DNA from: Acidobacteriota bacterium
GTDB taxonomy: Bacteria; Acidobacteriota; Blastocatellia; Chloracidobacteriales; Chloracidobacteriaceae
Direction of reading: 5' to 3'
Length of the DNA stretch: 64,000 bases
Assembly: GCA_016208495.1 (NCBI GenBank)
Contig: JACQXX010000007.1
Coordinates: forward strand, 1-64,000
Part shown: piece by piece, positions 1-64,000 of the stretch
How positions within the stretch are numbered: position 1 is the first letter of the stretch
Layout: each line of letters opens with the position of its first letter
The notes under the pieces: generated by a model
Database searches by the model: none
Told to the model about the DNA's origin: nothing
Seen by the model: only the letters and a program-made list of their open reading frames with translations
Translations under genes and position numbers: made by a program

Positions 1-72
1 AAGGATAGAATTCATCAAAACCGAAACCTCTGATAGGAGTTGTATGAAGTGACAATACAACTCCCGAGAGAA

Positions 73-118
73 AAAGAGGTTGCAAGCAGATTCTGCTCGC
101 AACCTCTTTGCTTTTTTT
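73..118 (+). terminator. Rho-independent terminator
   Basis: An inverted repeat (AAAGAGGTTGC and GCAACCTCTTT, with AGCAGA/TCTGCT inside and one A.C mismatch) makes a stem of about 17 bp. It is followed by GCTTTTTTTGC. This is the classic form of an intrinsic terminator reading rightwards and probably ends a gene that lies before the window. Confidence 0.8.
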
Positions 119-300
119 GCTACTCTTACCGAACGTCCTCAGTTAATAACCATTGAACCATCTAGTTCCAAAGACAAACGGCGATCTCTTACGCCTTCAG
201 CCAGTGTACCGAGAGGCTCGAATTGGGCTTCCTGCCTGAATACATTCGGCCCCTCCTCACAACCCAAGCATCAGCACGGTGTATTTTTCTCCCGGTCTTG

Positions 301-335
301 AACCCGCGAAGCGGGTGGATGGCTCGTCGCCCAGT
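301..335. repeat. Dispersed repeat fragment, GCGAAGCGGGTG type
   Basis: This 35-bp stretch (core GCGAAGCGGGTGGATGGCTC) is nearly identical to 57635-57670, where it forms part of a fold-back element. Here it lies in gene-free DNA followed by GC-rich sequence with a small hairpin near 433-452. It is probably a remnant of the same element family. Confidence 0.5.
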
Positions 336-483
336 GTAACCCCATACGCCTCAAGCTAAGGAAAATTTGAACCATCCGCTTGCTTTTTATGTCGCCGTTG
401 CAGGGCTTGGGTGTCTCGCCCTGGCCGTGACCGTGGGCTTCGCACCACGGCTATTACACAACGACCCTGCGGGCCTGGAAACC

Positions 484-826
484 CTTAGGGAGCGTTAAAA
501 AACAACTTCCCGTTTTGGTTTGGGGGCAGGTATTTGGATTGAGCATCCTGAAAGGCTGCCGTTCACATAGCCGGTGGTTGCGAGGTTTTGGGAGCTACCA
601 CCGGGAAACGATTGTCTCCCCGGTCCATCCCTCCCCGCTTCGCCCGCGCCCCGCAGGGCGCGGGCGAAGCGGGGAGGGATGGGGGATAGCCCGTGGATCC
701 GGTGGTAGGCCCAAAGCGGCCAACCGACCGGCTATCCGAACGGCAACGCTTCGCGGTGCAAAACCAAAACCTGGACGTGACAGAACGCCCGCACCCCAAG
801 GGATTTATTTTTTAAGGCTCCCTTAG
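484..826. mobile_element. 343-bp fold-back (MITE-like) element
   Basis: The ends are 19-bp inverted repeats (484-502 and 808-826, 17 of 19 matching). Internal arms also pair: 569-604 with 699-735, and the GTTTTGGTTT segment with AAACCAAAAC. The centre is a perfect 26-bp GC-rich inverted repeat (626-651 and 656-681) with a 4-nt loop. The whole element could fold into one long hairpin. It has no convincing coding capacity, so if it moves it depends on an enzyme encoded elsewhere. I did not see clear target-site duplications. Confidence 0.65.
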
Positions 827-920
827 CTTGATGCACATGAGGGCTCGAAGACTCACCCTGGGCTAGCGTGCCTTCGTCTCCTTCGTAGACTGAGAACCAA
901 AAACTGCTTCAACTCTTAAC

Positions 921-954
921 TGACTACTGACTACTAACTACTAACGACTGACTG
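921..954. repeat. Tandem heptamer array (GACTACT)
   Basis: About five imperfect copies of GACTACT/AACTACT end some ten bases before the ATG at 964. The same word recurs at 3442-3513 upstream of the next large exported-protein gene. Confidence 0.75.
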
Positions 955-963
955 TCATTATTC

Positions 964-3306
964 ATGATGTTTTATCTGATAACCCTCACAAAAAAGCGCG
1001 GCGTCATCAATTCAATTTCCGCAATACATCTGGTGATGAGCAGGTGGGTTGTTGGGGGATTTCTGGCTCTGATACTGCTGGTATTGATGACACCACATTC
1101 GTCAGGCAGCCAGTTGACCCAAAAACCACACCAGCTCGAATTACCCTTCAATGTCAGATTCAAATCTTCACTGATTCAACCCCAGGTGATTTCAAGGGCA
1201 CAGGTTCAGTCCCTGACCAGGTCGTCCACAAACATCAATCTGGCACCTCAGACAATTCAACCCGGCACGGCTCTGGATAAGGTGACATTTTATGGGAATG
1301 GAATTACCTCGCTCATCGCGGCGGCTGACACCAATAATGATCGGATTCCCGATGGGAATGCCCGCGAGACCTTTACAACTGGTGACCCTGAACTTGAAGA
1401 ATTTACAGCCCTTGCCGTGAGCTCTCAGACCCAAAGAGTCTATGCCGGCTCCCTCGTTTTTGAAGGACCTGCGGCCAATGAGGGCATTTTGACCGTGTTT
1501 GACAATTCGAATGGAAGCTTCAAAGGCACGGTCCTTCGAAAAATACCGCTAGGCAAAGGCATGCCGGTTGGGATTGTGATCAAACACTCAGGCGATGGGG
1601 ATATAGTCATTGTCATGTCGGTTTACTATCAGGCCGCCTCCCCGTTTACCCTGACGGAAGGTGATTTTGTTTCAATTACTGCTTACTTGCCCGGCCCTGA
1701 TGGTTCACCTGATGGCAACCGGAACGTAGATGTCCTCCCCGCCGGGCAATTAAAGCTTGGTCTGGATCTGGTGGCGTTTAGTTTTGGAGGGATTGCCCTC
1801 AGCCAGAACGGGAATTTGATTGCCAACCTGGTGGCGAAAAATGCCATAGACGGATTTGCTGGTGGCGCCGTCTTTGTTTTCACCGACAACAACGGAGATG
1901 GCATCCCTGATAACCTGGTTCCTCCAGCCCTGTTTGCCCAATTTAGTGACCAAAATATTGCCAATTTGATTGCTGCGACCAGCGTTGTGCCGCTGGCGGG
2001 CGGTAAAATTGGTGTCCTCAGCGCCGATATTTTTTCGGATTCGGAAACCGAAATTTTTGTCTTCAATGATGCTGATGGAGATGGAAAGGTAAGCGATACC
2101 GGTACCAAGATCTTTAATGAATCGCTGGCGTTTCCAGGGATTTTATTGCTTTTTGAGGGGACTTCCGGGTATGTGGTCAACCGCATGACTGGCGCCGGCG
2201 ACAAGCTGATCTTCTCGTTTATCAATTTTCAAGGTGAACCGCGTGGTTCAGGGCTGGCTTCAGTTTCAATTGGTGGAAGCACCGCCGATAAAGCCTTTGA
2301 TGTCAGCAATCCACAGGCCGAGATTGTGACGTGTGTGGCCAGCTTGTCAGGGAGCAGTCCTGATACGGTTCCTCCCACTGTGCAGGTGACCTCGCCAAAC
2401 GGTGGCGAAACTGTCCGCCCTGGGACGGAACTGGAAATTCGATGGACTTCTTCCGATGACAAAGGCGTGGTGACCCAGGGCATCAGTCTTTCGGGTGACA
2501 GTGGTACCTCATTTGGGTTCACAGTGGCGACCGGACTGGCTGGTGAGACCACTTCGTTTCGGTTTGTGGTGCCAAATGGTCTTGGAACTCAAAATGGGCG
2601 GATTCGGGTTACTGCCCGAGATAGTGCCGGAAATATTGATGCTGACCTGAGCGACCAGGATTTTGTGATTTTGGGAGCAACCGGAGTTGATACCCGTCCC
2701 CCAGAGGTCACTGTGTCCGCACCAGCGACCGGAGCCGTTTTGACCGGAGGAACTTCCGCCACGGTTGCCTTCAGTTCAACTGATAATGTCGGGGTGAGTT
2801 CGCACAGTCTGGCGTTTGCCGCGGATGGTTCAACCTTTGATACACCGCTGGCGACTGGACTGCCAGGTGACATCACTTCATTTGATGTGACCTTGCCAAA
2901 CCAGACCACCTCGACCGGGGTCATTCAAGTGCAGGCTGCCGATGAAGCGGGGAATGTCGGGGCGGGTTTCAGTGGTATGTTTACGGTCAATGCTGATACC
3001 GTAAAGCCAGCGGTCACTGTCATTTCACCCGGTACTACCCTCAAAAAGGTCAAGCGCGGCGAGCCAATCAACGTGACCTGGACTTCGACAGATAACGGAC
3101 TCGTTGTCAGGCACGACATTGAGTTGTCCACTGATAACGGTGCGACGTTCGGGACGGTACTGGCGGCAGGCTTACCAGGGACAGCCCAGTCATTTCTGGC
3201 CACGGCGCCAGGTATCAAAGTCAAAAAAGCGATTATCAAAGTGATTGCAACTGATGGGGCTGGGAACGCGGGTGAAGGCCGTTCAACCCCATTTAAGGTG
3301 AAGTAG
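964..3306 (+). CDS. Large exported protein with Ca-binding loops and three Ig-like domains
   Basis: A 780-residue exported protein, probably displayed or secreted. A hydrophobic export segment lies at about residues 28-45; ATG at 1036 (residue 25) is an alternative start and neither has a good ribosome site. Residues 70-450 look like a beta-propeller or repeat domain with Asp-rich loops (DTNNDRIPDG, DNNGDGIPD, DADGDGKVSD) resembling calcium-binding loops. Three Ig-fold repeats follow at about 465, 575 and 677, opening with a D-x-x-x-P-x-V motif and, in the first, SPNGGE. These resemble the Kre9/KNH-like bacterial module. The same repeats end the three following large genes and the gene at 39637, so the C-terminus may serve a common surface or export role. 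No catalytic motif was recognised. Confidence 0.85.
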   Translation: MMFYLITLTKKRGVINSISAIHLVMSRWVVGGFLALILLVLMTPHSSGSQLTQKPHQLELPFNVRFKSSLIQPQVISRAQVQSLTRSSTNINLAPQTIQPGTALDKVTFYGNGITSLIAAADTNNDRIPDGNARETFTTGDPELEEFTALAVSSQTQRVYAGSLVFEGPAANEGILTVFDNSNGSFKGTVLRKIPLGKGMPVGIVIKHSGDGDIVIVMSVYYQAASPFTLTEGDFVSITAYLPGPDGSPDGNRNVDVLPAGQLKLGLDLVAFSFGGIALSQNGNLIANLVAKNAIDGFAGGAVFVFTDNNGDGIPDNLVPPALFAQFSDQNIANLIAATSVVPLAGGKIGVLSADIFSDSETEIFVFNDADGDGKVSDTGTKIFNESLAFPGILLLFEGTSGYVVNRMTGAGDKLIFSFINFQGEPRGSGLASVSIGGSTADKAFDVSNPQAEIVTCVASLSGSSPDTVPPTVQVTSPNGGETVRPGTELEIRWTSSDDKGVVTQGISLSGDSGTSFGFTVATGLAGETTSFRFVVPNGLGTQNGRIRVTARDSAGNIDADLSDQDFVILGATGVDTRPPEVTVSAPATGAVLTGGTSATVAFSSTDNVGVSSHSLAFAADGSTFDTPLATGLPGDITSFDVTLPNQTTSTGVIQVQAADEAGNVGAGFSGMFTVNADTVKPAVTVISPGTTLKKVKRGEPINVTWTSTDNGLVVRHDIELSTDNGATFGTVLAAGLPGTAQSFLATAPGIKVKKAIIKVIATDGAGNAGEGRSTPFKVK

Positions 3307-3338
3307 GAGCAGGAGTCAGGAGTCAGGAGTCAGGAGTC
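3305..3338. repeat. Tandem heptamer array (AGGAGTC)
   Basis: Nearly five head-to-tail copies of AGGAGTC begin directly after the stop codon of the preceding gene. The gap also contains the GACTACT array at 3442-3513, whose words are partly complementary (GACTCCT against GACTACT), so pairing within the gap is possible but imperfect. Confidence 0.8.
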
Positions 3339-3441
3339 GAGTGTTGGGATTTTGAATTCTCTGTCAAGTGTATTTGGTTCGATTTGAGTCATTTAGGAAC
3401 AATTCTTTTCAAGAATTCCATGGATTTAACGATTCGGGTTT

Positions 3442-3513
3442 GGACTACTGACTACTGACTTATCATCTACTGACTACTGACTACTGACTTATCAACGACT
3501 GACGACTGACTCG
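3442..3513. repeat. Tandem heptamer array (GACTACT)
   Basis: Two runs of GACTACT separated by short TTATCATCTACT and TTATCAAC linkers, turning into GACTGAC copies. It lies about 80 bp upstream of the ATG at 3591. Confidence 0.8.
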
Positions 3514-3590
3514 GTAGACGATACAATCGCAATTCTTCCAAGCAGAACTCAATCCCAAATTTCTGATTTTCATTTTGTGAAGGGGGATCT

Positions 3591-6500
3591 ATGAATCGAG
3601 CAAGGTGGAGGTTTACCAGTATCCGACATGTAAGCCTGTGGATCTTGGCATGTCTGGTCATTGGAGCTGGAACCGCTGTCCTGCCGTTGAATTGGGCACA
3701 GGGCGACACATCCCAACAGAAAAAGGTGCGGAAATCGCCCGCTACCCATACTTCCCAGGCCGGCAAATCAAGTTTACGTCACACATCCAAACCATCCTCA
3801 GAAGGGACCCGCCTCCCAGTTTTCCCTGGTGGCAAACCAGGTTCCATTCAGGAGAATAACCAGACACCATTGAAGCCCGAAGAGCTTCCAGGCTATGGCG
3901 CCCGCCAGGTGTCTGGTGTGCCGGGTATTTCCACCCAAATGGCAGTTGATGATTTCCTGGAAATTGCCCAGGCGGAAGCTGAGGGCCGATGGGTGAAAAA
4001 ACCTCAGGTGGTCAAACCCCGGGTCAAAAAGATTCCAACACTTCTGAAGCCATACCCGAATGATGAAATTCTGGTGAGTGAGCCGGCTGCGATTATGTCG
4101 CCCAATCAGCCCACTCGCGTTCCTTCACCCGCCCCAGCCTCAACCTTTCTGGCGCTGGATGATAACGGCGCGGGGATCCCTCCCGATACGCATGGTGCCG
4201 TTGGTCCCAATCACCTGGTTGTGGCGACCAATCAACAGGTTCGCATTCAAAGTCGGACCGGAAGCAACATCAGCACCGTTTCGCTCGATGCGTTTTGGCG
4301 ATCTCTTGAACCCTTTAGTTTTACCTTTGATCCAAAGGTTTTATATGACCCCTTTTCCAACCGGTTCATGATGACGGTCATGATTGATTTTGGCTCACCG
4401 AATTCTTCGGTGTTGCTGGCGGTATCAAAAACCAGTGATCCAACGGGTCAGTGGAACTTTTACAAGGTTGACACTGACTCAACCGATGCCCTTTCAGCCG
4501 ACTACCCGAGCATGGGATTTAACAAAAACTGGATTGCCGTCCAGGTCAATATGTTTAGCCCTTCCTCAGGCCGGTTTACCGAAGCCAAACTTTTTGTTTT
4601 TGACAAGGCTGATGTCTATGCCGGTGGTTCAGGTCGCGTCACCACCATTCGCTCGCCAGAGTTTGTGCTTGTTCCGGGCCTGACCTATAGCGATACCCAG
4701 GAAACCCTGTTTTGCGTTGGAGGGAGCTTTAATTCAGCGATTCGCATTTCAACGATCACGGGTGCCGTTGGGTCTGAAACCCTGACGGTTGGCCCGGTTG
4801 TGAACGGCGGGTCAGATGGCTGGTCTTTTAACCAACCAGGATTTCAGGATTCAGCGCCTCAAAATGGTACTGGGGTCAGAATTGATTCGGGTGATGCTCG
4901 AATGCAAAACGTGGTTTTCCGAAACGGTTCGATCTGGTGCGCCCATACGGTTTTCCGACCTGGAAATTCGGCTACGCGAGCGGCTGTCCAGGTCTGGCAA
5001 TTGTCAACCAGCGGCAATGTGTTGCAGCGCATCATTTTGGAAGATCCAAACGGCACCATTTTCTATGCCTACCCGACGGTAGCGGTGAATAAGAACAATG
5101 ACGCCTTGATTGGCTATTCAAGGTTTTCACCCAGCCAGTTTGCCAGTGCCAACTATGCCTTTCGGGCTGGTTCCGATGCTCCCAATACGCTTCGGGATGA
5201 TACCGTTTTAAAGGCTGGGGAAGGTGCGTATGACAAAAACCCGACGTTTGGCGCCAACCGCTGGGGAGATTACAGCAACACGGTGGTTGATCCGGTCAAT
5301 GACACTGACATGTGGACCATTCAGGAATTTGCTGCTCCTGGGAACCGGTTTGGCACCTGGTGGGGACGAGTGGCCCTTGATCCTGGCGCGGGTGATACCA
5401 CTCCACCAACGGTTCAGCTCCAGTCTCCAAATGGCGGCGAGTCGGTGAAAGGGAGTGAACGCACCACCATCAAATGGGCTTCGAGCGACAACAATGGTGT
5501 GATCCAGCACGATTTACAGCTTTCAACCGATGGCGGAACCTCCTTTAGTGCTCGGATTGCCACCGGTGTTAGCGGTTCGGTTCAGGAGTTTTCGTGGTTG
5601 ATCCCACTGGTTGAAACCACTCGCGCCCGGGTTCAAATTACCGCGCTCGACAGTTTTGGCAACGAGGCAACCGATGCCAGCGATGCTGATTTTTCGATTG
5701 CCCGCCCGGCACTTTCACCTGCCCAGAATGTAACGGCGACTGTCAACGGTCAGGCCGTCCAACTGGCCTGGGAAGCTGCCCGCCCAACGCCTGGCGCCAA
5801 TATCACCGGGTATAGCATCTATCGGTCACGAACCTCCCCAGTTGCCGTTGCAGCGGCCAATCGGCTGGGGACGTTTAGCATCCAGACCCGGACATTTTCC
5901 GACCGTCCAACTCCGGCGGACGGAAAAACCCAGTATTTCTATGTGGTGACAGGGGTTTACAACACTGGGGAAAGCGGTCCATCCAACGAAGTCTCAGCTA
6001 TACCAGAATCCAGCAACGACACCAAACCACCAGTGGTCCAGGTCATTGCTCCGAATGGTGGCGAGTCGGTCAACAATGGAGAGCCGCTCCAGATTCGGTG
6101 GCAATCATCTGATGCTGGCGGCACGCTGGCCTCGCATACGGTTGATCTTTCAGTTGACGGCGGCACCACGTTTGGCACATCAGTGGCGGCTGGACTTGGG
6201 GCCACGGCCCAATCGTTTGTGTTTCAGATTCCAACCACCATTGCTTCACCAACAGCCCGGATTCGGGTGTCAGCCCGCGACGCGGCTGGAAATGTCGGCA
6301 CTGATCAATCCGATGCCAATTTCACGATCAAATCAACTGATGCGGTTGCACCAACTGTGACCGTAACGGCACCTGCCGCCGGTCAAAAGGTCAAGGTGAC
6401 GGGCTCAAGTTCATTTACCGTCACCTGGACCAGCAGTGACAATATCGGGGTGGCGAGCCATGACGTGTTGCTGGCCAAGGATGGAACGACCTTCCAAACT

Positions 6501-6665
6501 CTGGCGACGGGACTTTCAGGTACAATCACGACCTTCAGCTTGACTCAATCACTGGTTGGACCTGCTGGAAAGAACAAGGCGGCGAAACTTCGGATTGTGG
6601 CCAAAGACGCTGGCGGAAATAGCGGCACGGGCGAAACCGGCGCCTTTAAACTCATTGTCAAATAG
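3591..6665 (+). CDS. Exported PDTHGAVGPNHL-family protein with FN3 and Ig repeats (paralogue 1)
   Basis: A 1024-residue exported protein. The ATG follows a strong AAGGGGG ribosome site. There is an N-terminal hydrophobic export segment (about 16-40), a low-complexity linker to about 180, then a domain of some 400 residues opening with PPDTHGAVGPNHL. That domain has blade-like repeats and the signatures DPKVLYDPFSNR, SDPTGQWNFY and NRWGDYSNT; I read it as a likely beta-propeller of unknown function. It is followed by a PNGGE Ig-like domain (601-700), a fibronectin type III-like domain (705-805) and two more Ig-like domains (810-905, 917-1024). It is the first of three tandem paralogues (with 7838 and 11218) of the same architecture. 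A role in surface binding or polymer contact is inference only. Confidence 0.88.
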   Translation: MNRARWRFTSIRHVSLWILACLVIGAGTAVLPLNWAQGDTSQQKKVRKSPATHTSQAGKSSLRHTSKPSSEGTRLPVFPGGKPGSIQENNQTPLKPEELPGYGARQVSGVPGISTQMAVDDFLEIAQAEAEGRWVKKPQVVKPRVKKIPTLLKPYPNDEILVSEPAAIMSPNQPTRVPSPAPASTFLALDDNGAGIPPDTHGAVGPNHLVVATNQQVRIQSRTGSNISTVSLDAFWRSLEPFSFTFDPKVLYDPFSNRFMMTVMIDFGSPNSSVLLAVSKTSDPTGQWNFYKVDTDSTDALSADYPSMGFNKNWIAVQVNMFSPSSGRFTEAKLFVFDKADVYAGGSGRVTTIRSPEFVLVPGLTYSDTQETLFCVGGSFNSAIRISTITGAVGSETLTVGPVVNGGSDGWSFNQPGFQDSAPQNGTGVRIDSGDARMQNVVFRNGSIWCAHTVFRPGNSATRAAVQVWQLSTSGNVLQRIILEDPNGTIFYAYPTVAVNKNNDALIGYSRFSPSQFASANYAFRAGSDAPNTLRDDTVLKAGEGAYDKNPTFGANRWGDYSNTVVDPVNDTDMWTIQEFAAPGNRFGTWWGRVALDPGAGDTTPPTVQLQSPNGGESVKGSERTTIKWASSDNNGVIQHDLQLSTDGGTSFSARIATGVSGSVQEFSWLIPLVETTRARVQITALDSFGNEATDASDADFSIARPALSPAQNVTATVNGQAVQLAWEAARPTPGANITGYSIYRSRTSPVAVAAANRLGTFSIQTRTFSDRPTPADGKTQYFYVVTGVYNTGESGPSNEVSAIPESSNDTKPPVVQVIAPNGGESVNNGEPLQIRWQSSDAGGTLASHTVDLSVDGGTTFGTSVAAGLGATAQSFVFQIPTTIASPTARIRVSARDAAGNVGTDQSDANFTIKSTDAVAPTVTVTAPAAGQKVKVTGSSSFTVTWTSSDNIGVASHDVLLAKDGTTFQTLATGLSGTITTFSLTQSLVGPAGKNKAAKLRIVAKDAGGNSGTGETGAFKLIVK

Positions 6666-6813
6666 ACAACACAGTTGAGAACTTTTGTTCATTCTGAGGA
6701 GGACACTCCAGGAACACAGAGGAAAATCAAGATCCCTCCGTCTTCCTGAGGTGTCCTCTCTTTCTTTTCACACTGTGAGGAGTCTGATTCTTCTGCTTGA
6801 TGAAGGGGGTTAT

Positions 6814-7332
6814 ATGCGTCTTCGCTCGAATCTGCTGATTTGTTTTTTTGGCTATCTGGTGTTGATTGCCAGACTGGGATCAGGTGCGGTCAGTGCCCAG
6901 GAGAAAACAGCCTCACAACCGACACTGGCTGAACTGGCCTTCATTGCTGGCACCTGGCAGGGCGAATTGGGCGGAGGTGCGACCGAGGAACAATGGAACC
7001 CACCCTCGGGCGACAGCATGATGGGCATGTTTCGCTATGTCCAAAACGGTAAAGCCGTGTTTTACGAGTTTATGTTGATCGAACAAACACCAGATGGTCC
7101 GGTGTTGCGGCTCCGGCACTTCAACCCGCGACTGGTTGCCTGGGAAGACAAAACCGGCACCTTGAATTTCCCGCTGGTTGAATTTCGAAAAAACTACGCG
7201 GTTTTTGACCATGACAGCAAGGAACGCCTGATCTTTCACCGCAAGTCCGCTGATTCATTGACCATTACTCTTGAGAAAACCAAAGATGGTCAAAAAACAG
7301 CCGAAGCTTTCAATTACAAGCTCAAAAAATAG
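6814..7332 (+). CDS. Exported DUF6265-like protein
   Basis: A 172-residue protein with a signal peptide (residues 1-28, ending near VSAQE). The ATG at 6814 was chosen because GAAGGGGG lies 4-5 bases upstream and the signal peptide begins there; an in-frame upstream extension to 6685 has no signal. The mature part carries FIAGTWQGELGGG and EEQWNPP near its start, a conserved MMGMFRYVQNGKAVFYE stretch and LRLRHFNP. This matches the DUF6265 pattern, a lipocalin-like small beta-barrel family of unknown function. It sits between two of the large paralogues on the same strand, with no sign of a functional link beyond position. Confidence 0.82.
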   Translation: MRLRSNLLICFFGYLVLIARLGSGAVSAQEKTASQPTLAELAFIAGTWQGELGGGATEEQWNPPSGDSMMGMFRYVQNGKAVFYEFMLIEQTPDGPVLRLRHFNPRLVAWEDKTGTLNFPLVEFRKNYAVFDHDSKERLIFHRKSADSLTITLEKTKDGQKTAEAFNYKLKK

Positions 7333-7837
7333 TGGATTTGGCGTGCGCCGACTGGTCGGCGCGTTCAATGGTGCCACCTTTCCGTTTTCTGAAAATCTGG
7401 AAAATATTGGCTGACCAGATTCGTCACATTTCCAAAGAATGTGTACAATACTGACGAACTGTTCTGTTCCCACCGCGCACAACGCTTTTTCTAAAAAAAT
7501 TAAAAAGTTTTCTTGCTTTGCTTCCGCGGCAAGCAGCCAAACAACCCAACCCAACTTTTCTGCTACCGGCTGACTCTCAGCCAATGAAAATTTGCAGCCG
7601 GGCGGAAACAGGATCTTTGGCAGATGAGGAAACCCAGGCCCTCTTCAACCGGTGTGCGACCATTCAAAACCAAATCAAATCTTCAACGTCATTGACTGAC
7701 GAGCACAAGGTACCAAAACCATACTCTAAAGAGCATCTGTGATCTGAGTTGTTAGAAAAATCCCTGGTTCAGATCCAGCATTGTCACCAAAACAGTGGTA
7801 ACCCGGCTTGTCTCATTTCACAAGAAAGAGGTGCAGT
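7333..7837. other. Gene-free gap of about 500 bp
   Basis: It holds the hairpin at 7345-7362 and no tandem array. A 74-codon frame at 7518-7742 lacks a ribosome site and family features, so I do not call it. TACAAT at 7444-7449 resembles a -10 box but has no matching -35. Confidence 0.5.
7345..7362 (+). terminator. GC-rich hairpin after 6814 gene
   Basis: GCGCCGAC and GTCGGCGC form an 8-bp perfect stem with a 2-nt loop 12 bp after the stop codon. There is no T-run after it, so it is a weak terminator candidate or an mRNA-protecting hairpin. Confidence 0.3.
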
Positions 7838-10800
7838 ATGAATCAAGGGAAGTGGAGGGCAACCAGCGGTCTTCGGCTCATTACCCTCACGTGTTTACTG
7901 GCACTTATTGCCATAAGTGTCTCAATCCGGATTGGTCAGTCGTTGACGGCGTTTGCCGACCAACAGCCAGCCAGTCCTCAGAAAAATCCAACCGCCACCA
8001 GTGCCCCGAGTCAGTCGTCGCCGAATGCAATTGTGCCGGTTGGGGCTTTATCGCGTGTCCCGTTGCGTCCGGGTGAAATGATGCGCCGTCAGGATGGCGC
8101 AAAATTTATTGAGATTCGACAGGAAGAATTTCCATCAACCGGGCAGCAAATCAAAGGTGAACCTGGAAAAGCCACGCGTAAAGCGGAGATTGATTTTTCT
8201 GAAATTGCCCGTGAAGAAGCTGCCGGATTGATTCAAAAGATACCGAAGCCGAAAAAGAGTACGGTCCGCATTTTCCCGGTGACGGACCCACATCCGGATA
8301 ATGAGATTATTGTCAGCCCACCTGCCACCATTCTTCCTCCGAATCGTGAAACTGACAGCAAATTGAGCGTGCAGCCTCAAGTTCCATCCCCTGAACTGGC
8401 CGCCAATTTTCAGGCGTTGGGTGACAGCAATACCGGGATTCCGCCTGACACCCACGGGGCGGTGGGGCCAAACCACCTGATGGTCACCCTCAACACGGAT
8501 GTTCGAATTCAGGATAAAACCGGGCGTCCCTTGAGCACCTCGACGCTGAGTGCATTTTGGGGCCGCCTGGGCAATCTTTCGACCTTTGACCCCAAAATTT
8601 TGTACGATTCAATTCAAAATCGCTGGCTGTTTGTCACGATGGCGGATCCGCTTGAGCCCACGGCAGCCATGTTGATCGGTGTTTCTCAAACCGATGACCC
8701 GACGGGCCGGTGGAATCTCTACCTGGTTCAGATTGACAGCAACGGCCAAAACTGGGCGGATTACCCGAGCATCGGTTTTAACAAAGACTGGATTGTGGTG
8801 TCGTGCAACATCTTCCCCAATCAGGGAGGCGGGTTCCGTGGCGCCAATATCTATGTGTTTGACAAAGCGGACCTGTATGCCAATGGAACCGGGAAGTTTA
8901 CGTTGCTGCGTGGGCCGGATTTAACCCCCGTCCCAGCCATTACTCACGATCCAACCCTGGCAACGATGTTTGTGGTCACCAATCTCAATTCAGCCATCAA
9001 GGTTTCGACGATCACGGGCGCCGTTGGTTCAGAAGTTCTCACCCAGGGGGCAACCATCACGGGTGGCTCTGATACCTGGGCGTTTGCCACCTCAACTGAC
9101 ATTGGCCCGCAAAAGGGGACTTCAGTCAAACTGGATACTGGATTTTCCTGGATGCAAAACGTGGTGTACCGCAATGGGACCCTTTGGGCCTCACAAACTG
9201 TCAATCGCCCGGCCTCAAACCCAACCCGATCTGGTTTGCAGTTATGGAATCTTTCAACCAGTGGGGCGGTTTTGCAGCGGATCATTGTCGAAGACCCGAC
9301 CAATGCCGTGATGTTTTGCTATCCAACTGTCGCCGTCAACAAAAACAGTGATATGTTGATTGGATATTCACGGTTGGGCGCGGATGAATTTGCCAGTGCT
9401 CATTATCGGTTCCGGGGCGGAACTGATGCGCTGAACACGCTTCGTGATGATACCCGGCTCAAGGTTGGCGAAGCACCCTACGACAAAACGTTTGGTGGTC
9501 CAGTGAATCGCTGGGGTGATTACAGCAGCACGATTATGGATCCCAACGACCTGGATATGTGGACGATCCAGGAATATGCCGTTCCCGCTAGCGGCGGATT
9601 CGACCGCTGGGCAACCTGGTGGGGGCGGGTCAATGCGCCACAAGGAAGCGACACCACGGCGCCGACGGTTCAGTTGACCTCACCCAATGGCGGCGAAAGT
9701 CTCACTGGGAGCAACCGGGTCACCATTAGCTGGACTTCCTCTGATAATTCGCTGGTTCTGTTTCATGATCTCAATCTTTCGACCGATGGCGGCGCGACAT
9801 TTCCCGTGACGGTGGCTTCGGGCGTGGTTGGAACGGCAAAAACATTTGAATGGACCGTTCCACTGGTTGAGTCAACCCAGGCTCGCGTTCGGGTGACAGC
9901 GGCGGATCCGGTCAATAACCGGGCCAGTGATGCCAGTGACGCCAACTTCACGATTTCCCGTCCGGCGTTATCTCCACCGACTGATTTGAGTGTTGCCATC
10001 AATGGTCCTCAGGTCCGATTAAGTTGGAAGGCAGCCGCCAACACCCCAGGCGCCAGCTTAACTGGATACAGTATCTATCGGTCCCGAACCTCGCCGGTGT
10101 CTCCGATTGGCTCAAATCGCCTTGGAACTTTCCCGGCGTCGTTGCTGGCCTTTACCGACCGACCAAATCCAGCGGATGGAAAAACACAATTCTTTTATGT
10201 TGTGACGGCAATGTACAACACCGGGGAAAGTGTTCCATCCAATGAAGTTTCAGCTATTCCGGAACCCAACAGTGATGCCACTCCTCCACAGGTAAGAGTC
10301 GTTGCCCCGAATGGTGGAGAAACGGTCAACAATGGTGAACCACTCCAGATTCAGTGGCAATCGTCTGATCCAGGAGGCGGTTTGGCCTCTCACAACGTGG
10401 ATTTGTCACTGGATGGCGGAACGACGTTTGGGACGTCAGTGGCAGCCGGTTTGGGAGCCACGGCTCAATCATTCGTGTTCCAGATCCCAACGACGATTGC
10501 TTCGGCCACGGCTCGAATCCGGGTAACAGCTCGTGACGCGGCTGGAAACAACGGCACGGATAGTTCCGATGCCAATTTCACGATCAAGTCCAGTGATGCC
10601 AGTCCGCCAACGGTGACGATCACGTCGCCAACGGCTGGACAAAAGGTGAAAATCACCGCCAGCGCCGGGTTTAACGTGACCTGGTCAACGGCGGACAACG
10701 TGGGAGTGACCAGCCAGGAAATCTTTGTGGCCAAAGACGGAACGACGTTCCAGAGTCTGGCCAGTGGGTTGTCGGGTAGCACAACATCATTTACCTTGAC

Positions 10801-10921
10801 ACAGGCACTGGTTGGTCCAAAAGGCAAGAACAAGGCCGCGAAGGTTCGGGTTGTGGCCCGCGATGCCGCCGGCAATAGCGGCACGGGTGACAGCGGCACC
10901 TTCAAGCTGATTGTGAAATAA
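7838..10921 (+). CDS. Exported PDTHGAVGPNHL-family protein with FN3 and Ig repeats (paralogue 2)
   Basis: A 1027-residue exported protein. I chose the ATG at 7838 because AAAGAGGT lies 5-6 bases upstream; a longer frame starts with TTG at 7808 with no ribosome site. Order: export segment (about 12-30), Pro/Ser-rich linker, propeller-like domain from about 194 (IPPDTHGAVGPNHLM, DPKILYDS, DDPTGRWNLY, NRWGDYSST) to 600, PNGGE Ig-like domain (605-700), FN3-like (708-805), and two Ig-like domains (812-905, 918-1027). The FN3 and last two Ig domains are nearly the same as in the 3591 protein (YSIYRSRTSPV; IPTTIAS-ATARIRV), pointing to recent duplication or gene conversion. Confidence 0.88.
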   Translation: MNQGKWRATSGLRLITLTCLLALIAISVSIRIGQSLTAFADQQPASPQKNPTATSAPSQSSPNAIVPVGALSRVPLRPGEMMRRQDGAKFIEIRQEEFPSTGQQIKGEPGKATRKAEIDFSEIAREEAAGLIQKIPKPKKSTVRIFPVTDPHPDNEIIVSPPATILPPNRETDSKLSVQPQVPSPELAANFQALGDSNTGIPPDTHGAVGPNHLMVTLNTDVRIQDKTGRPLSTSTLSAFWGRLGNLSTFDPKILYDSIQNRWLFVTMADPLEPTAAMLIGVSQTDDPTGRWNLYLVQIDSNGQNWADYPSIGFNKDWIVVSCNIFPNQGGGFRGANIYVFDKADLYANGTGKFTLLRGPDLTPVPAITHDPTLATMFVVTNLNSAIKVSTITGAVGSEVLTQGATITGGSDTWAFATSTDIGPQKGTSVKLDTGFSWMQNVVYRNGTLWASQTVNRPASNPTRSGLQLWNLSTSGAVLQRIIVEDPTNAVMFCYPTVAVNKNSDMLIGYSRLGADEFASAHYRFRGGTDALNTLRDDTRLKVGEAPYDKTFGGPVNRWGDYSSTIMDPNDLDMWTIQEYAVPASGGFDRWATWWGRVNAPQGSDTTAPTVQLTSPNGGESLTGSNRVTISWTSSDNSLVLFHDLNLSTDGGATFPVTVASGVVGTAKTFEWTVPLVESTQARVRVTAADPVNNRASDASDANFTISRPALSPPTDLSVAINGPQVRLSWKAAANTPGASLTGYSIYRSRTSPVSPIGSNRLGTFPASLLAFTDRPNPADGKTQFFYVVTAMYNTGESVPSNEVSAIPEPNSDATPPQVRVVAPNGGETVNNGEPLQIQWQSSDPGGGLASHNVDLSLDGGTTFGTSVAAGLGATAQSFVFQIPTTIASATARIRVTARDAAGNNGTDSSDANFTIKSSDASPPTVTITSPTAGQKVKITASAGFNVTWSTADNVGVTSQEIFVAKDGTTFQSLASGLSGSTTSFTLTQALVGPKGKNKAAKVRVVARDAAGNSGTGDSGTFKLIVK

Positions 10922-10926
10922 CCCTT

Positions 10927-11107
10927 TGAGCAAGTAGTGAATAGCGAGTCGTCAGAATGAGCAAGTCGCGAGTCGTCAACCTGTGACAAATTGAATTTAT
11001 GGTTTGATTGCTCAGTATTCCATCGTTACCAAAGCGATAAGCTTAAATGACGTAACAGAAAAGAACCTCTTCTGACTACTCGCTACTCGCCACTCACTAC
11101 TCGCTCT
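10927..11107. repeat. Inverted pair of heptamer arrays
   Basis: GAGCAAGTAGTGAATAGCGA at 10927 and on is the imperfect reverse complement of the run ending CTCGCCACTCACTACTCGCT near 11105. The unit is CTACTCG or its complement CGAGTAG. The two arms flank about 90 bp of plain sequence, so the transcript of the gap could form a long imperfect hairpin. Confidence 0.7.
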
Positions 11108-11217
11108 GGTTCACAACTTTGCTCTCTTCAATTCAATTCAGTTTCAAAAACGACACAGTGACACCAGGATAAGGGTGGTAAAAACACCTGTATTCTGAAC
11201 CAGGGAGTTGTACACAC

Positions 11218-14200
11218 ATGAGGAAAGGTATTTGCTTTGCTCATCTTGCACTCATTTTCGTGAGTGTGGGGATGTTTGCTGCTGGAGTTGGGTGGACGAT
11301 TGCTCACGCCGACTGGCAAAAGGTCAGAGCCCAATCGGGTCAAAAAAAATCGAAGGCACAGCGGTCTGAACCTCAGTCAAAAACCGCTCGCGGTGCCAAC
11401 GCGCCAGCTTCAATCTTGAAACCCAGGTCAACCCGGCAGTCGTCTCAGGCTGATTTTCCGCCAGTCAAATTGCAGGATTTACCAGGCTATGGCCAAAAAA
11501 CCATTGCTGGAATCCCTGGAGTTGCAATTCGGGCCGCCGAAGTGGATTTTACTCAGCTTGCGCTTGAAGAAGCCCGACGCCCGCTGGCACGTCGTCCAAA
11601 AATTGAGCGTGAAAAAGGACCCGTTCCGCTTGATGTCATTCGACCCGACGAAACTGTGGTTCCCAGTCCTCCCGCGACAAGTGTGACACCTGGTACCAAA
11701 GCCCTGGCACCCTCGCCAACCCCCGCTTCCAGTTTTCTTGGGCTCGAAGATAATGGTCCTTCGTTCCCACCTGACACGCATGGCGCCGCAGGCCCCAATC
11801 ATTTGATGGTAACGCTCAATACTGAGATTCGAATCCAGGACCGCAAGGGGAAGGCCCTGCGAACTGTTTCCCTCGATGGATTCTGGAGTGCTGTCGGAAA
11901 TCCTAACTCATTTGATCCAAAGGTATTGTACGACCCTTATCAAAACCGCTGGATGATGACGAGCACGGCAGATTCATTCTCGCCTACGTCATCGGTTCTG
12001 ATTGGTGTAACCCAAACGGATGATCCAACCGGAAAATGGAATCTTTACAATATTGATGCCGACTCGACGGATGTGGCCTGGGCTGACTACCCCAGCTTTG
12101 GGTTTAACAAAGACTGGATCGTGGTCACGGTCAATATGTTTGGGAATGAAAGCGGTGGGTTTCGAGGGACAAACGCGTTTGTGTTTGACAAGGCGGATTT
12201 GTATGCGCGAGGCACTGGTCGCCATACCTTGCTCCAAACCCCAGCTTTTACCTTGACTCCAGCCATTACGCACAGCGATACCCTCGATACCATGTACCTG
12301 GTTCAAAATGTGGGTTCCGGACTCCGCTTGTATTCAATTACTGGCTCAGTCGGCGCCGAGCAACTCAATACACTTTCGATTGTCAGCACCGGCGATGGGT
12401 GGTCATCTTCAGAGCCAGGGTTTGAAGATTCCGCTCCTCAAAAAGGCACCACTCGCAAAATCGCGGCCAACGATGGTCGAATTCAGAACGTGGTCTTTCG
12501 CAACGGCACCCTCTGGGCAACCCACACGATTTTCCTTCCGGCTGGAGACCCAACCCGGGCCTGTGTTCAAATCTGGCAATTTGCTCCGAGCGGTGGCGTG
12601 ATCCAGCGAATTGTTTTGGAAGACCCGACCAGCAAAATGTTTTTTGCCTTTCCATCGCTGGCGGTGAACAAAAACAATGACGTGCTGGTGGGCTATTCGC
12701 GGTTTTCTCCAGACCAGTTTGCCAGTGCGAACTTTGCCTTTCGGGGTGGCACCGACCCGCTCAACACCTTGCGCGACGATACCGTGTTGAAGAATGGCGA
12801 AGACGTCTATATCAAGTCCGGCGGAGGTGAGAACCGATGGGGAGATTACAGCAGCACCGTGGTAGATCCGGTCAATGATCTGGATATGTGGACTGTTCAG
12901 GAATTTGCCGCCAAACAAGCCAGTAACACCAGTAAATGGGGCACCTGGTGGGGGCAAATCCCGGCGCCGGTGAGTGGTGGCGATACAGTTGCACCGCTGG
13001 TCGAAGTGACAACCCCCAATGGTGGTGATCAGGTGAAGGGTGGCGACCGGCTGCGAATTGCCTGGACGTCAAGCGATAATCTGGGGGTTGTGCTCCACGA
13101 TGTTGCGCTTTCAACCGATGGCGGCACCACGTTCACCACAAACATTGCGACGGGGTTGCCAGGGACAGCCAGCGAATTTACCTGGGCGGTGCCGTTGATC
13201 GAAGTTCCACAGGCCCGGATTCGAGTTTCGGCCTTTGATCAATTTTTCAATCAGTCAACTGACACCAGCAACGCCGATTTTACGATTGCCCGCCCACCAT
13301 TGGCGCCGCCAACCAATTTGAATGCAACGGTTTGTGGTCAGGCTGTCGCGTTAAACTGGGATGCGGCGGCCAATACGCCTGGGGCGATTTTAACCGGGTA
13401 CAACGTGTATCGGTCGCAAACATCCCCCGTTTCAACCCTGCCACTCAACCGTCTGGGAAGTTTCAGTGCTCAAACCAGAGCGTTCACCGACCGACCACCG
13501 ATTGATGGTCAGAGTCGGTATTTTTATGCGGTGACTTCGGTGTTTAACACCGGAGAAAGCGGCCCCTCCAATGAAATTTCGGCCAATCCAGATGGTCGGA
13601 GCGACACTGAATCGCCAAAGGTTGTTCTGGTCAGTCCAAACGGTGGCGAAGTGGTCGAAGCGGGAAGTCAGCTCCAAATCCAATGGGAAGCTGACGATGA
13701 TTTGTGTATCACATCGCAAAATATTGATCTTTCAACTGATAGCGGTGCGACGTTTACCCGAATTGTTGCCACGGGTTTGGCTGGAGCGGCACGGACGTTT
13801 GCTTTTCAGGTACCAACCGCGCTTGATACGACCACGGCGCGAATCCGGGTGATTGCCCGTGATGCCAGCGGAAAAACCGGTCAGGACGTGTCAGAGCGTG
13901 ATTTTACGATCAAGGTCAATGACACGATTGCCCCAACCGTGACGATCACGTCTCCGAGTGCCAATCAAAAAGTGAAAATTCGCTCGACGACTCCATTTTC
14001 AGTGACCTGGAATTCATCGGACAACATTGGATTGGCGAGTCACGACGTGTTGCTGGCGCGGGAGAGCACAGCCCAGTTCCAATCCGTGGCAACTGGTCTG
14101 GGCGGTACAACTCGTTCATTTTCACTGACATCGGCCATTGTCGGAAGCGCGAAGAGTAAAACAGCCCGCATCCGTGTGGTGGCCAGGGACACAGTGGGGA

Positions 14201-14247
14201 ATACTGGAACCGGTGACAGCGCTCCGTTCCGAATCAACTCGAAATAA
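11218..14247 (+). CDS. Exported PDTHGAVGPNHL-family protein with FN3 and Ig repeats (paralogue 3)
   Basis: A 1009-residue exported protein, ATG start with a distant GGGAG. Signal segment at residues 5-28, basic Ser/Lys-rich linker, propeller-like domain from about 174 (FPPDTHGAAGPNHLM, DPKVLYDPYQNR, DDPTGKWNLY, NRWGDYSST) to 580, PNGGD Ig-like domain (589-685), FN3-like (690-785), then Ig-like domains at 794-890 and 900-1009. It is the most divergent of the three paralogues: the first Ig motif has PNGGD for PNGGE, and the middle Ig contains a Cys (DDLCITSQN). The export segment suggests an envelope or extracellular location. No enzyme motif was seen. Confidence 0.88.
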   Translation: MRKGICFAHLALIFVSVGMFAAGVGWTIAHADWQKVRAQSGQKKSKAQRSEPQSKTARGANAPASILKPRSTRQSSQADFPPVKLQDLPGYGQKTIAGIPGVAIRAAEVDFTQLALEEARRPLARRPKIEREKGPVPLDVIRPDETVVPSPPATSVTPGTKALAPSPTPASSFLGLEDNGPSFPPDTHGAAGPNHLMVTLNTEIRIQDRKGKALRTVSLDGFWSAVGNPNSFDPKVLYDPYQNRWMMTSTADSFSPTSSVLIGVTQTDDPTGKWNLYNIDADSTDVAWADYPSFGFNKDWIVVTVNMFGNESGGFRGTNAFVFDKADLYARGTGRHTLLQTPAFTLTPAITHSDTLDTMYLVQNVGSGLRLYSITGSVGAEQLNTLSIVSTGDGWSSSEPGFEDSAPQKGTTRKIAANDGRIQNVVFRNGTLWATHTIFLPAGDPTRACVQIWQFAPSGGVIQRIVLEDPTSKMFFAFPSLAVNKNNDVLVGYSRFSPDQFASANFAFRGGTDPLNTLRDDTVLKNGEDVYIKSGGGENRWGDYSSTVVDPVNDLDMWTVQEFAAKQASNTSKWGTWWGQIPAPVSGGDTVAPLVEVTTPNGGDQVKGGDRLRIAWTSSDNLGVVLHDVALSTDGGTTFTTNIATGLPGTASEFTWAVPLIEVPQARIRVSAFDQFFNQSTDTSNADFTIARPPLAPPTNLNATVCGQAVALNWDAAANTPGAILTGYNVYRSQTSPVSTLPLNRLGSFSAQTRAFTDRPPIDGQSRYFYAVTSVFNTGESGPSNEISANPDGRSDTESPKVVLVSPNGGEVVEAGSQLQIQWEADDDLCITSQNIDLSTDSGATFTRIVATGLAGAARTFAFQVPTALDTTTARIRVIARDASGKTGQDVSERDFTIKVNDTIAPTVTITSPSANQKVKIRSTTPFSVTWNSSDNIGLASHDVLLARESTAQFQSVATGLGGTTRSFSLTSAIVGSAKSKTARIRVVARDTVGNTGTGDSAPFRINSK

Positions 14248-14256
14248 AATCATACC

Positions 14257-14281
14257 AGTCCGTAGTCCGTAGTCCGTAGTC
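14257..14281. repeat. Tandem heptamer array (CGTAGTC)
   Basis: Three to four copies of CGTAGTC just after the stop of the third paralogue. No reverse-complement partner is obvious in this gap. Confidence 0.7.
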
Positions 14282-14406
14282 AATAGTTCACTAAGTTTAT
14301 TTGATTGAATCACTTGACTATGCTCTAACACGAGGGGGGGGATTGCAAACTGGTATCATTCAGGGTTTAGAGATCTGAGGTTTCGAGGAGTAAGCCTTCC
14401 TAAACC

Positions 14407-14446
14407 AAAAAGGGCAGCCTGCCTGATAGCACGGTTGCCCTTTTTT
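14407..14446 (+). terminator. Rho-independent terminator
   Basis: AAAAGGGCAGCC pairs with GGTTGCCCTTTT (12 bp with one G.T pair) around a 13-nt loop and runs into TTTTTTCTTT. It separates the exported-protein cluster from the accessory cassette that starts at 14499, so the cassette probably has its own promoter between here and 14499 or relies on read-through. Confidence 0.8.
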
Positions 14447-14498
14447 CTTTGGTGTGGGAAATTCAGGAGCAGTAAATTCAAAGCAGACGAGGAATCCA

Positions 14499-17177
14499 AT
14501 GACAGACGATTTGATCCCTGTAAATAGTGAGTACGAAACGTTTTTCCACGATCTCAAAGCACATATTCAGCAATCGCAAATTCGCACTGTCCTGGGTGTG
14601 AATCGAGAACTGGTTATGCTGTACTGGCACATTGGGTGTGAAATTCAGGAACGGCAAAAACGACAGGGGTGGGGCGCGAAAATCATTGATCGTCTAGCGG
14701 CGGATCTCAGCCGTGAATTCCCGGAAATGAAAGGCTTTTCGTCGCGAAACCTGAAGTATATGCGTGCTCTGGCGGAGGCTTATCCTGACGAACAATTTGT
14801 GCAACAGCTTGTTGCACAAATTCCCTGGGGGCATAATTTGCGCATTTTGGAAGGAGTCAAATCCCCGGTTGAGCGCGAGTGGTATGTCCGTCAAACCATT
14901 GAAAATGGATGGAGTCGCAATGTTTTAACTCATCAAATTGAAAGTCGTCTCTATCACCGCCAGGGACAGGCCATCACAAATTTCACGCACGCTTTACCCG
15001 CGACTCAATCAGAACTGGCACACCAAATTCTCAAGGATCCGTACAATTTTGATTTTTTATCACTCGGGAAAGACGCTTATGAGCGTGACCTGGAGCGTGG
15101 GCTGCTTGAATACATCGGAAAATTTCTGACAGAACTTGGCGTTGGATTTGCTTTTGTCGGCAGTCACTATCGTCTGACAATCGGCAACTTTGATTTCTAT
15201 CTTGACCTGCTGTTTTATCACACCAAATTGCATTGCTATGTGGCCGTGGATCTGAAGATTGGTGAGTTTGAACCTGAATTTGCTGGCAAGATGAACTTCT
15301 ATCTCTCGGCTCTGGATGATCGGGTCAAAGGGCCGGAGGATAATCCTTCCATTGGGCTCATCTTGTGTAAATCCCAGGATAAAACCATTGCTGAATATGC
15401 GCTTCGGGATATGGCAAAACCGTTGGGTGTTGCGACGTACCAGATTGTCGAAGCCATGCCGGAGCAATATCACCGATTACTCCCACAAGTTGAAGAAATT
15501 GAGCAGGGGCTGACTTCAGAAATTGACTGGGATGTATTTACACCTCGGCCAACTTACTGGTTTGAATCGGAAGTGGCATACGAAGGTCACGGTGAGGCGA
15601 TTTTTTCAACCCCAGAAGGGAAAATCGAAGGGCCAGTGATTGTGCGGTTCAATGAATTTGGCCAGCCGTACGTCGAAATGAAGGTGGAAAAGATCGAAAC
15701 TCCAGTTCCATTGACCTTTGGGTTACATGAACTGCTCAGTGGGCAATCTCCCATCCATCGCCCCAAAAAGATCATTTTGATGATGGGGGCACAGATCAAT
15801 AATGTTTGCGTTCAACTGGATGTTAAAACAGCGCATGGTTTGTTCCATGCTGATGGGAATGTTCGGTATGGATATTCATCAGGTTTGACCGGAGGGACTG
15901 GCAAGGTCATTTTTTACCCTTCATGGTCACAGTATGATTCTACAACTGCTTCATCTCCAAGATATTGGGTGCTTCCACTCATCAATTTCCTGACAGATTT
16001 TGGACAACACCACGAAGCTCTTGACTCTCATCCACTTCGGGTTTTTCCCACTCCCCGTATTCCACCAGGGCTTTCAGCTCACGAGAAAGCAATGGCTCAA
16101 TTTCAAGCCAATTCAAAAAACAAACTGGTTATTTTTGAATTCAGCGGAAGTTTAGGTTTTATCGAAGCATTGCCTGAGTACCAGGAAAAAAGCGATCAGC
16201 TTCTTGCCAAACAGGTTCCAATGGCGGTGACGGCCATGATGGTTGGGGAGCTTGGAACCCATTCAATTGACTTCCCAAGAACAAGTGAACAGAAGGTTGA
16301 ATGGTTTCCAGGACGATTTCTTGATTTGCTTGGGCTCGCAACCGGTGTACAAGTTGGGATTCCCTGGGTTGAGTTTCGAGACTCAAACGGCAAACTGATC
16401 CGACGACTTCACCTGCCAGTCAATCCGGGTGCCTATCAAAGAGGTCAAAATGTCCTTGGACCACATAATTACCAGGGATTAAGTCATTTATTGACCAGGA
16501 GCTGGCTGGCAACGGATGTCCCAGGGGCACTGATCCATGTCAGCATCAGACACATTCTTTTGGGTGGAAGTTATGAACAACACCTTGAGGAAAAGATTCT
16601 CTTTTTACACCGTGCTGTCAGAAGTTTATATGACGGACTTTTGAAGTCTTCGGTCCCTCTGGTTGAAGCTCTTGATCCAAAGCAAAGCCAGAAGATCCAA
16701 AAACTTCTGGTTTCGACAGCAAAGAAAATCCAGTCAATGACCGATTCAGAGAGTGACCTCTCCAACCAGGCACTCACTGCGCTTGCGGCTTATCTGTTGG
16801 ATATCAAAAACTGTAAAGAACCATTGGAACTCGTTTTAGCCCGGTTATTTGAACACTTTGACATTCCGGATGTTGAAATCTTAAACCGACACTATCAGGA
16901 AAACCCCCGTCCTGACGGTTTGCAGTGGCTCCAGGTTGTCGCCAAATACTGCATGGCCCCACTCGAAGACGGGTACTTTCACATTACGGAAAAGCGACAT
17001 GACCTTGAGGATGTAGTGAAAATTGGTCAACACCTCCACGATATTCTGGTTCGGATCATGCTCAAGCTTCTGAAATATGACTTTGAGTACAACCCAACAG
17101 TCATCGCCAGCGTGGCTCGATTCCCTGTTGACTGGGTGAATGCTGAGACCACAGCCGAGGACCTCGGTTATGAATAG
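14499..17177 (+). CDS. YhcG/DUF1016-type PD-(D/E)xK nuclease fused to a large unknown C-terminal region
   Basis: An 892-residue cytoplasmic protein. ATG at 14499 follows GAGG at 6 bases; the frame could extend to GTG 14454 but that lacks a ribosome site. Residues 8-155 match the helical N-terminal part of DUF1016 (YWHIGCEI, GWGAKIIDRLA-DLS, GFSSRNLKYM, IPWGHNLRIL). Residues 165-330 are the nuclease part: DFYLDLLFYHTKLHCYVAVD with D250-x-K252 (family usually E-x-K) and FEPEFAGKMNFYL. Known YhcG proteins are about 330-380 residues, so the 550 residues after about 345 are an extension. It starts beta-rich (EVAYEGHGEAIFSTPEGKIE) and ends helical; I do not recognise it and see no Rx4-6H HEPN motif. 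Read as a fused nuclease effector and sensor, possibly anti-phage; inference. Followed at 45 bp by the 17223 gene. Confidence 0.85.
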   Translation: MTDDLIPVNSEYETFFHDLKAHIQQSQIRTVLGVNRELVMLYWHIGCEIQERQKRQGWGAKIIDRLAADLSREFPEMKGFSSRNLKYMRALAEAYPDEQFVQQLVAQIPWGHNLRILEGVKSPVEREWYVRQTIENGWSRNVLTHQIESRLYHRQGQAITNFTHALPATQSELAHQILKDPYNFDFLSLGKDAYERDLERGLLEYIGKFLTELGVGFAFVGSHYRLTIGNFDFYLDLLFYHTKLHCYVAVDLKIGEFEPEFAGKMNFYLSALDDRVKGPEDNPSIGLILCKSQDKTIAEYALRDMAKPLGVATYQIVEAMPEQYHRLLPQVEEIEQGLTSEIDWDVFTPRPTYWFESEVAYEGHGEAIFSTPEGKIEGPVIVRFNEFGQPYVEMKVEKIETPVPLTFGLHELLSGQSPIHRPKKIILMMGAQINNVCVQLDVKTAHGLFHADGNVRYGYSSGLTGGTGKVIFYPSWSQYDSTTASSPRYWVLPLINFLTDFGQHHEALDSHPLRVFPTPRIPPGLSAHEKAMAQFQANSKNKLVIFEFSGSLGFIEALPEYQEKSDQLLAKQVPMAVTAMMVGELGTHSIDFPRTSEQKVEWFPGRFLDLLGLATGVQVGIPWVEFRDSNGKLIRRLHLPVNPGAYQRGQNVLGPHNYQGLSHLLTRSWLATDVPGALIHVSIRHILLGGSYEQHLEEKILFLHRAVRSLYDGLLKSSVPLVEALDPKQSQKIQKLLVSTAKKIQSMTDSESDLSNQALTALAAYLLDIKNCKEPLELVLARLFEHFDIPDVEILNRHYQENPRPDGLQWLQVVAKYCMAPLEDGYFHITEKRHDLEDVVKIGQHLHDILVRIMLKLLKYDFEYNPTVIASVARFPVDWVNAETTAEDLGYE

Positions 17178-17222
17178 GTGTTTGGTTGTGTTGTTCTGTA
17201 TTTGTTTGGGGGGAGTGTCGTT

Positions 17223-17723
17223 GTGTTAAACGAAAATGAACAGAAGGAAGAATTTAGCTTTGCATATATTCAAGCCATTGCTGCGACGGCTGGATATCAA
17301 GTTGAACGACCACAACGTGATAAACAAAGTGTTGATTTGAAAATTGTAGCTTACAGTGCACAGGGGTGGCCCCCAGATCTAGAAATTCTTATTCAAGTAA
17401 AATGTACCGCTTCCCAGACCGCTTTAGGTGATAAAGAGGTTAAATTTGTATTGAAAGCCAATAATTACAATGATTTGCGCAAAGATGGAATTCTTCCTCG
17501 GATTCTGATAGTTGTTTTAGTTCCTCAAAATATGGCTGATTGGGTTGAACCTTCAGAACAACAACTCATTTTAAGGCATTGTGCTTATTGGATAGATCTT
17601 CGAGGACGAGTGGAAATAAAAAACACTGAGTCAATAACCATTCATATCCCTCGCAAAAATCAATTTACAGTTCAATCTTTACAAGAAATAGTAGCTCGCT
17701 TTCAACAAGAGATGCAGGGATAA
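17223..17723 (+). CDS. DUF4365-like PD-(D/E)xK-fold protein
   Basis: A 166-residue protein. GTG at 17223 was chosen because GGGGGGAG lies 7 bases upstream; the frame reaches back to 17178 next to the previous stop. The pattern E-x-x-S-x-x-YIQAIAATAGYQ, then D37 in QSVDLKI, then ILIQVKC (Q-x-K near 57-59) matches DUF4365, a nuclease-like fold found in defence loci and fused to NTPases. Here the domain stands alone. The acid in E-x-K is replaced by Gln, common in this family. It lies 45 bp after the fused nuclease and 29 bp before the next gene, so the three probably form an operon. Its codons are clearly richer in A/T than the flanking exported-protein genes, which hints at transfer. Confidence 0.75.
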   Translation: MLNENEQKEEFSFAYIQAIAATAGYQVERPQRDKQSVDLKIVAYSAQGWPPDLEILIQVKCTASQTALGDKEVKFVLKANNYNDLRKDGILPRILIVVLVPQNMADWVEPSEQQLILRHCAYWIDLRGRVEIKNTESITIHIPRKNQFTVQSLQEIVARFQQEMQG

Positions 17724-17752
17724 TAGACTTATCAGGTGGAGGAAGACCGGTT

Positions 17753-18673
17753 ATGCAATCAGCCATATTACCCAGTGAAATCCAAAATGTTGGGCCGCTC
17801 AATTTGAGTGACTATCTGAAAAAAACTGGATGGAAACAAGAGCGTGAACTCCCAGAAAGAGTGTCTTTTTGGGTGAACCATGATCAGGGGGCAACCCAAC
17901 GTAGAATTTTACTTCCTTTGCAGGAACACTTCTTTGATTTTGAAATGTGTATAGAAAAAGCTTTAAAAACCTTGGAAGCCTTTGAGCACCGCCCTCAATC
18001 TGAAATTCTGCAAGATATTGTGTCACCTGGAATTGATGTGATTCGCATTCGGCTGGATCAACCTGTAAATTGGAGAAATGGTATTCCACTCCAGCAAAGC
18101 CTTGCACTCACACAAACCATCGAGAAAATGCTCAAGATAGCAGCTTTACAGGTAGTAGATTCTCAGATGGAAACGTCGTCTTCTGGTTCTGTACTTGCAA
18201 ATGAGTTTCTGGATAGAATTCAGATCCAGATACACCATAATGAAAAACTCGAAATTGAATTAGTCTCTCCACTTCCTAAACCAGATTCTTCAATTCCCCA
18301 GGCAGTACCATTTGAGCGCAAGGTCGTGGATGTGCTTGCTGCGCAACTGACTACTTTGCAGGCTGGCATCACTCCATTTCCACCTCCTGAGCTTTTCCAA
18401 ACTCTAAATGAAATGAGAAAAGTGGGTGTCACTCGCAACCTATGTGAAACCATTACTGGATTGGGAAATTTCAGTAGGGATGAGGTTGAGTTTGGTATAT
18501 CCAGATCAAGAAAATTACCCGCCGAGAGCTACGTCAAAAAAACAATTCACTTTTCGAGTGATGATCTCCAAAAAATCAAAGAGTTGAATTCCTGGTTTGA
18601 TTTATTTGAAAGAACTGCTTGCCCCAATAGTTTTCAAGCTGGAATGCCAAATGAATTTGGAGTTACTCATTAA
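17753..18673 (+). CDS. Unknown protein, third gene of nuclease cassette
   Basis: A 306-residue soluble protein with a good start (GGAGG before ATG 17753). I do not recognise the family. It has no signal peptide or membrane segment. Visible: an N-terminal LSDYLKKTGWKQE-LPERVSFW motif and an acidic-hydrophobic middle (DIVSPGIDVIRIRLDQPVNW). A helical stretch with EKMLKIAALQ and a C-terminal EVEFGISRSRKLPAESYVKK segment follow. The end (GMPNEFGVTH) is abrupt, so a truncated tail is possible. Spacing and AT-rich codons tie it to the DUF4365-like gene upstream. A regulator, immunity or target-recognition partner for the nucleases is conceivable, but nothing in the sequence decides this. Confidence 0.7.
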   Translation: MQSAILPSEIQNVGPLNLSDYLKKTGWKQERELPERVSFWVNHDQGATQRRILLPLQEHFFDFEMCIEKALKTLEAFEHRPQSEILQDIVSPGIDVIRIRLDQPVNWRNGIPLQQSLALTQTIEKMLKIAALQVVDSQMETSSSGSVLANEFLDRIQIQIHHNEKLEIELVSPLPKPDSSIPQAVPFERKVVDVLAAQLTTLQAGITPFPPPELFQTLNEMRKVGVTRNLCETITGLGNFSRDEVEFGISRSRKLPAESYVKKTIHFSSDDLQKIKELNSWFDLFERTACPNSFQAGMPNEFGVTH

Positions 18674-18743
18674 TGGTGGTTTAAGTTAGACATCAATGCC
18701 CCTTTAAAATACTACTTCCTCCAGCATAACTATTTAATTTTCT

Positions 18744-19919
18744 ATGAAATGCAGCCGATGCGCGGTTGACAACAATCTACAGGACCGAACGGCTTCAAAC
18801 GGGAAATGCAAGTCCTGTCAGCATCCCTTTACCTTTGATCCAAAGCAGCCGACGGCACTGAGTACCACCAACACTGAACTCCATTTTACTGATCCGTTTT
18901 TTCAAACAGCCCTGACCACTATTACTGCGAATGAATCACTCTTTTTTACCGTCAAGCAGTTCTATTACCAGATGAATCAGCGGTTTATCCGAAAGTCGCA
19001 CCGTGAAACCGGCTGTCTGATCAATGGTTTAATCGTTGGGGGTGGGTTCTTTTTGTTCTTTATCTTCAGTGGTTTGGCGAAGGTACTGATTCCCGTTACG
19101 ATTGTGCTTTTGATTTTTGCCCTGATTGGGTTCAACGTGTACTGGAGAACTCCCCACGTCAAACGGAAGTTCTTTTCAAATCGGAAACAGCGTGACCTTC
19201 CAGCCGCCCCCAAACTGGTCAAAGGCTGGCTTGATGCCTGGGCCCGAAACAACGGTCCGATTGCAAAATTGCTTCCGCCGCCGCCGCCGCCGACACAAAT
19301 CATTGCTCCCGCCTCGGTGAATCCTGAAGTGACGGTCTATAGTTTTGACCGACTGGTGGTGACCGATACTCCGGTGATGGCTCAATTTTTGCTGGCCAAC
19401 AACTTTCATTTTGAAAACAACTGCGCGGTACTTTGTATTGATAAATACCCGTACGACCTGTTCTGGACGGTGATGAAAATGCTGCGCCGCAACCCGGAAC
19501 TCAAAGTGTATGCGGTCCACGATGCGTCACCGTTTGGGGTTCACCTGGTTCATCGGCTTCGCACGGAAGCTGACTGGTTTGCCAACCAGCCAAACGTCAC
19601 GATTTATGATTTAGGAATTCTACCCAGGCAGGTGTTAGACCGCCCCGTGTTTGTCCAGCAATCTCCTGAATCGGCTCAGGCTGGTCGGAATATGGCTCAG
19701 CCAGTGCTGGCAGCCCTTGATGTGACTGAAATTCAATGGCTACGGGATGGGTATTTTGTTGAATTGGAATCATTTGCGCCGCAGGCGCTCTTGCGAATGA
19801 TCACGATGGGCATTGCCCGGAGCCGTGATCCACGAGCTGGTGATTCATTGGTCCCGCTTGACCAGGATCCGCACTACACCGGCACGACCATGGTCTATGT
19901 GTCGGATTCGTTTGGCTAA
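18744..19919 (+). CDS. Zinc-ribbon membrane protein of unknown function
   Basis: A 391-residue protein. The N-terminus is a zinc ribbon (C-S-R-C at 3-6, C-K-S-C at about 26-29). Two adjacent hydrophobic segments at about 93-140 (GLIVGGGFFLFFIFSGLA, then VTIVLLIFALIGFNVYW) make a hairpin in the inner membrane. A run of six prolines (about 175-180) leads into a C-terminal domain of some 200 residues. That domain contains LCIDKYPYDLFWTVMKML and a motif VYAVHDASPFGVHLVHRL. The last faintly recalls the acidic loop of Toprim or Spo11-like folds (D-x-x-P-x-G); I regard this as a lead, not an assignment. Gene order gives no clear partner; it converges on the 20073 gene. Confidence 0.75.
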   Translation: MKCSRCAVDNNLQDRTASNGKCKSCQHPFTFDPKQPTALSTTNTELHFTDPFFQTALTTITANESLFFTVKQFYYQMNQRFIRKSHRETGCLINGLIVGGGFFLFFIFSGLAKVLIPVTIVLLIFALIGFNVYWRTPHVKRKFFSNRKQRDLPAAPKLVKGWLDAWARNNGPIAKLLPPPPPPTQIIAPASVNPEVTVYSFDRLVVTDTPVMAQFLLANNFHFENNCAVLCIDKYPYDLFWTVMKMLRRNPELKVYAVHDASPFGVHLVHRLRTEADWFANQPNVTIYDLGILPRQVLDRPVFVQQSPESAQAGRNMAQPVLAALDVTEIQWLRDGYFVELESFAPQALLRMITMGIARSRDPRAGDSLVPLDQDPHYTGTTMVYVSDSFG

Positions 19920-19931
19920 GACACGAAGAAG

Positions 19932-20063
19932 CGGTTAGTGGTTAGTGGTTAGAAATCAATACTTTCGAAGACGAACCAAGAACCAAGAACCAAGAACCAG
20001 GAACCAAGAGCCAGGAACCAGGAACTAATCACTGATCACTAACCACTAACCACTAACCACTAG
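19932..20063. repeat. Inverted GTTAGTG/CACTAAC array pair between convergent genes
   Basis: GTTAGTG copies at 19932-19952 are matched by reverse-complement copies of AACCACT at 20038-20062. Between them lie the junction TTAGAAATCAATACTTTCGA and a run of AACCAAG/AACCAGG heptamers (19973-20025). The genes on both sides end here, so a hairpin from these arms could act as a two-way terminator. The junction recurs at 53720 and, reversed, near 29100. Confidence 0.75.
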
Positions 20064-20072
20064 ATGATTTCT

Positions 20073-21764
20073 TCATTCATTCACTTGCAGCCAGATTTCA
20101 AGCGTGACCAGCAGCCATAATTTCACACCGTAGCGATGCCAGATATCGCCCTGATAATCCAGCCATTGTTGAATTACCTGTGGATTCAAATAGTTGCGAA
20201 TTCTGGCCTTCCGATTCATCAGCAGCGCGCGCGCGCGGATGTGCCATTTCTCGCGAAACCAGTATTGAACCGGCACCATCATTCCACTCTTCGGGCGATC
20301 AAGGATGCTTTTCGGGATCAAATCCGCCACTGCCGCTTTTAACACTGCCTTTTCTTCAGCTCCGTCCAGCTTGAACTCCGGCGGAATGTCCAGACTCATC
20401 TCAACCACCCGGTGATCAAAAAGCGGCGAATGGCCTATCAAACCCAGTGCGGTGGTGATGTTGTTGACTTTGGTGAGGATATGGTCGGCGCCTTTAAACT
20501 TGATGTTGATCATCAGCAACCGGTTGAGATAGTGCGCGGATCCAAACAGATCATCGGCAAAGACGGATGGTAACTGACTGGCAGCTTTCCAAACCTCTGG
20601 TAACAATAAAGTTGACAAATCGGTCGAACATTTTTGAAATGAAGCCAGATAGGCCGCCAGTTGATTTTCAGGTTTGTGTCCACCGGCTGGTCTGTACAGT
20701 TGATTGAGCAACATCGGCTGGTTTTTGGGGCCGCCGAAGCACGGGTCACCGCCTTCACCATTTAAAATGACGCCAACATCCTGTCGGGCAGTCTGCCCTA
20801 AAATCAGATTCGGAATGGTTAAGGGGTCTCCGACCGGGTCATCCATTATCGCCAGTGTTTGCGGGAGCAAATCCCACATCTGATCGGATGTAATTTCAAT
20901 AATGTGGTGTCGAGTCTGGCAGTGTTCGGCGACGGCGGATGAAAACTCAAGTTCGTTGGGTGTTTCCGATCCGAAGTGGATGGAATAGGTATGAATCGGA
21001 TCTGGATGCAGTTTTCTGGCCAGTGCCGTGACGCAGCTTGAATCCAATCCACCTGAGAGATACACCCCAACCGGCGATTGATCCGGCAAACAGGCTGAGA
21101 CAACTGCTTCCAGTTTGCGGCGTAATCGGGCGGCATGCCAGTCAAGTGATTCAGTCAGAATCGGAAGTTCCTTTGCTTCCCAGTACTTCTGAAAGGTGAA
21201 GGCCGGTAGTTCAAGGATTGTTCCCGGACGAAGTTCAAGCACATCTTTCCACAGCGTCCGCTCTCCAGGCACAAAGGCACAGCATAAATAGTCGCGAAGT
21301 GCCACTGGATCAAGAATTCCTGAATGAAATGGACGGAGTTCACGCAACCGGGGTGAGAAGTGCCACAAGTCACCCGTGCTGGTGTAATACAGCGTGCGAC
21401 CACCTGCCGGGTCACGAACCGCCCAGGCAGTTGATGACGCCGTCTCCCACACGACAAAGGTGAACATACCCTCAAGCAAAGACACTCCGGCGGGGCCCGT
21501 CTGCTCCCACAGATCAACCACTAGCTGTAAGTCCGATTGTTGGTGGGGATTGCGGATATCGAGTTTTCGGCACAATTCAATCCGGTTTCGAAGACACACT
21601 TCACCCACCACTGCATATTTCCCGCTCAAACTGGTCACGGGAGTGGTGTTCACCAGGCTGATTTGATGGCGAATTGTATCAATTGAAAGGTGCCAGGCTG
21701 GAGGAAATAAAAGCGGGGGAAGGCTGGGTGTGGGTAAAAACCTGGTCAGAAGGGAAGACCACAT
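20073..21764 (-). CDS. Asparagine synthetase-like protein lacking the glutaminase Cys
   Basis: A 563-residue relative of AsnB. The C-terminal synthetase part is intact in outline: the ATP pyrophosphatase loop LSGGLDSSCVTAL (about 237-243), SIHFGSE, and GEGGDPCFGGP where canonical enzymes have GDGADELFGGY. The N-terminal half keeps the Ntn/GATase fold signature (LLEGMFTFVVWE, AVRDPAGGRTLYY) but does not begin with Met-Cys-Gly, so the glutamine-hydrolysing nucleophile is absent. It may use ammonia or a different acceptor amine, as in lasso-peptide cyclases and beta-lactam synthetases. No lasso precursor or leader peptidase is nearby. ATG at 21764 was chosen; the ten upstream codons are encoded by a repeat array and start with TTG. 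Confidence 0.8.
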   Translation of the reverse strand: MWSSLLTRFLPTPSLPPLLFPPAWHLSIDTIRHQISLVNTTPVTSLSGKYAVVGEVCLRNRIELCRKLDIRNPHQQSDLQLVVDLWEQTGPAGVSLLEGMFTFVVWETASSTAWAVRDPAGGRTLYYTSTGDLWHFSPRLRELRPFHSGILDPVALRDYLCCAFVPGERTLWKDVLELRPGTILELPAFTFQKYWEAKELPILTESLDWHAARLRRKLEAVVSACLPDQSPVGVYLSGGLDSSCVTALARKLHPDPIHTYSIHFGSETPNELEFSSAVAEHCQTRHHIIEITSDQMWDLLPQTLAIMDDPVGDPLTIPNLILGQTARQDVGVILNGEGGDPCFGGPKNQPMLLNQLYRPAGGHKPENQLAAYLASFQKCSTDLSTLLLPEVWKAASQLPSVFADDLFGSAHYLNRLLMINIKFKGADHILTKVNNITTALGLIGHSPLFDHRVVEMSLDIPPEFKLDGAEEKAVLKAAVADLIPKSILDRPKSGMMVPVQYWFREKWHIRARALLMNRKARIRNYLNPQVIQQWLDYQGDIWHRYGVKLWLLVTLEIWLQVNE

Positions 21765-21765
21765 G

Positions 21766-21920
21766 GTTAAGGGCTGAGGGTTGAAGACTCGCAAGCTTGG
21801 GGCTGCAAAATCCAGGGTTTAGGGCTTGGGGCTGAAGACTCGCAAGCTCGGATCGCAGAAAGGGATGAGGGATGAAATAAAACCAATGTCTTCAGCCCTC
21901 ATCCCTGGTTTTCTCATCCC
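21766..21920. repeat. Mixed heptamer arrays with inverted arms
   Basis: GGGCTGA and GGGTTGA copies with GAAGACTCGCAAGCT repeated twice (about 21784 and 21835), then AGGGATGAGGGATGA whose complement CTCATCCCT appears twice at 21898-21920. On the minus strand the array runs right up to the ATG at 21764, and no Shine-Dalgarno sequence is seen. Confidence 0.65.
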
Positions 21921-21935
21921 TGGTTTTCAAAACGA

Positions 21936-22658
21936 TTAGAAAGGTGAAAGTCCGGCTGCGGCGTTGTAGGGGCGATACAATTCGTTGAAATCTCGAATAC
22001 TGCGGTCCAGAACATCACGAAAAGTGTCCAGGTCGGCTGAATTTACCGTCAGGTTCACCCCGTTGAGGAAGGCCATGTAAGTATCAAGCGTCTTAATCTG
22101 CGGTGAGACCAACACCAAATAAATTCGGCGGCGATATTTCGGCATCATCGAGCTAACGTGGCGCAATACGGTGATGCCTCCCTGGTTATTGGCGTCAAAC
22201 TGAGGGTCAAGGATCACGATGTCCACCCGAATATCACGCATGATCTCGACCGCTCGGGTGGCCGCTTCACAGACCGTAAGTTCAAAATGGGCGGTATCAA
22301 GCTGGCTTTGCATTTTGCGGATGCTCTCGGCATCAGCCATGCAAATGATGGCATGGCGACGTTGCCAGCTTGCAGGTGCGGCTGATCCATCTGCCGCTCG
22401 ACTGGCATTTAATCCCATAGCTGAAGAAAGTAAAGCCACTAACTGAGCCACCGCATCATTTCCAGCCGGAGCCTCTGAAGCTGCGGCTGGCCCTGGTCCT
22501 GGACGAGCCGAAGCTGGCAGCGCTGGATCGACTTTGGGCGGAGGATTCACTGTCAGTGTAAACCGGCAATTTGGGCAATTGACATTAAATGCCTGCGTCG
22601 GAAGATTGTGTTCCTCAAGGTTGAACTTGGTGTGACATTGGGTGCAGGTGACTTGCAT
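21936..22658 (-). CDS. Zinc-ribbon protein with receiver-like domain
   Basis: A 240-residue cytoplasmic protein with ribosome site AAAGGA before the ATG. Residues 1-37 are an MJ0042-type zinc ribbon (C-T-Q-C and C-P-N-C). An Ala/Pro linker follows to about 105. Residues 108-225 look like a response-regulator receiver: AIICMADAES near the acidic pocket, VDIVILDPQF with Asp as possible phosphoacceptor, and VLVSPQIKTLD. The usual acid pair and the late Lys are not clear, so it may be a pseudo-receiver. It lies 123 bp downstream of the PilT-type ATPase on the same strand. Zinc-ribbon/receiver proteins occur near motility genes in delta-proteobacteria, so a part in pilus control is possible but unproven. 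Confidence 0.75.
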   Translation of the reverse strand: MQVTCTQCHTKFNLEEHNLPTQAFNVNCPNCRFTLTVNPPPKVDPALPASARPGPGPAAASEAPAGNDAVAQLVALLSSAMGLNASRAADGSAAPASWQRRHAIICMADAESIRKMQSQLDTAHFELTVCEAATRAVEIMRDIRVDIVILDPQFDANNQGGITVLRHVSSMMPKYRRRIYLVLVSPQIKTLDTYMAFLNGVNLTVNSADLDTFRDVLDRSIRDFNELYRPYNAAAGLSPF

Positions 22659-22671
22659 GGCAAATCCTTTG

Positions 22672-22772
22672 GTGACAAGGGTTTGGGGTTTTAGGTTTGG
22701 GGTTCGGAAAAAGAGGGAAAGGACAAAAAGGACTCAAAGGACTCAAAGGACATAAATTCGAAAACCCTCAAC
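22672..22772. repeat. Nonamer (AAGGACTCA) and heptamer arrays with TTCGAAAACCC junction
   Basis: GGTTTGGGGTT copies, then AAAGGAC-x-x units, ending in GGACATAAATTCGAAAACCC. The same nonamer-to-heptamer junction recurs at 57927-57945 and, reversed, at 33235-33255. Confidence 0.65.
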
Positions 22773-22781
22773 CCTGGATTT

Positions 22782-24053
22782 CTAGCGTTCGATCATATCC
22801 AAAATGGAATTGGTCTTAATGGCTCGGGTGCTGCTTCGGTCTGGGGCGCCGGTTGATGGCATATTAAAGCCGCCCATTCCTGGTCGCGCCTGACTCTCAC
22901 GCTCACGTTGCTGGCGCTGGATTTCCGATCCGCCTTTGCCTATAAAGTCGTCTGAAGCTCCAAGGCCAGACAGCCGGAGCATCAGGTTACTCTGGTTGGT
23001 GGAAAAGGCGACGCCATCTTCCTGGCTGATAATGCCCTGACGGATATAGCGTTCGATCACTTGATCAAAGTGTTGCATGCCGTCGAGTTCCCCGTCATTC
23101 ATGGCGTCAAGCAGGCTCTTGCCTTCAGTTTCACCTTTTTCAATATATTCGCGGGTACGTGGGGTCGCTTTGAGGACTTCCACCGCCGCAATTCGGCCTT
23201 TGCCATCAGCCCGTGGAATCAAACGTTGGGAGATGATATAACGGAAGCCTTGTGCCAGACGGACGCGGATGACGTGTTCTTCGTTTTTCGGGTAAAGACC
23301 AATGATACGGTCAACTGTTTTGGAGGCATCAGTGGTGTGGAGCGTCGAGAACACAAGGTGGCCTGTTTCAGCCGCTTCAAGGGCAATTTCAGTTGTTTCC
23401 AGGTCGCGCATTTCCCCAACCAGGATGACTTTGGGGGCTTGCCGCAACGCCGCACGGAGTGCAAGAGAAAAGCTTGGTGTGTCGCTTCCAAGTTCACGCT
23501 GATTGATCGTGGAGTTTTTGTGCGAATGCAGGAATTCAATCGGATCTTCAATCGTGACAATGTGATAAAACTTTTCACGGTTGATTTTGTCAATCAAGGC
23601 CGCCAATGTTGAAGATTTTCCACTTCCAGTTGGTCCGGTCAGAAGTACGATGCCATTCTTCAAATGAGAGATTTCACCCAGTTGAGGCGGCAAAAATAAG
23701 GATTCAATCGTGGGAATATCGGTCGGAATGACGCGCATCACGATTGAAAGCGTACCGCGTTGGGAAAAGATGTTGACGCGAAAGCGAGTGCGGGAGGGAA
23801 GACTGAACGACAAGTCAACTGACCCGGTATGGACCAGTTTCTCGGCTGATTCCTGATTTCCGCCCATCAACGACATCGCGATGATTTCGGTCTGATAGGG
23901 CGTCAGGCTGCGCAGGCCCTTGATCTCAACCGGGGTAAGCTTCCCATTGATTTCCACTTGCGGTGGACGCCCGACTGAGAAATTCAGGTCGCTGATTTTG
24001 TCGTCAACGGCAAGCATCCGTTCAATAACTGGAGGCAAGTCAAAGTACGTCAT
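22782..24053 (-). CDS. pilT: PilT-family type IV pilus retraction ATPase
   Basis: A 423-residue hexameric secretion-type ATPase that would power pilus retraction at the inner membrane. It has AGGAGG before the ATG. Walker A GPTGSGKSS (140-148), Asp box IVTIEDPIEF (about 165-175), Walker B VILVGEMRD (about 210) and His box HLVFSTLHTTDA (about 230-242) are all intact. The C-terminus is longer than in classic PilT (about 345 residues): a Gly/Arg/Ser-rich tail (GGSEIQRQQRERESQARPGM) ends in IKTNSILDMIER. PilU-like or a second PilT copy cannot be excluded. No pilin or pilBC genes are in the window. The downstream zinc-ribbon/receiver gene may be cotranscribed. Confidence 0.92.
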   Translation of the reverse strand: MTYFDLPPVIERMLAVDDKISDLNFSVGRPPQVEINGKLTPVEIKGLRSLTPYQTEIIAMSLMGGNQESAEKLVHTGSVDLSFSLPSRTRFRVNIFSQRGTLSIVMRVIPTDIPTIESLFLPPQLGEISHLKNGIVLLTGPTGSGKSSTLAALIDKINREKFYHIVTIEDPIEFLHSHKNSTINQRELGSDTPSFSLALRAALRQAPKVILVGEMRDLETTEIALEAAETGHLVFSTLHTTDASKTVDRIIGLYPKNEEHVIRVRLAQGFRYIISQRLIPRADGKGRIAAVEVLKATPRTREYIEKGETEGKSLLDAMNDGELDGMQHFDQVIERYIRQGIISQEDGVAFSTNQSNLMLRLSGLGASDDFIGKGGSEIQRQQRERESQARPGMGGFNMPSTGAPDRSSTRAIKTNSILDMIER

Positions 24054-24303
24054 GCGAGAAAGTCCTCCTGGCTCGATTCACTATGCATTTTTGAGTTGAA
24101 GATGGGGATCCAGCCGAAATGATGAAGAGTTGGCAGCCAAACGGTACACCAGAATCCACCGAAGATGCAAGCATGGGGTTGGCTTCCCACGGCGTCAATC
24201 CTATCCTGACTCAGGTTATCCAAATGCTTCTGGATTTTACGTTTAAAAGGCTGGACAAGGTCTTTCTTGACAGAGGCTGGCAACCAGTTGTCCAATTTAG
24301 GGT

Positions 24304-25758
24304 GTGCCAAATTGTCGGCACTTTTCCTCTGCTCAACTTGTCGTCATATTCGCAATCTGGAACAAAACACTGATGTTGGAACCCTGTGTTGGTTTTTTGC
24401 TGTTTATTGCCCTTTTGGTGGTCACACGTGGCCGAACGACCCCGCTCTTTCTCGCCTGGCTGGCCACTTCGCCGCTGCTTTCATTCTGGGCACGCTTTCC
24501 CTGGGAAAAGTCGGTGGTTACCTTTGACCGACTGATGATTGCCGGTTTGATACTGTCTTTTCTCTGCGAGGCTTCGGCCCGGCGCGTGCCCGGTGGATTC
24601 CGGTGCGGACTGTTTGAAATAACCTGGGCCGTGTTTGCCGTGTTTGTCATCCTTGATCTCAGTCTGCGGGGAGGAAGTCAGCTCTTTGCCTGGAAAACTG
24701 GAATTGACGGGTTTGTACTGCCCCTGGCTGTTTTCGTTATTGCCCGGCAAGGTGTTGATATCAAACAGCTTGGAAATGGGTCGGTTCTGGCATTGAGTGG
24801 GTTGACGGTGTTTCTGGCGCTGGTTGGACTGGTCGAACTGATCACCCATCAGGATTTCATGGTCTATGCTGGGGGAAATCTCTATCGGGAAGGCATGGTG
24901 CGCGTCAATGGCCCCTTTCTGGCGGATCATTCCTATGCCCTGGTTTCGCTGCTCATTGGATTGTGGTTGTGGTACTGGCCGCGAATCTCACCCGTTACGC
25001 TCTCCCCAACTCTGCGGAAAATTCGTCAGGCCGCCAGTCTGCTGGCTTTGAGCGCGAGTACCCTGCCGCTCTTTCGAGCTGTTTGGGCAACCGCTTTCGG
25101 ATGTATGTTATTGCCGGCGCTCTGGTCTGGGACCACCATCCGCCGGCGGCAACTGGTCATTGCTTCGGCGGTGGTCGGCGGTATTCTGGCTGGCGGGACG
25201 TTGGTTTTGTCCGAAACCTCGTTTTTTCAGGAACGAGTGGCCAATCCAGACAATTTGTATACGCGGCTGGCAACCTATCAGGCAGCCTGGATTATGTTTG
25301 AAGATAACTGGCTGACGGGAGTCGGGTTGACTCGCTACACGGATGAATACAACCGGACTTACTATAATGAGGATGACTATAACCGAAAGTATCCGACCGT
25401 CCACGGCGAAACCCCACGCAATAGCCCCCATAATACTTTACTGGCGATTTGGGCTGAACTAGGTCTCATTGCCGGCACACTCTATGTCGCGGCGTTTCTT
25501 TTGCTCCTGGTGGAAGGATATTTGATGAGTCAATCATCGGTGGCAACCGTGCGTGAAGCCGGGCAATTGTTGGTGACGATCTGGTTTGCCTACTGGATCC
25601 CCGGTTTGTTGCTGGCCAGCGGATACTATGCCGATTTAAATTTCTATTTTTTTGCATTGTCCGGTCTTCTGCTTGGTCGAAAACGTGACTTGCACGAACC
25701 GGCACTGGAAGGTAAAGTGGACGCAACGCCCCTTCAAGCGGGAACCCAATTTGCCTGA
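24304..25758 (+). CDS. O-antigen ligase/polymerase-like membrane protein
   Basis: A 484-residue polytopic inner-membrane protein with about 11-12 hydrophobic segments. A large loop around 300-375 ends in ETPRNSPHNTLLAIWAELGL, the pattern (H-N-x-x-L-x-x-x-x-E-x-G) of the Wzy/WaaL (PF04932) superfamily, which joins or polymerises surface glycans on undecaprenyl or lipid carriers. The start is uncertain: GTG 24304 is preceded by TTAGG, while ATG 24373 (residue 24) gives a cleaner N-terminus (MLEPCVGFLLFIALL). It stands divergent to pilT across about 250 bp. No other glycan genes are next to it, so the polymer is unknown. Confidence 0.78.
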   Translation: MPNCRHFSSAQLVVIFAIWNKTLMLEPCVGFLLFIALLVVTRGRTTPLFLAWLATSPLLSFWARFPWEKSVVTFDRLMIAGLILSFLCEASARRVPGGFRCGLFEITWAVFAVFVILDLSLRGGSQLFAWKTGIDGFVLPLAVFVIARQGVDIKQLGNGSVLALSGLTVFLALVGLVELITHQDFMVYAGGNLYREGMVRVNGPFLADHSYALVSLLIGLWLWYWPRISPVTLSPTLRKIRQAASLLALSASTLPLFRAVWATAFGCMLLPALWSGTTIRRRQLVIASAVVGGILAGGTLVLSETSFFQERVANPDNLYTRLATYQAAWIMFEDNWLTGVGLTRYTDEYNRTYYNEDDYNRKYPTVHGETPRNSPHNTLLAIWAELGLIAGTLYVAAFLLLLVEGYLMSQSSVATVREAGQLLVTIWFAYWIPGLLLASGYYADLNFYFFALSGLLLGRKRDLHEPALEGKVDATPLQAGTQFA

Positions 25759-25872
25759 TCCATAAGTCAATTCTATACTTTAGCCATATCCAGGACAGCT
25801 TTATAGAAAAAATGCGCAGTGGGGTTCCATCGTGCCTGGGGAACGTGCCGTTTGTGGTGGAGGGATTTCAAT

Positions 25873-26406
25873 ATGCAAGCCCTGAGACCAAACTGGAAGC
25901 AACTGATTGCCCGCTTTTTATTGCTTGATTTGATCAACGGATTTCGGTTGACGATGAAATACAACCTGAAGTCCTTGCTTGAAAAACGTGAGGGCGGAAA
26001 CCCGCTCCACGGAGTTTACACCGAGTTTTATCCGGAAGAGCGTCCACGTGTCAGCGAGCGGTTTCGAGGCGCGCCGCGCCTCAACCTGGACCCTGAGACG
26101 GGCGAGACGCTCTGCATTGCGTGCAACCTGTGTGCGCTGGCCTGTCCGGAAAACTGCATTCATGTTGGCTCAGCCAACCGCGAAGTCCAGGACGGCGACA
26201 AGCGGCGCAAGAAAAAAGTCTTGACAACCTATGTCTATGACACATCACGGTGCATGTTCTGTGATCTGTGTGTGGAAGCCTGCCCAACGGATTGCATTGA
26301 ACTGACCCAGGAGTTTGAACTGGCTGTGTACTCGCGTTCCGGGATGGTGTGGGATCGCGAATTACTCGAAAAAGGCCGTGAAATTGTTCGCCATGGGCAG
26401 CCCTGA
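25873..26406 (+). CDS. nuoI: NADH-quinone oxidoreductase subunit I-type ferredoxin (first copy)
   Basis: A 177-residue peripheral iron-sulfur protein of complex I. ATG at 25873 was chosen because GGAGG stands about 9 bases upstream; the frame reaches back to 25819 without a site. Two complete 4Fe-4S motifs are visible: C-I-A-C-N-L-C-A-L-A-C-P and C-M-F-C-D-L-C-V-E-A-C-P. The amphipathic N-terminus (LNGFRLTMKYNLKSLL) and RFRGAPRLN lead-in are typical for NuoI, which relays electrons between clusters N6a/N6b towards quinone. No other nuo genes lie in the window. A second NuoI follows 82 bp downstream. Confidence 0.88.
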   Translation: MQALRPNWKQLIARFLLLDLINGFRLTMKYNLKSLLEKREGGNPLHGVYTEFYPEERPRVSERFRGAPRLNLDPETGETLCIACNLCALACPENCIHVGSANREVQDGDKRRKKKVLTTYVYDTSRCMFCDLCVEACPTDCIELTQEFELAVYSRSGMVWDRELLEKGREIVRHGQP

Positions 26407-26413
26407 CGTGGTA

Positions 26414-26436
26414 CGAAAGAACCATATGCTCTTTCG
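26414..26436 (+). promoter_or_regulatory. Hairpin between the two nuoI genes
   Basis: CGAAAGA and TCTTTCG form a 7-bp stem around ACCATATGC, followed by AATCAATTGTTTTT. It may be a weak terminator or a processing site that sets different levels for the two genes. Confidence 0.35.
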
Positions 26437-26488
26437 AATCAATTGTTTTTGAAGCATTCTTTAGCCTTTGGAGAAGTGGGGAACTGGT

Positions 26489-26992
26489 ATGTCCATTATT
26501 GCTGAGTTCGTTGATGCTGTAAAAATTCTTAAAACAGCCGTCGAGGGAATGGCCATCACGCTGAGTTATGTGCCGAAAAAGAAACTGACCCGTGAATACC
26601 CGGATGTGCCGGTTGAAGTCTTTCCGCGCTATCGCGGAGAGCATTACCTGGCCCGAGATGAAAATGGCAAGGAACGGTGTGTGGCCTGTTTCCTGTGTTC
26701 AGCCGCCTGTCCAGCGGATGCGATTTACATCGAAGCGACCGAAGACCTGCGTCCGTATGAAGATCGGCCAGGGATCGAAAACCGGTTTGCCAAAGTCTAT
26801 AACATTGATTATGGCCGGTGCATTTTGTGCGGATACTGTGTCGAAGCCTGTCCGAAAGATGCCATTAAACACGGACATATCTTCGAGATGGCCGTCACCA
26901 ACTTTGCCGATCTTGTTCGCAATAAAGAGTTTCTGCTGGCCAACCTGGAACGGGAAAAAACCACCAATCAGGTCGTGCTATCGGATAATTAA
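26489..26992 (+). CDS. nuoI: NADH-quinone oxidoreductase subunit I-type ferredoxin (second copy)
   Basis: A 167-residue NuoI paralogue. ATG at 26489 follows GGAGAAGTGGGG; a TTG at 26468 is an unlikely start. Cluster motifs are C-V-A-C-F-L-C-S-A-A-C-P and C-I-L-C-G-Y-C-V-E-A-C-P, with YNIDYGRC before the second, close to the typical bacterial NuoI. The N-terminus (AVEGMAITLSYVPKKKLTREYPD) and PRYRGEHYLARDENG fit subunit I better than the first copy. Having two adjacent, well-diverged nuoI genes without the rest of the operon suggests subunit exchange between complex I versions, or a ferredoxin-type role for one of them. Confidence 0.9.
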   Translation: MSIIAEFVDAVKILKTAVEGMAITLSYVPKKKLTREYPDVPVEVFPRYRGEHYLARDENGKERCVACFLCSAACPADAIYIEATEDLRPYEDRPGIENRFAKVYNIDYGRCILCGYCVEACPKDAIKHGHIFEMAVTNFADLVRNKEFLLANLEREKTTNQVVLSDN

Positions 26993-27021
26993 AGCGAAGA
27001 AGTTATGAAAGGAATTGTTGG

Positions 27022-27846
27022 GTGCTACACACTTGGAAAGCTCAACGGCTTGAAAAGATACTCACAACCGGACGGACCAAGCCATTGGTCATTGAATGTG
27101 AATATGTTTCCTCTCAGGCTTTTGGTGACAACAACGAGCAAGCCCCAAAACCGTCAGAGCGTCGGTTGTTCGTTGTTAAATCACCTGGGCATCCAGACGT
27201 AACAGATCAAGGTTTATTTTCTGAGCTTTTTGGGAATCTGCTTGGGCGTCAATTAGGGCTTAAAACACCTGAGCCTGCTTTGGTAACCTTGAACCAAGCT
27301 TTTGTCGAAGCCACAAAACCAAGTGTTGTCGGGAATAATATCAATTTATCACCTGGGCAAGGTGTTGGATGTGAATACCTTGCCCGAGGCTTAACTTCTG
27401 TGGTTCCTTGGGTTGATTTGCCAAATACCCAGATACAACAAGCCGTAATTTTGTACGCATTTGACCTTTTAGTCCAAAACCCAGATCGTCGGCCTAACAA
27501 AGTGAATTGTGCGATTCATTCTGGTGATTTGATCGCCTTTGACTTCGAACTTTGCTTCAGTTTTTTGTATCCGCTACTCGGAAAACAGCTCGTCCCTTGG
27601 GAAGTATCAACGCATGGAATTGCCCCTCAGCACTTGTTCTATCCCGTACTGAGAAAGAATCAACATATTGATTGGAAACCATTTATCGAACGCCTTCAAT
27701 CTCTTACTGAACATCATTTTGATCAACTGGCACAAGTACTGGTCCCAAACTGGCAAGATTTTGCAGAGAGAGTGCGAACTCATGTATTTGAGGTTATACT
27801 TCATGCCCCTCAGTTTGAGATGGAATTACAGAGGAGCCTGTTATGA
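27022..27846 (+). CDS. HipA-like kinase
   Basis: A 274-residue protein of the stand-alone HipA-like kinase type (PF20613-like), shorter than HipA (about 440). The GTG start at 27022 has AAGGA 8 bases upstream. Visible kinase elements: FVVKSPG with a candidate ATP-binding Lys near 52, SELFGNLLGRQLGLKTPEPA, the catalytic loop QNPDRRPNKVN (D155, N160), and AFDFELCF (D174) as metal-binding segment. These proteins often pair with DUF3037, as here: the next ATG overlaps this stop codon. HipA kinases phosphorylate translation factors and act as toxins in persistence or defence. Whether this one is toxic is unknown. Codons are AT-rich next to the nuoI and ureohydrolase genes. Confidence 0.8.
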   Translation: MLHTWKAQRLEKILTTGRTKPLVIECEYVSSQAFGDNNEQAPKPSERRLFVVKSPGHPDVTDQGLFSELFGNLLGRQLGLKTPEPALVTLNQAFVEATKPSVVGNNINLSPGQGVGCEYLARGLTSVVPWVDLPNTQIQQAVILYAFDLLVQNPDRRPNKVNCAIHSGDLIAFDFELCFSFLYPLLGKQLVPWEVSTHGIAPQHLFYPVLRKNQHIDWKPFIERLQSLTEHHFDQLAQVLVPNWQDFAERVRTHVFEVILHAPQFEMELQRSLL

Positions 27847-28712
27847 GCGAGCTTTCATATACCTATAGCATCATTCGGTACGTTCATGACCCGGCAGTGG
27901 GTGAATCTCTAAACATTGGCGTTATTTTGTGGGCACCATCGGTCCGTTTTTTGGATGTCAAGTTTGAGCACCGCTATCATCGTCTTTCCAAAACCTTTAT
28001 CGAATTTGACGGTGAGCACTACAAGGCAACACTGTGTCAATTTGAACAGGCATTGGAAAGGGTAAAAGATCAACTTCGATGTCAAAGAATGGGACTATTT
28101 GAAATTCACAATGTCCCAACCAACCTGACCGGAATTGTTTCCCAAATCTGGCCAGATGAGGGATTGAGTTTTCAATTTGGGCAGAGTTGGTCGGGTATTA
28201 CATCAGACCCACAATCAGCACTGAATGAGATCTTTGAACGAATGGTGGCCTCACAGTGCCCAATCACCAAGGCTGAGACCCGCACAGATGAAGACGTCTG
28301 GATAACTTATAATCGCTCGCTAACAAATCTCAATTTGCATAAAAGGTTATCGTCATACACCTTAACCACAGATGATATAACCTTGAGATATAACCATGCC
28401 TTTAAAAACGAACGCTGGCATCTTTTAGAACCAGTTTCAATGGATTATACCACTGCAAGCCGCATTCAGACGAAAGCCACACACCTATTAGGGGATGCGA
28501 CAGCAATTGAAGGACATCCAGAAATAGGCACTTTATATTTATTACTTGGTCAACCCCGTGAAGCAAAACATTGGCCAGCTTACATCAAGGCAAAAAATCT
28601 CCTTCATAAGAAAATCCCTCTTGATCATAAACTGATTGAAGAAAATGAAGCTGACGATTTCGCTAAATATCTTCAGGCATATATGATTGAGCACGGCTTA
28701 ATTGAGAAATAG
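27843..28712 (+). CDS. DUF3037 family protein
   Basis: A 289-residue cytoplasmic protein whose ATGA start overlaps the stop of the HipA-like kinase gene, so translation is probably coupled. The N-terminus TYSIIRYVHDPAVGESLNIG followed by VILWAP is the hallmark of DUF3037. Typical DUF3037 proteins are 120-300 residues, so the length is normal. After about 130 the sequence is less conserved, with a mid-helical part and an acidic end. The HipA-like/DUF3037 pair recurs in many bacteria as a two-gene unit. An antitoxin or substrate-presenting role is plausible but not established. Confidence 0.82.
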   Translation: MSELSYTYSIIRYVHDPAVGESLNIGVILWAPSVRFLDVKFEHRYHRLSKTFIEFDGEHYKATLCQFEQALERVKDQLRCQRMGLFEIHNVPTNLTGIVSQIWPDEGLSFQFGQSWSGITSDPQSALNEIFERMVASQCPITKAETRTDEDVWITYNRSLTNLNLHKRLSSYTLTTDDITLRYNHAFKNERWHLLEPVSMDYTTASRIQTKATHLLGDATAIEGHPEIGTLYLLLGQPREAKHWPAYIKAKNLLHKKIPLDHKLIEENEADDFAKYLQAYMIEHGLIEK

Positions 28713-28724
28713 CCAAAGAGAACA

Positions 28725-29009
28725 ATGTCGTTGTTGCCCACTCCTGATCTGAGCAGCCTCGAAAAAATCCGTGCCGAACTCAGCCAGTATGAACACCCAC
28801 TGTTCGATTTTATAGCGGAACTGGCGCCAAACGGGGTTCAGGTGGAGATTCGCCTGAAATCTGAAAATTCCTGCGAGCCCTATACCTTTCTTATTACTGA
28901 TCGAGATCTGGCTGATACTCGCTATGGCTGGCGGTTTCAGCATTTGTTGTTCAACTACTTGCACGACTACGTGGTGGAACTCTTCATCCGAACACCACAG
29001 CGGCAATAG
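28725..29009 (+). CDS. Small protein of unknown function
   Basis: A 94-residue protein starting 12 bp after the DUF3037 gene with AAAGAGA as ribosome site, so it probably belongs to the same transcript. The layout is N-terminal helix (SSLEKIRAELSQYEHPLFDF), beta strands with VQVEIRLKSE and YTFLITDRDL, then a C-terminal amphipathic helix (FNYLHDYVVELFIR). No signal peptide, no known motif. Its codon use is less AT-rich than the two genes before it, so it may belong to the host backbone and not to the kinase pair. Confidence 0.6.
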   Translation: MSLLPTPDLSSLEKIRAELSQYEHPLFDFIAELAPNGVQVEIRLKSENSCEPYTFLITDRDLADTRYGWRFQHLLFNYLHDYVVELFIRTPQRQ

Positions 29010-29010
29010 C

Positions 29011-29178
29011 GATTTGGGGCTGAGGGTTGGGGGCTAAGGGCTGAAGACATCGGGCTAAGGGCTGAAGACATCGGGCTGAAGAAAAACTGGTGTTTGGTGC
29101 TTCGAAGATATTGATTTCTAACCACTAACCACTAACCACTAACCACTAACCACATTCTTCATTCTCAATTCTTCATTC
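29011..29178. repeat. Mosaic of four short-word arrays
   Basis: GGGCTAA/GGGCTGA with GAAGACATC repeated (29011-29083), the phrase GGTGTTTGGTGCTTCGAAGA, CTAACCA heptamers (about five copies, 29120-29152) and TTCATTC copies that end at the ATG of the 29182 gene. The reversed AAATCAATA junction seen at 19952 is present near 29108. Confidence 0.7.
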
Positions 29179-29181
29179 ACC

Positions 29182-30225
29182 ATGTCACTCCATCCAATGT
29201 TTGATCCCAATGCGGCGGCGGTCGAAGGGTCTGGTGTTTTTGGGCTGCCGTTCACCCGTGATGACAGCCGGTTTATTTTGGTCCCGGTGCCTTATGAGGC
29301 GACAACTTCTTATCGTGGTGGGACTTCGCTGGGGCCGGAAGCCATTCGCCAGGCAAGTTATCAGGTTGATTTATTTGATTTAGGAACGGGGCGTCCGTAT
29401 GAAGCCGGAATCTTTATGCTTGAGGACCCGGACCTGATTGGTGAGTACAACCAGGCGGCCAAACCAATTGCGCAACAGGTGATCCAGGAAGGCCCAGATC
29501 TGGATGACGCGACGCTGGCTGAGTGTCTGGCACAGGTCAATGACTACAGCGCCAAAGTCAACGAGTGGGTGTATCAAATTGCCCGTGACATCCTGGATGA
29601 ACGTCGCATTGCTGGCATTGTCGGTGGCGATCACTCGGTGCCGTTCGGAGCGATTCAGGCGTATGCCGAGCGTTTTCCGGGCCTTGGGATTTTGCACATA
29701 GATGCTCATGCTGATCTTCGCGACAGTTATGAAGGGTTTACCTGGTCGCATGCTTCGATTATGCACAACGTTGTGACCCGACTGTCAGGGGTTTCCAGGC
29801 TGGTGCAGGTTGGAATTCGTGATTTCTGCGAAGCGGAACTGGAGTTCATTCAGCAATCGAATGGACGAATCGTGACCCATTTTGATGAACATCTGGCGGC
29901 ACGCAAATTTGAAGGCGCCTCGTGGAAATCATTGATTGAAGAAATCATCGTGCCGCTCCCAGCCGAGGTTTATCTTTCTTTCGACATTGACGGATTGGAT
30001 CCAGCCCTGTGTCCCCACACTGGAACACCCGTTCCGGGCGGACTGAGTTTTCAAGAAGCCGTCGCCCTCATTGCCGCTCTTGCCCGCTCAGGTCGAAAAA
30101 TTGTCGGATTTGATTTAAATGAAGTTGCCCCCGGTCCAGAGGGGGATGAATGGGATGCCAACGTCGGGGCACGACTGCTCTATAAGATGATTGGGTATTG
30201 TCAACTGAGCCAATCTGCTACCTGA
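29182..30225 (+). CDS. Ureohydrolase (agmatinase/arginase family)
   Basis: A 347-residue cytosolic manganese enzyme that would hydrolyse agmatine, arginine or a related guanidino compound to urea. All metal-binding signatures are present: GGDHS (about 148-152), DAHADLRD (174-181) and SFDIDGLDP (267-275). The N-terminal VPVPYEATTSYRGGTSLGPE is typical of the agmatinase branch, which makes putrescine. It is longer than SpeB (about 305), mainly by an insert around 75-125. The substrate cannot be fixed from sequence alone. There is no Shine-Dalgarno site; an array of TTCATTC words comes within a few bases of the ATG. Confidence 0.9.
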   Translation: MSLHPMFDPNAAAVEGSGVFGLPFTRDDSRFILVPVPYEATTSYRGGTSLGPEAIRQASYQVDLFDLGTGRPYEAGIFMLEDPDLIGEYNQAAKPIAQQVIQEGPDLDDATLAECLAQVNDYSAKVNEWVYQIARDILDERRIAGIVGGDHSVPFGAIQAYAERFPGLGILHIDAHADLRDSYEGFTWSHASIMHNVVTRLSGVSRLVQVGIRDFCEAELEFIQQSNGRIVTHFDEHLAARKFEGASWKSLIEEIIVPLPAEVYLSFDIDGLDPALCPHTGTPVPGGLSFQEAVALIAALARSGRKIVGFDLNEVAPGPEGDEWDANVGARLLYKMIGYCQLSQSAT

Positions 30226-30405
30226 CAAGGTGACAGGTGACAGGGTGACAGAGTGACAGAGTGAAAAGGTGACAGGGTGACAAGGGATTTTCTTCATCCC
30301 TCATCCCTCATCCCTTGGTTTCGGCTCGGAACCCGAGGTTTTAAACTACTTGCTACTCGCTACTCGCTACTCGCTACTATTTCGCTATTTCACTATTTCG
30401 CTCAA
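30221..30405. repeat. Arrays of GTGACAG, CATCCCT and CTACTCG words
   Basis: Begins at the stop codon of the ureohydrolase with eight GTGACA-type units (7-8 bp), then three CATCCCT copies (30296-30315), then four CTACTCG copies and TATTTCG/TATTTCA copies (30345-30402). It fills most of the 311-bp gap before the PilZ-like gene. Confidence 0.75.
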
Positions 30406-30417
30406 ATTTATCTTCTT

Positions 30418-30445
30418 TTGCGACTGTGGGACATCGTGGTACACT
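30418..30445 (+). promoter_or_regulatory. Possible sigma-70 promoter
   Basis: TTGCGA and TACACT, 16 bp apart, each match four of six consensus bases. They follow the last array and lie about 90 bp upstream of the PilZ-like gene. Confidence 0.3.
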
Positions 30446-30536
30446 CCGCGTCGTTTCCGCTCCTGCAACTGTCCTGCACCTTGATTTCCAATACAACATA
30501 CCGTAATTAAAAGCTTTATCCCACAGCGAGGATTGT

Positions 30537-30935
30537 ATGCGATCAAATCAATATGTCACTGACGAACAAGCACGGGTTCATATCAATATTCCAATTTTGA
30601 TCAAAGGGAAAAATGCGGAGGGCAAGGCATATGCCGAACGGACGATGGCGGAAAACATGACCCGCCGTGGGGTGTTTATTCGCACCTCCCAGCCCCTGGT
30701 AATTGGCAATATCCTGCGATTGTATTCGGCTGAAGATGCCTCTCACGCCATTGCCAAACTTGAAGTGGTATGGGTCCGGGATGCTGATGACACTCAATCC
30801 CAGGGGATTGGGGCAAAATTGCTTGGCAGCAACCGGCAATGGATCAATTATCTGGTTGATAACTCAATGACGCTTGAATCGGCTGAAGGCGAAGGGGCTG
30901 ACGAAGACGGCGAAATTGATGAAGAAGATGAGTAG
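30537..30935 (+). CDS. PilZ-domain-like protein
   Basis: A 132-residue cytoplasmic protein with GAGGA before the ATG. It has the layout of a PilZ domain: an Arg/His-containing lead strand (ARVHINIPILI), N-M-T-R-R-G-V-F-I matching the D/N-x-S-x-x-G motif, and SQGIGAKLLG near the end of the barrel. The first RxxxR motif for cyclic-di-GMP is poorly kept, so binding is uncertain. The C-terminal 20 residues are almost all acidic (EGEGADEDGEIDEEDE). PilZ proteins couple second-messenger level to motility or surface secretion; pilT at 22782 may be relevant. A terminator follows. Confidence 0.75.
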   Translation: MRSNQYVTDEQARVHINIPILIKGKNAEGKAYAERTMAENMTRRGVFIRTSQPLVIGNILRLYSAEDASHAIAKLEVVWVRDADDTQSQGIGAKLLGSNRQWINYLVDNSMTLESAEGEGADEDGEIDEEDE

Positions 30936-30989
30936 TCGCAACGGCCAGCGACCTCTGTGGCTGGTACTGCCGGCATTAAAAATAGAAAG

Positions 30990-31019
30990 ACTCGCCCAGT
31001 GTCAAATGGCGAGTTTTTT
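30990..31019 (+). terminator. Rho-independent terminator
   Basis: ACTCGCC and GGCGAGT form a 7-bp stem with an 11-nt loop followed by six T. It ends the PilZ-like transcript. Confidence 0.8.
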
Positions 31020-31035
31020 CGTGTTCAGTCAGGCA

Positions 31036-31078
31036 GAAAAAAGGCAGGATCGCTTCAATAGAAGCGAATTCCTGCCTG
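31036..31078 (-). terminator. Rho-independent terminator (minus strand)
   Basis: On the minus strand AGGCAGGAATTCGCTTC pairs with GAAGCGATCCTGCCT (two-base bulge) and is followed by six T. It ends the small gene 31103-31306, back to back with the plus-strand terminator at 30990. Confidence 0.75.
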
Positions 31079-31102
31079 ATGGTACGTGGTAGAGCGAAGA
31101 AC

Positions 31103-31306
31103 CTATGCGTGGGTGGCCATTTGTTCCAGGTTTTCGACGGCTGGTTGGGCTTCGGCGGCTGGTGTGTAGTGGGCCAGCAATGCTTTGCCTTCCTGGCTGC
31201 GAGGGTCAATTGTACGAACGTGTCTCCGTCCAACCATTTCCCAAACCGCCGTCACGACTCCATTATTTTCGACGGCGTGATAGGTCTTCTGCGTTTCTTC
31301 TGACAT
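31103..31306 (-). CDS. Small conserved-looking protein of unknown function
   Basis: A 67-residue protein. The ATG at 31306 was chosen because GGAGG lies 10 bases upstream; 11 further in-frame codons lack support. Features: N-terminal YHAVENNGVVTAVWEMVGRR (basic, possibly RNA- or DNA-contacting), then HVRTIDPRSQEGKALLAHY and an Ala/Pro/Glu-rich tail. No family recognised. A good ribosome site and its own terminator argue that the gene is real. Confidence 0.65.
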   Translation of the reverse strand: MSEETQKTYHAVENNGVVTAVWEMVGRRHVRTIDPRSQEGKALLAHYTPAAEAQPAVENLEQMATHA

Positions 31307-31829
31307 GTAAGCTAAACCTCCGGGTCTATAGTGAATCAATCATGAAAATTTGACTTTGGGACTATTGTGGCACGCCCGGCTGGCGCTGTCTACCATTTGC
31401 TGGCCAGGAATTGCAGTTTTTTTGCTGGTATCTGGTTTAGATCCGCTGGTGATGGGGTTGAAGGTGGCGGCGAAATGGGGGAAATTTTTTAAAGTGAGGT
31501 GTTTGTTGGAAGGCCAATTGGGGGTGCCAGCCTGTAAACTGCGGAAATGCAGTTCGATTTGAACTTCAACCGTGGTTGACTTTCAATGATGAAACGAGTT
31601 CAATGCAGACAGTATTCAATTCGATTGCAGCCGGACATCCCACATCAAACAACCGCCAGGTACAAGGAATTTTGGTGAGTGTTTCATTCCCGAGCTGGTT
31701 CCCAGCACCTGGGCCAATTCTCTATAACTTGTTGACTTACTTTGCATTGGTGACTTTTACTAATTCGGCTGTAAATTCAAGCTTGATACTTGATCTGTTC
31801 AGACCTACTTATTCCACCCAGAGGTTGTT
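31307..31829. other. Gene-free gap upstream of LeuA-like gene
   Basis: About 520 bp with no tandem array and no convincing gene; the short plus-strand frames lack ribosome sites and family features. A small hairpin (ACTGCGGAAATGCAGT) lies near 31539. I looked for a leucine-rich leader peptide and a T-box-like pattern and found neither. Promoters for both flanking genes must lie here. Confidence 0.5.
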
Positions 31830-33116
31830 ATGTCAGAGGGTATTCACCATTCAGCATCCATTCCTTCATCCGCCCAGGAAGACCAGTTTCATGAACTGAT
31901 TTATGACTGGAACACTGTTGGGATCACCGCACCAACTCGGACGGTTGATTTCGACGATGAAACCCTGCGCGATGGGTTACAGTCCCCTTCGGTAACTGAT
32001 CCGTCAATTGACAAAAAGATTGAGATTTTGCATTTGATGGAAGCGCTCGGTATCAACACGGCTGACATTGGGCTCCCTGGTGCCGGTCCACGAGCCGTGG
32101 CTGATGTGACCCGTCTCACAACTGAGATTGTCGAAAACCGGTTGAAGATTCGTCCAAATGCCGCCTGCCGAACCGCCAAAGCCGATATCATTCCAATAAT
32201 TGACATCGCCAATAAAGTTGGGACCCCGATTGAAGCCGCCATGTTCATCGGCTCCAGTCCCGTGCGACAGTACACCGAAAACTGGTCACTTGATCATATG
32301 CTCAAATTGACTGAGGAAGGCGTCAGCTTTGCTGTCAAGAATGGTATTCCGGTGATGTATGTCACCGAAGATACGACGCGGGCGCATCCTGACACGATTC
32401 GGGCACTCTATACCACGGCCATTCGCGCCGGTGCCTATCGCATCTGTGTGTGCGATACGGTCGGCCATAGCACACCCCACGGCGTACGAGCCCTGGTCAA
32501 TTTCGTCAAACAGATCGTTGCCGAATCAGGTCAGGACATTAAAGTTGACTGGCACGGTCATCGGGACCGGGGACTCGATGTGATTAACTCATTGACAGCG
32601 GTTGAAGCCGGGGTTGATCGAGTGCATGGCGCCGGTTTGGGAGTTGGCGAGCGAGCCGGAAATACACCGATGGATCAGCTTCTGGTCAATTTGCAGTTGA
32701 TGGGATACATCAACCGCGACCTTTCGATGCTGAAACGATACTGTGAAACCATTGCTGAAGCCTGCCAGGTGCCGCTTCCCTATAACTATCCGGTGTTTGG
32801 CCGCGATGCGTTCCGGACCGCGACTGGCGTTCACGCGGCGGCGGTGATTAAAGCCTTCCGCAAGGGAGACCACACGCTGGCGAATTTGATTTATTCTGGT
32901 GTTCCAGCGCATCAATTTGGGTTGGAACAACAGATCGAAATCGGCCCAATGAGCGGCAAGTCCAATGTCGTCTATTGGCTAGAACATCGTGGCTACACGG
33001 CTGATCCCGAACTGGTCGAACGAATTTTCAACGTTGCCAAGCAATCTGACCGGGTTTTAACCGATCAAGAAGTCCTGGCGTTGTGCCAGAGCACCCAGGC
33101 GGCGAGCGGCGACTAG
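31830..33116 (+). CDS. LeuA-like DRE-TIM metallolyase (2-isopropylmalate/homocitrate synthase family)
   Basis: A 428-residue TIM-barrel enzyme that would condense acetyl-CoA with a 2-oxo acid. AGAGG precedes the ATG. Key motifs: DDETLRDGLQSP (about 43-53; the catalytic Arg/Asp of DRE-TIM), DWHGHRDRGLDV (about 241-252; family usually HxHND) and GVGERAGNTPMDQLLVN. The LeuA allosteric domain is missing, as in homocitrate, citramalate-like and short LeuA forms. The His-Arg-Asp in place of His-Asn-Asp is unusual and argues against plain isopropylmalate synthase. No other leucine or lysine genes are near. The exact substrate is open. Confidence 0.82.
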   Translation: MSEGIHHSASIPSSAQEDQFHELIYDWNTVGITAPTRTVDFDDETLRDGLQSPSVTDPSIDKKIEILHLMEALGINTADIGLPGAGPRAVADVTRLTTEIVENRLKIRPNAACRTAKADIIPIIDIANKVGTPIEAAMFIGSSPVRQYTENWSLDHMLKLTEEGVSFAVKNGIPVMYVTEDTTRAHPDTIRALYTTAIRAGAYRICVCDTVGHSTPHGVRALVNFVKQIVAESGQDIKVDWHGHRDRGLDVINSLTAVEAGVDRVHGAGLGVGERAGNTPMDQLLVNLQLMGYINRDLSMLKRYCETIAEACQVPLPYNYPVFGRDAFRTATGVHAAAVIKAFRKGDHTLANLIYSGVPAHQFGLEQQIEIGPMSGKSNVVYWLEHRGYTADPELVERIFNVAKQSDRVLTDQEVLALCQSTQAASGD

Positions 33117-33323
33117 CATTCGGTTTCCGCGCTTCCGGGTTCCGGGTTTTCAGAAGGGATGAGGGATGAGGGATGAGGGATGAAAGACATCACCCTCTCA
33201 CCGTGTCATTCGGTCATCTGGGCTGGGTTCCGGGTTTTCGAATGTATGTCCTTTTCGTCCTTTTCGTCCTTTTCCAAACTAAACCCTAAACCCTAAACCC
33301 TGAACCCTAAACCCTGAACCCTA
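33117..33323. repeat. Four arrays: GGGATGA, CTTTTCGTC, AACCCTA/AACCCTG
   Basis: Four GGGATGA copies (33157-33183), a CACCGTGTCATTCGG segment, CTTTTCGTC nonamers (33250-33275) and seven AACCCTA/AACCCTG copies that end 5-10 bases before the ATG at 33328. GTTTTCGAATG near 33233 is the reversed TTCGAAAAC junction. Confidence 0.75.
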
Positions 33324-33327
33324 CACA

Positions 33328-34398
33328 ATGACCGAAGAGTACCCTTACGAAATCCACCCACGGCGATTGGTCTCTGAATTTTCAATGCTGTGGACCATGC
33401 ATCAGTTTTTTGCCAGCTTACAGGCTACCATGTTAAAGACTGACCGCGGGCTGACCGTGGATATGATGGAGCTGTACCAGCGCATGGAAAACTGGCGTTC
33501 CGCACGGGAAGTGGTGACGATGCCTGGGCTACAGGACACAGCTCAAAAACTCAACCAGGCACGGGTTGAAATTTCGATGATTGACAACCAGTTGCCGCCG
33601 GCAATGTTCCGGCGGTTTTTCGAGCGCGTGCCAAATTATGATCGCTCACTGTTGCATCAAATTGTCCGGTTTTACATCACGAAAATTCCAAAAGATGGCC
33701 AGGATCGTGACAAACTGGATTTACTGGCGACGCGACTTTGCACCTACATCACCCAAACTGAGCATGGGACAAAAGTGATGTCGGCGATTGAAAATACACC
33801 TCAGGTCCTGGAAGAAGTCTTTCCTGGAAATGCGGCTGACTACCCACCGGCTTCAATCCAGGAAGCCACCCTGACCAGCTTGCGCCGCCTGGCAAAGTCC
33901 GTTTCCGAGGTCCGCAACTTCAACACCTTGATTGATGGTCGGTTGGTGACGCAACTGCGTCAATGTAAAATTGATCTGGGCGAATCTTTTTATACACCGT
34001 CCATTTTGACGGAAGTCATCCTGATCAATGTCATTGTTCACAACAAGTTCCAGGAACTCTACGGCATGGAGCAGGCCCGACTCCGGATGGAAAGTGCCCG
34101 GTTGATGCGCAGTTCACTGACTACTGGACGCTATCCGACGGCTGGGAGTCAGGATCGTCACCCGACGCTTGGGCAACTGATTGAGTTAAATCTGCAGATG
34201 CAGCGGCTGATCCAGGATTTTAAACAGGAAATCGCCGCCCGTGCGCTCAACGACCGTCAAACCCGTGTCAACCTCGAAGACGAAGGTCTGGCTGTGACAA
34301 ACCTCGTGCGAACGGTTGAAGACGCATTGCGCCGATCACGGGAGCTGGTTGATGAAATCCAGGGCCGCCTGAACCGGATGAGCCAGGGGGAAGAGTGA
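33328..34398 (+). CDS. Helical protein of unknown function
   Basis: A 356-residue cytoplasmic protein, almost all predicted alpha-helix, without signal peptide or membrane segment. I do not recognise a family. Landmarks are YEIHPRRLVSEFSMLWTMHQ at the start and QLPPAMFRRFFERVPNYDRS near 95. Further on are a YITKIPKDGQDRDKLDLLAT stretch and a C-terminal coiled-coil-like region (about 285-350) with TNLVRTVEDALRRSRELVDE. There is no ribosome site; an AACCCTG array ends next to the ATG. It may be cotranscribed with yacG across a repeat-filled 138-bp gap. Confidence 0.75.
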   Translation: MTEEYPYEIHPRRLVSEFSMLWTMHQFFASLQATMLKTDRGLTVDMMELYQRMENWRSAREVVTMPGLQDTAQKLNQARVEISMIDNQLPPAMFRRFFERVPNYDRSLLHQIVRFYITKIPKDGQDRDKLDLLATRLCTYITQTEHGTKVMSAIENTPQVLEEVFPGNAADYPPASIQEATLTSLRRLAKSVSEVRNFNTLIDGRLVTQLRQCKIDLGESFYTPSILTEVILINVIVHNKFQELYGMEQARLRMESARLMRSSLTTGRYPTAGSQDRHPTLGQLIELNLQMQRLIQDFKQEIAARALNDRQTRVNLEDEGLAVTNLVRTVEDALRRSRELVDEIQGRLNRMSQGEE

Positions 34399-34533
34399 CA
34401 AGGTGACAGAGTGACAAAGTGACAAGGTGACAAGGTGAGAGGGTGACAAGGTGAGAGGGTGACAAGGTGACAAGGTGACAAAATGACATTTATTCGAAAA
34501 CCCTGAACCCTGAACCCTGAACTCTGAACCCTA
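34396..34533. repeat. GTGACAAG octamer and AACCCTG heptamer arrays
   Basis: Eleven or so GTGACAAG/GTGACAAA/GTGAGAGG octamers follow the stop codon directly, then the TTCGAAAACCC junction (34490) and five AACCCTG copies ending just before yacG. The order (octamers, junction, heptamers, start codon) resembles 57880-57968. Confidence 0.8.
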
Positions 34534-34536
34534 AAA

Positions 34537-34740
34537 TTGCCTATGAAATGTCCAAATTGCGGTAAACAAACAACTTTCAAGGATAATCCTTTTCGTCCAT
34601 TTTGCTCTGAACGCTGCCAGATGGCTGATCTTGGCAAATGGGTGACAGAAGGCTACCGAATTCCTGCCACGACACCTCCAGATTCTGAATTTGAATCTGC
34701 CGCCACGACACAGCCACTACCTGCTCCTGAAGATGACTAG
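34537..34740 (+). CDS. yacG: DNA gyrase inhibitor YacG
   Basis: A 67-residue zinc protein. Cys3-x-x-Cys6 and Cys21-x3-Cys25 form the YacG treble-clef site (PNCG; FCSERC), followed by the conserved [14 protein letters not shown] segment. In E. coli YacG binds GyrB and blocks DNA binding. The C-terminal 20 residues are a low-complexity Thr/Pro/Glu tail. No ribosome site is seen; the heptamer array stops about 8 bases before the ATG. Confidence 0.9.
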
Positions 34741-34807
34741 ATGACAAAGTGACAAGGTGACAAAGTGACTACTGTTTTGAACCCTGCCCTCCTTGAAAAC
34801 CCTGAGC
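34741..34807. repeat. GTGACAAG array between convergent genes
   Basis: ATGACAAAGTGACAAGGTGACAAA-type octamers follow the yacG stop codon, then GAACCCTG and GAAAACCCTGAGCCCT at the end of the minus-strand kinase gene. Confidence 0.6.
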
Positions 34808-34808
34808 C

Positions 34809-37592
34809 CTATCCTGGCTCTTTTTCCAGCAAGGCAAAAAGTTCATCAAACCGATACTGTTTGACCAGTCGGCGGAGCGTTTCTGCCAGAGACTGGTGAT
34901 GTGGTGGGAGTTGTTCGATCAACTCCAGGGCTTTCGCCGTTCGACCAGTGGTTAAACTGCGGTGAAATGCCGCTTTCCATTCCTCGTCTAACCCATTTTG
35001 CTGAGTGAGGTTTGAAGATTGATCGAAGCTTGATGGGGTGATCGGTGTCACTTCTTCCTGGAATTGAACTTTCAGATGGTGGCCAATCATTTCAAACAGC
35101 ATCTTTTCAGTAAATGGCTTGGCCAGATAGTCGTCAAATCCAGAAGCCAGAACGGCCAGGCGGTCTTCTTCAAACGCGCTAGCGGTCAGGGCAATGATTG
35201 GAAGCCGTGTTGAATGGTGTTCGGTTTCAGTGGCCCGTAAGCGCCGCACCACTTCAAATCCATCCATCCCAGGCATTCGCAGGTCCAGAAACATCATATC
35301 CGGACGATTGACAGCACACGTTTCAAGTGCCTGCTCCCCACTGCCAGCCGTCTGAACATCAAATCCGACCGTTTTCAAAAACGCCTCCATCACGCGCCGG
35401 TTTTCCAGGCGATCATCCACCACCAGAATCCGCCAGTGGGGTTGATTGGGCGCCAGTCCTGTCACTCGTTGTTGGACTGAATTACTGGCTGAGGTTTCGG
35501 CGGCAAGTGGAAGCCAGAATGAAAATATACTGCCAGCGCCCGGCTGACTTTCAACCTGGATTTCACCGCCCATCAACTGAACCAGGTTGCGGCTGATAGC
35601 CAAGCCGAGTCCGGTGCCCTGTTCTTTTCCAGCCAGTTCCCCCACTTGTGAAAACGGCTGGAAGAGTTTTTCAACCTCCTCGGGAGCCATCCCAATCCCC
35701 GTATCCGCCACCTCAAATCGAAATCCCGTGTCCTGGGCGTCAATGCGCACTGTCACTGAACCCTGGCGGGTAAATTTGACGGCGTTGGCGATCAGGTTCA
35801 TCAAAACCTGCCGCAGTTTGCCGGCATCTCCGCGCACCAATGTCGGAATGTTTGATGAGATTTCAACCTGTAATTTCAATCCTTTATCACTGACTTGAAG
35901 GCGAAAAACATCCTGCAAACTGCTGACCAGTTCGCGGAGGTCAAACGGCTGTTCGGTTAGCGTTAACCGACCGCTTTCAATTTTGGCAATCGAGAGCACA
36001 TCATTGATCAACCCCAACAAATGCTCACCGCTATGGGTGATGTAGCTGAGGTGTTCACGATCTTCGGCTGGGCGGTTGGCTTTGCGGTTCATCACCTGGG
36101 CAAACCCCAGAACGGAATTGAGCGGGGTACGGAGTTCGTGGCTCATATTCGCCAGGAAAATGTCTTTTGCCCGGTTGGCGCGCTCTGCCTCGGCTTTGGC
36201 TTTCAAGGCTGAAGCTTCAGACTCACGCAATTGTTCGACGGCAGTTTCAAGCTGGCCATTGGCGACAGCCAGTTCATGCGTTCGGGTTTCAACCTTTTGT
36301 TCCAGTTCCTGGTTCAGGACATCGAGTTCGGAATACACCCGATTGAAGCGGTTGGCGAGCGCCGCAGCCATTGAAAACATAAAAACGGCCAGGCCCACAT
36401 ATTGCAGAATGAAAAATGGCAAGATCCCAATCGGTGCCAGTAAGAGATAAACTTCGACCAGAGTTGCAATGCTGCCGCCAAATAAAATTGTTTGAGCCTC
36501 ACGATTCCCACGCCAGCTTTCGCGGATGACAAGTCCAAGGCACCCGACCATAACCGACATGAGGAGGCAGAAGTCAACTGTCGCAGCTCGCGGGTTGGTA
36601 ACAATTGAAGCTGGAAAGAGAAGGGTAAGGGCAAAACACAATCCCAAGGCAGCTTCGACGATGTATGCCAGCCGGTTTAATCCGAGTCCCAAAAAAGACA
36701 GGGTAAATGGCACCATACACATAAAGACCAGATACAGCGTGCAGTTGGTGAGAATGTTGCCGACAAATGGAGGCAGAAGAAACTCTGCCCAGGGCGTTAG
36801 CGCCAGGTTATTGATTGCCGAAGCCAGCAGAATCAACCCAAACCAGAGATACTCGCGGAGTTGCCGTCGTCGCCAAAAAAGCAACAGGTGATAGAGCCCG
36901 GCCACAACAAAAATCGCGGCAAAGATGAGTTGGGGCAAATGATTGATCAAACGGTTTCGTTTGTGAGCAATAGCCAGTTCGGCCAGCAAGGTTGTTTCAC
37001 CCAGTTGAAACCGACCGCCTTGAAACCCACCCTGTCGCGGAAAATATTGGGCAGCCTGAGGACTCCAAAAAAAGCGAACGGCAATGACCAGTACCCCATC
37101 TGCCGGGATGAGTTCCGGCGGAACTGAAAACACCTGGGGGCCTTCCAACCGGTCAAGTGAAAAAAGTGGCGGTGGCGATTTCCCCCAATTTCCGACCGTG
37201 TGCCCCTGGATAAACACCTCACCTTCACTGGTTCGGGGCGGTGTCAGTGTGATTGCAAATGAGTGTTGAGGCGCTGTGGGTACCTGATCCGTCAACAGTT
37301 GTACTTTCAACCGATACCAGCCATATCCGCTATATCCCGCATATCCCTGTTTGACCCAACTTTCAGTGGTTGAAATTTCCTTCCAGGCTGAGTCGTCAAA
37401 ACGGCTGTCTGCCCAGGTCGAGTTATCTCCAGGCTGAAATTTCCATTTGAATTCATTCAGATCGGCTTTGGCATTGATGAGCCTGACTGAAACTGGCTCG
37501 GTGCGTGCCAGCAGTGTTTGAGGTGAAGCCCAGACGAACCAGAGTCCAACCAATCCACTGAGGATGAGACGAAACAGCGACAGGAATTTCAT
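34809..37592 (-). CDS. Hybrid sensor histidine kinase with 7TM sensor and receiver
   Basis: A 927-residue inner-membrane signalling protein. I start it at ATG 37592, which begins a signal peptide (MKFLSLFRLILSGLVGLWFV); the frame continues to TTG 37661 without support. Order: periplasmic jelly-roll-like sensor (about 35-205, WKFQPGDNSTWADSRFDDSA; 7TMR-DISMED2-like), seven membrane segments (about 215-410), coiled coil (about 415-470), HisKA FLANMSHELRTPL with His near 483, HATPase with ADTGIGM and GTGLGLAI, receiver ILVVDD with phosphoacceptor Asp near 768 (FLDLRMPGMDG), and a C-terminal helical tail of 120 residues that may be an Hpt-like remnant. The sensed signal is unknown. It is not next to a separate regulator gene. 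Confidence 0.9.
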   Translation of the reverse strand: MKFLSLFRLILSGLVGLWFVWASPQTLLARTEPVSVRLINAKADLNEFKWKFQPGDNSTWADSRFDDSAWKEISTTESWVKQGYAGYSGYGWYRLKVQLLTDQVPTAPQHSFAITLTPPRTSEGEVFIQGHTVGNWGKSPPPLFSLDRLEGPQVFSVPPELIPADGVLVIAVRFFWSPQAAQYFPRQGGFQGGRFQLGETTLLAELAIAHKRNRLINHLPQLIFAAIFVVAGLYHLLLFWRRRQLREYLWFGLILLASAINNLALTPWAEFLLPPFVGNILTNCTLYLVFMCMVPFTLSFLGLGLNRLAYIVEAALGLCFALTLLFPASIVTNPRAATVDFCLLMSVMVGCLGLVIRESWRGNREAQTILFGGSIATLVEVYLLLAPIGILPFFILQYVGLAVFMFSMAAALANRFNRVYSELDVLNQELEQKVETRTHELAVANGQLETAVEQLRESEASALKAKAEAERANRAKDIFLANMSHELRTPLNSVLGFAQVMNRKANRPAEDREHLSYITHSGEHLLGLINDVLSIAKIESGRLTLTEQPFDLRELVSSLQDVFRLQVSDKGLKLQVEISSNIPTLVRGDAGKLRQVLMNLIANAVKFTRQGSVTVRIDAQDTGFRFEVADTGIGMAPEEVEKLFQPFSQVGELAGKEQGTGLGLAISRNLVQLMGGEIQVESQPGAGSIFSFWLPLAAETSASNSVQQRVTGLAPNQPHWRILVVDDRLENRRVMEAFLKTVGFDVQTAGSGEQALETCAVNRPDMMFLDLRMPGMDGFEVVRRLRATETEHHSTRLPIIALTASAFEEDRLAVLASGFDDYLAKPFTEKMLFEMIGHHLKVQFQEEVTPITPSSFDQSSNLTQQNGLDEEWKAAFHRSLTTGRTAKALELIEQLPPHHQSLAETLRRLVKQYRFDELFALLEKEPG

Positions 37593-37708
37593 GATGTTGA
37601 CCGATGAAAACCGCAGGTGGGCGACGAAATGTGCCATCCACAGAATAAAGATTTTCGACAAGCCGTCAATGAATCACATTTTCGATGGCATAGCATTTCA
37701 GAAAAAGG

Positions 37709-37797
37709 TTCAGAGTCCCGCCTTTAGGCGGTCTTTTTTCTAAAGCACACATTTTCAATATTTTCCAAATCATTCCGCCTAAAGGCGGGACTCTAAA
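37709..37797. repeat. REPIN-like inverted pair
   Basis: Two 23-bp arms in opposite orientation (37709-37731 and 37775-37797, 22 of 23 matching; GAGTCCCGCCTTTAGGCGG) flank 43 bp of AT-rich DNA. Each arm contains its own short palindrome (CCGCCTTTAGGCGG), which is the layout of two REPs forming a REPIN. It sits between the divergent kinase and lnt genes. No RAYT transposase gene is in the window. Confidence 0.75.
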
Positions 37798-37853
37798 CAA
37801 TATCCGAAAAGCTATAGCAGGGGGATTTGAGATGATGAGGAAGGGGTGAACAC

Positions 37854-39509
37854 ATGTCGAAATCACGGTTCATCACACACCTGTACCAGTTGCGACCTTA
37901 TTTGCTGAGCGGGCTCTTGTTCAGTCTGTCCTATCCGTCATATCCGTGGGTTCGGCTCGAATTACTGGCCTGGGTCTGTCTGGTGCCGATGCTGTTGGCG
38001 CTCCGGTCGGTGACTTCGTTTCGCAAAATGTTTGGTCTGGCCTGGGTCACGATGTTTGTTGGCTGTCTGCATACAATGACCTGGTGTATGTGGGCCAGTC
38101 CGTGGCTGATTGGCGGTTTTGTGCTGGTGGCCGCGTTCATTTTGGCCGCACCGTTTGCCGTTTTTGGGGTGATTCAAAAGCGGCTGAATCGTCGGGTTGC
38201 GCTCTGGACATTGCCCGTGGTGTGGACGGCCTCAGACTGGATTCATCACAGTCTGGACGGAACCTTCGGGGGGTTGGGGTTTGGGGTCACCCAGCACAAG
38301 TTGACGTGGCTGATTCAATTTATTGATGTGACAGGAGTTTGGGGGCTGACCTTCTGGCTGGTTTTGATGAATGTCGCCATGACCGTCGCCATCGAGGAAT
38401 TCCAGGCCCGACAGCAATCTGCAGGTGAAACGATGGCGCGGCAATATCTCGTCCGGCGGCTGGCTCTGACCGGCGCCACATTGCTGATAGTTCCGCTTTT
38501 GTATTCAGCCTGGGTTTTTTCACAGCCTGAACGCTTTTCAAATCGCGGTCAGCTTTCAGTCATGCTGGTCCAGCCCAATGTCAACCCGTGGGTTCGCCTG
38601 ACGCCGGAACTCGCCACGCAGGTCATTGGTCAGACCGTGGTTGTCACCAACCACGCGCTCAAGGATTCCAAACCGGATTTGATTGTCTGGCCTGAAGTCG
38701 CCGTGCCGTCCGTGCTGCTCCACAATCAATCGGACCGTGAATTTCTCGCGCGACAGGTCCGACGCTGGAACGTGTCGCTGGTGACCGGGACGCTTGATGT
38801 GCCTTCTCAGGAGTATTCGTCATCAGCTTCGAAATCAGAAAAACGTCTGGTTTGGAATAGCTCGGTGATGGTGTCGCCCGAGCGGAATGTCAGCGGGCAG
38901 GTCACCGGAACCACGATTTCAACGCCATATCACAAACAGAAATTGATGCCGTTTTTTGAGCGGGTTCCGCTGGTGCAATGGGTTCCCTCGCTAGAGCGTT
39001 TCACGTCTCATCCCACAATGGCAAATCGGCTGATTCCAGGTCGCACGACAGGCACCTTTTCCTTCCAAACCACCACCCAGCAAACAGTTACGGTCGGAGC
39101 ACCAGTTTGCTATGAACATTTCTACCCTCAGGTGATGGCCGATTTTGTGCGCAACGGCGCCAATCTGCTGGTTCTGCTTTCCAACGACGGCTGGTTTGCC
39201 AAAACCCACGGCGAGTATCAGATAGCTGCTTTTACCGAGTTGCGGGCGATTGAAACCCGGCGGGCGATTGCCCGATGTGCCAATACCGGGATTACCTGCC
39301 TGATTGATCCGTATGGGCGCACGTATCAGGCGCTTCCGTGGTGGCAGGAAGATGTTCTGGTTGGGGTCGTTCCGCTTTCAACCCAGTTGAGTGTGTATGT
39401 CCGCTACCCGGATGTTTTTCCCAAAACCTGTGTATGGCTGGCACTGGCCGTGGTTTTCGGTGCGTTTCGAGGCTGGGCCAAAGAATGCGGGCTGAAGAAA
39501 ATGGGCTGA
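37854..39509 (+). CDS. lnt: Apolipoprotein N-acyltransferase
   Basis: A 551-residue inner-membrane enzyme that adds the third acyl chain to lipoproteins. GGAAGGGG precedes the ATG. The N-terminal half has seven or so membrane segments; the C-terminal half is a nitrilase-fold domain. The catalytic triad is readable: Glu near 281 (VWPEVAVPS), Lys near 360 (PYHKQKLMPFFERVPL) and Cys near 418 (GAPVCYEHF), followed by NLLVLLSNDGWF. The final membrane segment lies at about 525-540. Length and motif spacing fit Lnt well. Divergent from the hybrid kinase; the REPIN-like pair lies between them. Confidence 0.93.
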   Translation: MSKSRFITHLYQLRPYLLSGLLFSLSYPSYPWVRLELLAWVCLVPMLLALRSVTSFRKMFGLAWVTMFVGCLHTMTWCMWASPWLIGGFVLVAAFILAAPFAVFGVIQKRLNRRVALWTLPVVWTASDWIHHSLDGTFGGLGFGVTQHKLTWLIQFIDVTGVWGLTFWLVLMNVAMTVAIEEFQARQQSAGETMARQYLVRRLALTGATLLIVPLLYSAWVFSQPERFSNRGQLSVMLVQPNVNPWVRLTPELATQVIGQTVVVTNHALKDSKPDLIVWPEVAVPSVLLHNQSDREFLARQVRRWNVSLVTGTLDVPSQEYSSSASKSEKRLVWNSSVMVSPERNVSGQVTGTTISTPYHKQKLMPFFERVPLVQWVPSLERFTSHPTMANRLIPGRTTGTFSFQTTTQQTVTVGAPVCYEHFYPQVMADFVRNGANLLVLLSNDGWFAKTHGEYQIAAFTELRAIETRRAIARCANTGITCLIDPYGRTYQALPWWQEDVLVGVVPLSTQLSVYVRYPDVFPKTCVWLALAVVFGAFRGWAKECGLKKMG

Positions 39510-39616
39510 AGAAAACGGGAATTTTGTCTTGAGCCCGAAGTCTTCAGCCCCAAGCCCGTAGCCCTGGTTTTTTCAGCCCTGTTTTCTTCAGCCCGACTTC
39601 TTCAACCCCAAATCCT
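39505..39616. repeat. GGCTGAAGAA and complementary TTCTTCAGCCC arrays
   Basis: Starts inside the last codons of lnt (GGGCTGAAGAAAATGGGCTGAAG, the encoded end being ECGLKKMG) and continues with TTCAGCCC words in the opposite sense, so the two halves can pair as a hairpin. Confidence 0.65.
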
Positions 39617-39636
39617 TATGTTCCAGGAGAAAGAGT

Positions 39637-42600
39637 ATGTCCAAACGATTCCTTTTCATGATGTTTGTTATCACGGTGCTCTTCGGAGGGCTGATGGTTG
39701 ATGTGTCATTGTCATCAAAGAATGTTCAGGCCAACACAATAACAGTCACTGACAAACCTGATGCTGACCCCACACCTTACCCTGTTGTGGAGATGGCAGG
39801 TCAGATCAAACGGGAAGCGGCCTATTTTTCGACTTCTGGCTCAAGTCAACTTTCCAACGCAGCCCATCTGGTTGAGAACCACAAGGGCGGGGCATCGCAG
39901 GCCGTTGGTTCCATGGTTTTTTCGCTGGGTCTTCTGGCTGGCGGACTGATACTGGCAATTTCGTTGGTTTCTTTGCCTGGAATGGGCCCCAAGGCTGGCG
40001 TGCTACTGTATGGGAAGTGGGGGGCTGGCATGTGTGTGCTGGCAGCGCTGGTCGGAGTTCGCGGCGTGGTCGGCGTGCCTGATACTGCTCGTACCATTTC
40101 AAAACCGATATCGGCGCCCGTGAAACAAACTGGAAGCGGGACACCGGATTTTGTCGCTTCGCTGGAAATCGGTGGACGCGGGACCACTCAAATTGGTGGA
40201 GCTGCCGTGGATGAAGCCGGCAATTTGTATGTCACTGGGGGTTTTTCAGAACATATCTTTTTTGCCACCACGCCGCCCACAAAGCTGACTTCGACGAAGG
40301 GCTATGATTTCTTTATCGCCAAATACAGCCCGGCCCGAAAGTGTCTGTGGGCCCGCGTGGCCAATGGAACGAGTGAAATTTCTTCAGAATTATCCCTGGA
40401 TGGCGGATTGACAATCGCGACTGATGGTCAGGGGAACTGTTATGTCGGAGGTGGGTTTGTTTCGTCGCTGGTATTCAAGACGGAAAGCGGCAGCACGGCA
40501 GTGACGTTGGCGGCTTCTGGCTCGGGGCTCAACACCGAACCGTTTGTGGCGAAATACAACACTGACGGCACGTTGGTATGGGCAAAAGGAGGGAACAGCG
40601 GCAGTCCTCAGTCAACCGATTCGTTAAATAACAACATCAACAGCATCCTCAAGCTTGTGGTTGACCGTCAGGGAACGCCCTATGTGACCGGCCATCTGAC
40701 TGGAAATTCCTTTCTTGGAAAACCGGCTCAGATTTCCGGAGTGCAGGATTCAATTGTGGCCCGGCTCAATCCCGCGACTGGCGATCCGGTCTGGGTAACG
40801 GCGCCAGTTTCGACTGGTTCAGAAAGCATATTTGATCTGGCACTTGATGGAGTGGGAAATCTGTATCTGGTCGGAGCTTTTTTAGGACAGCCGATCACGT
40901 TTCCAACGCCCTCATCACCAACCACCTTCGCGTTGAGTGACCATGATGCAGATACCTACGTCGCGAAATACACTCCGAATGGCCAGTGTCTGTTTGCACG
41001 ACAGATCGGCGGGGGCAGAATTGTCGGGTTTGACATTGCGGCTACCAGTGCCGGTGATTTTTATGTCACCGGGGCTTTTATCTCACAGGCGGTGTTTGGT
41101 GACGTTACGCTGACGACTAATGCAGTCAGTATTTCCGGGTTTTTAGCCAAATACAGTGCCAGCGGCACCCTGTTGTTTGCCCAGGAATTTGGGAAAAACC
41201 TCTATACCAGTGGCAACCGGGTTGAGGTGGATGCCAGCGGTACGGTGTATGTGGTTGGGTATCTGAGAGGCGAAGCAATCTTTGGCGGCATTGGTCAAAA
41301 CGCCCAGACACTCAGTTCAAGCAATGTCAGTATGTTTCTGGCGGTGTATAACGCGGCTGGAGCTTTCCAATATGCCAGATTGCTTCAGGGGGCGAATAAC
41401 CTGAGTTTGAATTTGCTGTTTAAAAATCCAAACACCCAGGTCAACGTCGAACCGATCAACCTGATGGTCAATCAGGTTTCCGGGCAGTTGATGGTTTCAG
41501 GAGATTTTAGTGGAACACTTGAAATTTCCCCAATCCTGGAAATTGACACCGAAGACTATGATTTTGACGGAGATACCGAAGAAGACAGCACCGATTTTGA
41601 TGGCGACGGTGATGATGATGCGGATGACAATGACGATGACGATGACGACGATGATGACGACGATGATGATGACGATGGTGATGGCGACGGCGATGGCGAC
41701 GGCGACGGTGAAGGTGAAGGTGGTCGCCAATCCTCAACCCCAAATCGAAATGGCTTTGTAGCCTTCATTCCATTGTTCCAGGTCACGGTTGAGGCTCCAA
41801 CGGCCCAACTGACCTTCCCCAGAGGCGGTGAAACCTTTACTGCGGGCCGTACCTTGAACCTTACCTGGAATTCAAATGACCAGGCCGGTGTGGTGTCGCA
41901 CGATCTGGCGCTTTCAACCACCAGTGGTCGGGATTTTACCACCACGATCATCACTGGTCTGTCAGGTCTGGCCCAGAGTTTTGACTACCAGATTCCAGAT
42001 TCGCTCAGAACCGATACCGGACGGATTCGGCTGACAGCCGCCAATGCTGCCGGATTGACAGCGCAGTCCGTAACACCAACGGATTTCCGAATCGTGGCCC
42101 CGAGCAACGACCGTGAAAATCCAACCGTAACCGTGCAATCGCCGGTTGCTGGTGCGACATTCAGTTCCATCGCCGGTGCGCAGGTAAATGTGGCCTGGAC
42201 GTCAACCGACAATGTTGGTGTCGTATCCCACACGGTGAAGTTCTCTGGCTCACGCAACGGTGCCACCTTTACTCAAACCGTGGCTTCCGGGTTACCTGGA
42301 ACCGCCACGAGTTTTGTTCTCCAGATTGTAAAAGACGATGTCGTGGCCAATGGTCAAATGCTGATTGAAGCCACGGATGCGGCTGGAAATACTGGTCAAG
42401 GACGTTCCGGTATTTTCACCATTACCAAGGCCGCAAGCGACACCATCGCCCCGGTTGTGTCTGGGGTGACCCCATCCAACACCAAAATCAAGCGCAAGAA
42501 GAACCCGAATGTGACCATTTCGTGGACCTCAACCGACAACGTGGGTGTGGTGTCGCACGACCTGTCTTTTGCCGCAAATGGTTCTGATTTCTCGACTTCA

Positions 42601-42753
42601 GTGGTGTCCGGATTGCCCGGAAGTGCTCAATCATTTGTCTGGAGCATTCCTTCCAGCATTCCAAAAACCAAAACTGGCGTGGTGAAAGTTGTGGCGAAAG
42701 ACGCGGCTGGAAATTCTGGTGAAGCCCGATCAGGCGCGGTGTCAATTAAGTAA
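39637..42753 (+). CDS. Exported protein with SBBP-like propeller, poly-Asp tract and three Ig-like domains
   Basis: A 1038-residue exported protein; GGAGAAAGAG precedes the ATG. Signal segment at 5-25, a second hydrophobic stretch near 90-145 that could anchor it, then repeats with AAVDEAGNLYVTGGF, KYSPARKCLWARVA and similar (SBBP/beta-propeller type, about 165-630). Residues 638-700 are extremely acidic: about 15 consecutive Asp followed by (Gly-Asp)n and (Gly-Glu)n, probably binding calcium or other cations. Three Ig-like domains follow (about 720, 828, 937), of the same type as in the 964-14247 genes (GGETF, SSD/STDN-x-GVVSHD). The acidic tract may be a calcium-dependent hinge between propeller and Ig stalk. 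Confidence 0.85.
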   Translation: MSKRFLFMMFVITVLFGGLMVDVSLSSKNVQANTITVTDKPDADPTPYPVVEMAGQIKREAAYFSTSGSSQLSNAAHLVENHKGGASQAVGSMVFSLGLLAGGLILAISLVSLPGMGPKAGVLLYGKWGAGMCVLAALVGVRGVVGVPDTARTISKPISAPVKQTGSGTPDFVASLEIGGRGTTQIGGAAVDEAGNLYVTGGFSEHIFFATTPPTKLTSTKGYDFFIAKYSPARKCLWARVANGTSEISSELSLDGGLTIATDGQGNCYVGGGFVSSLVFKTESGSTAVTLAASGSGLNTEPFVAKYNTDGTLVWAKGGNSGSPQSTDSLNNNINSILKLVVDRQGTPYVTGHLTGNSFLGKPAQISGVQDSIVARLNPATGDPVWVTAPVSTGSESIFDLALDGVGNLYLVGAFLGQPITFPTPSSPTTFALSDHDADTYVAKYTPNGQCLFARQIGGGRIVGFDIAATSAGDFYVTGAFISQAVFGDVTLTTNAVSISGFLAKYSASGTLLFAQEFGKNLYTSGNRVEVDASGTVYVVGYLRGEAIFGGIGQNAQTLSSSNVSMFLAVYNAAGAFQYARLLQGANNLSLNLLFKNPNTQVNVEPINLMVNQVSGQLMVSGDFSGTLEISPILEIDTEDYDFDGDTEEDSTDFDGDGDDDADDNDDDDDDDDDDDDDDDGDGDGDGDGDGEGEGGRQSSTPNRNGFVAFIPLFQVTVEAPTAQLTFPRGGETFTAGRTLNLTWNSNDQAGVVSHDLALSTTSGRDFTTTIITGLSGLAQSFDYQIPDSLRTDTGRIRLTAANAAGLTAQSVTPTDFRIVAPSNDRENPTVTVQSPVAGATFSSIAGAQVNVAWTSTDNVGVVSHTVKFSGSRNGATFTQTVASGLPGTATSFVLQIVKDDVVANGQMLIEATDAAGNTGQGRSGIFTITKAASDTIAPVVSGVTPSNTKIKRKKNPNVTISWTSTDNVGVVSHDLSFAANGSDFSTSVVSGLPGSAQSFVWSIPSSIPKTKTGVVKVVAKDAAGNSGEARSGAVSIK
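41603..41722 (+). repeat. GAT/GAC trinucleotide repeat in coding region
   Basis: GATGAC-type codons repeat for about 90 bp followed by GGCGAC and GGTGAA repeats. It encodes the poly-Asp and (Gly-Asp/Glu) tract. Mixed GAT/GAC codons reduce slippage, but length differences between strains are likely. Confidence 0.8.
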
Positions 42754-42862
42754 TCAGGGGTCAGGGGTCAGGGGTCAGGGTTTCGAGTTTTGGTCCTTTA
42801 TGTCCTTTATGTCCTTTTCCTGATCGGACCCCCGACCCCCGAACCCTGACCTCTGACCCCTA
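42754..42862. repeat. Inverted CAGGGGT and GACCCCT/GAACCCC arrays
   Basis: Four AGGGGTC copies start at the stop codon; TTTATGTCC nonamers (42797-42823) are in the middle; the arm CGGACCCCCGACCCCCGAAC with TGACCTCTGACCCCTAAAAT closes the hairpin. The array stops 10 bases before the ATG at 42870. Confidence 0.75.
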
Positions 42863-42869
42863 AAATGAT

Positions 42870-43922
42870 ATGATTCACCACACCGTTCAACCTCGCCAAT
42901 TTCGGTTTTCTGGTTTTATGTCCAACGTTGCGCTTCCACATTTGAGATACAAAGCCAGCATTTTGGCGGTGGATGACAACCCGGCGAATCTGGACGTACT
43001 GGCGCAAATGCTGGCCGGGGCGTCCTATGAGGTGCGGTTTGCCACCAGCGGTGTGATGGCCATTGGCGCCGTGCGGGCTGAACTTCCAGACCTGATCTTG
43101 CTCGATGTGAAAATGCCGGGGATGGATGGGTTGACGGTGTGTCGCGAACTCAAAACTGACCCGACCACCCGTGATGTGCCGGTCATTTTTATCAGTGCCC
43201 AGGATGCCGAGGATGATAAACTCCGGGCGTTTGAAGTCGGTGGGGTAGATTATGTGACCAAGCCGTTTCACCCTGCCGAAGTCATTGCGCGGGTTGAAAG
43301 CCAGTTGAAAATTGCACGGTTGACTGACGAACTCCGTCAGCAAGTACTGCGCTATCAACTCAATCCGCATTTCCTCTTCAACTCATTCTTGTCCATTCGC
43401 TCATTGATTGATGAAAATCCAGAGGCAGCGCGAGAGATGGTAACCCAGCTTTCTGATTTCACGCGCTACCTGTTGATGCAGCGTGGTTCAAGTGATATTC
43501 CTCTCTCTGAAGAACTTGAAGCGATTCAGAACTATCTGGCAGTTGAAAAAATCCGGTTTGAACACAAACTGCAGCTTGAAACTGATCTCGAACCAGGGAT
43601 GGTGGATGGCTTGATTCCACCCTTTTTGTTTCAGCCGCTGGTGGAAAATGCGTTGAAGTACGGGGCCAAAACCAGTCAGCTTCCATTACGAGTTCAGGTC
43701 ACGGCCAGAGCGGAGGCGAAAGGGCTTCGGTTTCGAGTTTCCAACACCGGGAAATGGATTGAACCAGAGGCCAATCTGGATGGTCGGTCACTTCGCGAAG
43801 GACTCGGCGTCGGGTTGCAAAACGTTCGTCAGCGACTGAGCCGCAGGTTTCCAGGCCAGCACGAATTTCTGATTTCAGAAAAAGACGGCTGGGTCCACGT
43901 TGAAATTGTGATTACCTTTTAG
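42870..43922 (+). CDS. Receiver-LytS-type histidine kinase fusion
   Basis: A 350-residue cytoplasmic protein with two parts in an unusual order. An N-terminal receiver (about 30-150) has ILAVDDN, phosphoacceptor D77 (LILLDVKMPGMDG) and YVTKPFHP. A LytS/AlgZ-type kinase (His_kinase plus HATPase) follows, with QLNPHFLFNS (His167) and FLFQPLVENALKYG as the N-box, and GVGLQNVRQRL as a G-box. It has no membrane segment, so its input is probably another kinase acting on the receiver. The next gene encodes a LytTR regulator that it probably phosphorylates. ATG is preceded by repeat array, not by a Shine-Dalgarno site; an internal ATG (residue 17) is possible. Confidence 0.9.
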   Translation: MIHHTVQPRQFRFSGFMSNVALPHLRYKASILAVDDNPANLDVLAQMLAGASYEVRFATSGVMAIGAVRAELPDLILLDVKMPGMDGLTVCRELKTDPTTRDVPVIFISAQDAEDDKLRAFEVGGVDYVTKPFHPAEVIARVESQLKIARLTDELRQQVLRYQLNPHFLFNSFLSIRSLIDENPEAAREMVTQLSDFTRYLLMQRGSSDIPLSEELEAIQNYLAVEKIRFEHKLQLETDLEPGMVDGLIPPFLFQPLVENALKYGAKTSQLPLRVQVTARAEAKGLRFRVSNTGKWIEPEANLDGRSLREGLGVGLQNVRQRLSRRFPGQHEFLISEKDGWVHVEIVITF

Positions 43923-44191
43923 AATGAAGAATGAAGAATGAAGAATGAAGAAAACCAGGGTTCAGGGTTTTCAAAGGAAAAAAGCAATTTTGAAATTGTA
44001 AAGTACCGATGCCAGATAGGGTTTTCAGACCCGCAAGGTCGTCGTTCAATAGCCGTGGTGCGAAGCTCACGGAAAGAGAATAGAAAAGGAATTGATTCGA
44101 AGACCCTGAACCCTGAACCCCGAACCCTGAGAACCCTGAACCCTGAACCCCGAACCCCGAACCCTGAACCCTGAACCCCGAACCCCGAACC
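43921..44191. repeat. Large inverted array region between kinase and regulator
   Basis: Four GAATGAA heptamers at the stop codon, then CCAGGGTTCAGGGTT (43963), then about 100 bp of plain sequence, and finally about 14 AACCCTG/AACCCCG heptamers (44103-44190) that end two bases before the ATG. The CAGGGTT copies are complementary to the AACCCTG array. The TTCGAAGACCC junction is at 44096. Confidence 0.8.
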
Positions 44192-44193
44192 GT

Positions 44194-44955
44194 ATGACTG
44201 AGATTCGAGCTGTGATTGTAGATGATGAACGCCTGGCGCGCCGTGATTTGCGGGTGTTGCTCAAAGCTCACCCGCAGATTTCAATCATTGGCGAAGCCGA
44301 CACCCTGGAAACAGCGATTGAAGTGATTGGTCGCCTGGAACCAGATGTTGTGTTTCTGGATATTCAAATGCCTGGAGGGTCAGGGTTTACCGTTTTAAAC
44401 TCTATTGATCCAGCGATTCAGGTGGTGTTTGTCACGGCCTTTGACGAATATGCCGTCCGGGCGTTTGAAGTGGATGCCTGTGATTATCTGCTCAAGCCGG
44501 TCAACCCCAAACGGCTGGCCAAAACGGTTGCCCGGTTGCAATCTCTGTCAGAACCTGTTGTCACAGGAGAACCCGAAAAATCGTCTCCACTGGCTCTTTC
44601 CACTACCAAACCTTTGACCTATGAAGAGTATATCTTTGTCCGGCGGCCTCCGAATGCCGGGTTTGTAAAGGTCAAATCGGTGCTCTTAATTCGGGCGGCG
44701 GGAGATTATTCAGAATTGTATTTGTCAGATCAGACAACGTGTCTGCTCAAAAAATCGCTTCGTGACTGGGAAGCGATTTTGCCCCAGCCTCAGTTTTTGC
44801 GGGTCCATCGGGCGGCAATTCTGAACCTGGAATATGTCGAACAGATTGAACCCTCTCCGGAAAATACCTATCGGTTCACCCTGCGGGGACTCAACGAACC
44901 GGTTGTTTCCAGTCGAAGTTACAGCACCGCGCTTCGTGAGCGGTTTTGCCCATAG
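44194..44955 (+). CDS. LytTR-family response regulator
   Basis: A 253-residue regulator of the LytR/AlgR type. Receiver at 1-120: IVDDERLARRDL, phosphoacceptor D56 in VVFLDIQMPGGSG, FVTAFDEYAVRAFEVDACDY and LLKPVNP. LytTR DNA-binding domain at about 150-250: IFVRRPPNAGFVKVKSVLLI, RAAGDYSELYL, FLRVHRAAILNLEYVEQI. It probably pairs with the upstream LytS-type kinase and controls transcription by binding direct repeats near promoters, as AlgR and LytR do. Its ATG follows directly on the AACCCCG array, with no ribosome site. Confidence 0.93.
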   Translation: MTEIRAVIVDDERLARRDLRVLLKAHPQISIIGEADTLETAIEVIGRLEPDVVFLDIQMPGGSGFTVLNSIDPAIQVVFVTAFDEYAVRAFEVDACDYLLKPVNPKRLAKTVARLQSLSEPVVTGEPEKSSPLALSTTKPLTYEEYIFVRRPPNAGFVKVKSVLLIRAAGDYSELYLSDQTTCLLKKSLRDWEAILPQPQFLRVHRAAILNLEYVEQIEPSPENTYRFTLRGLNEPVVSSRSYSTALRERFCP

Positions 44956-45196
44956 TTGAGGGCCGAAGATCGTGGGATATAAGCGCCCTTCTTTTGTCAT
45001 TCACCGACGAAACCCACCTTCTGGCGACGAAACCAACGCTTCATGGAAAAAACGTAGCCAGCTTGCCAGTCATTCGGCTTCACTATCCTCACGAAGCTGA
45101 ATGTGTTGTTCAGCCTCCCCTGATCCCATGTCGTGTCTCCCCTAAAAACTCAATTGTCCATCCACATCACTGATATTCCACAGGTAGGGCCTCTCT

Positions 45197-48100
45197 ATGT
45201 CACACAGAAACAATCCTCCGGTGTTGCCGCATCTCTTTGTGTATGTTCGAACCGTTCTTTTGAATTTCTTCCTGGTCGTGGTTGGAGTCTGCCTGTTCTC
45301 ATCTCCGACACTGGCCCAATCCGTGGCTGATGACTTCAATCCTGGAGCAGATGGGACGGTTCAGACAATGGCCGTCCAGCCAGATGGGAAAATCCTGGTT
45401 GGCGGGGGCTTCGGCAGCTTGGGAGGACAACCTCAGGCAAATATTGGCCGACTCAATCCTGATGGGACGCTGGATATGATGTTTCGTCCTGTTGTGTCTG
45501 GACCAGTTCTTGCACTGGCAGTGCAACTGGATGGGAAAATCCTGGTTGGTGGAGCCTTTGTATTTATCAACGGTGTGGTTTGTCCTGGTCTCGGACGGTT
45601 GAACCCTGATGGAACGCTGGATCAGACATTTACAAGCCCTCAATCGCTGAGCATTTTCGCCATCGTCCTTCAACCAGACGAGAAAATTGTGATTGGGGGA
45701 GATTTCACCTTCGTAGCTGGGCAACCAGCTCAGCGGATAGTCCGGTTAAATTCTGATGGGACACGCGATACGTCGTTTAACTCCAGCGCCAATGACCTTA
45801 TCTGGACGTTGGGCCTTCAGGCGGATGGGAAAATCCTCGTTGGAGGAGATTTTTCCATGCTGGGTGGGCAGCCGTGCAGCCGGATTGGTCGGTTGAACCT
45901 GGATGGAACCCTGGATATGTCGTTCACTGCGAGTGCTGATAGTACGGTGAGAACGGTGCTGGTCCAGCCAGACGGAAAGATCGTGGTTGGCGGGGCGTTT
46001 ACGACGTTGAGTGGACAGCCGCGCAACCGGATTGGTCGGTTGAACCTGGATGGAACAGTTGATATGACGTTTAATCCTGGTGCCGATGGCCCGATTGTCT
46101 CATTGGCAATTCAGACGGATGGAAAAATTCTGGCTGGAGGGAATACCTTCTCCACACTCGGAGGGCAACCTCGATTTGGTATAGGCCGACTGGAAACCGA
46201 TGGAACTATAGATCCGATGTTTAATCCTGGTGCATTTGGCATAGTCAACTCCCTTGCGATCCAGACGGACGGAAAAGTGATTGTGGGCGGAACCTTCTTC
46301 TTACTCGGAGGACAACCTCGCAACCTGATTGGTCGGGTGACCAATCCAGATGCTGCCATAGAATCGCTGTGGCCAAATCCTTTTGGCACTACACTGACCT
46401 GGCAACGGAGCGGCAGCAGCCCCGAAGTCCAACGGGTTCTCTTTGAACAATCCACCGATGGGATCAACTTTACCCCACTTGGAAACGGGACCCGCATTGC
46501 CGGAGGCTGGCAACTCACGGGATTGACAATTCCTTTTGAGCAGCTTCTTACGCTGAGGGCGCGTGGCGCCGGCACAGTCGCCTCCTCAGGTTCGCACTCT
46601 CTGTATGAATCAGTCGTCAATGTGTTTCTCATTTGTGCCCGACCCGCAACTGTCAGCGGCGGCGCGACCATCTGTCCCGGCGACACCTCCACGGTCACGG
46701 TCACGGTCACAGGCGGGGTCGGCCCCTATACCGTAACCCTGAACAATGGCGGCGGCACCCAGACCGGGAACGGACCGGTGTTCACATTCCCGGTCAGCCC
46801 AACCAGTACCACGATCTATTCGCTATCCGGAAGTGATTCAACTGGATGTGCCATTTTGGGGACCGGAAGCGCCACAGTGACGGTCACCCCGACACCAACC
46901 GTCAACCCGGTTACGCCGCCCACGATTTGCGGAGGAACATCAACCAATATTCCGCTCAACAGTACCCCCGGTGGAGCTACCTTAAGCTGGACGATTGGAC
47001 CCGTAACCGGCACGGTGACCGGACAGGCAGCGGGGTCAGGCAACACAATTGCCCAGACACTCAACGGCAGTGGAACAGTCACCTATCTGGTCAGTGCGAC
47101 TTTAAATGGATGTCCCGGTTCACCAACCAGCATCGTGCAAACCGTTGAACCACGCGCCACGGCCAATGCCGGACCAGACCAGGTTGTGTGTGTCAGCAGC
47201 CCGGCGGTAACCCTGGCCGGTGTGATTGGCGGCAGTGCCAGCAATGGCACCTGGAGCGGTGGTGCTGGTGTCTTCAATCCAGGTCCTGGCACCTTGAATG
47301 CAATGTACACCCCATCAGCCGGAGAAATCGCCGCTGGATCAGTCACCCTGACGCTCACGACGGATGATCCCGCCGGAGTGTGTGGCGCCGGCACCGACAC
47401 CATGACGATTTCCATTCTGGATTGCACGGTTTCCAGCCTGCTCATGGTGGCCGACACGACCAACAATCGTGTTCAGCGTTTTGACGGCACGACCTGGACG
47501 GTTATCGGCGTTGGAACAGTCGGGTCTGGAAACGGCCAGTTCCGGACCCCCGAAGCCGTCGCTTTTGATAGCACAGGCCGGATTTATGTGGCCGATACCG
47601 GAAACAACCGGATTCAATGGTCAACCGATGCCGGCACGACCTGGGTCAACTTTGCCACGCTCGGTTCAGCTCCAAATCAAGTTCGCGCGCCACAAGGACT
47701 GGCGCTGGACGTGGCAGGCAATCTCTATGTTTCAGACACTGGAAACGGTCGGGTGCTGCGCTTCAACGGCGGTATTCCAGGCACTGGCGTGGTGATTGCC
47801 TCAAATGGCATTGCCAGTGGTCAGGTTGGAAGCCCTCGCGGACTGGCGATTGATTCAGCCTTCCGTTTGTTTATCGCTGATGAATCCAACAGTCGTATTT
47901 TGCGCATTTCAAACGCGAATACTGTCCTCATCGCGACAACCGGCACGGTCATCGCCACCAAGGGGACGGGTCTCAATCAGGTGATGAATCCCCAGGGGCT
48001 GGCGCTTGAACCAACCGGCACGCTCTATGTCGCTGACACCGGGAACTCACGGGTGTTACGTTGGATAAACGCGAACCCAAACAACAGCAGCACCATGGCG

Positions 48101-48325
48101 TTAACTGGTTCACAACTGGGTCAGGTCAACCGTCCCGAAGGCGTCACGGTCAAGTTCTTTCAGAGTGGTTCGTTTGCTGGAAACCTCCTGCTGGTGGTCG
48201 GAGACACACTGAACAACCGCATCCAGGGTCGGTTTCTCCCCACTGGACAATGGAATTTGATTGGTGCGCCAAACGGCCCTGGCACAACGGTGGGTCGTTT
48301 CCGCAACCCGTCGAAACTCCAATGA
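45197..48325 (+). CDS. Exported delta-60 repeat/NHL beta-propeller protein
   Basis: A 1042-residue exported protein with a signal peptide ending near PTLAQS (about 42). Residues 47-385 hold seven to eight delta-60 repeats (VQPDGKILVGGAF-x-x-x, IGRLNPDGTLDMMF). A linker domain follows to about 480. Residues 480-750 are PKD/Ig-like, with Cys-containing motifs such as TICPGDTSTVTV and TICGGTSTNIPL. Residues 755-1042 are NHL repeats (RIYVADTGNNRIQ, NLYVSDTGNGRVLR). Such proteins are common in Bacteroidota and Acidobacteriota and are thought to be surface structures; function unknown. There is no Por-type or LPXTG sorting tail. Confidence 0.87.
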   Translation: MSHRNNPPVLPHLFVYVRTVLLNFFLVVVGVCLFSSPTLAQSVADDFNPGADGTVQTMAVQPDGKILVGGGFGSLGGQPQANIGRLNPDGTLDMMFRPVVSGPVLALAVQLDGKILVGGAFVFINGVVCPGLGRLNPDGTLDQTFTSPQSLSIFAIVLQPDEKIVIGGDFTFVAGQPAQRIVRLNSDGTRDTSFNSSANDLIWTLGLQADGKILVGGDFSMLGGQPCSRIGRLNLDGTLDMSFTASADSTVRTVLVQPDGKIVVGGAFTTLSGQPRNRIGRLNLDGTVDMTFNPGADGPIVSLAIQTDGKILAGGNTFSTLGGQPRFGIGRLETDGTIDPMFNPGAFGIVNSLAIQTDGKVIVGGTFFLLGGQPRNLIGRVTNPDAAIESLWPNPFGTTLTWQRSGSSPEVQRVLFEQSTDGINFTPLGNGTRIAGGWQLTGLTIPFEQLLTLRARGAGTVASSGSHSLYESVVNVFLICARPATVSGGATICPGDTSTVTVTVTGGVGPYTVTLNNGGGTQTGNGPVFTFPVSPTSTTIYSLSGSDSTGCAILGTGSATVTVTPTPTVNPVTPPTICGGTSTNIPLNSTPGGATLSWTIGPVTGTVTGQAAGSGNTIAQTLNGSGTVTYLVSATLNGCPGSPTSIVQTVEPRATANAGPDQVVCVSSPAVTLAGVIGGSASNGTWSGGAGVFNPGPGTLNAMYTPSAGEIAAGSVTLTLTTDDPAGVCGAGTDTMTISILDCTVSSLLMVADTTNNRVQRFDGTTWTVIGVGTVGSGNGQFRTPEAVAFDSTGRIYVADTGNNRIQWSTDAGTTWVNFATLGSAPNQVRAPQGLALDVAGNLYVSDTGNGRVLRFNGGIPGTGVVIASNGIASGQVGSPRGLAIDSAFRLFIADESNSRILRISNANTVLIATTGTVIATKGTGLNQVMNPQGLALEPTGTLYVADTGNSRVLRWINANPNNSSTMALTGSQLGQVNRPEGVTVKFFQSGSFAGNLLLVVGDTLNNRIQGRFLPTGQWNLIGAPNGPGTTVGRFRNPSKLQ

Positions 48326-48479
48326 CCGGGCGACCCCGGCTTTTCCACAATAGAGATTCTGCCTCCTCCAAAAAATTCTTCGTCTCGCCTGACAATTTTG
48401 CGTTTTTGGCTGCGCGTTTCGAAATGGGGGACACATTCAGATGTCATCCCCAGTTAAACAGCGATTTTGGAGGATTTTT

Positions 48480-49697
48480 ATGACAACCAAAACGACCTTC
48501 ACCGTGAAGGGCAAAAAACGCATTGTGACCTGGAGCCTGGCGCTCTGGATGCTTTTAATCTCCGGTATTTCCATTCAGGCACAAGGGCCGCAACGGCAAG
48601 AAATGTCACTGACACAATTGCCTGGGACTGTGGCCACAATCAATGGTGATCACTTTCGATTGAGCACCGGTTTTTCATCGAAACTGGCTGAAAGCTCAGG
48701 TCTTCCGGGTCACGGGGGGCAGGTGCTTGCGGCTCAGTTCAACGAATTTCCAGCCTTTACCAAAAAGAGCGAAGATGGACTCAATTCGATCTTTCGCAGT
48801 AAAATCACAGCGATCAGTGGCAACACGCTTGAGTGCGAAGGCGGCGTCACCGCCAGCATCGCCTCGGCTTCGTTGTATCATTCGGCATTTCGGGCTACGT
48901 CACGAGCTGAACTGACCGTCGGCACTCACGTCTGGCTCAATGGAAAGTTTGTGACCTCGCCTCAGGGGAATGCTTACCTGGACGCCGAATATTGTTTGAT
49001 CGAAACCGATACCACGATGGTGATTCGAGGAATTGTGCAAAAAGTTGATGCCAAAAATCAGACCCTCACCATTTTGAATCAAACTATCAAAGTCAGTCCT
49101 CAAGCCGACATTCAAAATGTCATCAATCCGAAAAAACTGAAACTGTCGAGCTTCAAACCCGGCCATGATGTTTTTATCGGTGGCGAAGTCATCTCTGGAA
49201 CGCTGGTGGCAAACAGTCTGGTGTTGCGCGACAAACCGAAAGATCCAGATGATGGCGAAGGCTATCTGATTGGGACCATTCGGGAATTGAATGACGACAT
49301 TGCCCGATTTGATGGCGGCTTTACGTTTGATGTCACCAAATTTAATGCTACCAACGCACCACTCTTAAACCTGCAGGCTGGACGTCGGATGGAAGTAGAC
49401 TTTAATTTCAATGATGTTCCAACCACAGTCGCGCCGATTACGGTCGAAAATGGAGTACTTCCACAGGATCTGGATCACCGCCTGTTTGGGTTGGTTCAGG
49501 ATGTCAACGCCGCAACCAGCACGGTCACGGTTTTTAACCAGAGTCTGATGATTCCAGACGGTGTGTTTTTATTCTTCCCGCCGTTGCCGCAATCCGTCAG
49601 CCAGTTAACGGCTGGGCAGGATTTTATCGGTGTTTCTTTTGAGATTACCGATGCCGGGTTTGTTGGAACTTCGGTGTGGGGATACGGACGACGGTAA
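48480..49697 (+). CDS. Exported DUF5666-like protein
   Basis: A 405-residue exported protein with GGAGG 6 bases before the ATG at 48480; a longer in-frame extension to 48441 is not supported. Signal peptide 1-35 (LALWMLLISGISIQAQ). The mature part has repeated small beta-barrel units with GTVATINGDHF, KITAISGNTLECEG, GIVQKVDAKNQTLTILNQ and GTIRELNDDIARFDGGF. These resemble DUF5666 (OB-like) repeats of unknown function. Codon use is like its neighbours. It lies 154 bp downstream of the delta-60 gene and may be cotranscribed. Confidence 0.8.
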   Translation: MTTKTTFTVKGKKRIVTWSLALWMLLISGISIQAQGPQRQEMSLTQLPGTVATINGDHFRLSTGFSSKLAESSGLPGHGGQVLAAQFNEFPAFTKKSEDGLNSIFRSKITAISGNTLECEGGVTASIASASLYHSAFRATSRAELTVGTHVWLNGKFVTSPQGNAYLDAEYCLIETDTTMVIRGIVQKVDAKNQTLTILNQTIKVSPQADIQNVINPKKLKLSSFKPGHDVFIGGEVISGTLVANSLVLRDKPKDPDDGEGYLIGTIRELNDDIARFDGGFTFDVTKFNATNAPLLNLQAGRRMEVDFNFNDVPTTVAPITVENGVLPQDLDHRLFGLVQDVNAATSTVTVFNQSLMIPDGVFLFFPPLPQSVSQLTAGQDFIGVSFEITDAGFVGTSVWGYGRR

Positions 49698-49711
49698 ACA
49701 GGCAGAATCAA

Positions 49712-49855
49712 GAATGAAGAATGAAGAATGAAGAATGAAGAAACTACCTGGTGTTTGGTGCTTAGGAGTCAGTATTTTCCAAGAACCAGGAACCAGGAAC
49801 TAAAAAAATTCTTCATTCTCAATTCTTCATTCTCAATTCTTCATTCAATTTGGTG
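49712..49855. repeat. Inverted GAATGAA and TTCATTC arrays
   Basis: Four GAATGAA copies (49713-49740), the phrase GGTGTTTGGTGCTTAGGAG, ACCAGGA heptamers, then AATTCTTCATTCTC repeated three times (49807-49850). Left and right arms are complementary over about 30 bp. The last copy comes within 15 bases of the ATG at 49862. Confidence 0.8.
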
Positions 49856-49861
49856 TGAAGT

Positions 49862-52800
49862 ATGCGACTGCGAGTTTTCAAGCTCTTTATTCTGAGTGTG
49901 GTTTTCGTGATGGCCGGGCTGTGGTGTGGGCCTCTCACGGGAGTTGCCTCTTCTCGCTTATCTCCCTTGGATTTCTGGAACCCGGAACCCGGAACCCGGA
50001 ACCCGGAACCCGAGCGTTCGTCCCTCAAGATCAAGCAACGCAATCCAGTCACCAACGAAGGCAACCAGATTACCCTGATGGCACTGGATGCCCAGGAGAA
50101 GCCAGCCAGCGGTGTGATGTGGAGTTCTGGCAGCCCTGACATTGCCGAAGTTGACCCACAAACCGGACGGGTTCGAGGTGTCCGTCAGGGATTTGCCACT
50201 GTTACGGCTTCAAATGGCAACACTACGGATTCGGTATTTGTCGTCGTCACGCGAGTCAAAAACGGACCGGCTGAAAAAGTCCCCGGTGAAACCAAAGTTG
50301 ATCAAAATGGACGACTCTATCTGACCAACCCAGCCCAAAACACTATTTTGCGAGCGACTGATGCCTTGAACGCGTCGCTGAAAGTTTTTGCCGGTCAACG
50401 CGGCGCCCGTGGCTTGCAAGACGGAAGTACCACGCACGCACTTTTTGCCGGACCAACCGCAATTGGCATTGATGGGCGGGTTCAAGGTGGGGTGTATGTC
50501 GCGGATACCTTAAACCACTGTGTTCGAAAAATCGGATTTACTAATCAGGTTGAAACTGTGCTCGGAACAGGTGATCCCGGAACACCAGTCTTTGACAGCC
50601 AGGGAAGTGCTGCCTTGAACCAGATGGTTTTTCGTAGCCCACGCGGCATCGCGGTTGAAAGCGGCGGCAACCTCTTTCTGGCGGATACCGATAACCATGC
50701 GATTTACTTTGTGGACCTGGGCGCAAAACGCGTCTGGCTACTGGCTGGAAGACCTGGGCAATCAGGCGTGCTTGATGGAACTGGTATCGAAGCCCGGTTT
50801 TCACGCCCGGCTGGGCTGGCGTTAAACTCAACTGGACGAGTCCTGGCCGTTGCCGATCAGGACAATAACCGCGTGCGATTGCTTGAGTTAACCCAAACCG
50901 AAAGCGGTAGCTTGACTTGCCGAGTGTCAACCGTCGGTACTCAATCTGCTGCGCGGGCATTTGAAACAACACCGCAATCTGGCGAGCCAATTGAGTTTTC
51001 AAAGCCGGGTTCACTCAGTTTTGACAGCGTAGACAATTTGAATGTGGTTGATGAAACCGGCGCCTTCCTTGTAACCCAACCCCTTGGACAATATTCGAGG
51101 AAAATTGATCTTGCCCAGCCGGAAGTGACTTTTAATCAACCGTTTAGCGTTACGATTCGCGGCACGGATACGTTTGTCCTGGATCCGGGAGCGGCTGAAG
51201 ACAGACAGGCTTTGAAAATTGTAACGGTTGGTGGTCCTGAAATCACCGATGTCAATCGTGAAACAGTTCGGGCCGAAGGTGGCGAAGAAGTCATTGTCAC
51301 CGGCAAGAACTTCGCCCCGGAATCAATTGTCAGCCTTGGGGATGCTCCGGTGGAAGATTTACAGATTGAGAGCGCGACCCAATGTCGGTTTCGAGTCCCA
51401 CGACAGCGCGGGTATGGCAACCGGACACTTACCATTCAGACCCGAGGTGGCCTGGTTCAACGCAGCCTGGCGGTCATTCCAAAACCACTTTCTGAACTGG
51501 CGGTAGGTGAAATCACCACAGTCGTTGGAGGCATGCAGGGAGTTGGCGATGGGAGATTGGCAACCGCCGCCACCGTAAATTACCCAACTTCAACCGCGAT
51601 TGATAGTTCCGGCAATATGTATGTAGCGGATACTTCAAATCGGATTCGCCGGGTGGATGCTCAAACCGGCATCATCACAACCATTGCTGGGACAGGGCGC
51701 GGAGGGTTTAGTCCAGATGGCACCCTGGCCGTCACGGCTGATTTGGCCGCCGACAAAGTCGTGATTGATCAGGCGGGAAATCTGCTCATCAATGACAATT
51801 ACCGAATTCGGCGGATTGATCTTCGAACCGGAGTCTTAACCACAATTGCTGGAACTGGTTCCCCGAACTTTCGTGGCGATGGCGGACCGGCCATTGAAGC
51901 TGGAATCAACCCGGATAGCTTTGCGATTGATCGGGTTGGGAATCTGTTTATTGTTGATCGCAGCAGTCGGATTCGCCGGGTGGATGCCCAAACCGGCATC
52001 ATCACCACGGTGGCTGGTACTGGAAAACGTGAATACAGCGGGGATGGCGGCCCGGCAACACGCGCTGGACTCTTTCGACCATCAAATGTCGCGGTGGATG
52101 GTCGTGGGAACCTCTTTATTGCTGATCGCCAAAATCACCGAATTCGCCGGGTGGACGCCCAAACCGGCATCATTACCACCGTTGCCGGGTCTGGAGCTGA
52201 AGGATTGAGCGGGGATGGTGGTCCGGCGACTGCTGCCCGGTTGTCTTATCCACTCGATGTCGTGATTGATGCTGATGAAAATTTGCTCATCACTGATTCG
52301 GGAAATCAACGCATCCGCAAGGTGAATCAAATAACCGGGATTATTTCGACTCTGGTTGGAAGCGGGCCGGCAGGGTTTGGCGGATTTGAGTTTGGTGGTG
52401 ACAATGGACTGGCAACCCAGGCACGGCTGGGATATCCGCATGGGATTGCGATTGACGGGGCGGGAAATCTGTTCATTTGCGACAGTTTCAATCACCGCCT
52501 GCGGCGGGTGGATGCCCAAACCGACATCATTACCACTGTGGCTGGAAATGGCATTGCCATTGAACGTCGTGAAGGTGATCTGGCCACCAGCTATTTTCTC
52601 CAAATTCCAACCGATGTGGTTGTTACTTCAGCGGGAGATATTCTGGTCTCTGATTTGGTAACCCGTCAGGTATTTCGGGTGGATGCGCTCACCGGTCGAG
52701 TCGCTCTCTTTGCTGGAAATGGCAAAATTGAATCAAAAGGTGATGGCGGACCAGCAACGAAAGCTTCCTTTGATACCGTGAGCCAGCTCGGAATTGACGA

Positions 52801-53563
52801 AAAAAACAATCTGTATATTGTTGATAATCAGTCACTTCGAGTCAGGAAGGTAAATGCGCAAACTGGCGTGATTACAACGATTGCCGGAAATGGCACGTCT
52901 GGTTCCGCTGGGGATGGCGGACCAGCCACTGCCGCCAGCCTGGAACCCTGGGCGGTGTTGCCTGACCTGCGCAACAATCAACTCCTGATCACTGACCCGA
53001 ATAACAGCCAGATTCGTCGGGTTGATCTTCGGACCGGTCTCATTTCCACACTGGTTTCAGCCAGACAGGTCGGAAGCGAACTGGTCAAAGGGAAACGGTT
53101 CTCACCTGGATCGTTAGCCACTGATCAGGAAGGGAATCTTTTCATTTCTGATCCGCCAAATAACCGCATCCGCCGCCTTGATGCCCGAACCGGAATGGTA
53201 ACCACCGTGGTTGGCGGCAATCAGTTTGGCTATGGTGGGGATAACGGACCAGCCTCAGAAGCATTGATCAACCAACCCGGCCCGCTGGTCATTGATGGTG
53301 CCGGGAATCTCTTTTTTGTTGATTCTTCAAATCGGGTTGTTCGCAAAATCGAAGCCCAAACCGGAGTGATTTCAACCGTGGCCGGTGGCGGTTTGGTTGA
53401 TCAATCAGGATTAGGCGGCGACGGTAAATCAGCCGTAACTGCTTCGTTTAGCCTTATTTCCGGACTGGCTCTGGATGCGGCTGGCAATCTCTATCTGGCA
53501 GAATATCGCACGACGGGCGAAAGTAGTGCCGTCCGAGTCGTGAAAGGCATTGCCATTCCTTGA
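49862..53563 (+). CDS. Exported NHL-repeat protein with Big_2 and IPT/TIG domains
   Basis: A 1233-residue exported protein. Signal segment 5-32. Residues 40-57 (NPEPGTRNPEPERS) are encoded by a heptamer array. A Big_2-like Ig domain covers about 57-125 (GVMWSSGSPDIAEVDPQTG), NHL-type units 125-430, an IPT/TIG domain about 455-535 (VIVTGKNFAPESIVSLGDA) and some eleven NHL repeats to the end (NLFIADRQNHRIRRVDAQTG, IITTVAGSG, GDGGPATAA). The NHL part probably forms two six-bladed propellers. Several repeat copies are nearly identical at DNA level (51646, 51973, 52142, 52503), so they are young duplications. The ligand is unknown. Confidence 0.87.
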   Translation: MRLRVFKLFILSVVFVMAGLWCGPLTGVASSRLSPLDFWNPEPGTRNPEPERSSLKIKQRNPVTNEGNQITLMALDAQEKPASGVMWSSGSPDIAEVDPQTGRVRGVRQGFATVTASNGNTTDSVFVVVTRVKNGPAEKVPGETKVDQNGRLYLTNPAQNTILRATDALNASLKVFAGQRGARGLQDGSTTHALFAGPTAIGIDGRVQGGVYVADTLNHCVRKIGFTNQVETVLGTGDPGTPVFDSQGSAALNQMVFRSPRGIAVESGGNLFLADTDNHAIYFVDLGAKRVWLLAGRPGQSGVLDGTGIEARFSRPAGLALNSTGRVLAVADQDNNRVRLLELTQTESGSLTCRVSTVGTQSAARAFETTPQSGEPIEFSKPGSLSFDSVDNLNVVDETGAFLVTQPLGQYSRKIDLAQPEVTFNQPFSVTIRGTDTFVLDPGAAEDRQALKIVTVGGPEITDVNRETVRAEGGEEVIVTGKNFAPESIVSLGDAPVEDLQIESATQCRFRVPRQRGYGNRTLTIQTRGGLVQRSLAVIPKPLSELAVGEITTVVGGMQGVGDGRLATAATVNYPTSTAIDSSGNMYVADTSNRIRRVDAQTGIITTIAGTGRGGFSPDGTLAVTADLAADKVVIDQAGNLLINDNYRIRRIDLRTGVLTTIAGTGSPNFRGDGGPAIEAGINPDSFAIDRVGNLFIVDRSSRIRRVDAQTGIITTVAGTGKREYSGDGGPATRAGLFRPSNVAVDGRGNLFIADRQNHRIRRVDAQTGIITTVAGSGAEGLSGDGGPATAARLSYPLDVVIDADENLLITDSGNQRIRKVNQITGIISTLVGSGPAGFGGFEFGGDNGLATQARLGYPHGIAIDGAGNLFICDSFNHRLRRVDAQTDIITTVAGNGIAIERREGDLATSYFLQIPTDVVVTSAGDILVSDLVTRQVFRVDALTGRVALFAGNGKIESKGDGGPATKASFDTVSQLGIDEKNNLYIVDNQSLRVRKVNAQTGVITTIAGNGTSGSAGDGGPATAASLEPWAVLPDLRNNQLLITDPNNSQIRRVDLRTGLISTLVSARQVGSELVKGKRFSPGSLATDQEGNLFISDPPNNRIRRLDARTGMVTTVVGGNQFGYGGDNGPASEALINQPGPLVIDGAGNLFFVDSSNRVVRKIEAQTGVISTVAGGGLVDQSGLGGDGKSAVTASFSLISGLALDAAGNLYLAEYRTTGESSAVRVVKGIAIP
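49980..50012 (+). repeat. Heptamer array inside a coding region
   Basis: Nearly five GAACCCG copies (unit as in the intergenic arrays) lie in frame just after the signal peptide of the NHL protein. Since 7 is not a multiple of 3, gain or loss of a single unit would shift the frame; three units give seven residues. Confidence 0.85.
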
Positions 53564-53887
53564 ATGAAGAATATGGTTAAGTACCTTACCGAAAATTCCA
53601 AGACATTTTGAACCACGAAACACACGAAATACACGAAAAGAATCAAACATTTACCAAATTCAATATCTCAGGAAACTTATGACAAAGTACTTAGTGGTTA
53701 GTGGTTAGTGGTTAGTGGTTAGAAATCAATACTTTCCAAGAGCTAAGGATCAAACCTGAATTTCGCCCAAAATCGAGCCTTTACAAGAATCAAACTGACT
53801 TCCACCTTCTCCTTTATGTCCTTTATGTCTTTTATGTCCTTTGATTTGGGCGCAATCAACCATTAGGCGAAATTTAGGGAATGAAGA
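53564..53887. repeat. Repeat-filled gap upstream of TonB receptor gene
   Basis: Three ACACGAAA-type nonamers (53613-53640), four GTTAGTG heptamers (53688-53716) with the AGAAATCAATACTTTCCAAG junction, TTTATGTCC nonamers (53812-53838) and GAATGAA copies that run into the ATG at 53888. There is no gene in the gap. Confidence 0.7.
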
Positions 53888-56800
53888 ATGAAGAAAACAA
53901 TACTGGTTCTGGCAGTTTGGTTTGTATGGTGTGGCAGCACATGGTTTGCTGGAAAGGCGGTTGCCCAAACCGTGACTGGAACCATTGCCGGGCAGGTCAT
54001 TGACCAGCAGCAAACTCCGCTGGCTGGAGTTTTGGTCAGGTTTATCAATCTTGAGAACGGGTTTGACTACGGCAAGCGAACTGACCGATTGGGAACCTAT
54101 CGCATCGAGTTTCTGCCAGCGGGGGCCTATCAGATTGTGGCCGAGAAAGACGGGTTTCGCCCAACCGTTATTGCCCAGTTTTTGGTCGAAGTCAACCGCC
54201 AGAAAATCATCAAACCCCCACCCATCCAATTGATTCCACTCAATCTTTCGCCGCCTGCCGTATCGCCTGACCAGGATAAATCCCGGCTGGCTCAGGTCAA
54301 TGTGACTGACGCGGCTTTGCGCGGAAGCCTTCCAGCCGGTTTTTTGAATGCGCTGCCACTGGCAGGGATCAGGAATTTTGATCGGCTTGCGCTGCTGTTT
54401 CCTGGAATTGTCCCGCCGCCGGCAACAACCGGCGCCAATGGTCCAGGGATTGGCCCCGGCGTCGGAACGGCGGGCCAGTTTTCAGTCAATGGGCAACGCG
54501 CCCGGAGCAACACGTTCACGGTCAACGGTTCGGACAACAATGATCAGGAAGTTGGTGTCCGCCGTCAGGGATTTACCCCGGCGATTCCGATTCCAGTCGA
54601 AGGCATTACCGAATTTCAAATCACGACGCTCCTGGCGGATGCGGAAGCCGGGCGCAACACGGGCGGTCAAATCAATGTGCTGTCACGGTCTGGTTCAAGC
54701 GCCGTTCACGGTGAATTTCACGATTTTCTCACTGGTTCAGCCCTGAAAGCGCGTGATTTTTTTGACCTGAGTGGTCCCGGCAATCCTGCCAAAAACTCAG
54801 CCATCCAAAATCAAATCGGCGCCAGCCTTGGGTTTCCGATTGTGGCCAATCGGTGGCACATTTTGACCGCGTTTGAACACCAGTTGAGTGTTCGTGACCA
54901 GGAAAGCCATTTTGCTGTACCGACACAACTTGAACGCAACACCGCGCTGCAATCAGCCAGACGACGGAGCCGACTTGGAATTGATGTTTTAGATTCAACG
55001 TTTTACCCGTTGCCAAACAATCCCGGTGGACCCTATGGCGGCAACACCCTGACAAAAATTTTGAGCGCGGATGGAAATGGAGTGGTCTTCAATCTTGGTC
55101 TGGACGGACAAACAGCCATTTGGGGAAGACCAACCACGGTCAGCCTTCGCTACCACATAACTGACGATGATACCCGGATTCCAGTCGTGGACGATGCGAT
55201 CAATTCGAGTGTGACGGCGCTGACCCGGACCCACAATCTGGCACTGGTCGCCAGTACTGAACTGTCTTCCCGGCTGGCCAATCAGTTCCGGTTTTCGTTT
55301 GGTCGAACGGCTTTGCGTTTTGCCCAGGTTGCTGACAGCCCGTTTGTTTTTCAATCTCGCCTGACCAGCCGCGACCGAACCGGAGACGGAACGCCAGACG
55401 GACGAACCGGCCCGATTGGGCGGCTTCTTTTGTCGCCATACAGTCCGCTTGGCGTTGACCCCGGAACGTTTCCCCAACGCCGGGTGAATAATACGTTTCA
55501 AGTCGCTGACACGCTGGTGAGGGAATTCAGCCGGGTCACGCTCAAGGCTGGCGCCGATGTGCGCCGGGTTCAAATCAACAGTGCCCTGGATCGAAACTAC
55601 CGGGCCCAGGTCGCCTTTACGCCAGGATTTCTGGTCAGGCGCGATGGCTTGCAACCAGGTTCTGGCGCCGATTTTGCGGCCTTTGGGTTGCCGTCAGATA
55701 TTTTTCAAGCCCTGGCGGTGACACCTGATTCGTCGCTGGCACTTCGCTTTACCGAAATCAACCTGTTTACTTCAGCTCAACTGCGGATTTCCCCCAATTT
55801 TACCCTGGAGTTGGGGCTTCGTTATGAACGCAACACCGTTCCGACTGATGCCACCGGGCGACTTGAACGCTCACTCACGATTCAAAACTCTGAACTTCCA
55901 CCCTTTGACCCTGAATCGGCGTTTGCTCAGATTTTTCTGGGAGCCCTCGATGCCCAGCGGAGTTTTCTGGGCGGAAGACGCAAAATCATTCGGGGTGATG
56001 GTGACAATGTGGCCGTTCGGGCCGGGTTTGCCTGGGATCTTTCAAAAACAGGAAGGATGTCGCTTCGGGGTGGGTACGGGTTGTTTTATGACCCGATTTT
56101 GGGCACCGTGGTCAGTCAATCGCGCAACGCATTGCCGGGTTTCATTCCAGTGAATTTTGGTTCTTCGGTCTTGTTTCCCAATGCGTTAAGTGCCAATCCG
56201 GCCTTTCTCAGATTTGGAGAGCAACTTGACCAGTCGCTGATTGTCCCTGGCACCCTCAACACGATTTCATTTGCCCCTGAAGACTATGTTTCCGGCATTG
56301 GCAGGTTGCTCACGATTGGTGGTTTTTTTGTTGGATCAGGATTTGGGGCGGCAATTACCTTGCCGGATCAGAATCTGACCTCGCCTACCGTGCATCAGTA
56401 TTCGCTCTCACTTGAACGAACTCTGCCGAATGGTTTTACCGCCAGTCTGGCCTATGTCGGAACAACTGGAAGAAACCTCCTGCGAGTGCGAACACCCAAT
56501 GGCGGCCAGTTGACGCCACTGGCCATTCGGGTGCTGGCGGGCGGTGTTCCAGCCGTGATTCGGCTGCAAAACCGGCCTAACCCTGACCTGGGGGCCGTGA
56601 CCGTGTTTGAAAGTTCGGCGCATTCCACCTACAACGGGTTGCAGGCTTCGCTGGTGCGCCGGTTTACCACCGGGTTGGCGGTGCAGGTGAGTTACACCTG
56701 GTCGCACGCCATTGACGATGTTTCAGATATCTTTGACACGTCGGGCGCCTCGGCACTGGCTCAAGATGAAACCGGGCGCCAATCATCGCTGAAAACCGAG

Positions 56801-57343
56801 CGTGGAAACGCCGCTTTTGATGTCCGCCATCGGCTGACGTCAGCCTGGAGTGTTCCAATATCATTGAAGAAATTGAAGTTGGGTGACTTTCAGTTTTCAG
56901 GAATCGTGACGTTGCAAACCGGCCAACCATTTACGGTGACTTCTGGTTTTGACACCAACTTTGATGGAAACCTGACGGATCGAATCAACACCACGACTGG
57001 ATTGCTGATTTCAAACCATGGCCGGACCCGCCTTCAGGTTTTACCGAATATTGATGTTTTTCAATTTTTACCGCCGATTGACAGCGACCATCCGGCGAAT
57101 GGTCAGGTTGGTCGGAACACTTTTCGTGCCGCAGGGATTGCCTCGGTTGACATGGCCCTGACCAAAAAGATCAGTTTTCGCAATGAGCAAGCGCTGGAGC
57201 TTCGCCTGGAAGCCTTTAACCTGTTGAACCGCACCCACTTCGGGATTCCAGTGCGTGTGTTGAATGCCCCCGGATTTGGCTCTTCGGTCAACACATCACT
57301 CCCGGCGCGAACGATTCAGGCCGCTGTGAAATTTCAGTTCTAA
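53888..57343 (+). CDS. TonB-dependent receptor, Oar-like with carboxypeptidase-regulatory domain
   Basis: A 1151-residue outer-membrane protein. Signal peptide 1-27 (AVAQT), then a carboxypeptidase-regulatory-like domain at about 30-110 (IAGQVIDQQQTPLAGVLVRF, GTYRIEFLPAGAYQI), a plug-like part (FSVNGQRARSNTFTVNGSDN; GITEFQI; AEAGRNTGGQINVLSRSGS) and a long beta-barrel ending in AVKFQF, a C-terminal Phe signal for BAM. This is the Oar-like class abundant in Acidobacteriota, probably importing or binding large polymers. No classical TonB box is recognised. The preceding GAATGAA array overlaps the start region. Confidence 0.92.
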   Translation: MKKTILVLAVWFVWCGSTWFAGKAVAQTVTGTIAGQVIDQQQTPLAGVLVRFINLENGFDYGKRTDRLGTYRIEFLPAGAYQIVAEKDGFRPTVIAQFLVEVNRQKIIKPPPIQLIPLNLSPPAVSPDQDKSRLAQVNVTDAALRGSLPAGFLNALPLAGIRNFDRLALLFPGIVPPPATTGANGPGIGPGVGTAGQFSVNGQRARSNTFTVNGSDNNDQEVGVRRQGFTPAIPIPVEGITEFQITTLLADAEAGRNTGGQINVLSRSGSSAVHGEFHDFLTGSALKARDFFDLSGPGNPAKNSAIQNQIGASLGFPIVANRWHILTAFEHQLSVRDQESHFAVPTQLERNTALQSARRRSRLGIDVLDSTFYPLPNNPGGPYGGNTLTKILSADGNGVVFNLGLDGQTAIWGRPTTVSLRYHITDDDTRIPVVDDAINSSVTALTRTHNLALVASTELSSRLANQFRFSFGRTALRFAQVADSPFVFQSRLTSRDRTGDGTPDGRTGPIGRLLLSPYSPLGVDPGTFPQRRVNNTFQVADTLVREFSRVTLKAGADVRRVQINSALDRNYRAQVAFTPGFLVRRDGLQPGSGADFAAFGLPSDIFQALAVTPDSSLALRFTEINLFTSAQLRISPNFTLELGLRYERNTVPTDATGRLERSLTIQNSELPPFDPESAFAQIFLGALDAQRSFLGGRRKIIRGDGDNVAVRAGFAWDLSKTGRMSLRGGYGLFYDPILGTVVSQSRNALPGFIPVNFGSSVLFPNALSANPAFLRFGEQLDQSLIVPGTLNTISFAPEDYVSGIGRLLTIGGFFVGSGFGAAITLPDQNLTSPTVHQYSLSLERTLPNGFTASLAYVGTTGRNLLRVRTPNGGQLTPLAIRVLAGGVPAVIRLQNRPNPDLGAVTVFESSAHSTYNGLQASLVRRFTTGLAVQVSYTWSHAIDDVSDIFDTSGASALAQDETGRQSSLKTERGNAAFDVRHRLTSAWSVPISLKKLKLGDFQFSGIVTLQTGQPFTVTSGFDTNFDGNLTDRINTTTGLLISNHGRTRLQVLPNIDVFQFLPPIDSDHPANGQVGRNTFRAAGIASVDMALTKKISFRNEQALELRLEAFNLLNRTHFGIPVRVLNAPGFGSSVNTSLPARTIQAAVKFQF

Positions 57344-57361
57344 GGGAGTCGGATGGAAATA

Positions 57362-57403
57362 TCATACCACCAGGGTTTCGGGGTTCAGGGTTTCGGGGTT
57401 CAG
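57362..57403. repeat. GGGTTTCG/GGGTTCA array
   Basis: AGGGTTTCGGGGTTCAGGGT and further copies. They are reverse complements of the octamer array at 57481, so the two could pair across the roughly 75 bp in between. Confidence 0.75.
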
Positions 57404-57480
57404 GGCAGGATCATCCAACTTGCATGGTCACTGCTGGTTTCTCAGCACTTATTTTGAGTGGGATGAGTCAATTCATCACC

Positions 57481-57568
57481 GAAACCCCGAAACCCCGAAA
57501 CCCCGAAACCCCGAAACCCCGAAACCCCGAAACCCCGAAACCCCGAAACCCCGAAACCCCGAAACCCT
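57481..57568. repeat. Perfect octamer array (GAAACCCC), 11 copies
   Basis: Ten exact GAAACCCC units plus one GAAACCCT, the longest and cleanest array in the window, then GAACCCG. Such purity suggests recent expansion or active copy-number change. Confidence 0.92.
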
Positions 57569-57608
57569 GAACCCGATTTTAGTGGGATTTTATTTTCTTC
57601 TGGGTCCC

Positions 57609-57864
57609 TAATACTACAACGAGGTTTCGGTTTTAACCTGCGAAGCGGGTGATGGCTCGTAGCCCAGGGTGGAGTCTTCGAAACCCTGGGTTGACGGTCA
57701 TCCCCAATTTCTCCCGCCCCGCCGGCAACCGCCGTAGGCGGTTGCCGGCGGGGCGGGAGGGGGAGCAGGCCGTTGGTCCCAGGGTTGCACCCTGGGCTAC
57801 ATGCCTGCCGCCCAGTTCCTGGGCTTAAAACCCGGTTTTTTATTAAAACCTCGTTGTAATACTA
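57609..57864. mobile_element. 256-bp fold-back (MITE-like) element
   Basis: Terminal inverted repeats of 19 bp (57609-57627 and 57846-57864, 17 of 19 matching; core ACAACGAGGTTT). Nested inner arms (AGCCCAGGGT with ACCCTGGGCT) and a perfect 23-bp GC-rich central hairpin (57711-57733, 57737-57759) with a 3-nt loop. Its left part shares 57635-57670 with 301-335. Same build as the element at 484-826 but different ends. Confidence 0.7.
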
Positions 57865-57869
57865 ATATC

Positions 57870-57968
57870 AGTTAGGGTTCAAGGTTCAGGGAAAAAGACA
57901 AAAGGGACAAAAAGGACGAAAAGGACATAAATTCGAAGACCTTGAACCCCGAACCCCGAACCCCGAAC
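57870..57968. repeat. AAAAAGGAC nonamer and GAACCCC heptamer arrays
   Basis: GTTCAAGGTTCAGGG, then AAAAGGGAC/AAAAAGGAC/GAAAAGGAC units, the junction ACATAAATTCGAAGACC, and four GAACCCC heptamers that abut the stop codon of the minus-strand PEGA gene. Confidence 0.75.
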
Positions 57969-57969
57969 C

Positions 57970-59355
57970 CTAATTGACTAAAAGCGGTGACACCACAAAG
58001 CCTGTGACCTGAAATGCTTCGCCGGCGGGTGTTGAAAACCCAAGCGTGCCACAGGGAAATGTATTTTGGGCATCTTGAAAGAAACCAATTGAAATTTCTT
58101 CGCCGGTCTTGCTCGGGGTAATCCAGTGTTGGATCGTGTTGCCGCTGATTTTGATGTGTACCCGATACGTTTCGCCAGGTTTGAGCGGCGGCAGGATCGG
58201 AAGCGGCGCCGTTACTGGTCTGGTCAGATCCAGTTTTCCATCGCGGCAAACATAGGTCTGGAACTTGTTGGGAAATATGCCACCTGGGCCGTTGAGACAA
58301 AACAGATAGTAATTCTTTTCATCTTGAGCCCGCACCACCCAGGCTGCCCCACGGTCATTGGTGAGGCGCAGTCCAAAAAAGACTTCACTCTCACAAAATC
58401 GCTTCTCTTTCACCACGCCAATCCGCGAAGTAGTCGGCACGGTGAGAATCCCGGTTTCGGCTTTCCATTCCGACGGCGCCTCCCAAAATTGAAGACCACC
58501 TTGAAAATTGTCGGCAAATTCCGTTGTGGTCGGCAGGGGAAGCAACCTCGCTTCGAGTTCTACTATTTTTCCAGCCTGCCCGCGAATCAGTTGCTCAAAT
58601 CTTTCATATCCAAAACGTTCCAGCCGCACAGTATTGGGTTGATCGGGAAGGATCGTCGAAACGCGTAGCTCTCCGGTTGCTGGGACGACCCCGTTTTCCT
58701 GACCGTTGATATAAACCCGTGTGCCTTCCTGGGTTTTGATCAGGAGTTGTGCCGTCGCCCGCTCCAGAATCACGGGAAGGCTTTGTGGCGTTGCGCCACT
58801 GAGTGTGATTTCACCGGAGAAGGGAAGATATTTGGGCCGCAGGATTTCCACCCGATGATGACCAATCGGTGTTTTGATTCGGATTTCAGTTTCTGAGGTG
58901 CGGGTGAGTTCACTGGCGGAAACTTCGTTCCCATCGAGTTTGATGGTTCCGCTGGGAAAGGGCTGTGAAAAAACAAGCTGGATGACGCCAAACCGTGGAC
59001 GCAGTGCCACTCGCAGCGGGGTTACCGACCCTGGACGAATCGTGACCGATTGCTGGAGCGGTTCATAGTCGGGGTGTTTGACTTCGAGCACGTAGCTCCC
59101 TGGTTTCAGGGAAAGCGGTTTGTTGAAATTTCCGGCAGCCGTGGTTTTCCCATGTGATTTTTGGTTAAGGAGCACCTCCGATTCAGGTGGGTCGGTAAAC
59201 AGAACGAGGGTTCCCGTCAGTGATTTGGCCGGAACCGGTGGGGTGCTACGAGGTGGCAGATCTTTGACCTCGGGGCTTTTCTTTTGTATGCCCAATGCTG
59301 TCTGACTGAGCACAAGGCCCAGAAACAGACAGCAAATTTTAATGGTTGATTTCAT
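57970..59355 (-). CDS. Exported PEGA-domain protein with concanavalin-like C-terminus
   Basis: A 461-residue exported protein. ATG 59355 begins a signal peptide (KICCLFLGLVLSQTALG) and overlaps the end of the kinase gene by 17 bp, so the two are cotranscribed. Residues 45-300 contain PEGA-type units (GTLVLFTDPPESEVLLNQKS, GSYVLEVKHPDYEPL, VYINGQENGVVPATGELRVS). The last 170 residues (NFQGGLQFWEAPSEWKAETG, then FFGLRLTNDRGAAWVVRAQD) look like a LamG or DUF1080-type jelly-roll that could bind glycan. The pair with a kinase suggests it is a sensor-linked or substrate envelope protein. Confidence 0.82.
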   Translation of the reverse strand: MKSTIKICCLFLGLVLSQTALGIQKKSPEVKDLPPRSTPPVPAKSLTGTLVLFTDPPESEVLLNQKSHGKTTAAGNFNKPLSLKPGSYVLEVKHPDYEPLQQSVTIRPGSVTPLRVALRPRFGVIQLVFSQPFPSGTIKLDGNEVSASELTRTSETEIRIKTPIGHHRVEILRPKYLPFSGEITLSGATPQSLPVILERATAQLLIKTQEGTRVYINGQENGVVPATGELRVSTILPDQPNTVRLERFGYERFEQLIRGQAGKIVELEARLLPLPTTTEFADNFQGGLQFWEAPSEWKAETGILTVPTTSRIGVVKEKRFCESEVFFGLRLTNDRGAAWVVRAQDEKNYYLFCLNGPGGIFPNKFQTYVCRDGKLDLTRPVTAPLPILPPLKPGETYRVHIKISGNTIQHWITPSKTGEEISIGFFQDAQNTFPCGTLGFSTPAGEAFQVTGFVVSPLLVN

Positions 59356-61474
59356 GGTTGGTAACGGCAAGACGAAAGCCAAGGTTAGGGGCCTGGAAGG
59401 TTGGTAAATCCCAGGTGCGAAATGATGTGCGCGAAGCATCCGGAATATTTTTAAAACTGCCTCCTCGAATCATTTTGCAAGTTTTGTCTGATTGGGTCGG
59501 AACGTAGCTTCCGCCCGGATAAACTGAAAAATTCGAAGCGGTCCATTCCTTGACATTCCCAGTCATTCCAACAATACCAAATGGACTGATATCCGCATTC
59601 TGGGTGGTTACTGGAAGTGGAAACTGTTGATTTTGGAGGCGTTTGGCTACGTTGGCAAAATCTGCATTCCACTCATTTCCCCAGGAAAAAAGTCGGTTAT
59701 CGCTGCCACGAGCCGCATATTCCCATTCTTCTTCAGTCGGCAGCCGAAGGGGAAGTCCATCACGTCTGGCACGCCAGACACAGTATGCCGTCGCCTGTTC
59801 CCAGGTGATGTCTGTCACTGGCCAATCGGCTTGACCAGATGGAAAGGTTGAGCCTTTCCAAACTGGTGGAGGGGTGGTCTGTGTCGCCTGGACAAATTCC
59901 AGATATTCCTGATTGGTGACTTCATAGCGACTCAGGAAAAATGATGCCAGTTCGACCTGATGGGCCGGGGTTTCATCTTCTGAAATCTGGCAATCTGGGT
60001 TCCCCCGGCATTCGTCAGCGTTTCGGCCAATCGTCACCTTCCCGCCTGGAATCAAAACAAAGTGATCTGCTGGTGGCTGTCGTCGCTCGGGTCTGGCTGG
60101 TTGTGACACTCCAGGCAGTTGTGAGGTGATTGGAGTGACTGGTTGAAACCCAAACCACGCCACCCAAACCACACTCAACCCAAGCACTACCGTGGCGAGT
60201 CCGTAAGCCGCCACCGACACGATACCGGGCTGCTGCCTGGCCGTGGCCAGTTCTGGCGCTACTTTCACCGGGTGAACCATCCGTGTTTGGCTCACTGACG
60301 GTGGAATGGTTTCAAGCTCAAGTGCTGGAATGGTTTCCAATTTCTCAGCCGGAGATAAATAAGGTTGTGTGGACTCATGTTCCCGGTCGGAAATAGCTGA
60401 CCGAATCGCCTGCAGAAACTCATCCGCTGATGAAAAACGATCCGCCGCCTTTTTGGACATTAGCCGGGTTACCTGATTTGACACGCTGTGGGGAATTTCA
60501 GGATACCGTTGATGAAGCTCAGGCGTCGGCAGGTTGACGTGGGCATACATCACCGTCAGGGTCGCGTCGGCTTCGAACGGACGCTCTCCGGCCAGCATTT
60601 CATAAACAATGACTCCCAGCGAATACAGGTCTGAACTCACTGTAATGCGATCACCAACGCATTGTTCCGGTGACATATAGTGTGGCGTCCCGCAAATCAA
60701 ATCTGGATTGGTGAGGGTTTCGGCGATAGTGCCTGGTTTGGCAATTCCGAAGTCGAGGATTTTGACGATTTCTTTGCCATCTTGTTGAGCAAAGAAAATA
60801 TTGTCGGGCTTTAAGTCACGATGAATCACACCTTTGCGATGGACGTAGCTTAGTGCCGGGCATACCTGCTCAAGGAAAGTCAGTGCTTCATCAAGCGACA
60901 TTCGCCACCGGGTTTTTAACCGTTGCCGAAGCGACTCACCCTCCAGGTATTCCATAACCAGGTAACAGGCGGTTCCCTGGACACCATAATCAAAGACCCG
61001 AACCGAATTGGGATGATCAAGACTGGCGGCGGTTTGCGCTTCGCGTTTGAAACGTTCCAACAGGCTTGGATCCTGGGTAAAGGCACTCTTCAAGACTTTG
61101 ACGGCCACTAAAATGCCCAGATCAATGTGGCGTGCCTGATACACCCTGGCCATACCGCCCTGGCCAATCAACTTCAGAATGGTGTATTTTTCCAGCAAGG
61201 TGGTGCCAATCGCGACCAAATCGGATTCACGTTCTGGCTCGGGCCTAACTGGTGGAGAATCAAGTGTTTTGGCTCTCGAATCCAGTTCAACAACCGGTGA
61301 TGATTCAAGAAAGGCATGGGCTTCATTTTCAAAGGCGAGTAGCTGATTGACCTCCTGATACAGCGAAGGGTCCGTCGAGCACACCTTGGCTAGAAAGCGG
61401 GACCGCTCGTGTTCTTCAACCGATAATGCCTCGGCGACCAGTTCTTTGACCTGTTGCCAGCGTTCCGGCGTCAA
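59339..61474 (-). CDS. Ser/Thr protein kinase fused to FGE/SUMF1-like domain
   Basis: A 711-residue membrane protein. I place the start at TTG 61474, with GGAGGG 6 bases upstream; the longer frame to GTG 61540 would read through an inverted repeat (PPAHAGGTDGG). The N-terminal 85 residues (ERWQQVKELVAEAL) are typical of acidobacterial kinases. Kinase domain about 95-345: IGQGGMARVYQA, VAVKVLK, HRDLKPDN (Asp near 217), DFGIAKPG, TPHYMSPEQ. Membrane segment about 420-445. C-terminal periplasmic FGE-sulfatase-type domain 475-711: FVLIPGGKVTIGR, YEVTNQEYLEF, RLPTEEEWEYAARG, GNVKEWTAS, RGGSF. The catalytic Cys pair of true formylglycine enzymes is not seen, so this part may only bind. The gene overlaps the PEGA gene. 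Confidence 0.9.
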   Translation of the reverse strand: MTPERWQQVKELVAEALSVEEHERSRFLAKVCSTDPSLYQEVNQLLAFENEAHAFLESSPVVELDSRAKTLDSPPVRPEPERESDLVAIGTTLLEKYTILKLIGQGGMARVYQARHIDLGILVAVKVLKSAFTQDPSLLERFKREAQTAASLDHPNSVRVFDYGVQGTACYLVMEYLEGESLRQRLKTRWRMSLDEALTFLEQVCPALSYVHRKGVIHRDLKPDNIFFAQQDGKEIVKILDFGIAKPGTIAETLTNPDLICGTPHYMSPEQCVGDRITVSSDLYSLGVIVYEMLAGERPFEADATLTVMYAHVNLPTPELHQRYPEIPHSVSNQVTRLMSKKAADRFSSADEFLQAIRSAISDREHESTQPYLSPAEKLETIPALELETIPPSVSQTRMVHPVKVAPELATARQQPGIVSVAAYGLATVVLGLSVVWVAWFGFQPVTPITSQLPGVSQPARPERRQPPADHFVLIPGGKVTIGRNADECRGNPDCQISEDETPAHQVELASFFLSRYEVTNQEYLEFVQATQTTPPPVWKGSTFPSGQADWPVTDITWEQATAYCVWRARRDGLPLRLPTEEEWEYAARGSDNRLFSWGNEWNADFANVAKRLQNQQFPLPVTTQNADISPFGIVGMTGNVKEWTASNFSVYPGGSYVPTQSDKTCKMIRGGSFKNIPDASRTSFRTWDLPTFQAPNLGFRLAVTNHEINH

Positions 61475-61486
61475 TTGAAACCCTCC

Positions 61487-61559
61487 GTCAGTACCGCCTG
61501 CGTGAGCGGGTGGGGATTTTGTTTGATTGGGGCCACCCACTCACGCAGGTGGTACTGAC
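61487..61559. repeat. REPIN-like inverted pair over the kinase 5' end
   Basis: Arms 61487-61513 and 61533-61559 (25 of 27 matching, GTCAGTACCGCCTGCGTGAG) flank 19 bp. It lies directly upstream of the GGAGGG of the kinase gene; the GTG at 61540 is inside the right arm. A related start GTCAGTACCGC reappears at 63966 near the window end. Confidence 0.8.
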
Positions 61560-61797
61560 TTTCCATTCAAGAACGTGTATTGTGTTTCGAACACGGAACC
61601 TCATTCTCCCCAACCGTGCCGCTTATTTCCTGAAACCTCTTGTTAAAACGCGCAGCTCATTGATGAAAATGCTCAGGCATTCATCATCGTTTTCATCGTG
61701 CGCTCAAATTTCTTTGACTTAACCAGTACGGACATCATTTTCAAATCGTCGCTTTGTATAAGCAAATGGTTAAATAGTTGAAAAAACTGTATTTCTC

Positions 61798-61832
61798 TAA
61801 ACCTCGAACCCCGAACCCCGCAACCCTGAATC
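61798..61832. repeat. AACCCCG heptamer array
   Basis: Four units (AACCTCG, AACCCCG, AACCCCG, CAACCCTG) that end four to five bases before the ATG of the sigma-factor gene. Confidence 0.7.
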
Positions 61833-61836
61833 GTCT

Positions 61837-62415
61837 ATGACTGATCGTCTTGAAGAAAATGTACAAGATGTCACTGAATTGCTGCTCCGGTTTAGCCAGG
61901 GGGATAAAACAGTCCACGATGAGCTGATGCTGGCGGTGTATACCGACCTGCGCAAATTTGCCAAAATGCTCCTCAGTCGTGAACGGTCCAACCATACGCT
62001 GCAGGCCACCGCGCTGGTGCATGAAGCGTACCTTCGACTTGTGCGCCAGGATCGGGTTCAATGGCAAAATCGCGCGCATTTTCTCGGCGTGGCGGCCCAG
62101 ATGATGCGCCGCATTTTAGTTGACCACGCCCGCACAAAACAGGCGGAAAAACGCGGCGGTGAAGATATTCGAATTGCTTTGGAAGATGCCTTTGAAATCC
62201 CGCAAAAAAAGGATGTTGATCTCATTTTGCTGGATGAAGCGCTGACAACACTGGCCGCGATGGATCCGCGCCAGAGCCAGATTGTGGAATTGAGGTTTTT
62301 TGGCGGTTTGTCAGTCGAAGAAACCGCCGAAGTCCTCGGCATTTCAGTGGCAACCGTGATGCGTGAATGGCGGGTTGCCAAACTCTGGCTATATCAGCAA
62401 ATTCTCAAGGGTTAA
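61837..62415 (+). CDS. ECF RNA polymerase sigma factor (TIGR02999 type)
   Basis: A 192-residue sigma factor. Region 2 at about 12-90 (LLLRFSQGDKTVHDELMLAV, YTDLRKFAKMLL, TALVHEAYLRLV, FLGVAAQMMRRILVDHAR) and region 4 at about 125-190 (LDEALTTLAAMDPRQSQIVE, LRFFGGLSVEETAEVLGISV). These features mark the TIGR02999/Sig-70_X6 group, which usually lies next to Ser/Thr kinase genes and not next to anti-sigma factors. Here the kinase gene is divergent at 61474. Phosphorylation of the sigma factor as the on-switch is a reasonable guess. There is no Shine-Dalgarno site; an AACCCCG array precedes the ATG. Confidence 0.92.
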   Translation: MTDRLEENVQDVTELLLRFSQGDKTVHDELMLAVYTDLRKFAKMLLSRERSNHTLQATALVHEAYLRLVRQDRVQWQNRAHFLGVAAQMMRRILVDHARTKQAEKRGGEDIRIALEDAFEIPQKKDVDLILLDEALTTLAAMDPRQSQIVELRFFGGLSVEETAEVLGISVATVMREWRVAKLWLYQQILKG

Positions 62416-62456
62416 CAAGTTTGTAGACGGAAAGAAAGCCCCTTTGTTACGCGAGA

Positions 62457-62484
62457 ACCCGTGCCGCTTGAACCGGGCACGGGT
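62457..62484 (+). promoter_or_regulatory. Hairpin in the pyk leader
   Basis: ACCCGTGCC and GGCACGGGT form a 9-bp stem around a 10-nt loop, 36 bp before the pyk start. No T-run follows; it may be a weak attenuator or an mRNA-stability element. Confidence 0.4.
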
Positions 62485-62519
62485 CATGCTCCTTCACTCC
62501 AATCCAAAGGATATTCCAC

Positions 62520-63956
62520 ATGGCACGAGCAAAAATCGTCGCGACGATTGGTCCGGCTTCGCGGTCACACGAGACCCTGCGTAGCCTGATCCTGGCGGGT
62601 ATGAACGTCGCCCGCATCAACATGTCACATGGCACCCACGAAGGCCATGCCCAGGCAATTAATTCTATTCGCGCACTGGCGGAGGAACTTCACCTGCCGA
62701 TGGCGATTCTGGTTGATCTGTGCGGCCCAAAGATTCGCACCGGAAAACTCGAAAACGGTGGCCCGATTGAAATCAAAGCCGGTGACCGCATCACGCTCAC
62801 ACCTGAAGAAATCCTAGGAACAGCCGAGCGGGTGACCTGCAGCTATGAATTGCTGGCCATGGATGCCCGCCTGGGTGACCGCATTCTGATTGATGATGGG
62901 TTGATTGAATTGCAGGTCCAGGAAATCCAGGGTGCAGATGTGACGTGTCTGATTTTGAATGGTGGATTGCTCAACGAACGCAAAGGCATCAATTTGCCGA
63001 GTATCCCGACGTCACTTCCGTCGTTGACTGAGAAAGACCGGGCTGATCTGGCGTTTGGCCTCAAGCACAATGTGGATTACATCGCGATTTCGTTTGTTCG
63101 TCGCCCCGAAGATTGCCGCCAGGCGCGTGCGTTGATCGAAGAACATGGTTCGGATGTTCCACTCATTGCCAAAATTGAAAAACCCGAGGCGATTCAACAT
63201 CTGGCCCAAATTCTGGAAGTTGTTGATGGAGTGATGGTTGCCCGAGGTGATCTTGGCGTCGAAGCCGAAACTGAACGGGTGCCGATCTATCAAAAAGAAA
63301 TCATCCGTCACGCCAACCGCGAACGCAAAGTGGTGATTACCGCCACCCAGATGCTCCAATCAATGGTGGAGAATCCGCGTCCGACCCGGGCCGAAGCGTC
63401 TGACGTCGCCAATGCCGTGCTCGATGGCACCGACGCCGTGATGCTCTCCGCCGAAACGGCGGCTGGAAACCACCCGGTGGAATCAGTCCGCACCATGCGT
63501 CGCATTATCGAATACACCGAAGAAGTCGTGACCTATCAGCGACCTAGCGGACGTGACTATCTGCGCGGCACACCAACCGGCTCGACGATGCGGGCGCTCG
63601 CTGAAGCCGCTTTGTTTGCAGCGGATGAAATCAAAGCCAAAGTGATCCTGGTCTATACCGAACGCGGCAAAATGGCCCAACATCTGGCCGCAACGCGTCC
63701 GCACCAGCGCATCATCTGCCTGACCCACTATAAAGAGACGTTTCGTCGGTTGAGTTTAATTTGGGGAGTGGAACCGGTTCTTCTGAAAAAAGCACCTGCC
63801 GTCGAAGCCCTTTTCCATCAAGGAGATGAAGCGCTGATTGAACTCGGCTGGGCCCAACGTGGCGAAAAAGTGATTGTGATGGCCGGCAAAGTAACCGGCT
63901 TGCCGATTTCAAATATGGTCCGCGTTCATCGCGTCGGTGAGTTTAGCCATCCCTGA
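62520..63956 (+). CDS. pyk: Pyruvate kinase
   Basis: A 478-residue cytosolic glycolytic enzyme that turns phosphoenolpyruvate and ADP into pyruvate and ATP. AAAGGA lies about 9 bases before the ATG. Motifs: KIVATIGPASRSHETL at the start, NMSHGTHE, LVDLCGPKIRTGKL, IAKIEKPEAI with the catalytic Lys, VARGDLGVE (metal site), TATQMLQSM and DVANAVLDGTDAVMLSAETA. The C-terminal allosteric domain is present to residue 478. Length and motif order are standard. The gene is probably transcribed with or just after the sigma-factor gene; the hairpin at 62457 lies between them. Confidence 0.96.
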   Translation: MARAKIVATIGPASRSHETLRSLILAGMNVARINMSHGTHEGHAQAINSIRALAEELHLPMAILVDLCGPKIRTGKLENGGPIEIKAGDRITLTPEEILGTAERVTCSYELLAMDARLGDRILIDDGLIELQVQEIQGADVTCLILNGGLLNERKGINLPSIPTSLPSLTEKDRADLAFGLKHNVDYIAISFVRRPEDCRQARALIEEHGSDVPLIAKIEKPEAIQHLAQILEVVDGVMVARGDLGVEAETERVPIYQKEIIRHANRERKVVITATQMLQSMVENPRPTRAEASDVANAVLDGTDAVMLSAETAAGNHPVESVRTMRRIIEYTEEVVTYQRPSGRDYLRGTPTGSTMRALAEAALFAADEIKAKVILVYTERGKMAQHLAATRPHQRIICLTHYKETFRRLSLIWGVEPVLLKKAPAVEALFHQGDEALIELGWAQRGEKVIVMAGKVTGLPISNMVRVHRVGEFSHP

Positions 63957-64000
63957 AGCAATCGTCAGTACCGCTTTGGAGTAGAGCCGGGGTTTGTCAA

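What the first reader, a model, noticed from the sequence alone, without database searches (positions are those of the whole stretch)
14499..18673. Candidate undescribed nuclease cassette: YhcG fusion + DUF4365-like + unknown partner
Seen: three closely spaced genes (45 and 29 bp gaps) behind a strong terminator, with AT-rich codons in the last two unlike the flanking genes. The first fuses a DUF1016/YhcG nuclease (DxK site) to about 550 unrecognised residues; the second is a stand-alone DUF4365 nuclease-like protein (QxK); the third is unknown. Known: YhcG and DUF4365 domains recur in restriction and phage-defence loci. Inferred: two nuclease-fold proteins plus a partner behave as one defence or element-control module.
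Basis: partly seen in the sequence, partly recalled or inferred. Interest (0 to 1): 0.85.

Follow-up and report, generated by a model that had tools for sequence, protein, structure and literature searches.

The report
Known nuclease pair beside fused nuclease
Three neighbouring bacterial genes look like phage-defence parts: the last two are a widespread, already catalogued but unstudied nuclease-plus-partner pair (here with the partner's tail missing), while the first is a separate nuclease joined to a large stretch of unknown protein.

Summary
The three genes are real and placed as described. Genes 2 and 3 are not undescribed: they match PADLOC's unnamed candidate system PDC-M02. Of 80 loci found with gene 2, 78 carry a gene-3 relative: 76 directly downstream, one fused, one 322 bases on beside a broken nuclease frame. 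The nuclease residues D37, Q57, K59 never vary where aligned (82/82, 85/85, 85/85) and fit the QxK site of DUF4365-APAZ in short-Argonaute immunity (PMC10810196, passages). A full-length partner is predicted to end in an OB fold, as in SSB, PriB and RPA; the window's partner stops before it, so this copy may be altered or decayed. Gene 1 is a YhcG nuclease (PDC-S02) in one frame with 547 residues for which I found no family or relative. YhcG was seen near only 3 of 80 PDC-M02 loci, and its base composition differs, so a three-gene module is not supported. Best reading: a two-gene DNase with an OB-type sensor partner that attacks phage DNA or the infected cell, beside an unrelated fused YhcG. 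No function was tested.

The parts
14400..14455 (+). Terminator-like hairpin with T tract, upstream of gene 1
   Evidence: -26.5 kcal/mol, z -5.5, 0 of 200 shuffles as good; not listed by the scan (loops of 3-8 only)
14499..15533 (+). Gene 1, residues 1-345: DUF1016_N + YhcG PD-(D/E)XK nuclease
   Evidence: PF17761 4.5e-47, PF06250 1.7e-60; PADLOC PDC-S02 3.5e-153, residues 8-339
15534..17177 (+). Gene 1, residues 346-892 + stop: 547-residue extension in the same frame, no known family
   Evidence: no family hit above cut-off; no relative; codon-position base bias; single-sequence model unusable (pLDDT 34)
17223..17723 (+). Gene 2: stand-alone DUF4365 nuclease (PDC-M02A), 166 residues; site D37, Q57-x-K59 (numbered from the codon at 17226). 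GTG start inferred from the alignment and a G-rich stretch upstream
   Evidence: PF14280 2.6e-23; PDLC04278 5.3e-56
17753..18673 (+). Gene 3: partner PDC-M02B; N-terminal and middle regions present, C-terminal OB-fold domain absent; about two dozen unmatched residues at the end
   Evidence: PDLC04298 2e-45, residues 8-277 to profile 9-281 of 380

Best explanation
Two independent loci sit side by side. (1) Genes 2+3 are a member of the catalogued candidate defence system PDC-M02. The DUF4365 protein is a PD-(D/E)XK-type DNase with a QxK site. It is held and switched by its partner, whose N-terminal region (kept in the copies compared) probably binds the nuclease and whose C-terminal OB domain, where present, probably senses a nucleic acid made during infection (single-stranded phage DNA is the obvious guess). 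Activated, the nuclease cuts DNA, stopping the phage or the infected cell. This would be like DUF4365-APAZ in SPARDA, with an OB-type partner in place of Argonaute. In this genome the partner has lost the OB domain, so this copy is either decayed or reads another trigger through its middle region. (2) Gene 1 is a YhcG nuclease read in one frame with a 547-residue region of unknown origin; it is not part of PDC-M02. Shown by computation: families, gene pairing, invariant site, predicted partner fold, missing domain. Inferred: complex formation, trigger, outcome, defence role.
For: PADLOC matches. Partner match in 78 of 80 loci; in 63 of the 75 loci with a single unfused partner the genes overlap by four bases. 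One locus (L041, Scytonema) reads A and B as one 343-residue frame with both profiles in order. Site D/Q/K in 82/82, 85/85, 85/85 of the rows with a residue there, 91 rows in all; QxK is the proposed active site, mutated as the inactive form, of a DUF4365-APAZ protein that degrades DNA on activation (PMC10810196, passages). OB fold in the full-length model of L082, mean pLDDT 90.6: S. coelicolor SSB Z 9.1 (rmsd 2.9, 81 aligned), P. abyssi RPA Z 8.5 (2.3, 77), PriB Z 8.4 (3.0, 79). Both genes side by side in two temperate-phage kinds, 4 of 4 phage records matched (one record of each kind opened), and in 6 of 9 plasmid records with a partner match. Neighbours of 16 non-cyanobacterial pairs include type I and II methyltransferases, a specificity subunit, BrxA, BrxB, a GajB-like helicase, a DRT-type protein and three integrases (lists capped at 25 families).
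Against: No experiment links PDC-M02 to defence; the PADLOC entry is a candidate. The neighbour scan had no control set. Of ten neighbours looked at singly, five matched nothing at 1e-10. The best structural match of the OB domain is SilF, solved in silver and copper forms (Z 10.2, rmsd 2.1, 74 aligned), Foldseek had no match at E 0.001 or better, and OB folds of toxin subunits and tRNA synthetases are in the same list, so nucleic-acid sensing is a guess. 62 of 80 loci are cyanobacterial by title and all 57 short partners are among them; the pair may do something else there. Two loci lack the partner (L062, L074). The window's pair lacks the OB domain and has a 29-base gap, so this copy may be dead. 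The pair is rare near home: gene 3 rang in 2 of 162 genomes of the class, own included. A pattern scan of viral contigs found no relative.
Confidence: 0.6

Rival explanations
1. The three genes are one three-protein defence or element-control module, the YhcG fusion acting with the DUF4365 pair.
For: Same strand, 45 and 29 base gaps; all three have lower GC3 than the flanks measured; YhcG 1.6-2.4 kb upstream of the pair in L025, L041 and L072.
Against: 3 of 80 loci, none adjacent, all three cyanobacterial; GC3 0.47/0.45 against 0.24/0.35; YhcG occurs in many genomes of the phylum (31 of 247 over the cut-off) where gene 3 is rare (2 of 162 of the class). A 2005 survey saw no obvious association of YhcG with conserved genes (PMC1189080, passages).
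Confidence: 0.12
2. The window locus is a decaying remnant: a once full pair that lost the OB domain, beside an accidental YhcG read-through into a neighbouring gene.
For: No other partner of this length among the 80 loci; the second pair of the same genome is also cut at its 3' end (L022); the genome holds broken YhcG-like stretches on another contig; the extension was found nowhere else.
Against: All frames are open, the nuclease site of gene 2 is intact, gene 1's two halves have like GC3 and the extension keeps a base bias by codon position.
Confidence: 0.25
3. PDC-M02 is a toxin-antitoxin-like addiction or control module of mobile elements (nuclease restrained by its partner), not a phage sensor.
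For: Pairs on plasmids and temperate phages; the partner's N-terminal part alone can persist (L022).
Against: 76 of 80 loci have a partner of a length class that carries the OB end where I looked (57 short, 18 full, 1 fused; OB end seen by model in L082 and by profile in L025 and L041), more than an antitoxin needs; some neighbours are restriction and BREX genes.
Confidence: 0.2

Closest known systems
PADLOC candidate PDC-M02 (A + B)
   Same: Both proteins, their order and strand
   Different: Partner here lacks the C-terminal OB domain and the genes are 29 bases apart, where 63 of 75 single unfused pairs overlap by four
SPARDA / TmuRE-Ago (DUF4365-APAZ + short Argonaute)
   Same: DUF4365 nuclease domain with a QxK site; a second protein controls it there (passages) and by inference here
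   Different: Nuclease stands alone, without room for APAZ; the partner's profile matched no solved chain at E 1 or better and no Argonaute is among the 50 fold rows shown, which does not exclude one
YhcG / PF06250, PADLOC PDC-S02
   Same: Full DUF1016_N + nuclease domains
   Different: 547 further residues; among 49 above-cut-off YhcG_C matches in 247 genomes of the phylum this frame (915, stop to stop) is the longest, the next is 509

Membership tests
PDC-M02 | PDC-M02A match (DUF4365) | tested here: met
   PDLC04278 5.3e-56, residues 1-162
PDC-M02 | PDC-M02B match next to A | tested here: met
   PDLC04298 2e-45, 29 bases downstream; profile positions 9-281 of 380 only. PADLOC's own system rule was not at hand
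PDC-M02 | Anti-phage activity | not testable with these tools
   candidate system only
PDC-M02 sub-group with OB-ended partner (my own grouping, not a PADLOC rule) | C-terminal OB domain on the partner | tested here: not met
SPARDA | DUF4365 with QxK site | tested here: met
SPARDA | APAZ domain on the nuclease and adjacent short Argonaute | tested here: not met
   gene 2 has 166 residues, DUF4365 covering nearly all; gene 3 matches PDC-M02B and no Pfam family at E 1
YhcG (PF06250) | DUF1016_N + YhcG_C | tested here: met
   both far above cut-off
ApeA-like HEPN (for the extension) | Sequence similarity to ApeA proteins | tested here: not met
   against 8 ApeA-type frames: hhalign probability 0.1%, hmmsearch E 0.15 and phmmer E 0.25 on tiny databases; Pfam no hit; fold not testable

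The most novel reading that the evidence does not exclude
PDC-M02 is an Argonaute-free counterpart in design of SPARDA: a DUF4365 DNase licensed by a modular OB-fold sensor, carried by temperate phages and plasmids and trimmed by domain (N+middle+OB, N+OB, N+middle, N only). The neighbouring YhcG fusion would be a new effector architecture with a wholly new 547-residue sensor region.
Probability: 0.3. Interest if true: 0.65.

Novelty: new variant of a known kind. Interest (0 to 1): 0.42.

Why it matters
DUF4365 nucleases are known as effectors of short-Argonaute immunity. A widespread stand-alone DUF4365 with an OB-fold partner would show a second way to trigger the same nuclease, and its natural domain losses say which part of the partner to test. 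The YhcG extension is a 547-residue orphan in a nuclease family whose role is still open.

Tried and rejected
Three-gene module: not supported, on 3 of 80 and GC3. ApeA/HEPN identity of the extension: tested because a single-sequence model suggested strands then helices (pLDDT 34, not usable) and because I recalled a like layout; unsupported (8 of the 10 matched frames were compared). Relatives of the extension: none in genome contigs or viral contigs by peptide patterns, plasmids, phages, 57 relatives plus own genome (9, only itself), 396 genomes of the phylum including own (18, only itself), 9 genomes by handle (53), 292 of the Scytonema phylum (55: one 47-residue match, E 0.0096, not followed up) and 398 of the Sphingomonas phylum (58: one match, E 0.006, which on reading is a repeat-rich protein). 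The phyla were sampled and the pattern scans need close relatives, so distant ones are not excluded. A remnant of the missing OB domain: the frames of 18501-18760 and the 70 bases before the next gene show none, and 18560-18760 has no repeat in the genome better than E 0.78. Viral contigs for gene 2: nothing. Gene 3 against phages with the window's own protein: nothing; the full-length L082 protein found four records. Empty-site comparison: the downstream gene has one relative (G010, 41%) among 14 related genomes, so no synteny test. Fold matches outside the OB domain were barely tested (one search says so). The whole partner resembles a Leptospira phage LE1 protein (E 4.9e-23), in line. No control was run for the neighbour scan. 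Papers: 'PDC-M02' 0 papers; DUF4365 10 papers, listing seen, PMC10810196 in passages; PMC12205087 listing only (searches failed); YhcG listing, 25 of 40, PMC1189080 in passages; passages of PMC11514479, PMC11719660, PMC11341870.
Full report
What is there. The window is contig C7:1-64000 of an 8.4 Mb genome. I take the phylum to be Acidobacteriota: a same-family genome holds a contig (L024) that is the same 7681-base contig as L086, whose record title carries 'WN_Acidobacteria' although it is filed as Actinomycetota; that name is a lead, not a test. Three genes lie on the + strand at 14499-17177, 17223-17723 and 17753-18673, behind a strong hairpin with a T tract.

Gene 1. Residues 19-154 and 176-328 are DUF1016_N and YhcG_C; PADLOC calls it PDC-S02 over residues 8-339 (25 of 31 matches shown, none of them in the extension). 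The frame then continues for 547 residues. These match nothing above cut-off in Pfam, NCBIfam or PHROGs and nothing shown from PADLOC (a lone Pfam hit at E 0.13 is below its cut-off), no solved structure (best E 0.61), and no relative was found in any collection searched (see Tried and rejected). The same genome has two further YhcG_C matches in ordinary frames of 385 and 396 residues (the first was read) and broken YhcG-like stretches on C92. In 247 genomes of the phylum 49 YhcG_C matches pass the cut-off; this frame (915 stop to stop) is the longest and the next is 509. The extension has the same GC3 as the YhcG part (0.45, 0.47) and unequal base use by codon position, as expected of coding sequence. 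Its fold could not be predicted from one sequence (pLDDT 34).

Gene 2. It is DUF4365 (PF14280 2.6e-23) and PADLOC PDC-M02A (5.3e-56). Across 91 rows (the query and the best A frame of 90 loci, L024 and L086 being one contig twice), D37 is kept in 82 of 82, Q57 in 85 of 85 and K59 in 85 of 85 rows that have a residue there; the others are gaps, in fragments. PMC10810196 (passages) names Q62 and K64 as the potential active site of the DUF4365 domain of TmuRE, uses the Q62A/K64A protein as the inactive mutant, and reports nonspecific DNA cleavage once the complex recognises its target. A weak profile match to EcoRV (E 0.12) fits a restriction-type fold but is not evidence alone.

Gene 3. It is PDC-M02B (2e-45) but covers only profile positions 9-281 of 380. 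Aligned with 22 full partners, it stops before the last conserved block. AlphaFold of a full partner (L082, 22-row alignment) is confident (mean pLDDT 90.6, pTM 0.83). Residues 309-395 are an OB fold: best matches SilF Z 10.2 (rmsd 2.1, 74 aligned), S. coelicolor SSB Z 9.1 (2.9, 81), P. abyssi RPA Z 8.5 (2.3, 77), PriB Z 8.4 (3.0, 79); Foldseek itself gave no PDB match at E 0.001 or better. That block is the one missing from the window's gene 3. A shared fold shows no function.

Pairing. A pattern scan of genome contigs with a four-sequence DUF4365 alignment gave 106 relatives; the best 80 were kept and examined, 62 of them cyanobacterial by title. A partner match (E 1e-3) was found in 78 of 80: 57 short (150-200 residues, all cyanobacterial), 18 full (360-410, none cyanobacterial), 2 split in two frames, 1 fused with the nuclease (L041), and none in 2 (L062, L074). 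Of the 75 single unfused partners, 63 overlap the nuclease gene by four bases, 11 lie between a longer overlap and a few bases away, and 1 (L091) is listed 322 bases on, beside a nuclease frame that is broken. Short partners match the profile's beginning and end but not its middle (L025: residues 1-93 to 1-91 in one model, 99-173 to 299-376 in another). The source genome's own second pair, on the same contig at and just past the window's end, keeps only the start of the partner (157 residues, best model 7-91). So the start of the partner is kept in each of these kinds, and both copies in this genome lack the OB end. Near home the partner is rare: 2 of 162 genomes of the class, own included. 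On plasmids, 6 of 9 records with a partner match have the nuclease match directly beside it (7 of the 9 opened). The other three are two Paenarthrobacter records, where the partner lies near the end of the record I opened so that its upstream side could not be read, and Pigmentibacter, where no A frame was found at 1e-5. In the phage collection 4 of 4 matched records (two M. abscessus prophage entries, two entries of Leptospira phage LE1) carry both; in the prophage they are genes 1 and 2 at the start of the record, in LE1 adjacent genes.

Neighbourhood. I scanned 87 genes of 100-900 residues, up to three on each side, from 16 of the 18 loci with a full partner (L089 gave none under these filters; L086 was left out). 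The lists show 25 of 227 PADLOC families and 25 of 86 Pfam families. PADLOC matches shown include type I methyltransferase (2 genes), a specificity subunit, a type II methyltransferase, BrxA, BrxB, a GajB-like helicase and an RT-helicase (DRT); Pfam shows integrases (3 genes), a DpnII/MboI nuclease, a MobA relaxase and a transposase, beside ordinary metabolic genes. Ten of the 87 looked at singly at 1e-10: BrxA in L097, weak Dpd-like matches in two genes of L098, mad2 and mad3 types in L081 and L101, nothing in five. There was no control set, so this is consistent with, not proof of, life in defence islands.

Is it one module? YhcG was found in 3 of the 80 loci (L025, L041, L072), 1.6-2.4 kb upstream of the nuclease and not adjacent; some loci are cut short by contig ends. 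Gene 1's GC3 is 0.47/0.45, genes 2 and 3 0.24 and 0.35, seven flanking genes 0.53-0.57; by codon score gene 1 looks native and genes 2-3 do not. The simplest account is two separate loci at one place.

How it most likely works. Shown by computation: the pair, its invariant nuclease site, a predicted OB domain on full and (by profile) short partners, the missing domain here. From the literature: DUF4365 with QxK is a DNase let loose by a partner in short-Argonaute systems. Inferred: the partner's start holds the nuclease, the OB end reads a nucleic acid made in infection, the nuclease then cuts DNA. The window's copy lacks the presumed reader, so it may be inactive or tuned otherwise.

Known or new. 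The pair is catalogued (PADLOC PDC-M02; PMC11514479 calls such PDC entries phage defence candidates, passages), but I found no paper on it: 'PDC-M02' 0 papers; 10 papers hold DUF4365, and none of their titles or abstract starts describes a stand-alone pair (preprints outside PMC and most subscription papers are not held). New here, as far as I saw, are the OB assignment, the modular partner, the fused and phage-borne examples and the orphan extension of YhcG.

Noticed in passing
27022-28712: HipA-like kinase + DUF3037 pair with low GC (0.44, 0.42); PADLOC candidate PDC-M66A/B (1.8e-41, 5.5e-56).
   Followed up: partly
L022:3998-4908 (contig C7, at and just past the window's end): Second PDC-M02 pair in the same genome, partner cut to about its first 85 profile positions plus a tail.
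   Followed up: partly
L023:7207-8215: Two overlapping DUF4365-type frames in tandem that match no PADLOC model at 1e-3.
   Followed up: no
L002 about 1432-1590 (contig C92): YhcG-like DNA matches (76% and 82%) behind a short YhcG-like start, in no long frame: broken YhcG remnants.
   Followed up: no
L041:8001-9032: Scytonema hyalinum MAG reads the nuclease and short partner as one 343-residue frame; could be a true fusion or a sequence error.
   Followed up: partly
18744-19919: Downstream gene: 391 residues, weak zinc-ribbon and Toprim-like hits below cut-off, one relative at 41% in 14 related genomes; backbone-like GC.
   Followed up: partly

Follow-up and report, generated by a model that had tools for sequence, protein, structure and literature searches.

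The open reading frame at 39637-42753 of the window (the whole 64,000-nt stretch analyzed) ends immediately 5′ of a G-rich tandem array, (TCAGGGG)x3.9, on the + strand at 42754..42780. A spacer follows (42781..42826), within which a nonamer array, (GTCCTTTAT)x2.8, occupies 42793-42817, and then a C-rich arm on the - strand (42827..42861) built of GACCCCC and CTGACCCC units, which is an imperfect mix of unit variants and pairs with the arm at 42754..42780. The spacer resembles sequence at 38 places, mostly via the nonamer array. A short-period GAT/GAC repeat at 41598-41717, coding and within the same open reading frame, is separate from the arrays.

The original prediction named seven such loci, and at all seven a G-rich array does come first and is followed by its reverse complement or a near version of it, some arms being imperfect. 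Between two convergent genes, a G-rich arm (GGTTAGT; 19930..19958, +) and a C-rich arm (ACTAACC; 20033..20061, -) enclose an AGTGGTT-family core, AAATCAATACTTTCGAAG with a (GAACCAA) array (19959..20030, +), to which similar sequence occurs at 30 other places, often flanked by AGTGGTT arms. At the far end of the window, CAGGGTTTCGGGGTT repeats (57371..57405, +) precede an AGGGTTC-family core (57406..57478), which shares 93% identity over 73 nt with another copy and recurs at eight other places, mostly adjoining AGGGTTC arms, and then a C-rich arm of (CCGAAACC)x11.6 plus CTGAACCC (57479..57574, -). A short G-rich arm (CAGGGTT; 43955..43970, +) is paired across a spacer (43975..44100) with (ACCCTGA)x12.4 (44103..44191, -), which stops just 5′ of the start codon of the open reading frame at 44194-44955; this spacer holds a different dispersed repeat containing ATAGCCGTGGTGCG, present in the window at 43999-44075 and 430-485 and found in many gaps (28 places). 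The G-richer (AGAATGA)x5.6 arm (49704..49742, +) and the C-richer (AATTCTTCATTCTC)x2.9 arm (49807..49846, -) form a nested arrangement, in which outer AGAATGA/TTCATTC arms surround inner CCTGGTG../..AACCAGG segments that are also paired in the predicted fold. The remaining two pairs are (AGGGATG)x2 (21861..21874, +) with CTCATCCC units (21895..21920, -), and a degenerate AGCGAGT-like arm (10933..10975, +) with (CTACTCG)x4.3 (11076..11105, -). Segments of the spacer recur elsewhere for six of the seven named loci, some of them being the common nonamer array or another dispersed repeat; the 10927 pair had no related spacer elsewhere in the sampled genome.

Two further pairs, at 3307-3511 and 39480-39617, had been missed. 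The G-rich arm of the former (3305..3338, +) belongs to an AGTAGTC-family element and reads AGGAGTC throughout instead of AGTAGTC, and the opposite C-rich arm (GACTACT; 3443..3511, -) is unaltered; the core of ∼105 nt between them (3340..3442, -) is 89% identical to the nearest sampled copy and occurs at 16 other places in the sample. The window also contains GC-rich inverted repeats unrelated to the heptamer arrays, at 625-682 (27 bp, perfect), 37708-37798 (37 bp, 81%), and 57711-57759 (23 bp, perfect), and yielded zero Rfam 15 matches above the gathering score.

That the paired arrays could fold the gap into a hairpin was borne out by the comparison with dinucleotide shuffles proposed in the original prediction. 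With 200 shuffles per locus, RNA folding z-scores at all seven named loci ranged from -3.5 to -8.4 (42754, -4.3; 19932, -7.7; 49700, -8.4; 21840, -3.5; 10922, -4.3; 57362, -6.9; 43955, -4.0), and none of the 200 shuffles matched the native fold at any of them. Without its right arm, 10927-11072 scored only -0.5, against -4.3 with it, and the right arm is thus needed for the fold.

To place these loci in context, 1.49 Mb of the 8.4-Mb genome of the window (18%; G000) was sampled, the first part comprising 1.09 Mb; gene calls came from a simple hexamer model, and distances to start codons are approximate. Among the tandem arrays of at least three copies in the 1.09 Mb, drawn from a limited set of words, 210 of 275 had a period of 7, 29 a period of 8, and nine a period of 9, and 199 of the 210 heptamer arrays lay outside called genes. 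Where a gap held arrays in both orientations, an identical word appeared in both arms in 76 of 155 gaps across the 1.49 Mb, compared with 14.9 ± 3.5 (maximum 27) in permutations that preserved the vocabulary and the orientation of the arrays. The pairing is far above chance, and the earlier argument that slippage alone is insufficient is upheld, two word-matched inverted arrays being beyond its reach. The median spacer of matched pairs was 108 nt. In a relative from the same family but another genus (G001), 28 of 42 gaps had the same word in both arms (9.4 ± 2.3 permuted).

Matching also extended to gaps for which a cut-off of E < 0.01 yielded no relative, both in G000 (17/41 vs. 3.7 ± 1.8; for example AGCGAGT and AATTATG) and in G001 (18/31 vs. 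6.2 ± 2.0; for example ACTGAGG and AATTGAG); with the cut-off loosened to E < 1, few gaps remained (2/13 vs. 1.1 and 6/11 vs. 2.2, respectively). Such word-matched pairs lacking a detectable common core would reflect either decay of the core while the arrays renew or a second pair-making process. Orthologous gaps were few, as the two samples shared only six conserved gene pairs; one divergent gap carried an AGTGGTT pair in G000, and its counterpart in G001 had arrays of AGGGTTC type on each strand. Two window proteins used as anchors failed to identify a clear orthologous gap in any of G001, G011, and G021. Many tests were made on the same data, and the margins for word matching, polarity, and core sharing are far beyond the reach of multiple testing.

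The order of the arms was fixed. The G-richer strand came first in all matched pairs of G000 (111:0, 1.49 Mb) and of G001 (38:0), and in 259 of 276 unmatched pairs of G000. The nearest array within 60 nt after a stop codon was G-rich in the sense direction in 225 cases and C-rich in 27, and the nearest array before a start codon was G-rich in 11 and C-rich in 119. Arrays were densest in convergent gaps (5.1 per kb), followed by tandem (∼3.5) and divergent gaps (1.7), and the median distance from the stop codon to the start of a matched pair was 14-18 nt both in tandem gaps and for the left gene of convergent gaps, and 9.5 nt for the right gene of convergent gaps. Words without GG (AGTAGTC, AAGAATG, AATTATG, AGCGAGT, and others) made up about one-third of gene-proximal arrays and had the same polarity, both after stop codons (95:9, compared with 106:13 for GGG words and 87:6 for GG words) and before start codons (4:55); G-quadruplexes (G4) therefore cannot be the general cause of the polarity. 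Stop codons within the words were also rejected as the cause, since words without one behave alike, as was the general skew of gap DNA, which in array-free gaps of G000 was too small (-0.10 before starts and ∼0 after stops). The polarity calls for a cause other than G4 and, including that of partnerless arrays, is left unaccounted for by the element ancestry proposed below.

The same order was seen well outside this family: in 13 other genomes, including those of gammaproteobacteria, Gemmatimonas, Verrucomicrobia, Planctomycetota, and a cyanobacterium, GGGAATC pairs were G-first in 62 cases and C-first in none, where the genomes had been picked for having G-first pairs, so that the absence of C-first pairs is the informative part, and where the 62 include overlapping registers and so overstate the number of independent loci. 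An inner inverted motif like GTAAAAGC ... GCTTTTAC, common to distant groups, often lay beside the arrays of such pairs in Lysobacter, Solimonas, and one Verrucomicrobia genome. Spacers were also compared in these phyla, but the comparison mixes loci from related species that are probably orthologous and was left out as evidence for elements there.

Comparison of the spacers revealed that most matched pairs enclose sequence that is itself repeated. Of 74 spacers between matched arms, 63 resembled another spacer, and similar spacers had the same word in 218 of 269 pairs, compared with 412 of 2701 among all possible pairs; direct and inverted alignments were equally frequent. Inner flanks of arrays recurred at other arrays in 47% of cases and outer flanks in 19%, the controls being 19% for random pieces of array-bearing gaps and 6% for array-free gaps. 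In the AGTAGTC family, the core of ∼105 nt had a mean column identity of 92% over 23 aligned copies, with conservation reaching the array edge; a genome-wide core search that scored a limited number of candidates gave at least 40 distinct full-length cores, extrapolated to ∼96 copies per genome, with none in coding regions within the sample and no match in 38 relatives. The AGTGGTT family numbered 36 copies in 1.49 Mb, including 19932-20063; its element end was absent from a collection of named genomes that may omit the window's own genome. A plasmid collection gave no matches. The pair at 57362-57568 is a member of the AGGGTTC family, and G001 also has an AGGGTTC element of its own, built around another core. 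Words and cores were not tied one to one, in that one word flanks different cores and one core is flanked by related but different words.

Like miniature inverted-repeat transposable elements (MITEs), the AGTAGTC and AGTGGTT families consist of many similar short non-coding copies, and they have inverted ends, but of variable length. Neither a joined-flank search nor the surroundings of transposase genes revealed an empty site, a target duplication, or a mobilizing enzyme for these elements; the comparison included no close relative genome, and the junction-spanning matches appear repeat-driven. G000 encodes seven strong Y1_Tnp genes (on C91, C21, C107, C106, C161, C102, and C166). All four of those typed proved IS200-like, the RAYT model scoring far under its cut-off or not matching, and heptamer arrays were few around the Y1_Tnp genes and near only one locus, and mobilization as RAYT-driven REP/BIME was rejected on these grounds. 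As a separate observation, a dispersed element starting TACCATTTTGGAAT is seemingly inserted in an AGTGGTT array in the gap near 33257 of contig C1 of G000, with TAA on both sides that could be a target duplication.

Our preferred reading, with a probability of roughly 0.55, is that the paired arrays mark the two inverted ends of short intergenic elements that fall into several dispersed families, and that slippage makes the arms of each element grow and diverge separately from one another. The elements would be short (∼50-250 nt) and non-coding, and within a family both ends would carry one characteristic 7- to 9-nt word, oppositely oriented, with the G > C strand reading inward from either side. 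Whole elements, arms and core together, were copied into many intergenic sites in either orientation, as shown by conserved cores that lie beside an identical word in both orientations. Once an element is in place, its arms lengthen, shorten, or change word largely independently, as seen from uncorrelated arm lengths and mostly one-sided variants, and probably do so through slippage and homogenization. Elements persist mainly just 3′ of stop codons (median distance, 14-18 nt), sites at which an insertion probably does the least harm, and the hairpin would be a consequence of the inverted ends, perhaps affecting transcript ends mildly. The original prediction had offered a mechanism of inverted array copying as an alternative to a functional fold, and this fits the finding that many of the pairs represent dispersed elements copied together with a conserved core. 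Counting against an element origin, word matching is still significant among gaps to which no other gap is related at E < 0.01, word and core combinations are not one-to-one, and the searches in G000 tied the copying route to no transposase, target duplication, or empty site.

The competing view that the fold itself is the selected feature, for which the original prediction had suggested a function, would have selection keep the arms complementary so that an RNA or cruciform-DNA hairpin could serve, for example, in termination, mRNA protection, or insulation at the 3′ ends of genes, with a loop free to vary, so that coreless pairs are expected; we consider it unlikely on the whole. The arms are able to fold, and across 164 gaps the native sequence folded better on average than all controls: better than dinucleotide shuffles in 145, than word-swapped controls in 128, and than the mean of random-orientation controls in 110, with a median of -6.5 kcal/mol for the last and corresponding values of -23.1 and -13.8 for the first two. 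The random-orientation control, which had been put forward as potentially decisive, is weak, as flipping both arms keeps their complementarity, and the word-swap control was run alongside it; among the named loci that passed the filter for this set, 42754 and 49698 were better than the random-orientation mean and 19920 and 43923 were not. The location of pairs directly after stop codons, the excess of arrays in convergent over divergent gaps (5.1 vs. 1.7 per kb), matching in gaps lacking a related gap, and the orthologous gap where the word paired in G000 differs from the word that G001 has on both strands would all suit a maintained hairpin. Variant CG units among 40 AGTAGTC copies were confined to the left arm in seven and to the right in one and occurred in both in three (Fisher p 0.04), at most a weak sign of joint arm change and within reach of multiple testing. 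Against upkeep of the fold, arm copy numbers were uncorrelated among matched pairs of the sampled genome (rho -0.03, p 0.78) and within the AGTAGTC family (rho -0.15, p 0.34); the RNAalifold covariation term for 23 aligned AGTAGTC copies was -0.02 kcal/mol, with kept double changes in only 2 of 26 consensus base pairs; and unmatched arms were enriched for words one or two substitutions apart (37 vs. 21.1 ± 3.3), indicating that arms drift. A stem moreover needs neither conserved non-palindromic cores nor a G-first order, and TTTT occurred within 12 nt after the C-rich arm in just 21 of 152 cases (14% vs. a background of 7.5%), so the arrays do not qualify as intrinsic terminators. The hairpin is thus real, but present evidence gives no support to it as what holds the pairs in place; the weak joint change and the matching in gaps without a detectable relative leave room for a structural role.

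Local inverted copying, in which an array is copied across the gap by template switching at quasi-palindromes, or by some comparable replication error, and slippage extends both, with neither dispersal nor function, is less likely again. Quasi-palindrome correction is an established mutational process, and such copying would account for word matching around unrelated spacers; however, spacers of ∼100 nt are long for this kind of template switching, most matched pairs have conserved cores, and the fixed order (111:0) is unexpected when a C-first seed should be equally likely. An improbable alternative is that arrays survive only where the sense strand is G > C after stops and C > G before starts, pairs being a by-product in tandem and convergent gaps; G-rich sense sequence before a start might mimic ribosome-binding sites, and C-rich RNA after a stop might load Rho. 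That the polarity holds for single arrays and for all words, that array-free gaps are C > G before starts (skew -0.10), and that Xanthomonas and Nostoc follow the same rule (PMC4692102) all agree with such a constraint, which nevertheless cannot yield the word matching of the arms (76 vs. 14.9) and finds a background skew of about zero after stops. More improbable still, one process might extend the same word into the gap from each flanking gene, the G > C strand always leaving the gene and any spacer lying between, for example by templated addition at both ends of a break followed by joining; if true, this would explain word-matched arms around unrelated spacers, the polarity of unpaired arrays, and the polarity of unrelated words across phyla. 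The explanation to which we give the least credence is that G-rich arms function as G4 with pairing secondary, as proposed for the Xanthomonas and Nostoc repeats: AGGGTTC, CGGGGTT, CCGGGTT, and AGGGATG arrays contain GGG tracts and the positional rule is identical (PMC4692102), but the equal polarity of words without GG after stops and before starts refutes G4 as a general cause, although G4 may act at GGG words.

Heptamer-dominated intergenic repeats are known in several bacteria, with no agreed role. Among open-access papers, no report of such arrays for this bacterial group was found, which is weak evidence. The GGGAATC and GGGGA(C/T)T heptamer repeats of Xanthomonas and Nostoc are intergenic, with their function left open; in Xanthomonas they form 70-75 inverted pairs per genome in convergent orientation, and in Nostoc they are mostly single arrays (Rehm et al., 2015; PMC4692102). 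These repeats are G-rich in the sense direction at ≤50 bp after stop codons, antisense before start codons, and under-represented between divergent genes. The arrays described here are alike in being tandem, intergenic heptamers in G-first pairs; they follow that strand rule as well and are likewise scarce between divergent genes. However, one word type per genome and G4 were stressed there, whereas ∼15 common words coexist here, arms are word-matched beyond permutation, several families have conserved cores, and words without GG keep the polarity; the arrangement is alike, but as a whole the present arrays do not form a G4 class. The TAACTGA repeats of Beggiatoaceae (169 sets, one of them indirect, mostly just upstream of start codons; MacGregor, 2015; PMC4679880) are likewise intergenic heptamer arrays at gene boundaries, but are direct and without inverted pairing.

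The short tandemly repeated repetitive (STRR) heptamers of cyanobacteria include those in the Nostoc tRNA-Leu intron, where complementary arrays form a stem. They too are heptamer arrays, but in the intron they occupy a single site within a ribozyme, and the pairs here occupy many dispersed gaps. Bacterial MITEs and REP/BIME elements (PMC3733652, PMC4596501) are short, non-coding, dispersed, and intergenic with inverted ends; compared with fixed terminal repeats, the ends here are variable tandem arrays, and no target duplication, transposase, or RAYT partner was found in this genome.

The pattern is thus of a known kind, paired heptamers as in PMC4692102, to which a many-word vocabulary, word-matched arms, conserved cores, and a G4-independent polarity are added. 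With many words in one genome, the effects of the word (G4, stop codons) become separable from those of the arrangement, and a polarity that persists without GG, without stop codons, and in GGGAATC pairs of distant phyla calls for a G4-independent explanation. With conserved cores, what would be paired microsatellites become dispersed elements, open to tracing and to tests of whether they move.
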